Part shown: piece by piece, positions 1-64,000 of the stretch
Layout of the letters: every line of letters begins with the position of its first letter
How positions within the stretch are numbered: position 1 is the first letter of the stretch
DNA from: Adineta ricciae
Taxonomy: Eukaryota > Rotifera > Eurotatoria > Adinetida > Adinetidae
Assembly (NCBI GenBank): GCA_905250025.1
Contig: CAJNOJ010000087.1
Location: 1-64,000 of the forward strand
Direction of reading: 5' to 3'
DNA: 64,000 nucleotides
Position numbers and translations under genes: made by a program
Notes under the pieces: model-generated
Told to the model about the DNA's origin: nothing
Database searches by the model: none
Seen by the model: only the letters and a program-made list of their open reading frames with translations

Positions 1-2209
1 ATGATAATTATGTTGAATAAGGAAGACGAAGAGGAGAAAAACATTCTAGTCGTTCATATGATAATCTTCGTCTTCTTTATTTCTTGTGTGTGCGTGCGAG
101 TCAGTCGTAATGCACTCTCTTGTGTAAACAAAAACTTCTTTCGATCGTCTTGGCGCTGTCAATACTTCTAAGTTAGATAATTTCATCGGTAATCAAAAGA
201 AATAGACACTCATCGTTATCGTTGTCTATTTCTTCTTCTTCACCATTTTAATTTCGAAAGATATTATATCGAACTAAGAGGATTTACACCTTCGGTCTGA
301 TTGAAGAAAAAAAGAAGAAGAAACGAAGAACTTTGGACATTGCTATTTATTTGAAGATTATATGAAAACTGAACACTGATATTTTTCACATTTGATTAAC
401 CTTTTAATTGTCGACAGGTGTAGATGAGAGCTAGAGAAATTAAATTGTCCTAATTAAATAGCGATGATTACTAAAACAAAAAGAACAATACTTACGAATA
501 CGAAAACGGTGTACAAACATTTAAATTAGTCAATATCGACACATTCGATAAGATGTATGTTAATGTTCAATTCTTTCCACAGACACTTGTAAAGTTTTTA
601 TACTCTTCTCGAGCATATCGAACACTTTGTTTTGTTTCATTGTTTAACGCATCTACTTGATCGACATGTGAATACATGACTTATCGTCAAATGCATCAGT
701 CTTATCAAGCAACTAAAACTAACCGGTCAACATGTATTAGTCCTTATCCTATTAATCACACACTTATTGCAAATCGTCAATGAAATGTTTTTTATATAGT
801 ACAACACGTTTGATCAGCGAGCAATGCGTTCTTCTATCACTAGACTTAATAATAGGTGATATAAAGGTAGAAGTATTTACCATGACGAGAGATACTGATC
901 ATCACGAAATATTGACGAACGAGTCTACCGATCATAACTCTGAATGTCGATATGAATAGAATTACGTGATATTCGAATATTGAGTAGACATGATGCTTGT
1001 ACTTGATTTCGAATGCTTCAGCTCGTTGTGCACGGAGATTTTGATTATACATTGTCGTACTGCTTTTCATTGTAAATAAGTGAGAATTCAGTGACATCAC
1101 TATTGCTTTTTGAGCAGTCGTTCTTGATACACATCGAAGTTTTGATCTATCATCTTATTTGTAAATCTTTCGATCAAACAGCCTAATTTTCTTCCCAAGA
1201 CCTTTTCAAAAAAGAAACACATATAAACTAATCTGTTTTACTTATTCATCACATACGCTAAACAGCACTGATTTGCGATTTTATCAAATATATTCGAATT
1301 TTAGAAAAAGAAGAGAAAATATCGTTATATCTTCTCACTGACAGATTCATGAACAATGAACCACGTTCACAATTCACTTATATGTCATTCGACAGCAAAA
1401 TTATACCGTAAGACAGAGCGAGAGATAGTATATTGGCACACGTGGTTTATCTCTCCTCATCTCTTTCTCTCCAACTGTAGAGAAGGAACCAGTCAAGATT
1501 GATGTACACCAGCTCTTGCTTCAGAACATATGAAATAGTCATTTTAGTTCTTTTAGTCATACCAAAAATATCTTCAAACTAAGTTTTAAGGCAAATAAGA
1601 GTGTAAATATCGTTCTGATATGCATACCTGATTCCTTTAATATCAATGATCATTAAGAGGTCTTTGTCCAAGGATCAATCCAACTTATCAGTAAGAATGA
1701 AACGAAAAATTACGATTATTTCATATTTTCTGAAGCTAGTTGGTGTATATCCATTGCTTGAAGTGGAAAAGAGTAGATCATACATAGTAGAAGATAAAAC
1801 AGAATATGCCAGTGTGTGCGTCAACCATGACCGGTACCTTCTCCATAGTTGAAGAAAGAGATAACCCGAGTGTGCCAATATACTCTCTCTCTCTCTATCT
1901 TATGGTATAGTTTTTCTGTTGGAGGACTTATAAGCGAATTGCGAACATGGCTCATTACTGCAATACAAAAAATAGCATGCAGTAATTGTTGATTAGTTCG
2001 TCAATCTGTTTTTTCAATAGAAATACGTTTGAATGCGCGCTATGCCTTCCTTCAGTTAAAAGACGAGAAAAGTAATATGACCTTGTTTTCCTTACTGATC
2101 CATGTCGCCTTCAAGTTGTACAAACGATGTGCATGCATTGCCGCATGACGTCAATTTTCCCCTGTTCATTCTTGTTTCATTTTTCTCCCCTTCTGTACCC
2201 GTGCGGTGA

Positions 2210-2217
2210 TATAAATA
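2210..2217 (+). promoter_or_regulatory. TATA box (TATAAATA)
   Basis: A perfect TATAAATA lies in otherwise GC-richer sequence, about 92 nt upstream of an ATG at 2309. That ATG opens a 22-nt mini-exon ending in a good GTAAGT donor. The two downstream PGD-CC genes have the same layout of TATA box, short leader, very short first exon and donor, which makes this a believable core promoter. Confidence 0.45.
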
Positions 2218-2308
2218 CCTCGCTTTGTTAAAGAAAAGTTATCCAACACTCGACTCGATGTTCAACATTTCTCGGTTCAAATCTCAGAAGCTAATATAGT
2301 GTCAAGAG

Positions 2309-2633
2309 ATGAATCCACCAGCACCATACAGTAAGTAACTCTATGCTTCAATGCTGCTGGAAATAAACTCTGTAGAAAACTTCTTCAATACACATTTTTG
2401 CCAGGAAACACGAAAACTTGACAATATAATTGTCAAAAAGCTCATTGTGTGATAAGAACACTTATTGATTACTGTCCCAGGCATGTCCTAGACTTCTTAC
2501 AAAGATCGTAAAAGCAGGTAATAGATTAATTTTCATCGCAGTTAACTATCAGCTCAAATCCTTTTATGGCGGTTTTTTATTGATACTTTACAGTAGCACT
2601 TGCTGTGATAAATTAATAGGTCACTTGAAATAG
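2309..2633 (+). CDS. Possible two-exon micro-gene or gene remnant
   Basis: An ATG at 2309 starts MNPPAPY and runs into a GTAAGT donor at 2331, phase 1. Two nearer acceptors (near 2402 and 2481) lead to an immediate stop. An acceptor before 2542 gives an open continuation to TAG at 2631-2633, for a product of about 37 residues. Proline-rich starts of this kind are common in small LITAF-type membrane proteins, but no CXXC zinc module is visible, so no function is assigned. It could be a true micropeptide, the orphaned first exon of a decayed gene, or chance. The TATA box upstream is the best argument that something is transcribed here. Confidence 0.2.
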
Positions 2634-2690
2634 TTTGATCATCTATATAATTCACGAACTACTCGGTTGTATAAAAAGAAGATTTATAGA

Positions 2691-3554
2691 ATGTGGACAC
2701 ATCTATGTTGTATTCTAATCGCGTTCATTCTTTTTTGGACACAAGAATTTAGTTATGCAAAATGGTCAATTGATAAGTTTTCATCTTCAAAATCAAACCA
2801 TCGACAAGCGGAAGAGCATTTATGCATATTCGATTGTGAATTTACTATACCTTTCGATGCTCCTATGCTCATACCGACAAATTGCCGACAGGAGTCAACA
2901 ACAAACGCGTGTGAAATTGATGTTAAAATAGAACTTAGCTTAAATTACACGGTATTTACTTTCCCACAAAACACCATCAGTTTAATCATCAACGAAGAAC
3001 CTATTGATAGCTACTCAATAGATCTAGTCGATTTCTATTTTGCTGAAAAGTTAATTGCATATTCGCTGGCATACAAATGCTCCTATGGTGATCAATGTGA
3101 ATGGAATTATGTTCAAAATAAACTTCAAGGTATAATCAATCAAGATTATCAAACATTGTTTGATTCTTTATCACCATTGATTTATAATGATAAACCTGAA
3201 TCGAATGTCACCCACTGTTACTCGCTCGATGAACCAGTTGACTGTCAAAGTGGCGTTTGCGACTTTACACAAGCACTCGACACTGAAACGTTCCAGCTAG
3301 TGAATATTCGAGAATGTCTAATTTTCAGCGAACCAAAAATTATCTTCGGTCAGTATCGAATTTCACCCGATCCAGTAAATTTCACACACGATTATTTATA
3401 TTTTGCATGTAACATCAATGAATGTAATAGTCATGCAAATGAACTTACCGTCAAAGATTTGATCAAATTTACCTATCAAAGTTCGGTTGCGACAATGTAT
3501 AAACACTATGTATATCCTATTTTAACTTTCTATTTCATTCTATCGTGTCTGTAA
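2691..3554 (+). CDS. Secreted, probably GPI-anchored Cys-containing protein
   Basis: Intronless frame of 287 aa starting at the ATG at 2691. The frame extends 24 nt further upstream but has no other ATG there. Residues 1-22 are a clear signal peptide (MWTHLCCILIAFILFW...). The body is hydrophilic, has many cysteines (for example DCEF, TNCRQ, CSYGDQCEW, DCQSGVCDF, ACNINECNSH) and several N-glycosylation sequons (NYT, NVT, NFT). The protein ends in a short hydrophobic segment (YPILTFYFILSCL) with nothing after it, which is typical of a GPI-attachment signal. I recognise no family. AATAAA follows the stop at 3557-3562. It converges on the huntingtin gene. The likely place is the outer cell surface; function is unknown. 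Confidence 0.7.
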   Translation: MWTHLCCILIAFILFWTQEFSYAKWSIDKFSSSKSNHRQAEEHLCIFDCEFTIPFDAPMLIPTNCRQESTTNACEIDVKIELSLNYTVFTFPQNTISLIINEEPIDSYSIDLVDFYFAEKLIAYSLAYKCSYGDQCEWNYVQNKLQGIINQDYQTLFDSLSPLIYNDKPESNVTHCYSLDEPVDCQSGVCDFTQALDTETFQLVNIRECLIFSEPKIIFGQYRISPDPVNFTHDYLYFACNINECNSHANELTVKDLIKFTYQSSVATMYKHYVYPILTFYFILSCL

Positions 3555-4029
3555 CGAATAAATAGCATATATAGATCTATTCGTTCCCATCTTTTCGAAT
3601 AATCCTATCATGAGACGATTCAGAGTTTTGACAGAGTATCAATCAAAAATAAAAATGGACTTTCGAATCAAGAATGGTCTTTTTAATCGACGGAATGACT
3701 GCCTTGCTTTACATAACAGATAATAAACATTAATAGTAATAATAATAACAACAACAACAACAATAGTAAAGGAAAAAAAAGGATATAAATGTGTTTATAT
3801 AAGCATACACGACGTGCAATCACTGTTGACCTACCAATCGAACAGAAAATATAAATCGCAGATGAAGAATGGTAATACACACAGACACACAAAAGAAATG
3901 TAGCGGGAACAGTTGTATAGACAAACGAAAAGAAGAAAGAAAGAAAGATTTGCCGTCTAATAAATATTGATTATTTTGTAAATGTAGAAATCACCGGAAT
4001 GAAATTAGGACGGAAATGATTAGGAAGGA
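3555..4029. other. Intergenic region between convergent genes
   Basis: This holds the 3' ends of the upstream secreted protein (AATAAA at 3557-3562) and of huntingtin. It also contains trinucleotide-like runs (AAT/AAC repeats near 3730-3762) and a poly-purine run near 3928-3946. No gene is seen. Confidence 0.6.
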
Positions 4030-7000
4030 TTACGACGATGATGAGATCGTATCTCGAAGATGTGCAAGTAAATCAGTGTATAATTTTTCGGTATTTGATT
4101 CATTGGTAAATGCTTGTTCAAATTGACGGCGTTGCTCGACATTAGTTAACTAAAATGCATACACTTATTCTTTGATTTACTCACATTTTGAATTTACCTG
4201 GTTATAATATTCTTGGCTAGCTAGAAAAAATAAACGATTGTCCAATTCTTCGAAACGTGCACTGAAACGTGACAATGCCAACGGAAATCTAAATGAGAAA
4301 ATCATGTACTTGGAAGCAAAACTTTGTCAAATCCGTCGACTTACAATGCTTCCGCAGTTGTTTGGGATGGAGACGCACTCAGCATAAGACAAGTCAACCC
4401 CCAAATGGCCATGCGTATCGGTTTTCTCTGTGCAACACTGGACATTGACAATAAAGTCCATTCATTCACCTTTGCTGTATAGTGCGCATTGATCAGAGTT
4501 CGAAACACAGCAAAAACCGTATAGGCGAGTATCTGAGGATACAACTGTTGTGTAGATGCTGCAAATTCGACCACAACTTTATTCATAAGACGATCCGATA
4601 GGCCAATGTGTGCAAGTAATGACGGCAATGGACGTAGAAGAAGTATTGCTTCGTATGGTAATGTACTTGATTGTTTAATGCGCTCGTACAACTCTCCGAC
4701 AAGTTCTATGACAATATTATCTGATGAGGAAGAAACCGATGATCCATCGATCATTTCTTGATCCTCGTGAATACTTTCGTTCGCTGATGCATTCGAATTG
4801 TCAGTCAATGTGGATAAGTAGGTGTAAATGCGTGCAAGAATTAGAACTAAATGATCAGGATTTAACCAATTCGATTGTCGTAGCGTTGTCATTGAACGTT
4901 TATATAAACGCCAGATATCATTCTTCGGATATTGGCCAAGAAGCAACACACGCTCGAGACCAATGGAAATAATATGTTGAGTTAAATTGTCGTTCGTATC
5001 CAAGACATCGTCTTTGAAAAGTGATGATAAAATCTCAAACGAATTTGTTTGTCCGTTTTCAATTAAATAGAATAAATTGGCAAGAATGAAACTATTCAAT
5101 CGTACATCTAAATTGATTTTAAACGAACTGTTTTGTATATCATTGGTTAATTCTTGATTAAGAACAGGTATCAACGATTTATTTAAATCATCTTCATGAC
5201 TTTCCAATAAGAATAAACACGATGCATATGCATTGGTTTTCGATAGAAATTTGAAACTACGTTCGATTAAACGTAGATACAACTCGTTGGCATCTTTTGT
5301 TGTTTGTCCAAGGAGGATACCTGATTTACACACACCATAACTGACCAACGATATCATCAGATCGTCCTCCTCGATCCATGTACGGTAATATTCCTCGCAA
5401 ATATCATAAAGATTTGTTAGTTGCTGAGCCGATGTGAATAAGTCCGAGAGATAGATAAATGAACGAATCAGCTCGTATTTCAATTGCAAACATAAATTCG
5501 AAGAATTGGTTGTTAACCAGCGCACATAGATTTCAATGAGAATTTGCAAAGATGAGGTTAGATCAAGACCCTGCCGAGAAAATAAGCGATCAAATAAACT
5601 CTAAAAATGAAAACTAACAATCTGAATCAGTTCCGATACGAAGTTCAAACTTACATTGACTGGTAATGGCGCTGCATTGTTGCTTTGTATTGACGCTAAG
5701 ATCGTGTCATATGAAAGTTGTTCATAGGATAATAAGTCATGTGTACCCAAGCGTTCGATATTTGTAAGTAGATCGTTTGATGTTGCTTCTAATGTTGACC
5801 GTGTTTGAATATACTGAGTACCGATATTGCTTACGAGAAATTGGATGAGCTTATTGCGTGAACGATGTTCGAAATTCATATCAGCGGGATTACCGGTGCA
5901 ATTCACACGAAGTGCATTTAGTAGGAATGTTGTTACACCACGAACCCAAACACTACAACAAACAAACATCATGAGAAAGCTTTTCGAATCGATTTTCATT
6001 ACCATTGTGTTGCATTTGTTTCGAGAATTTCTTCTTTCGATAGATGATTGCCCATGTGTTCGTTTTCATCAGTATTTTGACTTGGGGGATTAATCGCAGC
6101 CAAGAACGTGACCCAAATTTCTTGAAATTGTGTCCTCGATAACCATCCAATCAACGATATTCGTTCGATATAATCTGCCATGACGTCCGAATGTTGTAGT
6201 AAGTCTACTGGAAATGATGATAAACAGTAATCATTCGCACTGAACTGCAGTTTATTCGTGTCGTGGTAATGTTCTTTCCAAAATTGTGCGGGAATACGAA
6301 TGAACGAATTGAATATTGGTAAACGAAACAGTAAAATTGCGATTGTGCGAAGATAATTTCGAAAGAAATGCGGAATGAAATGAAGCTGTTTAATTAATCT
6401 GTAGAGACAGTCCAGATCATTGAATGATAGGAGTAGTAGATGTGTATAAGGTCGGTTATCAGGTTCGATTAGATTTACATATGATTGACATACTTGATTC
6501 GTTCGTTTTATTGTCAGAATTAATCCATGTCGTTGATAGAGATATACAAAGATCGAAAGGATCGTTTTAGCTAGAGTACAGCAAGATATAATTTGATCGG
6601 TAGCACAGAGTAATTGATAGATTATGGAATTGGGATGATGAATGGTTTTTGTCAGACAGCGAAAGAAGCTTTCGATTAAATTCCAATTGAGGAATGATTT
6701 CTTCTGAGAAATCTTTATGTAAATGACTTCCGAAATAAATATAAGAAAGCGTAGGAGGTCACGAGTATCACCGGATGAAAACTGACTGGTCAATTCCGGA
6801 CGACTTTCAATAGTTTCGAAATAAACATGAATTGCGTCAACGAGAGCAGTTAAATACGGTTGATTTTCAGAACATGCAACTAGACTTTTGATATACATCG
6901 AGTCCGGAGTTGACTCTTCGTCGTTCAAATTCACTTCACTGGGTATCAATCGTTGAGCAGGCAAAGAAAAGCATAAATCATTGATCTTCTTTATCAATGC

Positions 7001-10000
7001 ACTTGTCGAAGCGCGCCATAACGACGGAATACCCGTTCCCAGAACCAGACAATATGGCATCGACAACCACGCAAAGTCCTAGATGATATAAGAGCAAATA
7101 AAAACCTGCAAATCGACGTTTCAGCACTCACCGGTGACATCATGAAGGGTAATAACTTTCTATAGACAACATTCTTCAGCATTTGTGCATAGATTTTCGG
7201 TGTTATATCCAACGGGCAGTGTACTTTCCGTATCCAGTTAAGAATAAAGTCCTCATCATTACTATTGATGTTCTTAAATTCTGGTTTGACAACATCCATG
7301 GAAATCGTTGGTGTGTAATTGACTTTCCCAACTAGACGCTGTATAAGCGCCCAAAGATGTTCATTGGATTTTACATCGTGCTGATTACTATCTTGCGGAG
7401 GTACTAGTGCTTGCAGGATTAGTGGTAAATTTTTTGGTATCAGTTGTCGATTTAGCGTTTGTTCATCAAATGTTAACATCATTTCAATCCGTCGACAAAC
7501 AATTAGTTCTGCTAAACGTAACACAGATATGTACGGTAAAGTTAAGAATTGTTCGATTAATAGAACTAATAAAAGACCACTTTCATCCAAATGAATGCCT
7601 TCTAAGATTCGGAGAATTTTCATTGCTAACAGAAGTTGATTTCTCTTCAATAGATGATCCCAATTGGTATAAATTGATTCAACGAACAAATGACTAGCGA
7701 CGGATGTACGATGAATCAATCCGAAAAGATTATGTACATGTGTACATGTATCGCTTTGTTCAAATAATAGGAATAAAAGATGACGGTGAGTGATGATCGA
7801 TGTTAAATGTTCGACGTATAGTTCATGACGACAGATCAAGTCACAATAGGATTGTAACTGACCTGTGATGGATAAATGTGTAATTAGAGATGATGGTGTT
7901 GGAATTGATACCATAGATGACCACCAAGCTTCTTGAGTATAATCGAGAATATTGAGTATATGTGTCCATTGAAGTAATAGAGGAATGTAGAATGAGGAAA
8001 GAAGTTTGAAATATTCACTTAGGATCGCTAGGTAAGAGAATGAATCAAGCCGATGGACGGTTTCATCAGTTTCATCGTGAATTAACAATTGGCGAAAATC
8101 ATTGACAATCGTACGAAATAGTTTTGCTGAAAAAAACAAACAACAATTTTTCTCTCTGGAAAGTTAGATTTCATACCGTTTTCAACGATATACATCAGTA
8201 AATAAAGATAATCCGATGTGAGAACGACCAATGTCCTATCGATCTCTCCTCGTGATTGTCGTGTATTCGTCAGCAAACGTAAGACCACATCGTGCAAAAT
8301 GCGAAGCAATGCTCTAAACGATATCCTTTCATCATTCTTATCCTATGAAAGCGTTCAATACTTACGAACTGAAACTTTCATTACGCGCTGAACTATTCGA
8401 TGATAAGGCATCTTTCCAGCGTACCAACATGGCATCTTCTGTCGAATTTTGTATCAGACATCGAAGGACAACATTGATGCTCATCAACCACCGATTAATG
8501 GTGTGCCGATCAACATCCTAGAATGAGAAGATTCGAGAATATTCTCCATCGAAAAATAATTCGAACGAACGGTTCGATTTGCTAATGTTTGAAAAGCGGT
8601 AACAAATGGATCGATTGGACGCAATGCCACTGATGACACCACATCGAACAATGTCAATTGCGTTGAATAGATATCCAATAAAGGATGTGTCTACAATGTA
8701 AAGTCAACAATAATATCGACACTTTAGAAATCGAATCTCGAGATAAACCTTTGACGAACTGTTCGAGATATTCGATTGTAAATGCACGAGTAAAATATCC
8801 ATAATTTGTCTGGAAAGTCGTTTCCATTTATCAACTTCGCTTCGAACGCTGTCGAGAATAACTGTTAATAATTGTAGAGCCTACATGAAGAATTATTGGC
8901 GATCGTTCGATCTAATCATAAATTACTTTATTGTATCGAATAAGTTTCAACAAGATTTGAACAATGACCATTCGTTGCGCTTCCAATTCCTTATTATCAG
9001 TTTTCAAGCGAACGAGAAATAGATCGTAGACAACAGGTTCCAATGCTGCTAAAGCTAAACAACGAACCTTTTCAATTGAAAAATCGCAAGTTGAGCGCTT
9101 CGACTTACCATGAGTTTCCGGTTCGTGTCCACTAGCTAATAACAAATCGCAATGTTTGATTAAATCCTGTACTTTGATCACTTGTTTCGAATGAAGTGTA
9201 TCATGGGATAACATCATTAAAAATTCAGCAATACGATAGATGAAATGTGATGAGACGTCATAACCGGCAATGGTTTCTTCAATCATTTCAAGTTGATTAG
9301 TTATGTGTGTGAGAAAATGCTTATAGAAAAAGATTAAAAGAAAATTGAAGATTCAGAATGAAAATCAAACCTCGTCAGCATCTAACAGACTGTAATTCAC
9401 GCGAAGGAGAAGTAACTGAACGAGTAAATCGAGAACGGCTGCTTGAAATTCTGTTTCGTTTGAATTGACATATTTCTTCAGACTGAGAATAACGATGCCT
9501 TCGAAAAGACGAATGTAATTTCCAATTTTGCTGCGCTCAGTTCGATTCGGTGGACGTTTCAGATGATCGATTGTTTTTCGTTGCTTCACAGTTAGATAAA
9601 ATCTAATAGAAAATGAGACTATTACCGAAAGAACTAACTACTGAACCCTTACTCTCGAATCACTGTGTTTTCGACTGATTGGTCACTGGTTACACTTGAT
9701 GAATGTCGTGATCCGAATAGATACATCATGGGATGTCGAATGGTAATCGTATGAATATTTGTTAGAGAATTGTTTGATGAATTTTGCGAAAATGGATTGG
9801 AGGACTTTGTTTCAGCAGATGGACTTGAACTAGTGGCAAGTTGATGCAGATTTTGCAAAAACTAATATCGAAAAAGAGCCAAGTATATATGAAGATTTTC
9901 GTCGTCGAACACTTACTTCTTGTGTGCATTGAATGGTATTGATTTTGTCGACATTGAACGTTGATTTTAGATAGCCTAATGTTTCTTCCAGATGTTTCAG

Positions 10001-13000
10001 AATGTCTTGAATCGAGACAAGATTCAAAACTGATTTCACGCAAATTAATGTCGTTGCGAGTAATTGACCGAAGCGATCGGTTTCAGTTGAACTGATTAAA
10101 CTTCGATGCGTTTGATAAGATTGTCGTATGAGATCGAATAATCTCATCATTGATGGATTATTTCCAAAAGCGCCTAGTTGTGTCCGATTGACTTTTTTGT
10201 CTTTATCAGTACTAATGGCACTCGAGATCAGTGTGGAATCTTTACTCGATGTTAGTGTAGTTGAAGTTTCGGAATGGATGATGTCTTTTTCGTTTTTGTT
10301 CGAATCATTACTTTCGAAACGCTTTTTCAATTGTTGCGGTGACGCGGGTAATTGAGGAAAGTTGATTTTCGATGATGTTGGTATGGGTGGTGTTGTATCT
10401 TCGACAACATAGGCGAAGATTGAGAGAATTCTAAAGAAAAATGGATGGTCAGGCGAAATCGATTTGGAAGAATCTTACTTGATTAGGAAATGAAAAACTT
10501 TTTCTGCTGATTGCATGTCGACGAATTCAATTGTTGAGTTTGATAGATCTAGAAAAGCAAAATTTCTAAATGAGCTTGATCGATAACAAATGTTTTACTT
10601 GTGAAAAGTCCTTTGAGAATATCGAATAAAAGTTGTAGATTGTTAAGATCGTGTAGAATAAATGGATGTTTAAAGAAATGTATCAATAAACGAAGTTCAT
10701 CATATTGATTATGGAAGAATGATCGGACTGTTTCAGGTGTCAGAGCATTCACAAGCGCAGATATACCTTCTAAACATCCGACCTGAAAGAAAAGCGATCA
10801 GTGCTTATACAACCGAAGAAAATCAACAAACAATTTGGATTCGAGTTGAGGATTGGGCTAAACGATCGAATATCAACGTCGACAAACATGATATCGCTTC
10901 GCATTGACTTTCGGTATGCGATATAATAACAGACGGATTTGATTGCTGCAATGAATGATGAACTGTGTAAATCCATTGACATGAAGAGTTAACCCATTTG
11001 TATAAGTAATGTATTGGCCATTGACATGGTAAAAAAGAGCTTTGATCGACAAATCTAATTGTGATGGGATATAGAAATGATTGTAATGAGGATTTGTATG
11101 AAAGTACTTACTTGGCGTAGGTAGTGGCTGCTACTTGTCGAACACGTGTGTCTTCGTCAGCAAGAAATATAAAGATAGTGTCCATACATCGATCCAACCA
11201 TGAGCGATTCTAAAAATTGATATGTTACTCTCTGTCTCTCTCGATACTCAATTCGTCAACAGCAAAAACATACGGTTTTCTTCGATTGTTGTTGTTGTTC
11301 AAGATAGGTTAAAATCCGAAAATCGATATCCCCAATAAGTTGAGCTAAAGACACCTATTTCAAAAGAACAAACCACTCATCGTTCTATTGTTCATCAATT
11401 CAATGGTACCTTAGCGAGAACGTATGTACTCGACGTATGTTGAATTGCATCTTCTAATAAATCAGTTGCGATGATTGTTAATGCATGACTATTCGTTAAT
11501 AAAACGGGTAATAATGTGCGTAGAGCATTCAGCGCCACGTGAATAACACGTGCATTGGTGTCGTTCAAGCATAATCGAAATGTTGACAGTAATTCGGCTA
11601 GAATGCCTAATTGAATATCTATTGAATAGAGGAAAAGAAGTGCAATCCATGAAAAGAAAAGGAAATGGAGATTGATTCGAACCTAAACGTGAACTTTCTT
11701 GCGAATCATTGGAAATGAGAGAACATTGATTTATGAAGGAGTTGTTAAACGAATTAGTTAACGAGGAGATTGGTGGAGATATAGTCAAAAGACGAACTGT
11801 TGTTTGAATTAATTTGGCAAGTAGATTAGCGCATGCACCACGCAGATGAGGATCGCCATGTTCGCGTAAAAATAATAGATAAATTATAACTAAACGTAGA
11901 AGCAAATAGTATACAGGTTTTCGTTTCGATGAGAATGTACCTTCAGTTGGATAATCAAATGAATCGAAAAATGCAAATGGATCAATGGTTGATAGATATG
12001 AAAGACATGTCAGTGTGGTACATTTGATACTAACACGTGATTCATCATCGCTTTTGATTGTTCCATCCAAATTGAGAATATACCTTAGAAAAGCAAAGAA
12101 AGATTTCGATTGAGAAACATTCGTTTGCTTTTATTTACTTTGAAATGAGTTGTTCGGCAAGTTTAGCTGCTGACGTGCGCTTTTCATTATTAATCGTCGA
12201 CGTTGAATCTAGCTCTTCGGTACTTTTATTTGTCAAGTCCAATGAAGTATCATTGATATCAATCAAAGAACGTCGATAGGTTGGATAAACTATATATTTA
12301 CATGGAAATTTGATCCTTCCATACTAAGAAATACTTACATGACTTTAGTACTTGATAAACACGCGTTTCTTCTATTAATCGATTCTCAGTCGATATCAAC
12401 AATTGATCCAAATCGAATAAAGTCGAATATTTAAGTAAAACCTCAAGTGTTTCCAATGAACTCGATACAACATTGTGATCTGTATGCTGTAAACAGAGAT
12501 AACATATCATGTCGATACACTAAAAGAACGGAAATCAAAATAAGATTTGTATCAGATTATGAAGAGAAAGATTTCTTACTTCGATGAGTTGTCGAATATT
12601 GATTGGTAGATGTTGTTCGTTCGTATCAAGACCCTTGCTCGTATTCAATGGTTGTTGAATATTTTTTGACGATGAAACAAATTCTTCAATGTTCAATCCG
12701 AGTAGTTGTACCAGGTTTTTTATTAGAACAAGATAACCATTGATTAAACGAGTGCTGTCAGTTTGATTATGATGTTCAAGTAATTGATCTAGAGGGAGAT
12801 TTTGTGCTGTTATCAATATGGAAAATGAGACAAAAAATACGTACCGATTGCGTACGTCATTAGATAACGAGCGACTGCCATTGGATAACGAGCGTAACGA
12901 CAAATGACGATAAGACATGCCGCTGATGAACGACGAATCAACGAGGATTCATGAGACATATTCTCCAAATAAACCGAAAGGAGTTCCTATACACGGAGAT

Positions 13001-13845
13001 GCGAATCTCGATTGTCATGAATAAATATCTATCTTACTTTGATTTCTTTGTCATTAATCGATTGACCAAGAATACGAAAAATCATTTCATAGTAATCCGC
13101 TAGTTTTTCGTGAACAATATCCTCCGGTCGAGCTGCGATTGAAGAGAATGCTGCAGATAAATGCTCAAAGAATGGTCGAATCTTCTTAGCATGTATGACA
13201 TTTGCTAACTCTGCAAATCTCCACAAAGCACCTGAATAAATATTCACAACGAAAAGCAATGATCATCAGATGAATCAAACGAAATAATTCACTGACCTTT
13301 GAGAGCTCGTGGTCCAACATTAGGGTTTCGTTTGATAATTCGATGTAATTCCACCTGCACTCGTGGCAAATGTGTCTCTTTCAAATTCTATTCATCACAT
13401 GAAATAGACAATCGATGATTATATTCAAGAAAAATCTTTACCTTAATGAGTTTATTGATATTTTCTTCAGCAGCTAATCGCACATCGTGATCAGTTTCAT
13501 CACAATGCATGAATAGTGTTTCTACACTTGCTGTTAACAATTTGAAATAGTTTTCATTGTTACTTCTGAAAGAAAATCATGATAACAGAAAGAAAATGCT
13601 CGAAACACAAATTGATTTACCTCGTCAATGTTGATGAACATAGAAGATTAGTGACGGTGTTCAAATGATGAATCTTATCTTTGCTTATTGATACAGGATC
13701 TAGTCGAGCTCTGTTGAAGAGATAATAGAGATGTAAATAAACAGACAAATAGTGTCTCGTACTTATCATTGCTTGCGGTCAATTGTTCTGTTGTTGTATT
13801 GGAAAGTAGTTTGAGGACCTCAAGTGATTTACTTAGTTTATCCAT
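4030..13845 (-). CDS. htt: Huntingtin, full-length, many exons
   Basis: HEAT-repeat scaffold protein. In other animals huntingtin binds HAP40 and acts in vesicle transport, autophagy and spindle orientation; here the identity rests on sequence. Collinear matches to human huntingtin run from end to end. The N-terminus at 13845 reads MDKLSKSLEVLKLL, equivalent to the human N17 helix. GALWRFAELA lies near 13220, TLQDI/LGYLKS-like near 9960-10020, NYIRLFEG near 9505, LLDADEV near 9370, and the C-terminal VAQRKPIRMAIWGL near 4400. The first exon opens just after an in-frame stop, so the ATG is secure. The stop TAA is at 4030-4032. Introns are mostly about 50-60 nt with GT-AG ends. I estimate roughly 2700 residues, slightly shorter than the 3140 of human. 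There is no polyglutamine or polyproline tract after the N17-like helix. It is a single intact gene with no frameshift that I noticed. Exon joins in the middle were not all checked. Confidence 0.93.
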
Positions 13846-14157
13846 TGATTTCTTTGATATCAGTTCATTTAGTTTTCTCTGAAGATATCAATACAAGAAT
13901 AAGTCTAATAACGGAGCAAAAGAACGAATGAATGGCCGATTTCATAGCTGCAAGCTGATTGAATAACTGTTAATACCATTGAAATAATTAGATTGTTCTC
14001 AGATAGATGGCGCTGAGTAAATAGATAGAAAACTAAACTTAGCTATCAGCGGTGTTTGTTTATTTCAACTTCGACTTTGTCAACTGTAAGATTCTGCTTC
14101 TCCCGATGTCTCAGACAAGGCAACGATGTGAAGGAATTTTATTCGTGTTTTTTTTTT
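13846..14157. other. Intergenic, huntingtin upstream region
   Basis: This short spacer lies between the huntingtin start and the stop of the galectin-like gene, both on the minus strand. It contains a minus-strand AATAAA (TTTATT at 14059-14064) that probably ends the galectin-like transcript. No coding signal or clear TATA box is seen. Confidence 0.55.
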
Positions 14158-15200
14158 CTAAGAAAGAAATGCATTGCTTGCTAAATATGTCACATGCGAT
14201 TGATCTTGTTTTTCACTTCGAAAACTTCCTAGACTTTCGATGACGGAGTCTTCGTCATTGGTTGATCTGTCTTTCGCTTTGGAATTCGAACTATGTCGTC
14301 GTAATATCAAGAAAACTCCCAGTCCGGTAATAATGATTAAAGTTGATGTAATAACTATACCAATAATGATTGTAATCTTCATTGAATTATCTTCTATCAA
14401 GAAGAACAAAGCATTTGTTTGATGCTACGAAAATTAACGTGAGATGTCAACTTGTACACTTACTCTCTTCTTGTGCATGAATCACTCTGGCTAACCTGAG
14501 TGTAATATTTCCATAGATACGAAATTGACTCGCATTGGACATCGACGCACGTTTATTTATGTGAAAAAGTACTTGTCCGTTGAAAGTTACCTAGAAATAT
14601 ATAATGCAAACGTGAATACAAATGACATTTGGAAATTGAATGCTTTACATTGAACACATCGCGTGCAGTGAGAAAAATAGTGATGAGAAATGATGAATTA
14701 ACAAGTATTTTGGAGAGTACTTGTACTTCATTGAACCAAACAGTTCTTCTCTTATTGTTATAGGTAATCATATTGTCGACGATTTTAAGATGGAATGGAA
14801 TGTTTTCCTCGTCTTCCAGTAGATCAACATACATCCTAGAATGAACTTCGATTACGTTTTAGTCAAGTCTCAGGGAACACTAGTTGAGGGCAAAAATGAA
14901 AGTCTGAGCAACCGACGTACTCATGAAAAATTCGCTTACACGGGCTTAATAAATACACCGGCAATAATGATTTCGTCATTTGCTTTTAGCTTTGACGAGA
15001 TTTTTTCTGTATGATTGGTAATAAAAGCAATCTTCAAGAGAAATTTTATGAAATTAGATTAATCTCATCGTGTAATTTACTCCATGGACATCATTGACAA
15101 ACTGAAAAAGACGACGATAACTGTCACAGAATAAGATCAAACTAAGACGAATAATCGGACGATTTGAATAAAGAAGTGGAATTAGCACGAAATGACACAT
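14158..15200 (-). CDS. Membrane-anchored galectin-like protein
   Basis: Five exons join in phase: 15200-15081, 15031-14940, 14835-14649, 14590-14464 and 14393-14158, giving 253 aa. Residues ~41-170 follow the galectin beta-sandwich pattern: ANDEIIIAGVF, then a D/E-rich strand pair, IPFHL, a strand ending RRTVWFNEVQ, ...FLITIFLTARDVFNVTFNG, then FRIYGNITLRLARV. The conserved Trp that stacks on galactose is present (TVWFNE). The usual H-x-N-P-R sugar motif is degenerate: His is kept, but Asn and Arg are not in place. A single membrane helix (ITIIIGIVITSTLIIITGLG, ~182-205) is followed by a basic stop and a ~45-residue polar tail. The N-terminal 40 residues form only a weak signal peptide, so a further 5' exon is possible. 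Galectins are normally soluble, so the anchored form is unusual. Family call by pattern; sugar binding uncertain. Confidence 0.6.
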
Positions 15201-15546
15201 GAAATTTACAATGCAATGCAATGCAAGTCAATGGTTTGAACATTGCGCCATTCTTCTGTTTGTCAGTCAGTTTTAATCAGATATTTTATTTCAAAGAATT
15301 ATTTACCACCGGAAAAGAAATGATTGATCGGACTGTCGAAAATACAAATCAAGATATCAGTGATGCGATCGTCATTGTTCATACTCTTTGTTCGTTCTGT
15401 CGATGTCTGTGTACATTTAACATAGACGAGATATACTGGATAATTGTACATTTTAAACATTTCTTTCTGTACACTAGATGTTAGTGTTATATAAATAATT
15501 GTGATCGTAAAATCAATTTCATAGGCATTTCTAAACGTTTGAAGAA
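15201..15546. other. Divergent promoter region
   Basis: This lies between the minus-strand galectin-like gene and the plus-strand PGD-CC gene. A TATA box for the latter is listed separately. Overlapping open frames on both strands near 15221-15556 are low-complexity and are judged non-coding. Confidence 0.5.
15488..15497 (+). promoter_or_regulatory. TATA box of PGD-CC gene 1
   Basis: TATATAAATA lies about 50-60 nt upstream of the ATG at 15547, a spacing that fits a TATA-driven start with a short leader. The neighbouring paralogue has an equivalent TATATAAA at almost the same distance from its ATG. Confidence 0.6.
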
Positions 15547-16195
15547 ATGACTTCAATCCTTCTTTACTCCACTTTCCTCGCTATTATTGTGTTAAGTAAG
15601 TTTTTCATGAACCATAATCAAACAACATTAATATTCATTTACGTAGATTTTGTCCAAGCAACCTATCCTGGTGATGGATGCTGCGTTACGTGGAGTAGCG
15701 ATGGCACTTGCTGCATGAATGCCTACTTTCAATGCTGTGTAGACGCTGTTCCCGATGTCAGCTATTATTCAACTAACTACTATTATGGTGGAGGCGGCTA
15801 TTACCCTGTTGGCGGATGGGGACGAGTAAGTCATCCTATGTGTCGTTATTTTATGAACGATATGAAACTATTGTTTTATCGATATAAACACGGCGTTTTC
15901 TGTTTAGAGTTGGGGTGGTGGTTGGAACCATGACGGTGGTTGGTATCGTGGTGGCGGTTGGAACCGTGGCAATGGTTGGCATCGTGGTGGTGGCTGGAAC
16001 CATGGCGGTGGTTTTCACCGAGGGGGTGGCGGTTTTCACCGAGGGGGTGGCGGTTTTCACCGAGGAGGCGGCGGTTTTCACCGAGGGGGTGGCGGTTTTC
16101 ATCGAGGAGGCGGCGGTTTTCATCGAGGAGGCGGCGGTTTTCACAGAGGAGGCGGCGGTTTCCATCATGGAGGTGGTAGACGTCATGGTCGTTAA
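15547..16195 (+). CDS. Secreted PGD-CC protein 1 with Gly/His/Phe repeats
   Basis: Three exons (15547-15595, 15647-15825, 15908-16195) join in phase to 171 aa. Exon 1 codes only a signal peptide (MTSILLYSTFLAIIVL...). The mature protein opens with PGDGCC-x8-CC-x6-CC (residues ~25-47), then a Tyr/Gly-rich link, then a tail of Gly-Trp-Asn/His motifs and eight 7-residue GGFHRGG-type units (21-nt unit, 16007-16174), ending RRHGR. The glycine-, histidine- and aromatic-rich tail suggests a structural, adhesive or metal-binding extracellular role; that is inference. AATAAA follows at 16269-16274. The next gene downstream has the same signal-peptide exon length (49 nt), the same phase-1 first intron and the same cysteine spacing, so the two are tandem paralogues. 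I do not recognise the family. Long open frames on the opposite strand and in other frames are by-products of the repeat. Confidence 0.82.
16007..16174 (+). repeat. 8 x 21-nt tandem repeat (GGFHRGG)
   Basis: Eight consecutive in-frame 21-nt units code Gly-Gly-Phe-His-Arg-Gly-Gly. The last unit varies (FHHGG) and the seventh uses AGA in place of CGA for Arg. Differences are mostly synonymous CAC/CAT, GGG/GGA and GGT/GGC changes. Confidence 0.9.
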
Positions 16196-16820
16196 CAGAC
16201 GTTCAACATTCATATGTTTATAATCTCTTTAAAATTCTAATGCAAACTCAATAGTAATGTTATATTTTAATAAAAATCAACACAATTCTAGATTTTTAAC
16301 TTCATTTAACTAGGCAATTGACTCGCAAAACTTTTCTAATAGTAAACTTGTTTAGTACATAGAGTCTATTTCTGAGTATTCTCGATCGCAACCCTATAAT
16401 GAGATGACTAATTTCGATAGCGTCGATAAAATTTAAGGATTCCAGTTATCACGTTGGCAATCAAGTATACGGCTTTATCATTATATTGGTATGCGTCTCA
16501 AAAGATTCTAGACACCAACAATGATTCACTATGCTACGTTAAACATCATTGATTTTTTCTTCTTTCTTGCTCTCTAGTGAAGAAGAAAACAATTAGTCAG
16601 CGTCGTCTTCGAATTTGAATGTCACTTGTCTAGAACATCTAAATAACAGTATTATCGCGTATACGTCATTGAAAGAATTTGAATAGAATAGAATAGAATG
16701 GAAGATTATGTATTCGACTGACGTGTTTTAAATCAAGTGATTTACACCGGTACACAAATACCTCGATTGTATATTGGTTCTATTGGTGTCGATGCGTCGC
16801 TATTCTTCTTTTCTCAGCAG
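16196..16820. other. Intergenic region between PGD-CC paralogues
   Basis: This holds the poly(A) signal of the upstream gene (16269-16274) and AT-rich sequence, including a short AATAG/AATGG run near 16680-16700. No coding signal is seen. Confidence 0.55.
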
Positions 16821-16828
16821 TATATAAA
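16821..16828 (+). promoter_or_regulatory. TATA box of PGD-CC gene 2
   Basis: TATATAAA lies 60 nt upstream of the ATG at 16888. An AGTCATT/TTCAGTA stretch at about 16856-16873 could hold the initiator. The arrangement matches that of the upstream paralogue. Confidence 0.6.
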
Positions 16829-16887
16829 CCAGTATTATTGCATGAATTTACATATAGTCATTTCTATTCAGTAGTTGTATCAAAGAA

Positions 16888-18420
16888 ATGTCTGAGATGA
16901 CCTTCTGCTTCGTATTTGCATTCATTTTCTTGCCAAGTCTGTATCACAAATTTGTTCATTATATATCTATATGAACACTTATTTCTTTCGCAATTCTACC
17001 AGGTGTTATTTTATCACATTCATTTCCTGGCGATGAGTGTTGTATTCGAAGAAGTATAATACGAGGTTGTTGTGTGGATAGATTTGGCCGCTGCTGTGAT
17101 CCTTATCGTTTTTCAAAATTTCATCCTGCGCCTGGTCATCGTCGCTGGCGTGATGATGACTTATATTTTGATCATCATGGTGAGGTGAGTAGTTCCATGT
17201 CGTACACAAAACTCAGAAGAAAGACCTTTCTATCACATACATGCAAATTCTTATAATACTTCATAATATGCAACGATGTACAATTTTTTAGGGTGGTCGA
17301 CACCGATTTGGTCCAGATCGTGATACACCGGTAAAGCAATGCCAACTATTATATCCCAATGATAATAAAATCTCTCATCGTATAGAATCGCAACTTCTTT
17401 CCGCATGATCAATCCTCATCTCATGCATCAGAAGATAATCAAGAAGGTATTGAACGGGGTGAAGACCAAGGTACTGGGCAAGGTGGCCGTAAAGGTGTTG
17501 GACGAACCGACGGTCAAGGTACTGGAAGAGGTGATCGTAAAGGTGTTGGACGGGATGAAGACCAAAGCACTGGAAGAGATGATCGTCAGGGTGTTGGACG
17601 AACCGACGGTCAAAGTACTGGAAGAGATAATCGTAAAGGTGTTGGACGGGATGAAGACCAAAGTACTGGGCAAAGTGATCGTCAAGGTGTTGGACGAACC
17701 GACGGTCAAGGTACTGGACAAGGTGGTCGTAAAGGCGTTGGACGAACCGACGGTCAAGGTACTGGAAGAGATAATCGTAAAGGTGTTGGACGGGATGAAG
17801 ACCAAAGCACTGGAAGAGATGATCGTCAAGGTGTTGGACGAACCGACGGTCAAGGTACTGGTAGAGATAATCGTAAAGGTGTTGGACGGGATGAAGACCA
17901 AAGCACTGGAAGAGATGATCGTCAAGGTGTTGGACGAACCGACGGTCAAGGTACTGGAAGAAATAATCGTAAAGGTGTTGGACGGGATGAAGACCAAAGT
18001 ACTGGACAAAGTGATCGTCAAGGTGTTGGACGAACCGACGGTCAAAGTACTGGAAGAGGTGATCGTCAAGGTATTGAACGGGGTGAAGACCAAAGCACTG
18101 GAAGAGATGATCGTCAGGGTGTTGGACGAACCGACGGTCAAGGTACTGGAAGAGATAATCGTAAAGGTGTTGGACGGGATGAAGACCAAAGTACTGGACA
18201 AAGTGATCGTCAAGGTGTTGGACGAACCGACGGTCAAAGTACTGGAAGAGGTGATCGTCAAGGTATTGAACGGGGTGAAGACCAAAGCACTGGAAGAGAT
18301 GATCGTCAGGGTGTTGGACGAAGTGAAAACCAAGGTATTGGACGAGGTGTAGGTAAGATACTGGGAAAAGGCGTGGACAAGGTACTAACTAATCTTGAAA
18401 CAATAATCACTGTAATATGA
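16888..18420 (+). CDS. Secreted PGD-CC protein 2 with 16-aa hydrophilic repeats
   Basis: Four exons join in phase: 16888-16936, 17003-17184, 17292-17330 and 17386-18420, giving 434 aa. Exon 1 is a 49-nt signal-peptide exon (MSEMTFCFVFAFIFLP). Exon 2 carries PGDECC-x8-CC-x6-CC, the same cysteine spacing as the upstream paralogue, followed by a His/Asp-rich link. Exon 4 has no ATG in its true frame. It begins NRNFFPHDQSSS and runs through eighteen 16-residue units of the type GVGRTDGQGTGRGDRK, then a divergent unit and a short tail (GKGVDKVLTNLETIITVI). The repeat domain is almost devoid of hydrophobic residues and rich in Gly, Arg, Asp and Gln, so it is probably disordered and extracellular. 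Its composition meets the loose definition of a hydrophilin (high Gly, high hydrophilicity), which would suit a desiccation-tolerant animal, but that is inference. AATAAA lies at 18679-18684. Confidence 0.8.
17446..18309 (+). repeat. 18 x 48-nt tandem repeat (16 aa)
   Basis: Eighteen 48-nt units run without any length change, with a diverged nineteenth unit after them (18310-18357). Two unit types largely alternate (GVGRTDGQ... and GVGRDEDQ...), so a 96-nt higher-order period is visible. Units 12-14 and 16-18 have the same sequence in the same order, pointing to a recent 192-nt duplication. Because 48 is divisible by three and no unit contains a stop in several frames, long frames are open on both strands. 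Only the frame continuous with the upstream signal-peptide exons is taken as real. Confidence 0.92.
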
Positions 18421-18784
18421 TGATGATGATGATGATAGCAATGACGACTAATTAGTATCTGTCTTTTTTTTGTATACAAATTTATCTGATAATTTCTTGA
18501 CAAATATTCTATTAATATATTACATGTATTAACTAACAAAATTTGTGACTACTGCTGCCTGAGGGAGACACTAAAACAATCGTAGCACTATCAAATAAGT
18601 ATCTCTCCGACGATGCAACTGATTTTCATTTCAGTACATGGTTCTTTCCATCTACACATAAAACCAGAGCATTATTTCAATAAAAATTTATTTCGTATTT
18701 TTGTAAAGGATCATTTAACAATCATCTTCACATAAAGTAGACACTTTTAACGAAATCATCACATAGACTAAAACAACTCACTAA
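18421..18784. other. Convergent 3' region with two-way poly(A) signal
   Basis: This spacer lies between PGD-CC gene 2 (+) and a minus-strand orphan. It starts with a (GAT)n run (18419-18437). AATAAA for the plus strand (18679-18684) lies 2 bases from TTTATT, the minus-strand AATAAA (18687-18692), so one AT-rich element could end both transcripts. Confidence 0.5.
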
Positions 18785-19306
18785 TTATTTCTTAGCATAA
18801 TATATAATGATACCGATGGTGCCACCCAGTCCAACCAAAATGACAAGGCCAACACCAACGATGACAACTATTTCAACCATACCTTTACGTGTGCGACGCA
18901 GATGAGCAGCATTCAGTCGATCTTTGCCAAGACTTCTCTTCGTTTGTACGTGATTCTCATTAGATATTAGTGGTAACATATTACCAATCTGTTTGTTATC
19001 CATACTTATTGAATATGAATCTGATAAAGTTAAAATTCGCTCTGATCTAGTCATCAGAATCAATAGCAGATAAATTCTGAATGAGGTTAATATTTTGCAA
19101 TTTTCATCGATCATTGCCAAAACGACACCAATCAAACTTTCACAAAACTTAATAGAACTGAAACTATAATGAATATAAACATTCAACATAGCAACGAAAT
19201 GCTCACCAATATCTATTGCAAACATTTTCGATTCACATAGATGTTGCAGTAATCTTCTTAATACAGCGCAACTACGTATTGCATATGGATCCACCGTTTC
19301 GCGCAT
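18785..19306 (-). CDS. Orphan tail-anchored membrane protein, 5' end uncertain
   Basis: From the ATG at 19306 the frame gives 173 aa. The first ~95 residues look helical and contain conserved-looking Cys/Leu patterns (RSCAVLRRLLQHLCESKMFAI; FCESLIGVVLAMIDENC). A polar basic stretch (RTRKG) then precedes a strongly hydrophobic Gly/Val/Ile helix (~146-168), and the protein ends IIYYAKK, a dilysine-like C-terminus. This fits a tail-anchored or type I membrane protein, perhaps of the ER. The frame continues upstream of the ATG to about 19340, so a further exon may exist. I recognise no family. Confidence 0.45.
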   Translation of the reverse strand: MRETVDPYAIRSCAVLRRLLQHLCESKMFAIDIGEHFVAMLNVYIHYSFSSIKFCESLIGVVLAMIDENCKILTSFRIYLLLILMTRSERILTLSDSYSISMDNKQIGNMLPLISNENHVQTKRSLGKDRLNAAHLRRTRKGMVEIVVIVGVGLVILVGLGGTIGIIIYYAKK

Positions 19307-21008
19307 GATCAACAAGGCCACTATGGCAATGGTACAATTTAATTTTCATCTTATATTAGTTCAAGAAGTCATAGATATTCTCACGTTGATCAGATGTGTT
19401 AATAGAGAAAGAAAAGCTGTATAAATCAGTAGTATATTAACTTCTTTTTATATGAAAGGACTAGCGCAATTAAAGTTAATTTTGTTTTATAACACATAGC
19501 TTGACCTTAGCTGTAATTGATCGTAGAAGATGACTTTAGAGTTGAGAGAAAATGAAAATTAGCCCTTTGTAGTGTTAAACTTTTCTGATGAGTTTCTTCG
19601 AAATAAATAGAAACTTTTTTCATAAATATATCACTCAGCAAATACGGAAGTTCAAAACTTCGTAGCGTGCTCTCTTATGAATGGAATGAAAATAGCTTTT
19701 TTCTATTATTTCCAAGTATCAGAAATGACAACAAAAGTATCTACTCAGGTTATGATGATGTCTGTGAAAGATCAACTATCCTTTAAGTTAAACGAAGATT
19801 GATTTTTTTATTGTTAATCAGATGAGACTACTTTGAAAGTGAAAAAGTCTGAATCAATGTTGAGTATTAAAAGCGATTACGAGCGAGTACTCTTGAAATT
19901 TTCGAACGTCTGAGATTGTTTTTCGTTGAATAGAGATTACTGATAACTCATTCTTACGCTTTGAAATCGAACAAGAAAGCAAATATTTGTCATTTAATCA
20001 ATCAAAGCACAAAACATGCATGACTATGCTTCGATCGAATTTTTTTCGTTCAACATTTGTTTTTCCCTTTATCAACAACGGCAATCATTCCGATAATACA
20101 AATAACGCCTTAAGGTTCAATGTTCTGCAATGAGATGAATGCAGCTGCCAGTGCACATTCGATTTTGTTTCATGATCGATATCTTTCTAATAGAACTTCA
20201 TTTTCATTGTCCACGTTTGTCTAGCGTAAAAACGACTTAAAAACAAATCTCGACTTATAAGCGAATTGGATGCTCGACAGAGACAGTTAAGCTGATTTTG
20301 TTACATAATTTGCAATTATACGAGAAGAATAAGTTAATAATAGTATCAAGTCAGGGGTTATACTTTCTAATTTCCAACGCAGACACTGTTGGACATGTCA
20401 AATAAATGAATAATGTTTAATTCGAACAATGATGTTTGTCCTTCAAGAGAAAAATTGATTGAAGTGCCACTCCCATTGTCGACTGAAAGGTTGTCTACCG
20501 CGCGGTGTTGATGACATTGCCATCGTTCATCGCATTCATTCATTCTTTCTTTTTTCAACACACTCAAGTCATGCTGATGCTGATGGCTTTTCCGCCGAAT
20601 GAACATGCATTTATTTAATGACCTCCTGATCGCAACGACACATTGACAGCGCGCAGTGCAACACTTTTTCTTCTCCCTCTCCTTGTGTATATAGTAGCAA
20701 GAAAAAAAGGAAACAATAGGTTGACAATGTCGACTTACATGTTAATGATTACTACCTCCTATTGATTGATCTCATCTTAAAAAAACTTTTATGGTTGCTT
20801 GTCATTATAATCTAGTGATTAAAAATGTTCAAGTGCTCGTTCATCTCGGTGTGTGTGTGTGTGTGTTGTTTTTTTGTCTAATGAATTCTTTTTCCACATA
20901 GCGTGACCGCTAGTAGGCATGTAGATGTATACCTCAAATGATGGACATGTCATCAAGATTGGGAAGGTGGAGAAGATAAAACTGTCATATAATCATTTGA
21001 ATTTTCTA
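19307..21008. other. Intergenic, no gene recognised
   Basis: About 1.7 kb of AT-rich sequence. It contains a (GT)n run near 20850-20865. A 79-codon minus-strand frame at 20367-20606 has no domain, signal peptide or splice partner. Nothing else is supported. Confidence 0.5.
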
Positions 21009-22124
21009 TTATTCAGTTTGAACACTAGACGATGGATAAAATCGAAGTCCTTTGATTGAATTCGAGAGATTAAGAGTACAGTTCGATTTTTGATAGAGTT
21101 TGCCATGTTCAAGGTCATTGAATGATGTGGATGGAATATGTTCAAGTAAGTGATTAACTAGAGATAAATTTTCCCGACAAGAATCGATCGCTTGACGAAC
21201 AAACAATCGAATAGATGAGATCTTTCTTTTGGATTTCGAAGAAGAACGTATTTTTAGTTTCTCATCAGATTTCTCTTTGCAAGTTGGCAAAAAACGACTG
21301 TGTGAAATTTGTGACGATGTTGATTGAGCTAAAGTTGCAGACAGGTGTGTTGTGTCATCCAACAAGAACGTATTAGAAAGTTCGGAAGGTGATGTGTGTA
21401 GAACAGTTGAAGCATTATTATTGAAATTTTCCATTCCAACTGAAGATTTACGAATTGAAAGAGAAAGGAAGTCAATGAAGAGAAATTTTCTTTCCAGATT
21501 GCTAAACAATAATTACTTTTTTCTCTCTCTCGTTACTCACAACTAACCTGTTCTATCTTTGTTCTCATCGAATGTTATTTGTTTCATTTGTTTGGCAATA
21601 TCTATTTCTTCTTCGTCGTTCGATTGACTGAGATCATCATCGGAAAAGTATTTTTTTAAACAATGTTCTTCACCTGTACGCATTATTTGATATTCATCCA
21701 ATGATAATAGAGCGTATTTATTTGAACCAGTTAAACGAGCTTCGTCACCTGCTTCTTTACTCAAACAATCTGAAATTTCATTCGATGTTGTTTGAGTTTC
21801 TGCTTCGTACATATACACTTTGTGTAACTGAACAGGCATTTGAATTTCAACTTCGATTGGATTTATAGTCGTTGACGCTGATGCTGATGATTTCGAATTA
21901 AGTATGAGTTTAACAATCTCATTTGTTACTCTCGATTGTTGTTCATCCATATCCATTATTGGAAATAAAGTATCTAATTGCTCTTTCGATTTGGCGCCCA
22001 ACAGTGAACTTCGTCTACATAGGTTTTTTTTTCGCTCATCACCTGCTGTTACTACTTGAACATTCTTACTAAAGTTTCTCTTCTTTATTTTACCCCTGAG
22101 GAAATCGAACAAGATATTCCTCAT
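21009..22124 (-). CDS. Hypothetical hydrophilic protein, two exons
   Basis: Exon 1 is 22124-21548 and exon 2 is 21439-21009. A 108-nt intron with a phase-1 donor (G|GTTAGT) and an acceptor preceded by a long pyrimidine tract joins them, for 335 aa. A nearer acceptor at about 21500 would shift the frame and is rejected. The start MRNILFDFLRGKIKK is basic. The body is rich in Ser, Glu, Asp and Lys, with acidic patches (SDDDLSQSNDEEEID) and a Ser/Lys-rich basic segment, and looks largely disordered and intracellular. The C-terminal part has a helical stretch (RLFVRQAIDSCRENLSLVNH). No signal peptide, membrane span or known domain is seen. It is divergent to the nephrin-type receptor, but the spacer contains an assembly gap. 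Confidence 0.55.
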
Positions 22125-23015
22125 GAAGTTTTTTTATGTGATCACTGAACATATGAATACGAAATGATTTTTTGAGATTAAACATTTGATCGCGTATGTT
22201 CGATTTGTTTTTGTTTGATTTTACGGTAAAAAGCAAGAGACAAGAAGCATTTCACATCAAAGATCAATGATGAACACGCGTCTGAACGGAGATTAACGCT
22301 TCATCTCGATGTATACATATATGTGTGTATAAGCAAGCGTAGCGGTCTTCTTTCGTTTGAAGATATTCAATTGATTCTGTCAGGAGTAGGTGTGATTGAC
22401 GACCTTGACGATGAGAGACACAACAGACACGCTGTCTGGTCTGATGTTGACGTTTGCTAAGTCACGTCGGTAGTGTCCCATGAGTCTAATTTGCTTTGAG
22501 AATTCCGTTTTGTTCAATGAGGCAAATCTAAACAAACCTTCTCTCCTTCTTGTCAACACTGATCAGAAGTATGGATGAGAGAGAAAGTGCAATATAAAAC
22601 ATTGAGTGAGAGAGAGAGAGGGGGAGTTAGAAAGAAAAGAATAAGAAATGGCACCTTTCTCTCTCTCTCTTCTCTATTCTTTCTCGTTTTCTGTGTCTTA
22701 GATGGGAGAACAANNNNNNNNNNNNNNNNNNNNNNNNNNNNNNNNNNNNNNNNNNNNNNNNNNNNNNNNNNNNNNNNNNNNNNNNNNNNNNNNNNNNNNN
22801 NNNNNNNNNNNNNAAGAAACCTAGTCAAGTGTGTATTTGTATGTGTATATATATATGCATTGGTCAGTCAGGAATCGAATAGATTGCAATTATATGTTTA
22901 TAGTGAGGAAAGAGAAACAGACTCATCTCTCTAGATCGATCCATCTTGACTATTGTCTGTCTAGAGCGTGTCTGACCGAAGTATGACCACTATACTATTG
23001 TTGTCTATTTCAGAA
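22125..23015. other. Intergenic region with assembly gap
   Basis: This lies upstream of the nephrin-type gene on one side and the hypothetical minus-strand gene on the other. It contains (GA)n and (CT)n tracts around 22597-22675 flanking the N run, a likely cause of the assembly break. The sequence just before 23016 (TTGTTGTCTATTTCAG) is a good splice acceptor and may be a 5' UTR intron end or a trans-splice site. Confidence 0.6.
22714..22813. other. Assembly gap, exactly 100 N
   Basis: A run of exactly 100 N is the conventional size for a gap of unknown length. Real sequence may be missing here. Purine/pyrimidine microsatellites flank it. Confidence 0.98.
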
Positions 23016-26000
23016 ATGGCACTAAGCCTACTTCTTCAATTGTTCATATTCTCTTCAATCCCATGTAAGTCTTTCTAAATGAATCTATTTTATATTATTA
23101 GAAATGTCATCATCATCATCATTTGCTTTTTTTCTTTTTTCCTATCTTAGATTTATCCTGCAGTCAAGGTCAATTCTACGAGGTAAAACCTCACGATATA
23201 GCCGCACTAATTGGCTCAAATATAACAATTCCATGTGTGATTGCACCGCCTCATGGTGATGTTCAATGGACAAAAGATGGACTTGCTTTGGGTGAGTTTC
23301 TATTCAAATGCATCTTTATATGCGAATGCACACACTATGCATAATTGTCTAATTGACATCATCTTCATCCTCACCATCACTATGTATATGTGTTTGTGTG
23401 TGTGTGAGACAAGTGAAGTGTATACATATGATAAACATCCATTACCGGCCATTTTTCTTCTCCCATTGGCAAGTATTTGAATGATTCGTTCTCTCTCTCT
23501 CTTCGTCTTATTTGATAATGATAAGTAACACTAACCCTTCAATTTGAACAAATAATCCACCCCCTCTATACCGATTAAAGAGGAATAAGAGAAAAGCTAA
23601 ATATCTCCAAAAAACAATGGAACTACTTCGCTATTTAACAATGAATACATATTAGTGAGAATGTAGGTGGAGTCGATCAACGAACATGAGGAGCAATTAA
23701 CTCTCGTTATCATAGCAGGAATGAAAGCAATTGATTGACACACATATTTTATCGGCCGACAAGAATTACTTAGAATAATACTACTATCGCCACCACGTGT
23801 GTAACTATCTTTGTCTACTAATGAGCATTAGGGAGACATGAAAGACGATTGACCTTTTGTGTTTTTGTTTCCTCTAGGTTATGATCGACAACTTCCGGCT
23901 TTTCCCAGTTGGTCCATAACTGGCAATGAAAATCGAGGCGAATTTAATTTCTTCATCGAATCATTGAAATTGGAAGATGAAGGCGTCTTTGCTTGCGAAG
24001 TTTCACCTTATAATGATATGCCGGCATTGAAACAAGTTGCTCATGTTCGAGCTCTTGTTCGACCAGAACGTGTACAAATCAATGAACGACCACCGTCGAA
24101 CAAGACGACTGTTGTAACAATGAGATATGATGAATCAATACATCAAGTTAATTGTCGAGTCGATGGGGCGAGACCAGCTGCACAAATTAAGTGGTTCAAT
24201 GAAGGCGGACAGGAATTTAACGCAACAACACGTACATTTACTCAAGGTAATCATCACGATAATTAACTAGAACATGGTTTCTTCTCTCATAGACAAATAT
24301 CTTATAACACATCTCCTTCGAGCACAATTAGTAGTGAAAGTACATTCTAAAACATCTAGATGCAAAAAAAAGGATCGTCTTTTGATTAGTTGTAGTCGAT
24401 ATACCGACGAAACATTCTATTCAATAAGCTCATTAACAACTAGAATTTCTTTTGTGAGTCTGACCTTTTCTTCAAAGGGCTAAGTTTTCTTTATATTATT
24501 CTTCATTAGATGGTTGATCGTGTCAATAGAAATGATCTTGTATCATTTGATATTATCTGTTTTTAGGTCGTCTTTTTTCTACTGTCAGTACTCTGTCTTT
24601 GACGCCATCATTAGCTTTACACAAAACTCGCTACACATGCGAGGTTCGCCATGAAACCCTAACCAATGATGCAAATAAACTTCAAACATCATTCAATGTG
24701 GAAATCACGTCACCACCAAGTCTCCCAGTTATTCGTGGTTATCCATCAACATTTCGATTAATCAATGGGTCACGTTTAACTTTATCATGTCAAACTCGTG
24801 GCGGACATCCGTTAGGTCGACTCTCATGGCATCGGATCGAAAGTGGCAACGATACGTCGATTTTAATCGATAATTCCTTTGTTGTACTTCCACAACAAAA
24901 TGTTACGGAAAATAATATTACAATGTTAGTCACGCCTATCGACAATGGTGCAACGCTATCATGTCATGTTGTCAATGCTTACCTGTATTCGTTAGGACAA
25001 CGATTGCAAACGAATATTACTTTACAAGTTGCATGTAAGTGCTTTGTTGAAATTGAATTCAGAGGAAAAAGGTTGAATATCAATTTCTCTAGTTGGGCCA
25101 TCGTCCGTACAAATACGTGGAAATACGCCAAATACAAGTTTGAGTGTAACGACATTGGTAGATGGAACGACGCGACAATTCATCTGTCGAACAAGTTCAT
25201 CTAATCCTCCACCTATCGTTGTTTGGAAATTGGATGGACAGATCGTTACGGGTGACGTAGATCCTTTAGAAGAACGTGGAGATTACGGTGGAATGACGAT
25301 TCAATTAGTAAAAACAATTGGTTTGGACAAACCTTTACGAGATTATCATACAAAAATACTTTCTTGTGAAGCGAGAAATTCAGAAACAGGTCACCAAGTC
25401 ATCGATTCAACACGATTGAACATCATTTGTAAGTATCTTTCAGCTATCCTTTCTTATAGTCTTGACTTGTTCTATTGTAGATGATGCCACTAGTATTGAA
25501 ATGCATGGTGTAACGAAAGACAAAGTTATAAAAGCGGGTGATAAAGTTGCTGCTGAATGTATACTTACAGGCGGAAATCCACTAGGAAGAATCACTTGGT
25601 TAAAGGGTTCGTAAGATAACGAATGTAGATTTGAAAAGAAATTGTCGTTGTCATTGCATAGGCGATGAAATACTTCGCTCGGAATATGTCAGTGAAACAA
25701 GTGGAAAATATGTGTTGAGCCGTGTGGAATTTCTTGCTGCACCGTCTGATAATAATCTTTCATTGGTATGCAAAGGACAAGTGGAGAATTTTCCCGAACG
25801 AATTGCTTCATTCTCATTGAACGTTGCTTGTAAGTATATTGAAAGACGAAAAAGTAGCATTTAAACCAAGTTCCTTAATTCCATAGATCTTCCATCGGAA
25901 ATGAAGATCATCGATAGTAGTATCTTATCGAATTTAACTGTCGGAAACGACAGTCTAGGAGAATTTGAATGTCGAACATCAGCATCGAATCCTCAGGCGA

Positions 26001-28629
26001 CTTTGACAATACTTAGACAATCCAATGATGGAACAAAATATTCAGATATTCAGTACAAAACAGCAAGTACTTATGTAGATGGCATCAACTCAGTGAAATT
26101 CATGGTAGAAAAGTCTATTTTTCCAAAATCTGAACCATTTTCAATCGTTTTCTTTAGTTACCTCCAATCGATCTTTCTTTACATGGAAATTTGTTAACAT
26201 GTGAAGCGACGATCGATGCTGATACTACACCGTTAACAAAACAAGTGACGTATGTGCTCAATGTTAATCGTAAGTATCTGATTCAGCAAGTCTCTGATTC
26301 GGTTTGAAAAGAGTACTGTGTCATTGATAGATAAGCCACATTTCCATGACTTTGATGCGTTTGCTGATGTGGAAGAAAATCAACCGTTTAATGTAACACT
26401 TGAAGCAAGTGCTTATCCAATGCCAATTACTTACACATGGTTTCATCCATCGGGCCGACAATTATTTGCTGACCAATCAAGGATATTTATCAATCAAGGA
26501 CGCTTATCGTTAACAAGTGTTCAAAAAAGTGATTTAGGCGTTTATCGATGTGTAGCAACAAACACATATGGAAGTGCTGAAGCGAATTTTACATTGAATG
26601 TTCTTTGTAAGTGATAAAAGAAACAAGAGACAGAAAAGAAAAGAAGCTTGCTTTGACTATTCCTTTAGATGGACCGGTAATAACACGCACTAAAGGTTAT
26701 TCGGTATCGGAAGCCGCCGCTTCAGGTTCATCTGTAACCTTGACTTGCACTGTTGATGCTAATCCAATTGAATTGAATAATATACGATGGTTTAAAGATA
26801 ATGAAGAGCTGTTCTCGAGCCAAAATGCTCCTCAATGGGAGAAACGAGTCGAAGGTCAGGAAGCATCTATCCTTGCCAAATCTATCCGAAGAAGTGATGC
26901 CGGACAATATGCTTGTGAAATTAGTAATGCACACGGAAATAGTCGAGCAACAATGCCATTAGCTGTACAATGTAAGGATTTCAGTTTATTAACCGTGATA
27001 TTTTCTCACGTCTCGATTGGTTTTATTTAGACGCACCGGAAATCGATCGTACGGATCCAAGTCGAAGTAAAGCAGCAGCTGATTCTGATCGTTTGCTTAC
27101 AGCTGAATTGCACTGTTATGTATCGGCTGTCCCGCGACCAACAGTAACATGGCTGAAGGTTAGTTAGACGAATAAGATAATGTGGACAGATGAGCAATCT
27201 CTTATCTTGATTATTAATTGCACTCGTCTGAGGCTTTTTGTCAAGAATGAAAGATTAGTTTTTTATCGTTCTCTCGACACTCTCACACAGATAAATTCGT
27301 TTCGAAAATTACCTCTATTGCTCTATTCCATTCAAGGATAATCAACCAGTACCATTCTCATCGAAATATCGATCAGTTTTGAATGAAAGAACCACTGGAT
27401 CTACCGCGTTTTCGCCAAATCTTCTCTTCGATGCCATACTTTATATAGCCAATGTAACCAAATCAGACTATGGCGTATATAAATGTAAAGTGGAAAATTC
27501 AGTTAATACAGATACGGCGGATGTCACTCTCTCCGGATTGAGTAAGTTTTGTTTTGCTGGAAAAGTTCGAAAGATTTACTCGATCTTCGCCTTACTTAGC
27601 CGCACCTGATGTCCCGAGTCAAGTGCGTGTAGCAAATGCATCGCATTCATCGTTATTAATTAGTTGGCTACCTGGCTTCGATGGTGGTTCACGTCAAACG
27701 TTTCAAATTCGTTATCGTGTTGCATCTGATACACGTTACTCATACGAAGATGTTCCACTAGGTGATCAATCATTTGATCTGAAAAATTTACAATTGGCTA
27801 CTGAATATTATGTCAGTATACGTGCAAATAATTCCTATCATCTAAGCAGTTGGACTGAGGAAATCGTTGCTTCAACGTCACGATATCTACCATCTTCGCC
27901 ATTCTATTCATTTTCAAGTTCAAATTCATCATCAAGATTTTCCTTAACCGTCATCGTTACTGTTGCCGTGTTTGGTTTATTCATTTTCTTGATCAACATT
28001 ATACTTATATCATTATTTATTATGAAACGTCGACGTGCACATGTCTCTAGTGATAATTCATCAACAACAGGAACAAATGAAACTGAAGCAAATACTGTTG
28101 ACATTTTTCAACCGATTCCATCTAATCTCTTTTTCGAACGTCCATATTCATCGACAACGAATGCTTATCCGTTTAGTACCTATCAAAAATATGATGATGA
28201 TGATGCGAAAAGACCGTTCGTACCTTCGTATTCTTCGGCAACCTTGACTCGATTAACTCCTAGTCATCACCGACTGTGGCCTCAAGGTAATTGCTAAATT
28301 CATATATGCTAATTACCATTTCGGATTTATTTAGATGACGTCTCATCCTATTTAGCATTAGACACCAGTATTAGAACTAAAGCTGGTTCACCTTATGCAG
28401 CCATTAAGGTTCGTATAGCCGCGTTAATATGAAGATTAGATTTGTGACAAGCTGTTTTCTTTTTTGGATTATTTTTTAGAAAGGTCGGTTCTCCCCGTAT
28501 GACAATGTTCGATTACATCATTATTCTCCATCGAGTGTAGATAATGGCCTTGTTACATACAGAAGTTTTAAAGATGGGATCAGCGGCTCATCGGTTACAC
28601 ATGATTGTATAAGAGCTGAACTTGTTTAA
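23016..28629 (+). CDS. Nephrin/Sns-type cell adhesion receptor (9 Ig, FnIII, TM)
   Basis: Sixteen exons join in phase with no remainder, giving 1269 aa: 23016-23064, 23151-23291, 23878-24246, 24567-25034, 25093-25428, 25481-25606, 25662-25829, 25887-26104, 26158-26269, 26331-26606, 26669-26971, 27031-27158, 27337-27541, 27600-28286, 28335-28408 and 28480-28629. A signal peptide (MALSLLLQLFIFSSIPY) is followed by Ig1 with the family hallmark VQWTKDGLALG and a GEFNFFIESL...DEGVFACEV strand. Eight more Ig domains follow, each with its Cys pair and usually a G/YxC motif, then one fibronectin III domain (APDVPSQVRV...LISWLPGFDGG). A membrane helix lies at ~1080-1105, followed by a ~165-residue tail with many tyrosines. 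The tail ends RAELV, close to the PDZ-ligand end of human nephrin. Nine Ig plus one FnIII matches fly Sns/Hibris, partners of Kirre-type receptors in cell-cell recognition and filtration slits. Confidence 0.9.
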
Positions 28630-28965
28630 TTTAACGAATTTTCTTTGTTTTCAAACAGTGATTATGTGTGTATTGGTTTGGAATCAGATAGGAAAAAGAA
28701 TATCTATTCATTGTGTCTTCTTCCTTTTTCCTGTGCGTTCTTTTTTTCTATTTTTCCATAAATATATCTCATGGACAACAATTGTATCTAGACATTTTCT
28801 AGCGAAAACTACCAAAATCAATATGAAGAAGATGAAAAAGTATCGGCAGAGATGTCTCTAGTTTCTGACGACAAGCATAGACTCCAACTACCAATCACAG
28901 ATCGTCTGTACGAAGATGAGTTTCGAATCAAATTCAAACCATTTTGTCTATAAGTTTCATCGGAA
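28630..28965. other. Spacer with 3' UTR of nephrin-type gene
   Basis: About 335 nt that probably carry the 3' UTR of the receptor and the leader of the J-domain gene. Two open frames here are AT-rich and are not supported as genes. Confidence 0.5.
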
Positions 28966-30520
28966 ATGCAACGATTCCTCAGGTTTTCTTGTCGCTCATC
29001 TTTCGATCTCTATTGCCGGACTCTTACCTCCCGTCAAGCAAGTTCTTTCAATGGAACTGTCCGAATGGGCTTACCATTTTCCTTTGATGAAAAAATAGCA
29101 CTAGACTATTTCAATCGCTGGCGAAAATCATTCTGGTAATTAATCAGCACTTTGCTTCTCTCAACTATCCTCTATTCTGTCTTTCTCCTAAGAGGCTGAC
29201 GCCTAGTGATTGGCGCCAAACACCGGTTACTGTCACTCAACGCTTTTTACCTTGCTGGTCGTTTTCGTTGACAGGCACTGTCTATGCTGAAGCTTACGTA
29301 ATCATACATTGTGCACTCTAATCATCTTTCAGAAAACAGCCAACGCTCTCTTCTAGGTCAAACGTGGCGCATGGATATGGGGTGGGACGGAGTGGCATCC
29401 TCTACCTGATCAGATTTCTGTAGCGAATGTGAATCTGTCGAATGTCAATGTCTATGCCGCTCACGTATATGATCGGCAACATATTCTTGAGATAGATATG
29501 AAGACAAATGATTCACTCGAGCCGATCAATAGTTCATTGACAAACGATGACATTCTTGAAGAATGGACGGTAGATCGAGACACGGCTTTTGAAATCGGCT
29601 GGGACCTGCAGATCATACCGAAAGTGCAAGAACTTTGTATAAAGCAGTTAAAGCAACAGAAAAAAGATGAATATCGTATTACTTCAATTCGTTTTTCGAT
29701 TGTACAAGAAACACAACAATTGGTCTATTTTCCTGTCTATGTTGTCGAATATCAGTACCGTGATAAACAATTACAGTGTCTAATCAATGGGCGTACTGGG
29801 CAAGTAGCTGGTTTCAGACAATTCTCTCGATTAAAAGTAAAATTCTTCGGTTTCACTCAACTCACAACCCATACCTTATTATTTCAGATCGCTGCGCTAG
29901 CTTTAGGAATTGTTTATCCTGTATGCGCAGTATCATGCATTTCTCTTCTATCATTTACTGTCTACGCGATGACTCGACGAGTTCTTGTTATACCGATTGC
30001 TTTACTTACAACTGGATTTACCTTGCCGATTGTTTCGCTCGCTGTTTTGCAGATGGCCAGATATGTGCGAGATTATTCTCATCTTTACCGAGGCAAACAG
30101 GATATTCGAGATTGGTTAGAATTCAAAAGACAAAATCCGCACATATTCACGGATAAAAGCTTCGATCAAAAGACGGCGCAGTCAACTTTTCATCGGCAGC
30201 GAACGCAAGAGAGCAAGTGAGTTTTAATGACAAATTCGATCGAGAAAATACCTATTTTTGTTTTCAGAAAAGCTACAGTTTCATTTGAGATTGGTCCGGA
30301 CCTGTATGGATTATTAGGTGTCAGTCGAGTAGCATCCAATACTGATATAAAACATGCCTATTTATTGAAAGCAAAAGAATTTCATCCTGATCGCAATGTC
30401 GGTAATAAACAAATCGAAGAAAAATTCAAATTAATTAATCAAGCATATGCAATCTTATCCGATCCTGAACAACGACAGTTATTCGATGAATACGGATACG
30501 ATCAAGTCAAATATAAATGA
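28966..30520 (+). CDS. Membrane J-domain (DnaJ-like) protein, probably mitochondrial
   Basis: Four exons (28966-29135, 29195-29297, 29357-30216, 30268-30520) join in phase to 461 aa. The first ATG after an in-frame stop is used. The N-terminus (MQRFLRFSCRSSFDLYCRTL) is rich in Arg and Ser with no acidic residue until Asp14, like a mitochondrial presequence. A middle domain carries YFPVYVVEYQYRDKQLQCLI and NGRTGQVAG, a beta-hairpin seen in some uncharacterised membrane proteins. Two membrane helices follow (~265-290 and ~295-318), then a basic loop and a C-terminal J domain (~386-450) with the essential HPD (KEFHPDRN), ending EYGYDQVKYK. J proteins stimulate Hsp70 ATPase. Here the J domain sits at the C-terminus behind the membrane anchor, which would tether Hsp70 to a membrane. 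AATAAA at 30532-30537. The mitochondrial location is inference. Confidence 0.8.
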
Positions 30521-30626
30521 TGAAAGTTGAAAATAAAGATCTTCTAGAATTGACTAATTTCTTATTTTATATTTACTAAAAAATATAAATTGCAAAGAAA
30601 AAAGACAAACATTGCGCATCGATCTG

Positions 30627-31489
30627 TCAAGATTGAAGACCTAGATTGTGTAACATAGCATCAAAAGCTATTTTGGATTCTATAGATGGAGCTTCAAAAT
30701 TTGCCTCTTGTCCTACTTGGAGTTGCGAGAGAAGGTGGCGAAATAATTTTGGATCATAATCGAGAAATGGTCTGCCATGTTGATCTAAATCGGATGGCTT
30801 ATTCGCCAACAGAAATTTTGATAATTTCGAGTTCGGCACACGATTGAGTGTTCGACGTCTTGTCGCGAACATTTCATCGCCCACATTGAAAGTAAAAATA
30901 TCATCATCGGAGATTGGCGCTGGTTCAAGACCGAGTTTTGCCAACATGGCATTGAATTGTATAGTTAGAATTGGTGTCGACGGAGGATAGAAAACAACCT
31001 TTTCATTTTCTTCAAATAATCGTAGTTGTTCGAGTGCATGACGAAATAATTTAGGATTAAAATCGAGAAAAACATTCCCCTCCTTGTCAATACTGATGTT
31101 TTCCTCTGATTTGTTCAGAAGCATGTTTGTTAGAGTTGAATCGGGCGCATACAGTAAACTAGCCCGAGTCGTATACATAATCTCGCCACCAACGTTAAAT
31201 TGGATAACATCGGAATTTTTCAAAAATCTTTCCATGATCGCTTTTTCAACGTCTAGATCATTCGATGAGTTCTTCGATTCCTTTTCTAATGCATTTAGCT
31301 CATCAGCAACAACTGTTGATACATCATTTACTGATGACGTTAACTCAGTCGAATTGCATTTTATGTATCTGTCGTCGTATAATAGAAATATTAAAAAATA
31401 AAACAACTAAACAGAAATCATATCGACTGCAATCTTTATAGAAATCTTCACCTATAATTTCTACTTACAAAACTCTTGCACATATTCAT
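30627..31489 (-). CDS. Tandem BTB/T1 (KCTD-like) protein
   Basis: A main exon (31406-30627) holds two copies of the potassium-channel-tetramerisation type BTB domain. The first is DVIQFNVGGEIMYTTRASLL...FLDFNPKLFRHALEQLR and the second DIFTFNVGDEMFATRRRTL...FLDYDPKLFRHLLSQLQ. No membrane channel pore follows. KCTD proteins oligomerise through this fold and often act as adaptors for Cullin-3 or G-protein beta-gamma. The main exon has no early ATG. A 21-nt first exon (31489-31469, MNMCKSF) with a 62-nt GT-AG intron restores a start in phase. This gives 266 aa but makes the N-terminus hydrophobic (LFYFLIFLLY), which is odd for a cytosolic BTB protein. Alternatively translation starts at the internal ATG at 31235 (MERFLKNSD), just before the first BTB. 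Domain call is firm; start is not. Confidence 0.75.
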
Positions 31490-31815
31490 GCTAATCGTAT
31501 GCTATTGTGTAGAATCATTTAGATATATCTATTGTTTATATATAGATAATCGCCTGTTACTCTTATCTGCAGATTTCAACAACAGTCGTTATCTACGTCA
31601 GTCAAAGGAAATACACACGACTAGTGGGAGAAGTGTATTTCTGTCATTGAAATACTTCGCCTATAACGTAAACAATATTTGAAAACTATTTCGATAAATC
31701 TTTTTACAATAAGAACGTTTCTAGGAAACCAAAAGAATAGTTTAGATTCAATTTAATTTTACAATTACTAATTTATCATGGCATGTATCTTCAATTCTAA
31801 CTAACTTCTTTAACT
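31490..31815. other. Divergent spacer between BTB and lectin genes
   Basis: About 326 nt of AT-rich sequence that should contain the promoters of both divergent genes. A 68-codon plus-strand frame here is not supported by any motif. No TATA box stands out. Confidence 0.45.
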
Positions 31816-33303
31816 ATGTTTGTATCTCTTCTCTCATTTTTCTGCATCACTTCAATTCTCTCATTTGCTGGTAAATATTCTCAACACAAAACATTTTCAT
31901 TTGAGGTATATCTACATATCGAAGTATTAAGATAGTTTCACAAACGATTGACAAAAAATGTTTGACCGATAATGATTGTCATCATGAACTTCTCTGTCAC
32001 ACAACGAGGAACGTGTGTGTATGTCCGAAAGCATATTTTTGGCATGAGGATATGTACAGGTGTTCGGATTGTCCAAAACATTGGGAAAAATTTGATGAGA
32101 AGAAGTGTTTTCTATTTCCGACCCACTCTTCTTCGATTGTATCATGGAATGAAGCGCAACATATTTGTCGCTCGCTGATTGCACAACCGTTAGTAATCAG
32201 TACAAGAACGGAATTCATTGCATTACAACGTCATATGAAATATACATCGCATGAAGATGATCCTTTGACTGTTGCTGTTCATTTTCATCAAGGTATATGG
32301 ATTCAAATCGATAATAGTAAGTGGTACTTACATGCATGACGGCATTGATTTCCTTTGGGAAAAGCAGATTTCATACATTCTTTTTACCACATTGCAGAGT
32401 GGACCGACTCACATCTATGGTGTGATAAGAATGTTGCACATCGTTTTGGAGATTGCGTACAAGTGCGATGGAATAGTTCGACAGAAATGATTTGTTTACG
32501 ATATGTATCATGTACTAGAAGAGCTCAGTACATATGTGAAGGTTAATTGAAGATCAATTGAGAATGAAAGTGAATTCTAGAATTTAGTTTCAAGTCGAAC
32601 AGAATCGTATTTCGACAACAGTCGAAGACTTCGAATTTTATCTCGAAGGACTAAACGGTTGATTACTGAAGAACATATCCGAGCTCTTCCTAACAAGAAG
32701 CCTCCGAAAACGCCACCGAAAAAACCAGGAGCATCAACACCGAATAAAAATCCTGCTTCCTCAATAAATAATGCTGGAAACATTCTTGTCAGTGGGATCA
32801 ATACTGCTGGTCACGTTGCTAATGCAGTGAATAATGTGTTTGGTATAGGCAAAGAATGTATTATTGTCACTATACTTTCATGATTTGATCTAGGCGGCGC
32901 AAACAATGCTAACAACGGGAATACTAATCAAAATTACAACTCACAAAGTTATAAACTAATGAATGTACTGAAGATATGTTATGATTGTTCTTGAATTTAT
33001 ATTTCATAGATGATTATACTAATAATAATCTGCAAGCGCTTGGATCTGGTAAAGCGTAGCTACTCTTCGTTACTCATCTACTCTTTTCGAATGCATCGTA
33101 TAGGTAATGGTGATAACAACAAATCAGATACCAGTTGGACGACTATACTTTTTATTGGCGCTCTTGTTATCGGTGGAATCATGTTTGTATTCGTCGTACT
33201 ATTCATCGTAATCTGTTTATTACGAAAGAGTAAAACAAATTCACGCAATCGAAGAAGTGCTGGAAGTGTAGAAAGTACTCTAACTACCGGGACATCCGAA
33301 TAA
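31816..33303 (+). CDS. Type I membrane C-type lectin-domain protein
   Basis: Seven exons (31816-31870, 31936-32316, 32398-32541, 32588-32842, 32894-32947, 33010-33048, 33104-33303) join in phase to 375 aa. A signal peptide (MFVSLLSFFCITSILSFA) is followed by a short Cys-rich N-module (CLTDNDCHH...CHTTRNVCVC). One C-type lectin domain then runs from CPKHWEKFDEKKCFLF to RRAQYICEG (~65-190), with the four core cysteines and WNEAQHIC in helix 2. Neither the EPN/QPD sugar triplet nor WIGL is recognisable (the strand reads GIWIQIDN), so calcium-dependent sugar binding is doubtful. A Lys/Pro-rich and Asn-rich stalk follows (KKPPKTPPKKPGAS; NNANNGNTNQNYN), then a single membrane helix (ILFIGALVIGGIMFVFVVLF) and a ~25-residue Ser/Arg-rich tail. 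AATAAA at 33371-33376. Probably a surface recognition receptor. Confidence 0.85.
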
Positions 33304-33725
33304 AGAAAGAGAAAGCTGAAGAACATCATTTGTTTTCATATTTTCTACTGCAAGATAGTCGTCTTTCATCAATAAATATTCTCCTATGAATAGTTAATAT
33401 CATCGAATGATGATAATAAGAAAGTTTTCTTCTCTCTGTTGATTGACAACAGACATGGTCGAAATGCTGACTGAAGGAAGGAATTCTTCATTCATTGATT
33501 CATTCATTCTTTCTTTCTTTCTTTCTCGTCTCGCGACATACACACATCTCTCGTTGGTTGTCCAGCAATTCATTACTTAAAAGAGTTCGCTAGCTTCGAC
33601 CTTTGTCCAACGATGCATGTGGCGCTCGGAAAGTATTAACAATGGCATCGGATAAAATTCATCTGTTCAATATGTTCAATTAATTCACTTCATATCATCA
33701 TGCGTCTTTGTACATTTCGCTCAAT
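33304..33725. other. Spacer before Trio
   Basis: Contains the lectin poly(A) signal (33371-33376), an ATTC/CTTT microsatellite near 33490-33530, and the presumed Trio promoter. No coding signal is seen. Confidence 0.5.
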
Positions 33726-36700
33726 ATGAAAGCAGCAGAAATCAAAGCGTATCTTGAAGAGAAATATGCATTTCTCAGCGGTATGTATTCCAGTCGATCG
33801 ACGACTTTGTAGTTAACGAAATTCTTTTTTTTTCTCAGGAGCTATTGATAAAAAAGGTTACCTGATCGTAACATTTCCAAGTTCAGCAGCAATTGAAAAA
33901 CTATCAGCAGAAGAATTAAAGAAATTAATCATCTATCTCGCATCGATAAAGTATGAAAAGACAGTAGAAGAGAAATTCTTGATCTCATTCGAAATTATCC
34001 ATATTTAGCTCTTCCAATGGCGACCCAAGATTTACATTTATTGTTGATATGCGTCAACGAACATGGGAGAATTGTAAACATATTTTCAAAGTTCTACAAG
34101 TTTGTATTCTTCAATTCAATATACGGACGAATATTGAATTCGATTCTGTGTTTAGGAACAATTTCCATATAAGATAGAACACGTGTATATTGTTAAACCA
34201 GATGGATTTTGGGATAAACATAAAATCTCTCTCGGAATGTCCAAATACACATTTGATGTAAATATATAGATTTTCATCGAATTTCGAAAATGAATTTTAT
34301 ATCAATTTTTAGCATTCGGTTGAATCTGTCGACAGTTTATCTCATGCAATTGATCGTCATCAGTTAACACCTGATCTGAATGGTACATTCCAGTACAACC
34401 ATCATCGATGGTTGGATTTTCGTTTAGTATGTTTTCAATAAACGTTTGACGCTTTCACTGATAGTTTTTGTTTTCATTCAGAAACTGGAAACATTTGTCT
34501 TTAATTCCAAAGAAACTCTACATACATACGAACTGCTTTACAACGAACTTCAACAAATTGATCAAGTGAATAATGTTGCGCGAGCACAAGAAGCAATCGA
34601 AACTCACATGACGGTTTTCAAAGATCAACTATCACGTGTAAACATCGAACCATTGATCAACGACGGGCAACATCTACTGAATATGCTGCGAGGAAATCCA
34701 GATAATGACAATTCGATGATGAAATCTCAACAACAACGGACTTACCCATTCGATTATTTTGACGAAGCGCGGAAGATCTCTTTGGTAAGACAAGACATTC
34801 TGATAAGGTTTAGTTCAGTCGATTGTATTTGTAAGGTGATGGATAATCTTCGTTCAGCAAAAGAGCGATGTTTTCAACTATGGCATCAGAAAAAGAACCG
34901 ATTGGAACAAAGCTTACAACTGAAGTTATTTGAACAAGATTGCGATCGTGTAAGTGAAGCGAATTAACAATCGGTAGTGATTGCATTGAAAAATCATCAA
35001 ATATTCCTTTAGTTATGTTCATGGATTGCAAACAGTCGGTCAATACTGGCACCGAAATATACTGAAATCGGTTCGAGTTGTTCCGAAGCTATGCAACTAT
35101 TAGCGGAACATGAACAATTTGCTAAAGTCTGTCTGGTAAGTAGAAAATTTGTTTGATAAAGCAGAAAAATATCAATGTTATTTGAATTTCAAGGGAAATG
35201 AAACCGTTATTCGTCGAACTCAAAATGTCGGTGATCGACTTATATCGAGTGGACATTATGCGACCAATGCGATTAAAACTCAAATGAACCGTTTAAATGA
35301 CGAATGGTTATCCTTAGCCCGATTGTTAGATAATCGAACAAATATTCTCACTGCCTCGCTTCAGTTTCATCAAAAAGCTGATGAAGTAAATATCCGACTA
35401 GGCTTATTTTTCTATAAATAAATCGATTCATCTGTTTGCAGTATTTGGTGCAAGTACCAACATGGAAACATCTCTGTTCGTTAACTGATGACTTGACAGC
35501 CATTGAAAGTATGGAACATCTTGAGCGTTTACTTCAACAACATTTTAATCTATCGGAAAATATCTCAAGAATATATGCTCAGGTACGACAGTACAAATGT
35601 TGGTTTTCGTTATGATATATTTTCTTTTTATAAAATAGATTTGTAACGATGGTAAAGCAATCATTGATTCGGTTGCACCATCTCAACAAGCTACGACTGA
35701 GCATCAATTTGATTTTCGTGCCGGTGCAAAACATATTCTCGAAATCGTTCAAGAAGTAAATTTACCCTTTTGGTCGCAGTATTTTTAACAAAACGTCTCT
35801 TGTTCATTCAGATTTTGGTAAATCATCGTTATCTTGACGCGAAATGGAACCAACGAAAAGTATTTCTTCAACAACGACTTAGTTTTGTTGCATTTGCAAA
35901 TGACGTTCAACAGGTAATTGACAACGATGCGGATACCGTCTTTTTTTGTAACTGATAATGTCGGTCGATTTTCTAGATCCTTGACTGGATTGAAAAACAC
36001 GGTGATGCTTTTCTGCAGAAGAATTTAGCAGTTGGGATAGGTAAATCCTTTCGACAAGCGAAGAAACTCGATAAAATGCATACTGACTTTGAAATGGCCA
36101 TCAAAGTAAAATTTTACTCATTTTTCTCGAATGCGACTTATTTCTTTCAATGTTTTCGCTGTAGAATACGAAAACCAACGCAGAGAATTTGATTGCTGCT
36201 GCTGATAACATGTACAACGAACAAATTCAACAACAAAAACAATCGCAGTCGAATAACAACACGAATTCGAACAGCGATGAGACTAATGGTGACAAACAAT
36301 TAAATCAAGGTCGAGCGAAGATTTATCAATTAGCACACGATCTTGAACGTCGTATGCGTGAATTTGACGAACGTGTTGCTCGTCGTCGATATATTCTCGA
36401 TGTGAATCTCAATTTTCATACGCACTGTGAAGAGGTTCGAAGGAAATTGCTATATGAATTTGTTTTCAGCCTGCTTTTATGTAGTACTCAGATTGGTTGG
36501 CACAAGTTGAACTTGTTTGGTCAACAACAGCAGGTGATGATGATGACAATGAAACAATTGCTGCCAATTGTGAAGAGATGCTTGAGGCTTTGATCGAACA
36601 ACACGAAGGAGCAATGGAAGCATGTGCAACAATTGAACAAGAAGGACAAATTCTATTAGATTATCTCACGTAAGTCTCTTCTTGTATAATGAATACTCTC

Positions 36701-39700
36701 GTGCATGCACTTTCTTACTTCAGCGAAGTTCAATCCATGATCACACCGACCGATACGACACCTTCACCTCAATATACTCATCTAATGAGTTTAATTGAGT
36801 CGATTCGAAAGAAAACAAATGAACTTGAAACGATTTGGGGGAAACGTCGTTTACGTGTCGAATTATTTGTACAAATTAAACATTTCGAAATGTATTCACG
36901 CGAGGTAAGTTGACATGAAAGTTACGTTTTAATTAATGTCGTTAATCATATCGTCTTATGTCAGGTTAATAGATTAATTAAATTTGCGCGCAGGTAAAAT
37001 TCGGAGACGGAGAAAACGACGAAATTCAAGGCGAGACGACTGACACTTCAATTAGGGTATTTGAAAAAGTGAATGAACACTTTTTTTGTGCACATATAAA
37101 ATTCGTCGCAATGCACGAGTTCAGTCCGATAAGAATATTTTTATCTAAATTACCAAATGTACGACACATGCGACAGATAATCTGACATTGATAGAATGAA
37201 AACGTTGTTCGTATTTATCTCAACAATGATTCTTCGCGTTTCTTTTCGCATCTCATCATTATTCTACCGAAAAATCTTGACTTCTCTGTATTTAATTAAT
37301 AACTGTAGTATGAGATGAGAACGTGTAGAAAATAATTAGGATGATTTTGCGTATTTATTTCCATACCACTGTTAATGTCAATGTATGTGTAAAAGCGACA
37401 TGAAGAAAGTCTACTCAACAACGGAAAGAAGAAGAAAAAAGCAAGCATCATCATCAATTTGGCAAGTTGTTAGCTCGGTAAAAAACAGACAGACAGTTGT
37501 CAGATACAAAAGAGTCGAGTGATAAATGGAGTTATTGTATGCATTACGTTAGTACTTGTCACTAATCGTCATCCACAAAAACAACAGAATTGACTGAAAA
37601 AAAAACGGCGAGAAATACGGGGTTTGCTATATACATATATTCCAATTTTGAGATACGGAAGAGAAAAAAATAAGGGGAAAGAGAGAAGTAAACGGGCGCG
37701 ATTGCTCCTGTATGTCCACGTGAGTTGCATACCGTGTACATTCACACGTATATACATACATTCAATTCACCTTGCTTGTTCTTTTCCTACACGCAATGCT
37801 TCTGCGTTGATGATAATAATAAAAATCGCCCTTTTATAGCATTGATATTTATCTATTTTTCGTTTTTTTCCTCTTTCTATCCACAAGGTATCGCATTTGC
37901 TCGACGTTTGGTCACACGAATTGGTCAAAATGCAGCAGCAGCAACAGCAGCAACAACAACAAGCACAGTCGCAACCGCAATCGCCCAATTCGGTTAGTTC
38001 AGTCATCATTCCGCCCGCTTTGCCCTTAGCTTTACAAACGCTTATCAATGGCGGTGCGTCATCTACACGACATCGATCTCATCATCACAGTACCGATCGC
38101 ACAACTGGAAAAGTCGATGATTGGGCACAAGTACAAGAACACATTCATACTCGTGTCGCACAAGTTGTACAACGCGGCAGAGATATTCTCAATGTAAGTA
38201 TTCTGAGAAAAGCCAGACTTCCTATCAATGTATATCTCAATAGTTAATGGAAAGATCGAATGAAATGAAAGTAAAAACTGATCAACCATCGTCGATCAGT
38301 TCGGACACATCGAATAGTTCAAATTCTTCTCAACAACAATCATCAATACCGTCTGCTGATCAGATTCGTAATTTACTTCTTGTCATGAGTGATCGCGAAC
38401 AAAAATTATCCGAACTTGCTACTCAGCAACAGAAACTTATCTTATGGCGAGTACAATTCATACGACTGGAACGAGAATGGACCGAAGTAAACCAGAAACA
38501 ACATTTCTTTTTACCATAACTATCCATGAAAATTTCCGTTTAGATCAAAAATATGATCAATAATTTTGAAATCAAACTCGCGTCGAACCTAACGTTAGCT
38601 ATAAGTTTAAGTGATGCTGAAAAGTTTCATCGCGATCACGAAGATATCAAACCATTTGTTGACGTAAGTCCACCGAAGGGAAGCCTTCTTAAAAACATAA
38701 TTATAATGCAATCGATCTGTTTCCAATGCTCAAGGAAATCTAATCGTCTGAAGTATTTGACTTTCTTATTTACGTTTCTAGAATTAGAGCGGGTAAACAA
38801 GAAAATCTCTTGAGAGAAGTAACCTTTCGATTGCATTTCATAATGTACTAAAGCCATTTTCCTTTCTTTTTCGTCTCGGTTTTTCTTTGAACCTTGATCT
38901 TAATGATCGAACAGAAAATGAATAACGTACCCATCAACTGTGACAGAAATCAATCGAACTAGAGAGCGAGACCTATGAGTCATGGTATATAAATTCTTGT
39001 CATATCGATTCACTCGAGATGATTTTACTCTGCATGTTTTTTCCTTGTCATGAAAAGTTGTAAGTCGAAATATATATGTAACTGATCTATCAATTGATTC
39101 AATGTTTGATAACGAAAGAAGCAATGTGCACCGTTTACGTAAACAAAATCATATTTGATATGGTTTCTATAGAGAATATGCGAACGCATCGATACTCTTC
39201 AACGTAAAACAGAAAAGCTATGTACATTAATCTCCAGCAATGATCCACCATCGGGTCCTGCCGAATTAATTAATACGTTGATATCTGCTCGACAGAAAGT
39301 TCAGTTACAATTCGAAGATCGTCTACGATTGATCAATGCTCAGATTATATTCTACAAATCATCTGAACAAGTAAATTGACAATGGCAATCTTCAAATAAA
39401 TCTTTACTGAGCAATCTTTCGATTGATTTTAGGTCTCACAAATGTTGGATACACTCGAACGAGAATATCGAACAATTGAAGATATTCATGAAAAATTGAA
39501 AATTTATACAGATGACGAAATACAGAAGATTCTAGTCGATCGTTTAGAACAATTAGACGAGAACAAACATAGTTTTCTACGAGTATGATTGCAATTCTGA
39601 ACTTTTTTTGTTTCTACGAAGTCTCTTTGTCAGGCATGTACAGTGGCACGTCAAAAATCAGATTTATTCCATAAATATGCGCTCCGTAATGCTGCCAATC

Positions 39701-42700
39701 TAATCAAACCTGATGCCTACTTAAAACCGCTCGAACAGAAAATCAAAAGTAAGAAGAATCTTCTTTGTTTTCTCACACAGAAACCAACAAACTTGTCGTT
39801 CTCTTGTTGTAGATGTCTCTTCTATATTAAAAAGTAAAGAAGATACCGTTTTAAATGCTTGGCATCATCGAAAGAAGATTATCGATGAATATTTACAATA
39901 TATTTCATTCAAACGCAACACCGACAAAGTTTTTGTATGGATTGACGAACACGACGAATGTTTTGTTTCCAAACTGGAAGAATTGGATATAAATGATGAA
40001 GGATACATGGATTTCGTTCGAGCACTTAAGGTTTGTTTGTCCATGACTTAGAGTAGATATTTATTCAAGAAAAAAAATAATATAATGACAGACATATTCC
40101 ATTGATAGAATAACTTTTATGTTGATTCAACAGAGATTTCAAGCGATTGCATGTTTTTCGAATAATAAATGAATGAATGCTTTTGTACCTGAGAAACATT
40201 TGCGAACAGATCGAGTTCTTTGCAAATCATATCCGTATGAAGAATCGATAGACAAAGAAAACATCACGGTGTTTGACATTCTGCAGACATGTGTATCGTA
40301 AATATTGTTTTGAGTATCGTCGTCGTAGGAAATTTGATCATGATTAGCACAATTTAACCAAATTTCATGTTGAGAAGTGTCGAAAACTAATCGTCAAGTG
40401 TTTGCCTTCGATATCATAAGGCAATCGTCAAAGTTGATATATGGTTAAATGAAAAATGGGTTTCTTTTTTTTTAGGAAAAGAAGATCATGGTCCGAAAAT
40501 TAGTCGAGCGTGCTGATGTGCTCGTTGAACGTTCACATTCGTTTGCACCATTGATTAAAGACACATGCAATCGACTGGATTCGGGTTTTAATGATTTCTT
40601 TCAAAAGATTATGAGAATTAATAATAAAGAGGTTTGTTACGATTGTGATTGGGTGAAATGAGAAATGAAGTTTCGTTTTCTAGGAAATTGATAAAGAAGC
40701 TGGACGAAAGAGTGATTCAAGTTTGGAAGAAAAACTAGAACAACAAGAATTGAATGAAGGCAAAAGAAAAGCTGCGAAACAACGAGAGTAAATTATTAAT
40801 TTTCATGTTTGTTTTCAGTTCTATGGTTTGATTTAGGTTGATCTTTAATGAATTACTCAATACCGAACGTGCTTATGTCGATAGTTTAAGTAAATGCATT
40901 CAGGTAAGTCCGAGCTATTCGATGAATATAGAAGAATTTTATTCAAATATTCGTTTAGTATTATCTTGGTGAAATGCGACAACATCCAGAAGAGGTTCCA
41001 GAGTTAGTTCGAAACAAAGAATCGATTTTATTTTTAAACATTGAAGAGATTCATAATTTTCACAAAAAGTAAAAGAGTTCTAATCATGTTAGCAAAAGAA
41101 ATGCATCTTATTTGTTTTAGTTTATTTATCAAAGACTTAGAGCGGTATGCAGATAGTCCAGAAGATGTTGGTCATTGTTTTGTCACATGGGTAAGACAAA
41201 TGTTTTTTCCAAAGAAAAAGAACATGTTTTGAAAAAAAAACTTTTTTTAGGCAAAACAATTTCATATTTACTATGTCGAATATTGTAAAAACAATGAATC
41301 ATGTATAAAATTATTAACACAATATCGTGGACCGTATTTCGAGGTAAATATTAGATTTTTTTGTTTCTCATAGGTAGACATTCGTTGTCAATAGACAGAT
41401 TCAAATATCCACTGATAGTAGAAGTATATAATCACATAAAGAAATGATTTACAAGAGCAAACGAAATATTCGATGTGTTGTGCAATACATTTCAGTCGAG
41501 AAATCTTGCCTTTTGATTTGTATGAAGGCATGGATTGGAAAAGATTGAGCATAGGAAATAACTCTTGTTTATACTTACCACTTGTGACAAGACAAGGACT
41601 TCAATTACATCTGTGTCTTGCGTAACTTTGCCGGTAATATGATAATTATTATCTAAGATTTTCATTCGTTCTCTGAGAGTTCAATCGACATTGATTCACT
41701 CTTGTGTTCTAGACGATTCAACACAAATATCAAATTGATACAATCAATTCATATTTAATCAAACCTGTGCAACGTATTACTAAATATGAATTATTACTTC
41801 AGCGTTTAATGTCGTGCTGTGAAGAATCTAAAGGTGAAGTCAAAGAAGGTTATGATCTTATGTGTAGTGTACCGAAAAAGGCTAATGATGCCATGCATTT
41901 AAGTTATCTGGAAGAACTTGAGGTATGTCATGGATAATCATCTTGTTGTTTTCGTTTTCTAATTAAGATTCTTTTGCTTGTTATTAGCCTGGATTAACAA
42001 AAGAAGCATTAGGTGATGTCCTCCTCCAAAATGCCTTTCAAATTTGGGATTCGAAACAGATTATTAAAAAGGGCAAAGAACGACATGTTTTCCTCTTCGA
42101 AACCAGTATTGTCATTGCCAAAATTGTCAAACCAATGGCGCGTGGAGCGATTCGATATATTTACAAATACAAATTAATGGTAAGTTATTCGATCAACAGC
42201 TAATAAACAAATATTGATGGAATTCGCTACACATTCTTTGCTCTTTTCTCATTAGACTGCGGAAATTTTCGATGTCAAAGAACATTTAGAAGCTGGCGAA
42301 CCATGTAAATTTGCATTGTATACAGGTCGGCCAATGTCTTCTCATGCGGGTGATCTTCGAGTGACGCTAAAGGTATGATTATGAAATAATGTAAAGGTTT
42401 GCGTTGAATGTAAAGTTCGTTTTCTAGGCAAATGATCTCAATACAAAACAACAGTGGGTTATTCGGATACGCGAACTCATTCAAGAGAATGATCTTTATC
42501 ATGATTTAACAATGCATGAAAGCAACGCTAAGCCAACAACAACACCAAATAAAATTCCTAATCCGATTAGTAACAATAACAATGCTAATAATACTTCATC
42601 GGATCGGTACGTCAAAATGTCTTTTAGTCGTCAAAAGATAAGACGCAGAAACAACCTTCGATAATCATCAAAATATTTTATTTAGGCGATCGCAAGAAAT

Positions 42701-45700
42701 AGCTGATAATATTTCGGATGATTATGAACATATTAGCCGTGGCGGATCACTATCAAGTATGACAACTGCCTCATTCTCTAGTAGTGGACAACATCATCAA
42801 ATTCAACAGGTAGGAGAAATATAAGTTATGAAAATATTATGAATATCACTACATATAAATATTTACAGCTAATATTTTATCAATATATATATATATGTAT
42901 CCGTTTCTATTTTCCTTCTTTCCCTTTTTCTTTGCCAGAACATCTTCTCAATTATGGATCCCTAGTAATTGCATATGTTATTCTGTGTCTGCGATAGAAC
43001 GCGTTCTATCAACACGATAACCTTGACTGTACAGTGTTCCGTCTTCGTCCCATTATAAAGATGTATATATACACTTTTGTTGACTCTACGATAAAGATCT
43101 AATCTGAATAGTGTGCCAAGATCTTGAGAGATGAGAGCACTATTCAATGGATGATATGGTAAATAAACGATCAAATTTAAACAAAATATTTAATATACTC
43201 TGTTTCTAAACAGTAAACATGGACTGTTAAAGACTCCCCTAAGTATCGGATACGAAGGCAATTTGTGCTTTTGTACTGTATATTTATATTAACTAGAACA
43301 GCAGCTGATAAAAAAAGAAGGAGAAATATGAATATCGTATTATGAAACTAACCTAAAATCGACTAGCGAGATAATAAGCAAACATACGATTCTTTTCTTG
43401 CGTTTTTTTTATTTTGACTTTTTTCGGTCGAACAAATGACAGTTTTCTCTCGTTCTCTGCACTTCTTCCTTTCTCTCTCTCTCTCATAAATTCACTGCTT
43501 GTAATAACACAGATGCTATAAGCAAGCCACAAAGAGAAAATAAAAGCCTACGATGCTTCCAACGATTGGTGTGGTAGCCATTTGTGCTGAAGCTATCTAT
43601 CATTTCTTGAATATACGCCTGGTTGCTAGTCTCTCTCTCTCTCTAATTCTCCCTGGTGTCTCATATACATATCATCCATTAGGTGTATATGACGCCGAAA
43701 AAAAAACAAGAGGAAAAAAGAAGGAGAGAAAACATATTCTCTTCTAGAAAACAGAAACCGAGAGATTCTTTTTCTCTCATCGCGAATGGTACAATCAAAG
43801 AAAAAAACCGCTTGTTTCTCTTTTTTGAATCTTCATTGACATCTTTTCAATACTTAAACACGGTCAGTGTCAATGAATGAGCGGTGAGAAAAAACGACGT
43901 CGACGAAAGCATGGTCCGGTGTTAATCGAGGAAAATGTCATAACAAATTTAAGATCAACAACCACAACGATCAGAACCGAAGAACAAAAACATACGGAAA
44001 ATACTGTACGTCAATTCTATCATACTGAGGAGGATGAGGAAAGTGTTTCGGATGATTTACAATCAACAGCTATACCATCAAACGAGAAAATATCGAAAAA
44101 AATCGAACGCGTTTTACGGAAAATTAATGCCTGGACAAATGAAGTATCGTCAACACCAACACATCATAATAACGATATGCAACAAGATTCATTACAAGAT
44201 ATGTCTTTCAACAAAACAAATCTACCGGTTTATGATAATCCTCAACAAGGTCAACAGCACGAATCGAGTTTCATAAAACCCATCTCTTCATCATTATTTC
44301 ATTCATTTCGGCAACGATGTTGTTCATCAACATACACTAATCCAAATATGCTTAATAGTCAGCAAATATCAGCTCATCGGCCGCATTCATTGATGACATT
44401 TGCTGATAAACCATTGCCACAAATGACAACTGCATCATGCCTTGTAAACAATGACAATAAGACTTATCCAAGCGAAGGACAGACTCGAAAGGTGAGCGGA
44501 ACAACGCCCTCGTAATTAGTTATATAAGTAATCGATTCAAGAGAACCTGAATCGAATATTTATCTAACCAGCAGCTATTCTCTCTTTCCTTATACAATGA
44601 ACATGATTCATATAAAAGACTCGACATACGCGTATATACGGAGAATAATCTTGATCTCGATCTGACTGAATAGGAATTATACTTGAGTGTCTATTTTGTA
44701 CTTCTATGAAGGGAATCGCCGTCATTTTTCATTGTCAGAACGTCATACAAGCACGATCGTGGGTTGTACGAATCTCGATAGTAGTTCGTTTGTCGGATAT
44801 GATGTTCCATCATTTATATCGGAAAGAAAACACTTAATTTTCATCTCTCAATCCACGCCCATATCTAATCAAGGCATTCATGTATGCCGATAACGGGCCA
44901 TTTGGTGTTTTTGAGTGTAATTTCAGTAATTATCTATTAATCACAAAAACAAGAAAAAATCTTCTGTCATGGTTTCACGCCATGATTTATGATTTAGTCT
45001 AGCCTCCATTAGTGAAATTACCTTCTCGAACAGAAAAGAAACGAGACTATGTATCAGAATCTTGCCCAACAACAAGTTATTTATGTCCCCTAAAGTCGAG
45101 CGAGTCTCTAGCACAAGACTGTCAGAATGGGAGCATGATGCTACAAAACGAGATGAATCGATCGTAGTCGAGTTTTCAATTACAAATTTATATGAATCAT
45201 GTTCATTAACTTTTCTTTTGCACGTCCGCTCCAAGAAACCTTTATTTGACATTTTATTCTATTAAATTAATAGAAAAAAATGTTCAATTCCAAAGCACAT
45301 TCTTCCTCATTACGTCATAAATGTGCACGCGCTGAAAAACAACAGCCAGTTTTGATAAATTTGATTAACAATAACAGACTTCAACGTCGAGCGTCATTCT
45401 CTCAAGATACAAACTTAATACCCATATCGACCATGTATGGTTCAGATTTTTTCTTTCCGCTTGACAATGACGACCAGCAAAAACATCAGTATGACAATTT
45501 AACCTATCCTCAACCTCTTCCTCATCATTATTACGATCCATTACCGATTCCTGTGGCTTGCCAACGTTGTAGCCGGAGTACGGATCGATCATCATTTCGT
45601 GACATGTCATGTCAAGTACCATCCGATGACGAAGAAGATCGCAACATATACCAATATGTTCAATTCGAGCACCGTCAAAACAAAAGATCATCGCCCCTAT

Positions 45701-46154
45701 ATAATTCACCCTCGTCAACACCACCACCGTGTTCGCCACCATTAGCCAATAGTTTGCTGTCACCGTACCATCGTCGACGAAAACGCTCGCTATCATCCTA
45801 TGACGCGTTACATAGCCGTTCGAAATCGGCTCCGTCTGCCTCGTCATCAACGTTGTCATCCATTACATACTCAAGAAAATCCTTCTTTGAGAAAAAGTCG
45901 AAACACCCTCTACCGTCACTTTTCCCCTTACAATCAGATATGACTGTATTATCTTTAACACCTGAAACAGTTCCTGTCACATCAACACCATCAACTACGG
46001 CACTTCTTCGTTCTATAAAAACATCGATACATGCCATGAAAAAACGTCTCAAAGATATTCGTCGTTTGTCCGAGGTGGGTATGTGTTGTTAATGATGATG
46101 ACGCCGGCGACGACAACACAATATATAAGTATATACGTGGATAGAAAAAAAAGG

Positions 46155-46193
<39 letters not shown>

Positions 46194-49100
46194 GCCGTAT
46201 AAAGAAAAAAAAAGAAAAAAACAACATCTGTTGCCTGCTTGGTTTGCCTGCGCGCGCACACACACATACTCGCATCTTCATCAACTCATTCGACATTGTA
46301 GAGAAAGGAAAATCCGTGCACGCAACGTTGTTTTTTCTCAACAGACAATGTTTCACTACCTGCGTGCTTATCATCACAGCAAGGTATAGCATATCCTTTA
46401 CGTTTTCTTTTATGTCTGCTTTATATTTGTGTCTACACGGATGAATTTATACCCAGGCGAAACTAAACGTCGTCGACAGATTCTCCTCTCATTTTTTTTT
46501 TCTCTCTATTACATCAAAATATTTTCCTTCATTTTTCCTNTACATACACATATATGCGCACAGTGCTTTATTAACACTTGACAATTAAAAATGACTGTCT
46601 TCGGCTTCGAACCAGTCAAGTGTTAGCTCGACTTTCAAGATAGAACGACATCACTGTTCAATTTTATAAAAAAGCATAGACTGTCTACTCAGCAGGTTGT
46701 TTTCTTTTTATCAACATTCGCAACATGACGAGAGAGAGAGGGAGAGAGGGAGGGAGCGAACGAAAGAATGAGCCAACGAGAGAGAAACGGAGACTTTCTT
46801 GTCCTCATTTCTCATGATAATTTTAATCATATAATGTTTGATTAAGTTTTAATATCATAGCCTCAATGTCTCTGTTGTTTCCTTTTCCTGGCGATGAGAA
46901 TGATGAGGAAGCAAGAGAAATTCTGAAGATAAAGTAAAATAATTGTTGTGATTAATAAAATAATGACGTTGTTTTGATGATGATGATGATGTTGCTGATG
47001 AAAGAAGTAGTTATCGTAGTAGCAAACACGGCAAGGAGAAAGAAGGACGACAACTACTATTCGTAACGACAAACTCTATGAGTCCCATGCGTAGACGTCG
47101 ACGACAACTCCGACGACAACGCGCGCACACATACACACTCGCACAAGAGGAAGAAAAACGGGAGAAGAGTATTATTTAATAAATAATCGTCAATGCTGAT
47201 TTCATTTTTTTCTTCTCCGCTATACTAGCTTCTTGCACCGTACGTGACTGTCGAGATGACGTATACTTGACTGAATGGAAAAGCCGATAACACTTCAATT
47301 TCATCGCTATTCACTTAGCCATCTTCATCGTTAAGAACATTGTTTGTATTTGTCATTATCATCTTAGAAAATTGAGTCATCATCTTACGAATAAATATTA
47401 CATATTCCGTCCTTTTTTATGGAATTCTGGCGCAAGATGAAATTTCGTTGGGTAATTAAGAAACACCTTACAGATAATAAGCAAGTTCATCTTCGATTGA
47501 TCTCTTCGATAATTGATCGCCTACTATAAATACATCTAGCTTGTTCATGAAGAAAATACTGACGAACTGACTTGTTTTGAGCTCTTTTGCTTCTGATTTT
47601 TATAAATAACTTTGTATTTTCTTCTGTCATAGGATTCGAACGTGACAACCGTCTTAGACGATTATACGGCACGTAGTTCACAAGAATTGTCTGTAAGTAA
47701 AGGCCAACACGTTCGTATCATTCAAAAGCAACTTCCGAACGCACCTGATTGGTGTCTTATCCGCTTATTAAACGATCATTCACATCATCATAATCAATCA
47801 AATCCATCAATTGCGGCTTCGTCAACAACCACAGTCACAACCGGTTCATTCGATTTATCATCGCCACCCCCGTCATCAAAATATACTGAAGGACTCGTTC
47901 CAGCAGCTATTCTCAAAGCAACCAAGTCATCTGCGACAAACACTCATCCATTACCACCACCTCCACTATCCCTTCCAACAGGAATTAAAAGTGAACAAGG
48001 TAGGCGAGAACGAGAAGGATAATAAAACAAGACTAGAACGATGAATCTCTTTCGCTATTGATTGGATTTTTTGATTGAGTCAAAATATTGATGAAATATT
48101 CTTCGTTATCAGAAGAAAATAAAGAATTGTCTTGCTTCTTCGAATCGAACGAGTATTCCCAAATGAGAATAGGAAATAACTAAAGGCCTCTTGTTCCGAG
48201 AAAGAAAATATATTCTCTCTTTCTCCTTCTCATTCCTATTCTTCTTCTTCATCTCAATCTGATATAACGAACGTTGTTTATTTTTCTTTGATTTAGATAA
48301 TCTTCTAAATAATAATACCGAAGATTCTCAACATCGATCACAATCATCGTCAGCGACTCATTTTAGTAAACGAAAAGCTAGTTTTAGGTAATTGATTTAT
48401 TATTCTGTGATCACTAACGATAAATCATCGATGTCCTTGTTATTCTTAGACGAATCCTCAAGAATCCCGTTCGACGCTTGAGTCTAAAAGATAATAGTAG
48501 TAAAGATGTTAAAACTCCTACACCACGTGATCTAGCAAATACATCAGCGTCTTCAGTGTCGGTCGCTAGTGCTGATGGTACAACGAAAAAATCATTCACT
48601 TCAATCAATTCCACAGCCGCATCAAAACTCAAAGTAAGTTTTACTTAACGAAAGAAAGAAAGTTGAAAACCTTTTTGTTTTTCTCTTTGTTGCTTTTCAA
48701 GGCATTCACATTTACAAATTCCGAAGATTTGACGTCATTTCCTGATGATACGGTATGGTGTCTTTTGTTTCGATGAGGCAATTTCCGTTTTGTATGTGTT
48801 TCTCGACAAGCTTGCAATTATGTTTTGTCATGTTAAAAAAAGAAGCCATAATAATAATAATAGAGCAAGAGTGTAAGAACAAAAAAAAAGAAGAAGAAGT
48901 TAGAATCTTATATAGGCTTATATTGAATTTTCAAGGCAGCTATCTCTCAATGGCATTAAATGAACAAACAAAAGACGACGAAGAGAAAAGGAATTTGATG
49001 CCATTTCAAGAGAAATAATTCGATGTCGATAGATTCTATTGAAATTATCAATTGATTGATTTGATTCGACTAGTCGCAGCATAAGAGCAGTGGACTCTCT

Positions 49101-52100
49101 TTTCCCGTTTGTTTCCCTGTTCTTATGCAATTCTTTGCCCGAGGGTGCCTTGAATCGCATATATGTGAACATATTATGAGAGCGAACAAAAATAGAATAA
49201 CACAAGCAGTTTAATGTGATGTGTATATCTGTTACGTAGTCTTTATCGTGTTCTTTCGCATGACTATTACTAGTACTGGTCGTTGTCCTCATCACATCAA
49301 TAAGCATACATATACACATCTTTTTTTCTTCTTTCTTTCGTTTTATTCTCTAAATTCAGCTTCTTCTTCTTTCGTAGGTAAAAAAATCAAACGAACTTGT
49401 TTCTCTCTTGTTCTTCTTCTTCTGTTCTGAATCGCGTTTTTTTTCTCTTTTATACTACGTGTATGTTTTCGTTCGACGTCGCCAACTCTCTGTCATTTGA
49501 ATGATTATTTGCCTATACTCAATAGGTTTTTTTCTTGTGAGCATACAGACTTTAACTTAAAAGAAAAACACCCGTATATAAGAGGGGACAGAGAACTATT
49601 ATGCCGCGTCTTCCGTGGACAAAAAAATATAAATTGTTACCATCATCAAAAAAATGGACTATTCGAAACAATGTAAGTTTTTCTATTTTGACATATTTCT
49701 TATGTTAGTACTCAACAGACACGCACATTGGTTGAAGTAAATAAGAAAAAAAATGATGCTGAACAAGAATAAGGAGAAGGAGAAGCAGAAAACTCATTCT
49801 CGGAAAGTGATGATGCTCGCTTTCGGCACCCATCAAACGACAAAAAAAGGAAAAATTGGTGTCGCCATCAGACCCGAGAGAATGCAAGAGGAAGTGAAAG
49901 CGTAATTCGATGCTACTTGTGTCGACGAGAAATAGAATGATGATCAGAGAGTATAGTCATATATATGAATTGACGATGCTTGTCGTTCTTATATACCAAA
50001 TTCTTCGATCTTGTTAGTGGAGTTCGGAACAATTTTTTTCTCGCTTTTCCTCCTCTGTTTTTATGTGTTTCTCATCGAACTAAACGATTTATATTTCTAC
50101 TTCTTTTCTTAGAATTCAGCAAGTCGGTCAATAGATGGTAATGGTGGTATTAATGGTATATACAAATTAACTGAATCCTCCTCGTCACCATCAGGTGTTA
50201 CAGCCATTAGCTCGCCTTCAACTACACTTGCCGGTGATGATCTCGAAAATGATGTGATTGAAGTTCCGCCACCAATGGATATTCAAGCTCAACCGAAACT
50301 ATCTGCTGATACCAATCTTGATAAAGTCACCACGGACGAACCTTCATCACTCGTAAGTTACTTCTAATCCATGTTAAAGTTTTCGTCCTTTGCTCATGCA
50401 TGTGTCATCCTATCTTTGTTTGAGAATGGATCGTATTGCCCTGTCTCTCATGAGATCAGGTGACGTCAACGAAAAGAATATAACTGAATCTATATTAGTA
50501 GTAGTAATAGTAACAACGACAGTAGTTACTCTTTTTTTCTTTACTGTTCTTTCTCTCTCTCTCTGTTTCTTTCGACTTGTCTTCTTATATGTATATCGTT
50601 GTTCTAAATAGTACAAGCGTTATCTCGACATATTCATCACGTACATGTTATTGAGAGGAGACGGCGAAGACGAAGTCTATCGAAAGAATGTTGTTAATCA
50701 GCAAATAAAAATCGAAGAAAAACCCACTAGAAACACAAATAAGAAATAAATATCTTCGATCGATTATATTCAATTTAATACTAATACATGAAGTATTCTA
50801 TTCAGCTAGAGTTTTCCCCTCTCGTTCTTGCCGAAAGTTTACGGGCATTGTCAAACATGAAGAATGTAGATAATCAGACAATTGTTAAGATGAAATTGTG
50901 TAACAACAACAACAACAACAACAACTACCATTACTACACTTGATCGTTCAGTATACGAACGATTCTTTTCTTTCAATTCTCTCGTCATCTAATTGTCTTG
51001 CTTGTTACTGCCACTGTTTCTGTTTCTGATACTTCATCGGTCGGAACGCACGCCTGCGCACACAGGCAGAAGTATGTGTAGGCAAGAACAGTAGAAATGA
51101 CGTTGGGCGTTCGCATTTTTTCGCGCTTACTCTCGAATAAACGCAATAATAATGTTAGGCGACCGGGCGAGGCCAAACGACAACAGGACCAAACGATAGT
51201 AGCTGTTTTTCTTTCTTTCTTTGTTTTTTCCTTTTCTTCTTGCATTTTTTCTCTTTCACATATTCTCCTGCTCTTAGTTCCTTTTTTGCCACTATGCTTC
51301 GTTATTGCCTGGCTGGTGAATGAAAAAAAAAAGATTGTCCTCAGTCTGCCATCGACAACGACTACAACGTTCTAACATTGTCTTTCCTATGACATTTTCG
51401 TTTAATGAAAAGACGACAACAATAGTTTAACTAGCGGCAACATCATCTTTATCAACTTCATCTAAAAGACGCCGTGCACATTGTTATGTTTTGAGCATCT
51501 CTTCTATTAAGTTAGAATAGAAAGAACCTCTCACTTTGTCTTCAACATCCTATTAGTAATACTACAACTACTCCTAACTTGAGAAGAGTCGACGGGCGTG
51601 CATTTCCGCTTGATAGAAGACAGTTTTATCAAGGAGAAGATCGTTAGTCAGAGAAGAAAGATTCGAAAGAAATTACATAAATCAATCTTATCGTACAAAA
51701 ATTGGTTAATACTATTGCACTGGAGTCGTCTAAAAGCAGTAGTGCTGTTAATGCATCATCGCGACTACGTAAAGTACGCGCTTCGCCATTAACAACTGTT
51801 AGTCCAATTGAAGAAGACTCGGTCATCGCTCGTCTTGTCCATCATGTTGTAAGCTATCGATTTCTTCATTTTTGTTTGCTCACTATCACATACGAAGCAA
51901 CACTCATCGTTAGACTGGCAACTAATCAGAGATTCTTTTCGTTTCCTAGGCTCCTATCAATATCGTTGCTGGGTTATCAGCAAGTGACTTTCATATTCCA
52001 ACTGCCTTGTCAGTGACGACACCATCCGTCAATGATGGTTCGACAACGAGCACTTCTATGCCATCGTCAAGTATTCCACAGCAATATTCGTCAACAACAC

Positions 52101-55100
52101 CAACACCATCATCTCTTTCACCATCTCCATCAACAATAACAACGACAGCTAATGCCAATACATTATTATCTTCATCAGCGACAACTGTGATTCCAAATGA
52201 TACTCCTCATGAACAAATCGATGAAGCATCTGTAGATGATATCGATACGAACGTCGATCAATCACATAGCTCGCTAACTACGACGACGACAGCCGATGAA
52301 CATGTTGATGATCGAACAAAATATGGTGAAAAACGACGGTAGGGCTGAATGAACCTTCGCCTGTTTTATCTTGATGAAAGCATATTTTTAGACATAATAT
52401 CATTGAATTAATTGAAACTGAAAAAGAATACGTCAAAGACTTAGCATTGATCGTAGAAGTAAAATCAAAATCTTAATCCGTTTATTCTTTGAAAAAAGAA
52501 GGGTCTTCTTTGTTTAGAGCTATATGAATATAATTGAAAATGATAAAGATTTGAAAAAACCGACAGGACTCATTGGCCTTGAACGTGTTGTTTTCGGAAA
52601 TGTTCAAAGAATATATGAATTTCATCGAGAGTAAGTGTTTTTTCTTCTCAAATCGGGCATTCCTTTTGAAAACTTACTTTTTACCTGTTTCTTTTCAAGC
52701 ACATTCTTGCCACAACTCGAACAATGTATCGAAAATCCTGACATTCTCGGTCGATTATTCACTGTATGAATAACGAAGAAAATTACATCCCACTTCATAT
52801 CTAAACATTCTTTTGTTTTTTATAGACCAACCGATTCAATCCCTATGTACGATATTGTGAAAACAAACCACGGTCAGAATATATTGTTTCGGAATATCAC
52901 GATTATTTTGAGGTAAGTGTCATTTGTCTACTCGGCCCTTGATATAATTGAAGATTAGTCCGATGAACGAGTTAGTCGTATATATAATTAGAACTTTACC
53001 GAACTTTTTCTTTTTTCTTTCTGTTGATTATTAAATATAAATGTTTCCTTTGATTCAATTTTCTATAGACATAAGTGTTGAAGTAAAGTGAGATGAATGC
53101 CGTGAAAAGGAAGAAGAGAAGAAAAAATATACTAGAAATGAATAATCATCGAATAAATACAATCACTGACGCACTTTTCAATTGATGATTTCTGTTCGAA
53201 AGAAAAAAAAAAGAATCTTATTGACTATGTTTAATCCGTTTATCTTTTCCTTTGATGACAACTATTTGTTAATGTTAGTGTAAAACTTTAATCAAAACAG
53301 TGAGCTGAAACGATGAGATACATGTTGAGTTTTTCGACCATGAAATTTCAAAGAGAATTAATAAAAACATGCACTTGCCTCAGGCTAATCTAGATTGATA
53401 ATGACAGCTATCGTTCAAGGAATAAGAATTAGATAAGTGAGATGAACACTTCATCGAAGTTCTGCTACTGAAAAAGTGATAAATGAATTCGAGATGTGTT
53501 CGAACAGTGTCAAGGACATGTTATGTCTATTTATGAGAATTATCGATCAAGATATCGTTATGCATATGAGGAACAAGTTGTATCATGAATAAAACTATTA
53601 ATCATATTCAAAAACACATTAAGAAGAAGAAGAAGATCGAGACTTGCTGTCTACGCGATTGCAAAACTCCCGAATCTCTGGTCACGTCTGTAATAAATGT
53701 CTGTGAGCTAACGAAAAAAGAAAACTTCGTACACCTTTTGTCTCTTTTTCTTCCATCGAACTTCCGTTCGATGATTGTGTTCGGTATGTAGGAGAATTTC
53801 ATAAAATAAGATAAGATCGTAATCAATTTCCGTTGCTGCTCGTTTTACTTTCCATTCACCATCAATCATTTTGATTTTTTTTCTTTCAAGGAAATTCGTA
53901 AAAAACTCGGTCAAAAATTACTTGTATCAGATTTACTAATCAAACCCGTTCAAAGAATCATGCGTTATCAACTATTGCTCAAAGAAATCCTTAAATCAAC
54001 CGAACGCATGGGTGATGAATCTCGTGCTATACGTAGTGCTTTACAAGTAATGATCGAAGTCCCGCGACAAGCCAATGATATGATGAATGTTGGGCGTATC
54101 AAAGATTTACCAACAAATGTTCATCAACTAGGTGAATTAAAACTACAGGATATGGTATTGGTCAGTGAACCCATATCGAAGGATACGAAAGATGCGAAAG
54201 AAGTGGAAAAGAAATTGAAAGAACGACGAGTATTTCTTTTTCAACAAGCCATGGTTTTCTGTGAAGAAATACCAGCGAAAGATAAATATTCAAGTCCAAA
54301 TTATATTTATAAATATGATTTAAAAGTAAGAAGAAGAAGAAGTAAAGTTCGATGTTGATTTGTTAATTCATTTATAGATAAACAAATTGCAGCACAAAGA
54401 ATTCAAACGGCATAAAGACGCATTTCAATTCACATTAGTCGAAGTAGATGCTGGGAATACACGTCGAGTCATTTGTCAATGTAAAGACGATGAACAATAT
54501 GAATTATGGGTGACCAATGTAGACAAGGTGCTTCAACGTCAGATGGATCTTATCATAGGTAGCATATTGTTTTCTTACGAGTGATTTCACTTCAAAGCGA
54601 AACTTGTTTTTCGTTCTAGCGCTTACTAATCCTACAGCTGCTCTACAAAAAGAGTAAGTATTCTTCGAGGCGAACTGTATGATTTGCTTTATTATTCTCT
54701 TCTCATTTATATTTACTAGTCCTCGTTCTAAGTAAATACTTACATGCTTCTATATATTTATCCGTACATGTATACAGACCAATAAGAGAGAAAACTAAGC
54801 AGACAAATTCACATGCTATTTTCCGTAAGAAACTCCGTCTGTGTCACGTATTTACTCAAGTGTATTCATCATTCTATACCTGAGCTTATCATTCGTATGA
54901 TCAGTCTTGTTCGCATGTATTTATTTCTATGTGTATTATCTCATTTCAACCTGCCTGTTCCTTTTCATTTTATGATTTTTGTCCATTATCTTTTGTTCTG
55001 TATGTTACGTCTGAATCCTAGGTTATTGACATGGGAATTACCTGAATGGCGTCAATCAGGTCGACGACATTTTACGACTAGTGCTCATGCATTTGTGTCA

Positions 55101-58100
55101 TCACATGCAAATATTTGATCTAAAGTTGAAGACAAAAAAAAAGACACCCACCTACACTAAAAAGCAAGGATAATTTAGAAAGCAAAAATTTGCTCATGCC
55201 AGAGCTTTTGGTTGTGTTTTTGTGATTTGAGCTTATATGCGCTATGCTCTAAACTTAATACTAAACCATCAATCACTAGAAACGATCGATGTCGAATACG
55301 AATATCACTCACTGATGATTTGTTTTTTCTTTCTCTCTAGGCAAGATTCATCCATGTCATTATTTACTCCAACAATTGCCACAACATCTCGACATCAAAT
55401 TAAGAAGTCTATGTCTGATCGTTCTGGTAAATCTCCTGAATCATTATCACCAACTCATCATTTATCTACATCACCAAAAGCGTCGAATTCGATGACATCA
55501 CCTACACGAACACTATCAGGTTCCGATACAGCATCATCGGAGAATTCGACCAAAAAATCACATTTCAATCTATTCGATTCCATCCTACAACGTTCAGTAA
55601 CCAAGCCACTATCCATAAATACATCAACGCATCATGAAACGACATCACAGAAACGATTAGGTACTCCGACATCTTCATCTTCGTCGACGAATAATACTCA
55701 ACTACCTGAACAAGCACGTTGTTTGTACAATTACAATGCGATAAAAGAAGATGAAATCTGTGTGCAAAAAGGTGAATATGTACAAATCGTCGCTGCCAAT
55801 CAAGATAATCGATGGTTTGTTCATCGCGATGCTAATCGAACATCACCCGCTGCTGAAGGTTGGATACCAGGCTTCGTTCTTGGTCTAAAAAATCCCAATT
55901 CTACAACATATCATAATTTGTCTCCATCATCAACTCCATCACCGTCAGCATCTTACCAACAACAACCAACATCATCCGTGTCTGCTAGTAGCCTTCATCG
56001 TTTAACCAGTACAACGACGTCTACGACGCATCATCCAACCATATCTTATGAATCAACTTTACCTCCTAAACCACAGCCGAGTACTTGCGATAAGGTATAG
56101 AAAAGTAAAAATCAGTCTGAAAAGCTTTCTTATTCTTCTGTTTTGCTGTGCAAATGTGTGCGCGAGACGAGGAGATGAATCTCTGTTAGAACTTGTTCTG
56201 CGAGCAGCAATCAAATATCCTTTATCTTTCTTTATGTATTATATACTATATTTTGTTTGTATTTTGTGTTCATTCTCTTTTTCTTTCATTTCGGCGTGTA
56301 TTTCCTCAGTTTGCAAAAAAAAACAACAACAATAATGTATGTGTATGTCATTGTGTGGTTTTGTTTTATTTCGGTTTTTCTTTCTTCTGCTCGCTCCGCA
56401 TTCTATATAGCAGCTCACACAAACATGTTGTTTTCTTCATTTTTTTCTCTAATTTTTTTCGCTGTTATTTTTGTTCCGACAAAATATTAATGATGATCAA
56501 TTAAACTATGAGATTGAATGAAGTTACATTTCGAAAGAAAATCTAAATCATTTCCTTAACTGATTATCTTTGCTAACAAGAACCGCCATCCAACGATCAC
56601 AAAATGACCTTGATCACATTCCAGGGAACTGAATCTAATGATCATACTGTTCGAATACATCGATATATCTTTATATATATTATGTAATCATACGTGTTGT
56701 AGTTATCTTTCTTTTGTCTGTTCGTGCGATGTTGTATCTCTGTAGTGTTGTTGTCTTTCTTCTTGATGGACTTATATATCGAGAAACAGAAGTCGACTTA
56801 TCACTGTATTCGTGCTTTTTCTTTTCGTTCTAGCGTCTTAGTGGTGTTCTACGTCATTGTGGCCCTGAATTGAATCTCTCTGTTCATGAACGCACCCTTT
56901 TCCTTGGACAATCGCTATTTCTCCAAGGCCACGTGATTGGTTGTCCACGTCCAGCAATTGTCTGGCAGCATCCACGTGGCTATGCACTAATTGACGATGG
57001 AGTTAATGTTCACACACATTATGGTGAAGACGGAATTATTTATTTACAAGTATTTGACAGAAAGAAAAACATAATCGAGATTGATTCAGTGCAATTGTTT
57101 ACTTTCAGCTTTTGAATGTGTCCGTACAGGACGCAGGCGTCTATGAATGTATAGCGACAAGTACACGAGGGACAGTTTCACAGCAAATCCATATTCAGAT
57201 CAAAGGTAACCAAATGCAACCGAAGAGCATTAGCATTCGTTATTTTCATAAACATGTTTATTCATCACAGATTCGAATGATTATCATAAACTTGAACAAG
57301 TTCAGTGGGCATCCAAATATACTCCAAATGATTATCGTGAATTGAATGAAATCGCTCGGTAAACTTAAATGTACTCTGTTCATTTCATTTACATTTTCAT
57401 CTTTTCAGAGGTCGTCATTCCATTGTTCGTCAATGTCTCCATATATCAACCGGTGATATATGTGCTGTTAAGCTAATCTCCAAAAAATTCATTTCACATG
57501 AACGGACTTTACATGAATATACTCTTGTGTCATCAATTCGTCATAATTCAATCATACGAGTATTTCAATTCATTGAAACCAATTCATTTTCAATCATTAT
57601 TTCTGAATTGTATGTGAAAAAGTCGTTTGCTCTTCGATAACATACAATTTCTAATTTGATTTCAATAGAATTTCCGGTGGACGTCTATTTGATTATCTTT
57701 GTTCACAAACGCTAATTATCGAACAAAAAATAGCGAAGTATATTCGACAATTATTGGATGGATTGAACTATTTGCATCATTCGAAAATTGTTCATTTGGA
57801 CATACAAGTAATTTGTGTTGTTTTGTTTCGATAAATATGAAGATGTGTTGCCTTTTAGCCGGAAAACATTCTGATTAACACGGAATACGATCAAATAAAA
57901 CTGTGCGATTTCGGTGATGCGATTCGTCTATCCAATATGAGATATGCACATCGGACATTAGGGAATATTGAATTTGCAGCACCCGAATTAGTCAGTGGAA
58001 ATATTCCTGTCCATTTCAAAACAGATATATGGTACGACACGCGATAGCATGGATTGTTTCGTTTATTTTTGTCTTTGTTTTAGGTCGGTTGGCGCTATTT

Positions 58101-58446
58101 TATACACATTATTATCTGGTCTTTCACCATTCCTAGACGAAACTGACGAACAAACGTGTGCAAATATTCTCAATGTTGATTTTAACTTTCCGGAGAGACT
58201 ATTTCCTTGTGTATCTCGATCAGCCATTGATCTCATCGAACGAATATTTGTTCGTGAACCAAAGTAAAACATTCTTCGCTTGTTTCCACTTTCTCTCTAC
58301 AATACGAATATTTCAGTGATCGTCCATCCGCCAGTGATTGTCTTATGAACGAATGGTTTCATCGTGCTGGCCAATATCAAATCTCGACAGTTAATTTGAA
58401 CAATTTTATCGAGCGAAGAAAATCTCAAGTGAAAAGTCTTAATTAA
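33726..58446 (+). CDS. trio: Trio/Kalirin dual RhoGEF kinase
   Basis: Multi-exon gene of 24.7 kb with the full Trio domain order. Sec14/CRAL-TRIO at 33726-34480: the start [20 protein letters not shown] and later [11 protein letters not shown] match human Trio. Spectrin repeats at 34480-40790 ([21 protein letters not shown]). DH1 at 40836-41930 ([38 protein letters not shown]) and PH1 at 41990-42500. SH3-1 from 47633 ([26 protein letters not shown]), then KNPVRRL. DH2 at 52392-54120 ([27 protein letters not shown]) and PH2 to ~54560. SH3-2 at 55700-55900 ([10 protein letters not shown]). Ig at 56834-57207. Kinase at 57270-58380 (AVKLI Lys, DFG, AAPE), then FIERRKSQ and stop at 58444-58446. 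Trio proteins activate Rac/RhoG through DH1 and RhoA through DH2 in axon guidance and cell migration. Odd points: the catalytic loop reads HLDIQPEN (Lys to Gln), there is a 10-Gln run in the spectrin region, and several introns hold phase-matched alternative exons. Internal exon joins were only partly checked. Confidence 0.93.
36906..37888 (+). other. Long Trio intron in spectrin region
   Basis: About 980 nt between the exon ending YSREV at the GTAAGT donor (~36905) and the exon starting near 37889 ([13 protein letters not shown]). It is much longer than the usual ~55 nt. It carries AT-rich sequence, and no additional exon in phase was recognised. Confidence 0.5.
37933..37962 (+). repeat. Poly-Gln codon run in Trio (10 CAG/CAA)
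   Basis: Ten consecutive Gln codons (CAG CAG CAG CAA CAG CAG CAA CAA CAA CAA) follow KM in the spectrin region of Trio. A further Gln/Ser/Pro stretch follows ([10 protein letters not shown]). CAG and CAA are mixed, which normally limits repeat expansion. Confidence 0.9.
42939..42965 (+). CDS. trio: Candidate alternative last exon of Trio (GEF1-only isoform)
   Basis: A strong acceptor with a long pyrimidine tract (42901-42938, ending TTTGCCAG) precedes a 27-nt phase-0 exon, AAC...TAG, coding NIFSIMDP and a stop. The preceding exon ends phase 0 at 42810, so splicing gives ...[14 protein letters not shown]. This would be a protein with Sec14, spectrin repeats and DH1-PH1 only. AATAAA at 43162-43167 would close a ~200-nt 3' UTR. 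The design matches vertebrate Kalirin-7, which ends soon after DH1-PH1 through an alternative 3' exon. Not tested by RNA. Confidence 0.6.
   Translation, partial: NIFSIMDP
43162..43167 (+). terminator. AATAAA poly(A) signal after short Trio exon
   Basis: A canonical hexamer lies 197 nt after the TAG of the candidate short-isoform exon, deep inside what would otherwise be an intron. Confidence 0.5.
43877..44491 (+). CDS. trio: Candidate alternative first exon b of Trio (GEF2 isoform)
   Basis: A 205-codon open exon begins [20 protein letters not shown] and ends QTRK at a GTGAGC donor, phase 0. That is exactly the phase needed to join the SH3 exon at 47633 ([10 protein letters not shown]). No in-frame acceptor directly upstream allows read-in from the GEF1 half, so it behaves as a first exon. 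The predicted N-terminus is basic at first, then Ser/Thr/Gln-rich and disordered, with one likely helix ([16 protein letters not shown]). Alternative promoters that make GEF2-only proteins are known for worm UNC-73 and for vertebrate Kalirin/Trio. Confidence 0.55.
45280..46074 (+). CDS. trio: Candidate alternative first exon c of Trio (GEF2 isoform)
   Basis: A 265-codon open exon starts [15 protein letters not shown] and ends [11 protein letters not shown] at a GTGGGT donor, phase 0, again matching the SH3 exon at 47633. The protein is Ser/Pro/Tyr/His-rich ([17 protein letters not shown]) with a basic helical end ([16 protein letters not shown]). The coding character is strong: the frame is long and low in rare repeats. 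The ATG is preceded by AATAG and seven A, compatible with a trans-splice acceptor. Confidence 0.6.
46162..46189 (+). repeat. (GA)n microsatellite
   Basis: About 14 GA dinucleotides follow an A-rich run inside the long Trio intron, shortly after exon c. Confidence 0.9.
49592..49672 (+). CDS. trio: Candidate small Trio exon d (internal or first)
   Basis: Phase-0 exon flanked by an AG acceptor (GGGGACAG) and a GTAAGT donor, coding [20 protein letters not shown] and a further 7 residues. It fits between the exon ending near 48751 and the one starting at 50113, both phase 0. It also has its own ATG at 49601 and a TATATAAG about 20 nt upstream, so it could instead be a first exon; that TATA spacing would be too short for a normal leader. 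Confidence 0.35.
50612..50749 (+). CDS. trio: Possible alternative last exon of Trio after SH3-1
   Basis: An acceptor (TTCTAAATAG) is followed in phase 0 by 45 open codons ([20 protein letters not shown]...) and a stop that overlaps AATAAA (50745-50750). The preceding exon (50113-50352) ends phase 0. If used, it would give SH3-only proteins when joined to exons b or c. The open frame is short enough to occur by chance. Confidence 0.3.
   Translation, partial: YKRYLDIFITYMLLRGDGEDEVYRKNVVNQQIKIEEKPTRNTNKK
55022..55118 (+). CDS. trio: Candidate alternative last exon of Trio after DH2-PH2
   Basis: An acceptor (CTGAATCCTAG) is followed by 1 nt and 31 codons ending ...SSHANI and a stop. It is the same phase as the standard exon at 55341 (both need the phase-2 donor at 54653). 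The product would end after DH2-PH2 with [15 protein letters not shown]... and lack SH3-2, Ig and kinase. Vertebrate Trio/Kalirin make similarly short GEF2 forms. No AATAAA was found close downstream, which lowers confidence. Confidence 0.45.
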
Positions 58447-58661
58447 TCCATAGACTAATTGACGATCGTATCAAAAGCAATCGCGATCTCTCTCTCTTTT
58501 TGTCTTGGCTTTTTTTTTGTTCAGTCTGATAATTTCCTCTTCTAGAAATTCTGTATACGCGTGCAATTCTTCTTTCATATTGTAGTTCTTCTTGAATGAA
58601 CGGATTTTCTTAATCTTGCTTATATATAACACATACATATATTTATTATTCTAGATCTATC

Positions 58662-59508
58662 ATGCTCACAAGCGTTGTTCTTCTTGCTTTTACTGTCATT
58701 TGTGTTCAATCACAAACTGCACTTGTTCTTCCACCATTACCCTATGCATATAGTGCACTCGAACCCGTTCTTTCGGAACATTTGATGAGATTACATCATG
58801 ATAAACATTTCGACACATATACAAAGAAGACCAATGAAGCATTGAAAACAATTATGGTTGATACCTCAGCTAACGAGCAATTGAAAGAATTAGCCAAGAA
58901 ACCACTCGAAGAAATCCTCCATGATGTTTTACATTTACCTGAACAATATCAATTTGCATTGAGACACAATGGCGGTGGTTATTACAATCACAAACTTTTC
59001 TTCTCCATGTTGAAAGCACCAACTGCAACAGCTGCTGAAAACAAACCAACTGGCGCCTTACTCGAAGCCATCGAAAAAAGTTTTGGTTCATTCGATAAAT
59101 TCAGAGAATTGTTCAGTGCAGCATCAGTCAATCTCTTCGGCTCCGGATGGGTCTGGCTTTACATCGATGCTCAAACTCATAAACTTGTTCTCAACTTCAC
59201 AGCCAATCAAGATAACCCGTATGTTGTTGTAATGCAATCAGACGCCTTTGAACAAATTCCTTTCCATTTAGAATCATGTTCGACAAAAACCATGTTGTTC
59301 TTTTGGGTATTGATGTTTGGGAACATGGTTCGTAGTGAAATATTCAAAAACTTCATCTGGAAAATGTGCTTTTCTTTTCTCTTTAGCATACTACCCTGTT
59401 TATGAAAACCGTCGTAGTGAATATATTGATAACTTCTGGCGTATTGTTAACTGGCCTTTCGTTGCTCAACTCTACACCGAAGGTACAACCAAACGTGCTG
59501 ATCTTTAA
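58662..59508 (+). CDS. Secreted manganese superoxide dismutase, bacterial type
   Basis: Three exons (58662-59218, 59272-59327, 59387-59508) join in phase to 244 aa. It converts superoxide to hydrogen peroxide and oxygen. A clear signal peptide (MLTSVVLLAFTVICVQS) replaces the usual mitochondrial presequence. All four metal ligands are present: His45 (LHHDKH), His110 (NHKLFF), Asp200 and His204 (GIDVWEHAYY). Tyr53 and Gln183 (ANQD) are also in place. A Gly four residues before His110 and the Gln in NQD indicate the Mn rather than the Fe form. Several stretches resemble bacterial MnSOD more than animal SOD2: LPPLPYAYSALEP, FGSGWVWL, ENRRSEYIDNFWRIVNW. Introns and signal peptide show that it is a working eukaryotic gene. 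It was possibly acquired by lateral transfer, which is common in bdelloids. TATA-like TATATATAA lies about 40 nt upstream. Confidence 0.9.
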
Positions 59509-59687
59509 GTCAACGAAGATTTCCATGCTCAAGCCCGGCTGTTGATAGTTATTTTTTCCTATTTCATTCCTTTTTTATTTATTTTGTTTTAACATACGTG
59601 ATAAAATTGGAACTTTCCAATGTTAAAAAAAAACACATTCGCATTTCAACTATTTTTAAGATCGAACTTTTCTTGCAGACTAAAGGC

Positions 59688-61766
59688 ATGAAACGATTGG
59701 CTATTGTTCTCTTTCGATATGATTTACGTTTGCATGATAATGAAGTAGGTTCGGTTAGTTCGATTAGAATATGTATATGCATTTGATTTCTCTGTTCAGT
59801 TACTTGTCTGGGCACATGCAAACCATGATTATGTCATTCATACATATTGTTTTGATCCAAGACAAATCACGGATAAAACATATAAATGCGATCTTGTCAA
59901 ATGTGACAAATATCGATTGAAATTTCTTATTGAAACTATTGAAGATCTCAATATATCGTTAGTCAATAGGGGAAGGTACATAATATGAGCATCGCTCTTT
60001 CATATTTTTCATTGTTCTCTTTCATAGTGATCTTCATACGTATCGCGATACACCCGAGAACGTTCTTGGACAGTTGGTTCAACAGTTCAAGGGTCAGTAT
60101 GAGATTTCAATTGGTTATCATCAAGAAGCCACAAAGGAAGAAACCGACGTGGAAAAAGCCATTCAGCAACTAGCAAAAGATAATAACCTACACGTGAAAG
60201 AATTTTGGACATCGACATTGTATCATCCAGATGACCTACCATACAATAATCCAAAAGCGTAAGTCTTTCACACATGATTCTATTGGTTATCGTATAGATT
60301 TTGTTTTATGAACAGTTTTCCAGATGTATTTACACAACTTCGAGTAGCACTGGAAAAACAACATGTTCAAGTGCGGCGTTTGGTAAACCCACCTAATGCA
60401 TTTAAATCATCACCAGATGGATTCCCAAAAACAACTATACCAAGTTTACTTGATTTTGGATATACAAGTAGGATATCATCAGTAGACTATCCAGTCATTA
60501 ATGGTTGTCTGCTTGTGTTTAGATGCTACTTTACATTCGAATAGTGTGTTTATATTGAAAGGTGGAGAATCGTCAGGTTTGGCTCATCTTCATAGTTATA
60601 TTTGGGAGAAAAATTTAGTTCAGTCTTACAAACAAACACGGAATAGTTTAACTGGTCCGGAGAATACAACAAAATTCTCAGCATGGTTGGTTAATAATTG
60701 TTCTTCTGAATTACCAAATAAGCAATCATGAGATCGTTTCGATTAGGTTAGCGAATGGATCTTTATCTCCACGTCAAATCTTTTTCGAACTAAAAAACTA
60801 CGAAAATCATCAAGGCCAACGTGATGCTGGATATTGGATTATATTCGAATTGCTTTGGCGTGATTTTTTCAAATTCATTGCCATGAAATATGGCACTCGT
60901 TTGTTTTATAGTCGAGGCCTCCGACAAGAACCTTATGTCTGGAAGCATGACATCAAAGAATATGAAGCTTGGAAAAGTATATTTGTTAATGAAAATAACA
61001 GCTGAATAGATAATTGTGATCGTCTTACAGCGGGTAATACTGGTATCCCATTCGTTGATGCGAATATGCGAGAAATTATGGCCACTGGTTGGATGTCGAA
61101 TCGTGGAAGACAAAATGTAGCAAGTTTCCTTACGAAAGATTTAGGAATTGATTGGAGGTAAGTTGCGAAGAAATCGGAAATGATATTTTGCATATTCTAA
61201 TTAGATATGGTGCTGTATGGTTTGAATCAATTCTAGTAAAAATATCTTTATTTTCTTGTTCTTGTCATCGATTTTCTTCTATCTCAGATTGACCATGATG
61301 TGTGTTCTAATTATGGTAATTGGATCTATGTTGCCGGTATTGGTAATGATCCACGAGAAAATCGTCATTTCAACATGGTTAAACAAGGATTCGATTACGA
61401 TCCTGATGTAATTTAATACTAATGTACTCATATAATTAATCAGATTTTGTTTCTGACAGGGTGTTTTCATTCGCACATGGTGCCCTGAATTAGCCCAATT
61501 ATCTAACGAATACATTCAAACGCCATGGTTAGCACCGACGCACGTTCTTGCAGAGGCAGGGATTGAACTTGGTGTGAATTATCCTCGTCCAATGCTTGTC
61601 GTTCCTCAATGGAATCAACAGGTAAGTTTTGGAAATGGAGCTAAATATATGATTGGATCTTTGGATGTTGTAGTTTAAAAACCGGCGAACGGCAACTCAA
61701 AATCAACATCACACGCAACAACGTGGAATTAATTTCTACTTTCGAAATCACGATAAACGACAATAG
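59688..61766 (+). CDS. cry-dash: Cryptochrome DASH
   Basis: Eleven exons join in phase to 513 aa: 59688-59744, 59800-59975, 60028-60258, 60316-60467, 60523-60685, 60747-60976, 61031-61157, 61205-61235, 61288-61407, 61460-61621 and 61674-61766. The N-terminal photolyase alpha/beta domain starts [16 protein letters not shown]. The FAD domain has [24 protein letters not shown], the DASH signature [49 protein letters not shown] and [15 protein letters not shown] proteins bind FAD and usually a folate antenna, sense blue light and repair CPDs in single-stranded or looped DNA. The short tail ([14 protein letters not shown]...) is basic. The ATG follows TTCTTGCAG, a likely trans-splice or leader acceptor. 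AATAAA at 61857-61862. The protein looks complete. Confidence 0.92.
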
Positions 61767-64000
61767 TGTGTAACTCCAGTCTTCATGTACTCTTCGATGG
61801 TTATGGCATTTAGTTGTTTGTTATCTTATACTTCTATGGTGTTTTAAGTTCTTTGAAATAAAATTAATCGTACATTTTATCTGAATAGAAATTCAGTGTT
61901 CCTTTCACTGTATTATGAATCGACTCAGATATTTTGTACTTGTTTTCAAAACGATCACGTGCAAAAGCGTGCCAGTACAATCGATTCCGCGGAAACGTGA
62001 TTTTACATAATCACCTATATGATCTTTGACAGAGAAGAGAAATTCACAAATATTTTTTTATTTATAATCAGATGTCAGTGTCGGATACAAGCGAAACATA
62101 AAAGAACGCTCACTTGATTAGACTTGATAAATTGTTAAAAGTTCTTGATAATTTATTAGGAGAATAATTAGTGGGTGGAAGTTATTGACAGAAAATAATG
62201 GAGTATGGTATTTCCTAGTACAAGTTCATGACAGTGCTTATTACGATGCACGCATTGCTAAATCATACTAATGAATCTTGACAGAAAAGCAGAAAACATC
62301 GTCGAATAGTTCTCTTCGACAACTGCTAGACGGTATGAATCTGTTTTTACATAACTGTGTAAATATTCTGCTGGCTTACGAGAAATATAAGAATATTGTA
62401 ATTCTCCAGAACACTTTCTAATTTTGTCATGTAACTGTGAAGACATTTAATCAATAAAAGATTAGAAAAATCACTTTCAACAGGTAAAATTGTATTGTTA
62501 AATCGTTGCAGACACTCTAATTACTCTTTTAGTTTGATAGACTGAATCGCTTAATGCTTGTTTTCTAAAACCTATTTTATCTTCAAAGTACTTGTCACAT
62601 TGTAATTGCTCTTGTAAAGATCATGGAAACATGACATTCGCACATCTCATCGTATTCTTGCAAAGTATGAATCAAATTCATGATTTCAATCAGACTAAGT
62701 ACATTTTATAGCACAAGCAATTCTTTTTTCTTGTGAAGTAATGAATTTTACAAAGTGCGAAAGTCTAATGTCTTTTGAGGGATAGACAATCAATGGAATA
62801 AAAACTGTTATTATTTAATAGCATGTCTTACAAGTAATTGTCAGTCAAACAATAATCTTCAGTTCGGGAGAGAACCGTCGGAATTATATACTTTCATAAT
62901 AACAGAAACTTGTCCATGGGATTTGGCAGTTTCCACCTGGAGTAAACTTTTTTTCTTTAGAAAATGAATCTTTTTTATCTGTTCAGCGTTCTTTTCATGT
63001 AATAAAATGATGATATATTTGACAAAAATAATATCAAAAATAAATCTAACGTTTTGATAACAATTCGTGAGAAACACATGAAGATTTCTAGTCCAATATT
63101 TTTATATTTCCTTCAACGCTTTAATGTAAATCTTGTGTTTAAGGCTGGTTTTCTATGAGCACCTGTATCACAAAGCTTAGTTATGGTTCAGCTGCACAAA
63201 AAACAAACACTAAAGAATAGTTGACTTTAATTTCTTATTGTTAATTCGCAATTTTATAGGCATATCTAGACGAGTAGTTATATAAAAAAAAGTTCCTTTT
63301 CTTCTCTCGACAGCAAAACACATGACTATTTCACCCGATCAGCTCGATCAGTTTAGTTTTTGTTGTTATATTTCAATTTGAGAAGGAACATAACAGCCTC
63401 TAACATTTGTCTGATTGGATACGCTACATTTGTAGATTATTTTTAAACAGTTCAGTTCTGTTGGGAAAAACACCTACCATTTACGAAAAATCATGATTAC
63501 TCAATCATGTATGCTCTGGTATCATATAGTTGTTTTACACTGTGTCGCACTGAACCAATTTCGACGTGAGTTACGAAATTTAGAATGGAAAGAGTTAGAT
63601 CGATGTATTTAGTGGAAAAGAAATCTCGTGTAATTATAATTTCTCGCGTTAAATTAACAAAAAAAAGTCTAAAGAAAGGGACAAAATATTCAATGAAGAC
63701 AGAGATATAGTGTCACGTGTTCAGCATAATGCTGTTACTTGTAAATATAGAGCAACTTGATCTTTAAGTCACATGAAAGTTTCCTATTCTATCATTTAAT
63801 TTGAAAGGAAAGGTTTTTCTCTCAAGATCAATATGCTCTCCGTGTCTTTTACTCTGAATCTCTGTAATCTATGTCGTTACCTTCTACTCTTTATTCATTG
63901 AATCTATTAAGAGTCGATGCATCAGTGTATTCAGTATATAATTTATTACACTGCGTGGTGTCGTAAAGTGCATCAGAAACTGTAAAATCATTCGCATAGA
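61767..64000. other. Terminal 2.2 kb, no gene recognised
   Basis: After the CRY-DASH poly(A) signal (61857-61862) the sequence is AT-rich with frequent stops in all frames. The few short open frames (for example 62258-62446 and 62859-63077) have no domain, signal or splice partner. An exon of a gene continuing beyond the window cannot be excluded. Confidence 0.55.

Follow-up and report, generated by a model that had tools for sequence, protein, structure and literature searches.

A three-member gene family with a paired-cysteine head in the rotifer Adineta ricciae, possibly encoding secreted structural proteins

Two adjoining genes of Adineta ricciae, here called A and B, each encode a head of three cysteine pairs, and the low-complexity repeats that follow this head differ between them. 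What such proteins are for, and how many genes share the plan, is the question raised by this locus, which lies within the window (the whole stretch of DNA analysed, 64,000 nt). At present the best explanation, on which we are evenly poised, is that A, B and a third copy found elsewhere in the genome (A') are paralogues encoding small secreted, lineage-restricted structural proteins of a matrix, glue or coat, with a disulphide head.

Gene structure, promoters and the cysteine-pair head

The coordinates of both genes and their promoter elements are given in Table 1. The gene structure of A and A' is established here, as are the promoter spacing and head motif that they share with B, and their composition. 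As the first-pass annotation had it, the first coding exon is 49 nt long in A and B, and because of this length intron 1 falls in phase 1 in each, which had likewise been claimed correctly. To this we add that both genes have intron 2 in phase 0, and the combination of 49-nt exon 1, phase-1 intron 1 and phase-0 intron 2 is common to A, A' and B. The first exon is hydrophobic (best 10-residue mean hydropathy of 2.9 in A and 3.1 in B), from which it is predicted that the products of A and B are likely secreted. Rfam at gathering thresholds and a tRNA scan returned nothing in the window.

Table 1. Features of genes A and B in the window, with the corresponding features of A' where available
Feature	Position	Strand	Remarks
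Gene A	15547-16195	+	
TATA box of gene A, TATATAAA	15488..15495	+	59 nt before ATG; also at -59 in A'
[CT]ATTTCTA element of gene A	15526..15533	+	exactly 38 nt from TATA box
Gene A exon 1, hydrophobic leader, 49 nt	15547..15595	+	exon 1 of A' also 49 nt
Gene A exon 2, 179 nt: PGDGCC-x8-CC-x6-CC head and Tyr/Gly linker	15647..15825	+	exon 2 of A' also 179 nt
Gene A exon 3 with stop: Gly/His/Trp/Phe repeat tail	15908..16195	+	same tail class in A'
AATAAA 3' of gene A	16269..16274	+	
Gene B	16888-18420	+	adjoins gene A
TATA box of gene B, TATATAAA	16821..16828	+	67 nt before ATG
[CT]ATTTCTA element of gene B	16859..16866	+	38 nt from TATA box
Gene B exon 1, 49 nt, then unusual donor GTCTGT	16888..16936	+	
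Gene B exon 2, 182 nt: PGDECC-x8-CC-x6-CC head and His/Arg/Asp linker	17003..17184	+	
Gene B exon 3, putative, 39 nt	17292..17330	+	needed in this model to join the frames of head and repeats
Gene B exon 4, putative: hydrophilic 8-residue repeat tail with 16- and 32-residue higher-order units, stop	17386..18420	+	
AATAAA 3' of gene B	18679..18684	+	

A TATA box about 60 nt before the ATG had been reported for both genes, and TATATAAA does stand at -59 in A and -67 in B. In A, A' and B alike the distance from this box to the [CT]ATTTCTA element is exactly 38 nt, and a spacing fixed in three genes supports their common descent. A three-way comparison of the promoters, leaving out the TATA box, found 17 of 40 columns identical against a shuffled mean of 8.3, with 1 of 5000 shuffles as good, in a test that holds the related sequences of A and A' fixed. 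For A and B alone the figures were 20 of 40 columns, a shuffled mean of 12.5, and 24 of 5000 shuffles as good.

The identical spacing of three cysteine pairs claimed for the two genes is exact, CC-x8-CC-x6-CC occurring at 15679 and 17038, and a looser CC...CC...CC pattern applied to all six frames of the window matched these two heads only. The head pattern was matched 0 times in 50 mononucleotide shuffles of the window, which do not keep dinucleotides. The mature part has six cysteines, all within the three CC pairs and none before the first pair. Because the heads of A and B are identical at 10 of 24 residues, nine of which are PGD and the six cysteines, it is motif, gene structure and promoter taken together that link A and B, which have the look of old duplicates.

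A third copy and the size of the family

The third copy, A', was found genome-wide on contig C268 and has a tail of the Gly/His/aromatic class, as in A. Used as a query, A' matched A at E 1.4e-26 and B at E 3.7e-4, while B matched A' at E 0.006 and A at E 0.06; a longer query from exon 2 of B recovered nothing but B at E up to 10. The matches of A' to both genes, together with the fixed promoter spacing, support the paralogous family with a conserved head that had been proposed. Aligned over exons 1 and 2 without gaps, A and A' have 54 of 76 residues in common, with dN 0.16 and dS 0.61 over 76 codons, and the pair is under constraint. This Ks of 0.61, from 76 codons, lies above the mean of 0.135 and below that of 1.267 which PMC5916493 gives for the homologues and the ohnologues, respectively, of A. 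ricciae. A homeologous block was considered and rejected over the part of C268 compared: besides 37% matches of another open frame, at 65.6-67.0 kb of C87, C268:20000-39999 shares with 164 kb of contig C87 only the gene itself, from 5' flank to 3' flank.

The PGDxCC pattern occurs in the DNA of the 130 Mb genome at 8 places, and its reversed control at 6. Three of the 8 carry the CC-x8-CC-x6-CC head, and these are A, A' and B; the other five lack it in the open frame read unspliced, in a search that misses members without PGD or with an intron inside the head. Protein searches gave A and A' at an E cut-off of 0.001, and A, A', B and nothing else at a cut-off of 10. With three members from the PGDxCC and protein searches, a large family is rejected for this genome, and the abundance of paralogues alike in head but unlike in tail, which the first-pass annotation named as support for its idea, fails to appear here, since only three PGDxCC places show the head. 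The idea of a sizeable family that diversifies by replacing its tail is likewise unsupported, A and A' having tails of one class, and tail replacement rests on a single contrast, that of B with A and A'.

Repeat tails and the reading frame of gene B

The 7-residue Gly/His/Phe units described for the tail of A stand, with GGFHRGG present in 7 copies. The 16-residue Gly/Arg/Asp/Gln units described for B are there too, but they are built on an 8-residue repeat: TRF reports periods of 24, 48 and 96 nt, and 36 octads lie in one register, with Gly at one position in 34 of them. A composite B-tail query of the genome matched strongly only at its own place, with five weak matches on C147 and C304 (E 0.03 to 3.5). 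The corresponding search with the A tail found A only, and this negative means little because the known tail of A' was missed, the search being blind to low-complexity relatives.

Matches of the B array to described families must be read in the light of its periodicity. The 344-codon frame scored 36.5 bits against Gp5_trimer_C (cut-off 30.9), and a phage gp5 needle repeat was rejected on controls: a 128-residue piece of the frame scored 21.2, below the cut-off, its reverse matched no family, and the four within-octad permutations submitted, of five made, gave weak, below-cut-off matches to other families only (E 0.015 to 8.7). Read in its second open forward frame, the array matched Cornifin at 42.2 bits and DUF1829 at 31.0 bits, both above cut-off, and because the two frames cannot both be coding, above-cut-off matches of this array are no evidence.

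How the head of B would be joined to its tail bears on whether the array is translated at all. The exon after the head (from 17292) runs into an in-frame TGA at 17406-17408 unless a further intron is removed, and the best candidate, overlooked in the first-pass annotation, is an ordinary-looking 55-nt stretch (17331-17385, GTAAAG...TATAG) whose removal would yield a 434-residue product. In this model only removal of that putative intron joins head and tail; other GT...AG pairs also open the frame, 134 being listed. It is unlikely, in our view, that B is instead a decaying or short gene whose product stops at the TGA at 17406, some 115 residues long, and whose array is an untranslated minisatellite. 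Besides the stop met without a third intron, this would accord with the atypical donor of intron 1, GTCTGT, set against GTA in all 11 granulin intron options kept (two further options, each needing a 248-nt intron and having donors GTG and GTT, were left out). It would also accord with the lack of a clear frame preference in the array, where two forward and two reverse frames are open and the synonymous share (0.33 in the originally proposed frame, 0.33 and 0.20 in the other forward frames; 0.30, 0.21 and 0.35 in reverse) picks out no single frame among the six. Against it, the candidate intron with its GTAAAG donor joins the frames and has a length within the 48-57 nt of the kept granulin options, and B retains both an intact head and an open 344-codon frame. 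That the array is translated in the originally proposed frame is plausible.

Alternative readings and the nature of the products

The head was said to belong to no described family, and this agrees with searches of Pfam, of PDB sequences and, by Foldseek, of PDB folds (0 matches), none of which returned a relative. Of 44 and 36 pattern stretches in prokaryote and viral collections, none was confirmed (0 by tblastn), and the literature searched showed no protein of this kind described. The spacing alone, however, equals that of the central granulin framework: among the 6 single-frame granulin copies of this genome used for profile comparison (from 38 granulin matches, the rest mostly intron-split or near-identical), 5 have CC-x8-CC-x6-CC at Cys III-VIII. 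On C551 a weak match to granulin has the reading CC-x8-CC-x6-CC-x-D, like A and A'. The head might be a shortened granulin that keeps Cys III-VIII and folds as a mini-granulin hairpin ladder, with tails as late additions. Truncated six-cysteine granulins do fold, according to PMC7463432, and the AF2 model, weak overall (mean pLDDT 52), has short strands and reaches pLDDT 70-90 at 19 of its 59 residues, all of them in the stretch 10-31. We nevertheless regard this as rather improbable, and membership of the granulin family was rejected: the spacing fits and the residues do not. None of the three heads matched PF00396 at E up to 10, and the profile score of 18.2 (probability 22.7%) resembles that of cysteine-kept shuffles (median 16.9, 95% point 25.1) and lies just below the 95% point of other spacings (18.3; 100 in each control). 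Of the native bonds described in PMC7463432 and PMC11035057, only IV-VII has both cysteines in the head, and natural half-modules keep Cys I-VI rather than III-VIII (PMC4527844, PMC7463432). In comparison with granulin (PF00396), paragranulin and mini-granulin, the heads are alike in spacing and in (here predicted) secretion, but they have neither 12 cysteines nor the first six of half-modules, lacking Cys I-II and IX-XII, and show no residue likeness beyond the cysteines, no exon split within the head, and added repeat tails.

Antimicrobial and immune proteins, too, are found among the secreted proteins rich in Gly, which counts against a structural reading. By description (PMC5491942) the sea urchin SpTransformer proteins (Sp185/333) have a similar plan of leader exon, Gly-rich and His-rich repeats and RGD motifs, of which B, as we infer it, would have three, and A, A' and B might be defence molecules whose tails diversify to bind microbes. 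The probability of this appears slight, as there are three genes here against an estimated 50 or so, tightly clustered, for SpTrf, and A and A' show no sign of rapid change (dN < dS). The head, moreover, is without counterpart in that description, the word cysteine being absent from the main text of PMC5491942. It is also very doubtful that B is a secreted hydrophilin-like protectant in drying, with A and A' as matrix proteins. Hydrophilins are defined in PMC11277543 by Gly above 6% and a hydrophilicity index above 1.0; the mature chain of B, with the putative splice, passes both (23% and 1.65), but this is a loose definition by composition, the index is too low in A (0.90) and in A' (0.63), and B would differ in being secreted with a disulphide head.

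The structural reading, in comparison, would assign a role to each part of A, A' and B. The leader exon would send the products out of the cell, the six-cysteine head may form disulphides within or between chains and so anchor or cross-link them, and the repeat tail would set the material of each protein. The Gly-rich His/aromatic tails of A and A' could give a tough, possibly metal-binding solid such as glue, shell, jaw or cuticle, and the polyampholytic, nearly aromatic-free Gly/Arg/Asp/Gln tail of B (76 K+R and 74 D+E in the predicted mature chain) a hydrated gel. By composition only, the Gly/His tail of A finds a works-like match in the His-rich jaw proteins of polychaetes (Nereis, Glycera), which are also Gly-rich. 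Hardening of these jaws by His and metal is described in PMC6477608. For silk-like structural proteins PMC4944945 sets a cut-off of 25% Gly over 80 residues, which the best such window exceeds in A (54%), A' (44%) and, with its putative splice and frame, B (29%). As described there, such proteins have a leader peptide (here predicted) and no transmembrane segment and are often lineage-specific, as is probable here; what unites them is composition rather than homology, and neither Rotifera nor cysteine is a word of that paper's main text.

Although speculative, and in our estimation quite unlikely, promoter, leader and six-cysteine cross-linking head up to the phase-0 intron could form a bdelloid-specific cassette, downstream of which whole repeat tails are swapped by exon capture, so that one head would serve secreted materials of differing chemistry; the head might then fold as a register-shifted mini-granulin. 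The tail of B may have been replaced or may have drifted by repeat turnover, and bdelloid orthologues of A and B could tell these two apart. The A/B pair offers a compact example of two different repeat tails borne by one promoter, leader and head, and if secreted and assembled, the products would be candidates for structural proteins in the glue, eggshell, jaw or integument of rotifers.

A small family with a shared cysteine head

Gene A and A', a third copy on another contig of the same genome (C268), encode products of 171 and 125 residues, with introns of 51 and 82 nt in A and of 65 and 82 nt in A'. The gene A protein runs from a hydrophobic leader through the head (PGDGCC-x8-CC-x6-CC) and a Tyr/Gly linker into a Gly/His/Trp/Phe tail in which GGFHRGG occurs seven times; in A', GGWHHGG occurs five times. 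Across exons 1 and 2, 54 of 76 residues are identical without gaps, and the dN of 0.16 and dS of 0.61 (NG86) are as expected under purifying selection, albeit from a short sample. The 120 nt upstream of the ATG share 79 identities (shuffled mean 65, maximum 75 in 200 shuffles). That A is a gene and A' its constrained copy is well supported.

Features of the family and its surroundings (window positions unless a contig is named; slashes mark splice junctions)
Feature	Position	Details
Gene A exon 1	15547-15595	
Gene A exon 2	15647-15825	
Gene A exon 3	15908-16195	including stop
A'	C268, 29827 down to 29303	exons 49, 179, 150 nt
Gene B exon 1	starts 16888	49 nt
Gene B exon 2	17003-17184	carries PGDECC-x8-CC-x6-CC
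Gene B next exon	begins 17292	in-frame TGA at 17406
Gene B favoured third intron	17331-17385	55 nt, CCG/GTAAAG...TATAG/A
Gene B array	17460-18346	48-nt minisatellite, 96-nt higher-order unit
Open frame convergent with B	18788-19345, minus	
Assembly gap	22714-22813	100 N
Superoxide dismutase frame	58614-59402	
Granulin fragment L027	C551:2778-2849, minus	

The neighbouring gene B has first and second introns of 66 and 107 nt, identical in phase to those of A, the first with an odd donor (GTCTGT). In protein searches of the genome (130.5 Mb, 1033 contigs; the published assembly of 174.5 Mb and 4,125 scaffolds is a different one, PMC5916493), A' retrieved A with an E value of 1.4e-26 and B with one of 3.7e-4, B retrieved A' (E 0.006) and A (E 0.06), and a longer B exon-2 query matched only B itself. 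The heads of A and B share 10 of 24 residues, nine of them the PGD and the cysteines; those of A' and B share 11. In all three genes 38 nt separate the TATA box (TATATAAA) from [CT]ATTTCTA. A further 17 of 40 promoter columns are identical in all three, against a mean of 8.3 with B shuffled and A and A', themselves related, held fixed (1 of 5000 shuffles did as well). The A-B pair by itself has 20 of 40 identical columns (shuffled mean 12.5; 24 of 5000 shuffles did as well). Promoter spacing and identity add support to common descent, and we regard the three as a real, small family whose head is unmatched in the libraries searched.

The first-pass annotation had predicted many paralogues, an expectation that the genome does not bear out. 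The PGDxCC DNA pattern occurs at 8 places (reversed control, 6), and only three, namely A, A' and B, carry the head in an unspliced frame, a count that can miss members lacking PGD or having an intron inside the head; protein searches of the genome added none.

Comparison of the head with granulins

The head has no Pfam match, the lone listed one (VMA21, E 0.06) falling on the leader; PDB sequences gave nothing beyond E 2.4 to 9.3, and PDB folds no match to a weak query model (mean pLDDT 52; 19 of 59 residues at 70-90). Its spacing equals that of granulin Cys III-VIII in five of six granulin copies compared. The head scored 18.2 against a profile of these six copies from the same genome; controls in which every residue but the cysteines was shuffled gave a median of 16.9 (95% point 25.1, n=100), and those with other cysteine spacings 12.7 (95% point 18.3, n=100). 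The granulin likeness therefore lies in cysteine spacing only, and is borderline even there.

Natural half-granulins are reported to retain Cys I-VI (PMC4527844, PMC7463432), with half-module connectivity given as I-III, II-V, IV-VI (PMC11035057). By analogy the head's six cysteines, taken in order, could in principle form the same pairing, whose central bond would be native IV-VII by granulin numbering.

Granulin genes are clustered (L007, L010, L011 and neighbours on C274, C303 and C369), with similar pairs ~24 kb apart on C274 and ~22 kb apart on C369. The copy seen with the arrangement closest to the head is L027, a weak fragment with CC-x8-CC-x6-CC-x-D, followed in the open frame by a single Cys and no CC pair.

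The tail of gene B and its surroundings

Any of 134 listed donor-acceptor pairs restores a long frame in B. The favoured intron was preferred for its length, which falls in the 48-57 nt range of the granulin intron options used for comparison (11 kept; 2 of 248 nt left out), and for its donor, which begins GTA like theirs. Its removal would join head to tail in a protein of 434 residues, whose 8-residue repeat is grouped into units of 16 and 32 residues. The array matches itself at 85% at 96 nt versus 75% at 48 nt; its codon-change patterns favour the tail frame no more than two others, one forward and one reverse. B is probably a gene, with an uncertain tail splice. The contrast suggesting tail replacement is B against A and A' alone, and the linker from the third CC pair to intron 2 also differs in B; the B tail could instead have arisen through repeat turnover of a common Gly-rich tail.

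The window (C87:1-64000) has a G+C content of 35.9%, close to the 35.6% published for the bdelloid Adineta ricciae (PMC5916493), and five of ten long open frames scanned in it match animal-type families (huntingtin C-terminal HEAT, Ig, fibronectin III, RhoGEF/PH and Fe/Mn superoxide dismutase). The leader-like N-terminus of the last (MLTSVVLLAFTVICVQSQ...) suggests an extracellular enzyme. The frame convergent with B has a hydrophobic stretch close to its C-terminus and no Pfam match at E 0.001.

Putative secreted structural proteins

Literature searches on glycine-rich, cysteine-rich, adhesive, eggshell or jaw proteins of rotifers, covering openly licensed papers, listed no described family of this kind. 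A, A' and B are predicted to belong to a class of proteins, lineage-specific, Gly-rich and secreted, that occurs widely in animals (PMC4944945). A leader, small cysteine head and low-complexity Gly-rich tail would fit putative secreted structural proteins, the most likely working reading. Glycine fractions over 80 residues are 0.54 (A), 0.44 (A') and 0.29 (B, via the favoured splice), all above the 25% in 80 residues given for the silk-like class (PMC4944945).

By composition (39% Gly, 13 His and many Trp/Phe/Tyr in the mature chain), the A-type tail would suit a stiff or metal-hardened material, a likeness to the metal-hardened His-metal jaws described in marine worms (PMC6477608). The predicted mature B chain carries 76 basic and 74 acidic residues, with 2 aromatics in the 344 residues of its last exon; it falls within the compositional definition of hydrophilins (PMC11277543), and its tail would suit a hydrated gel.
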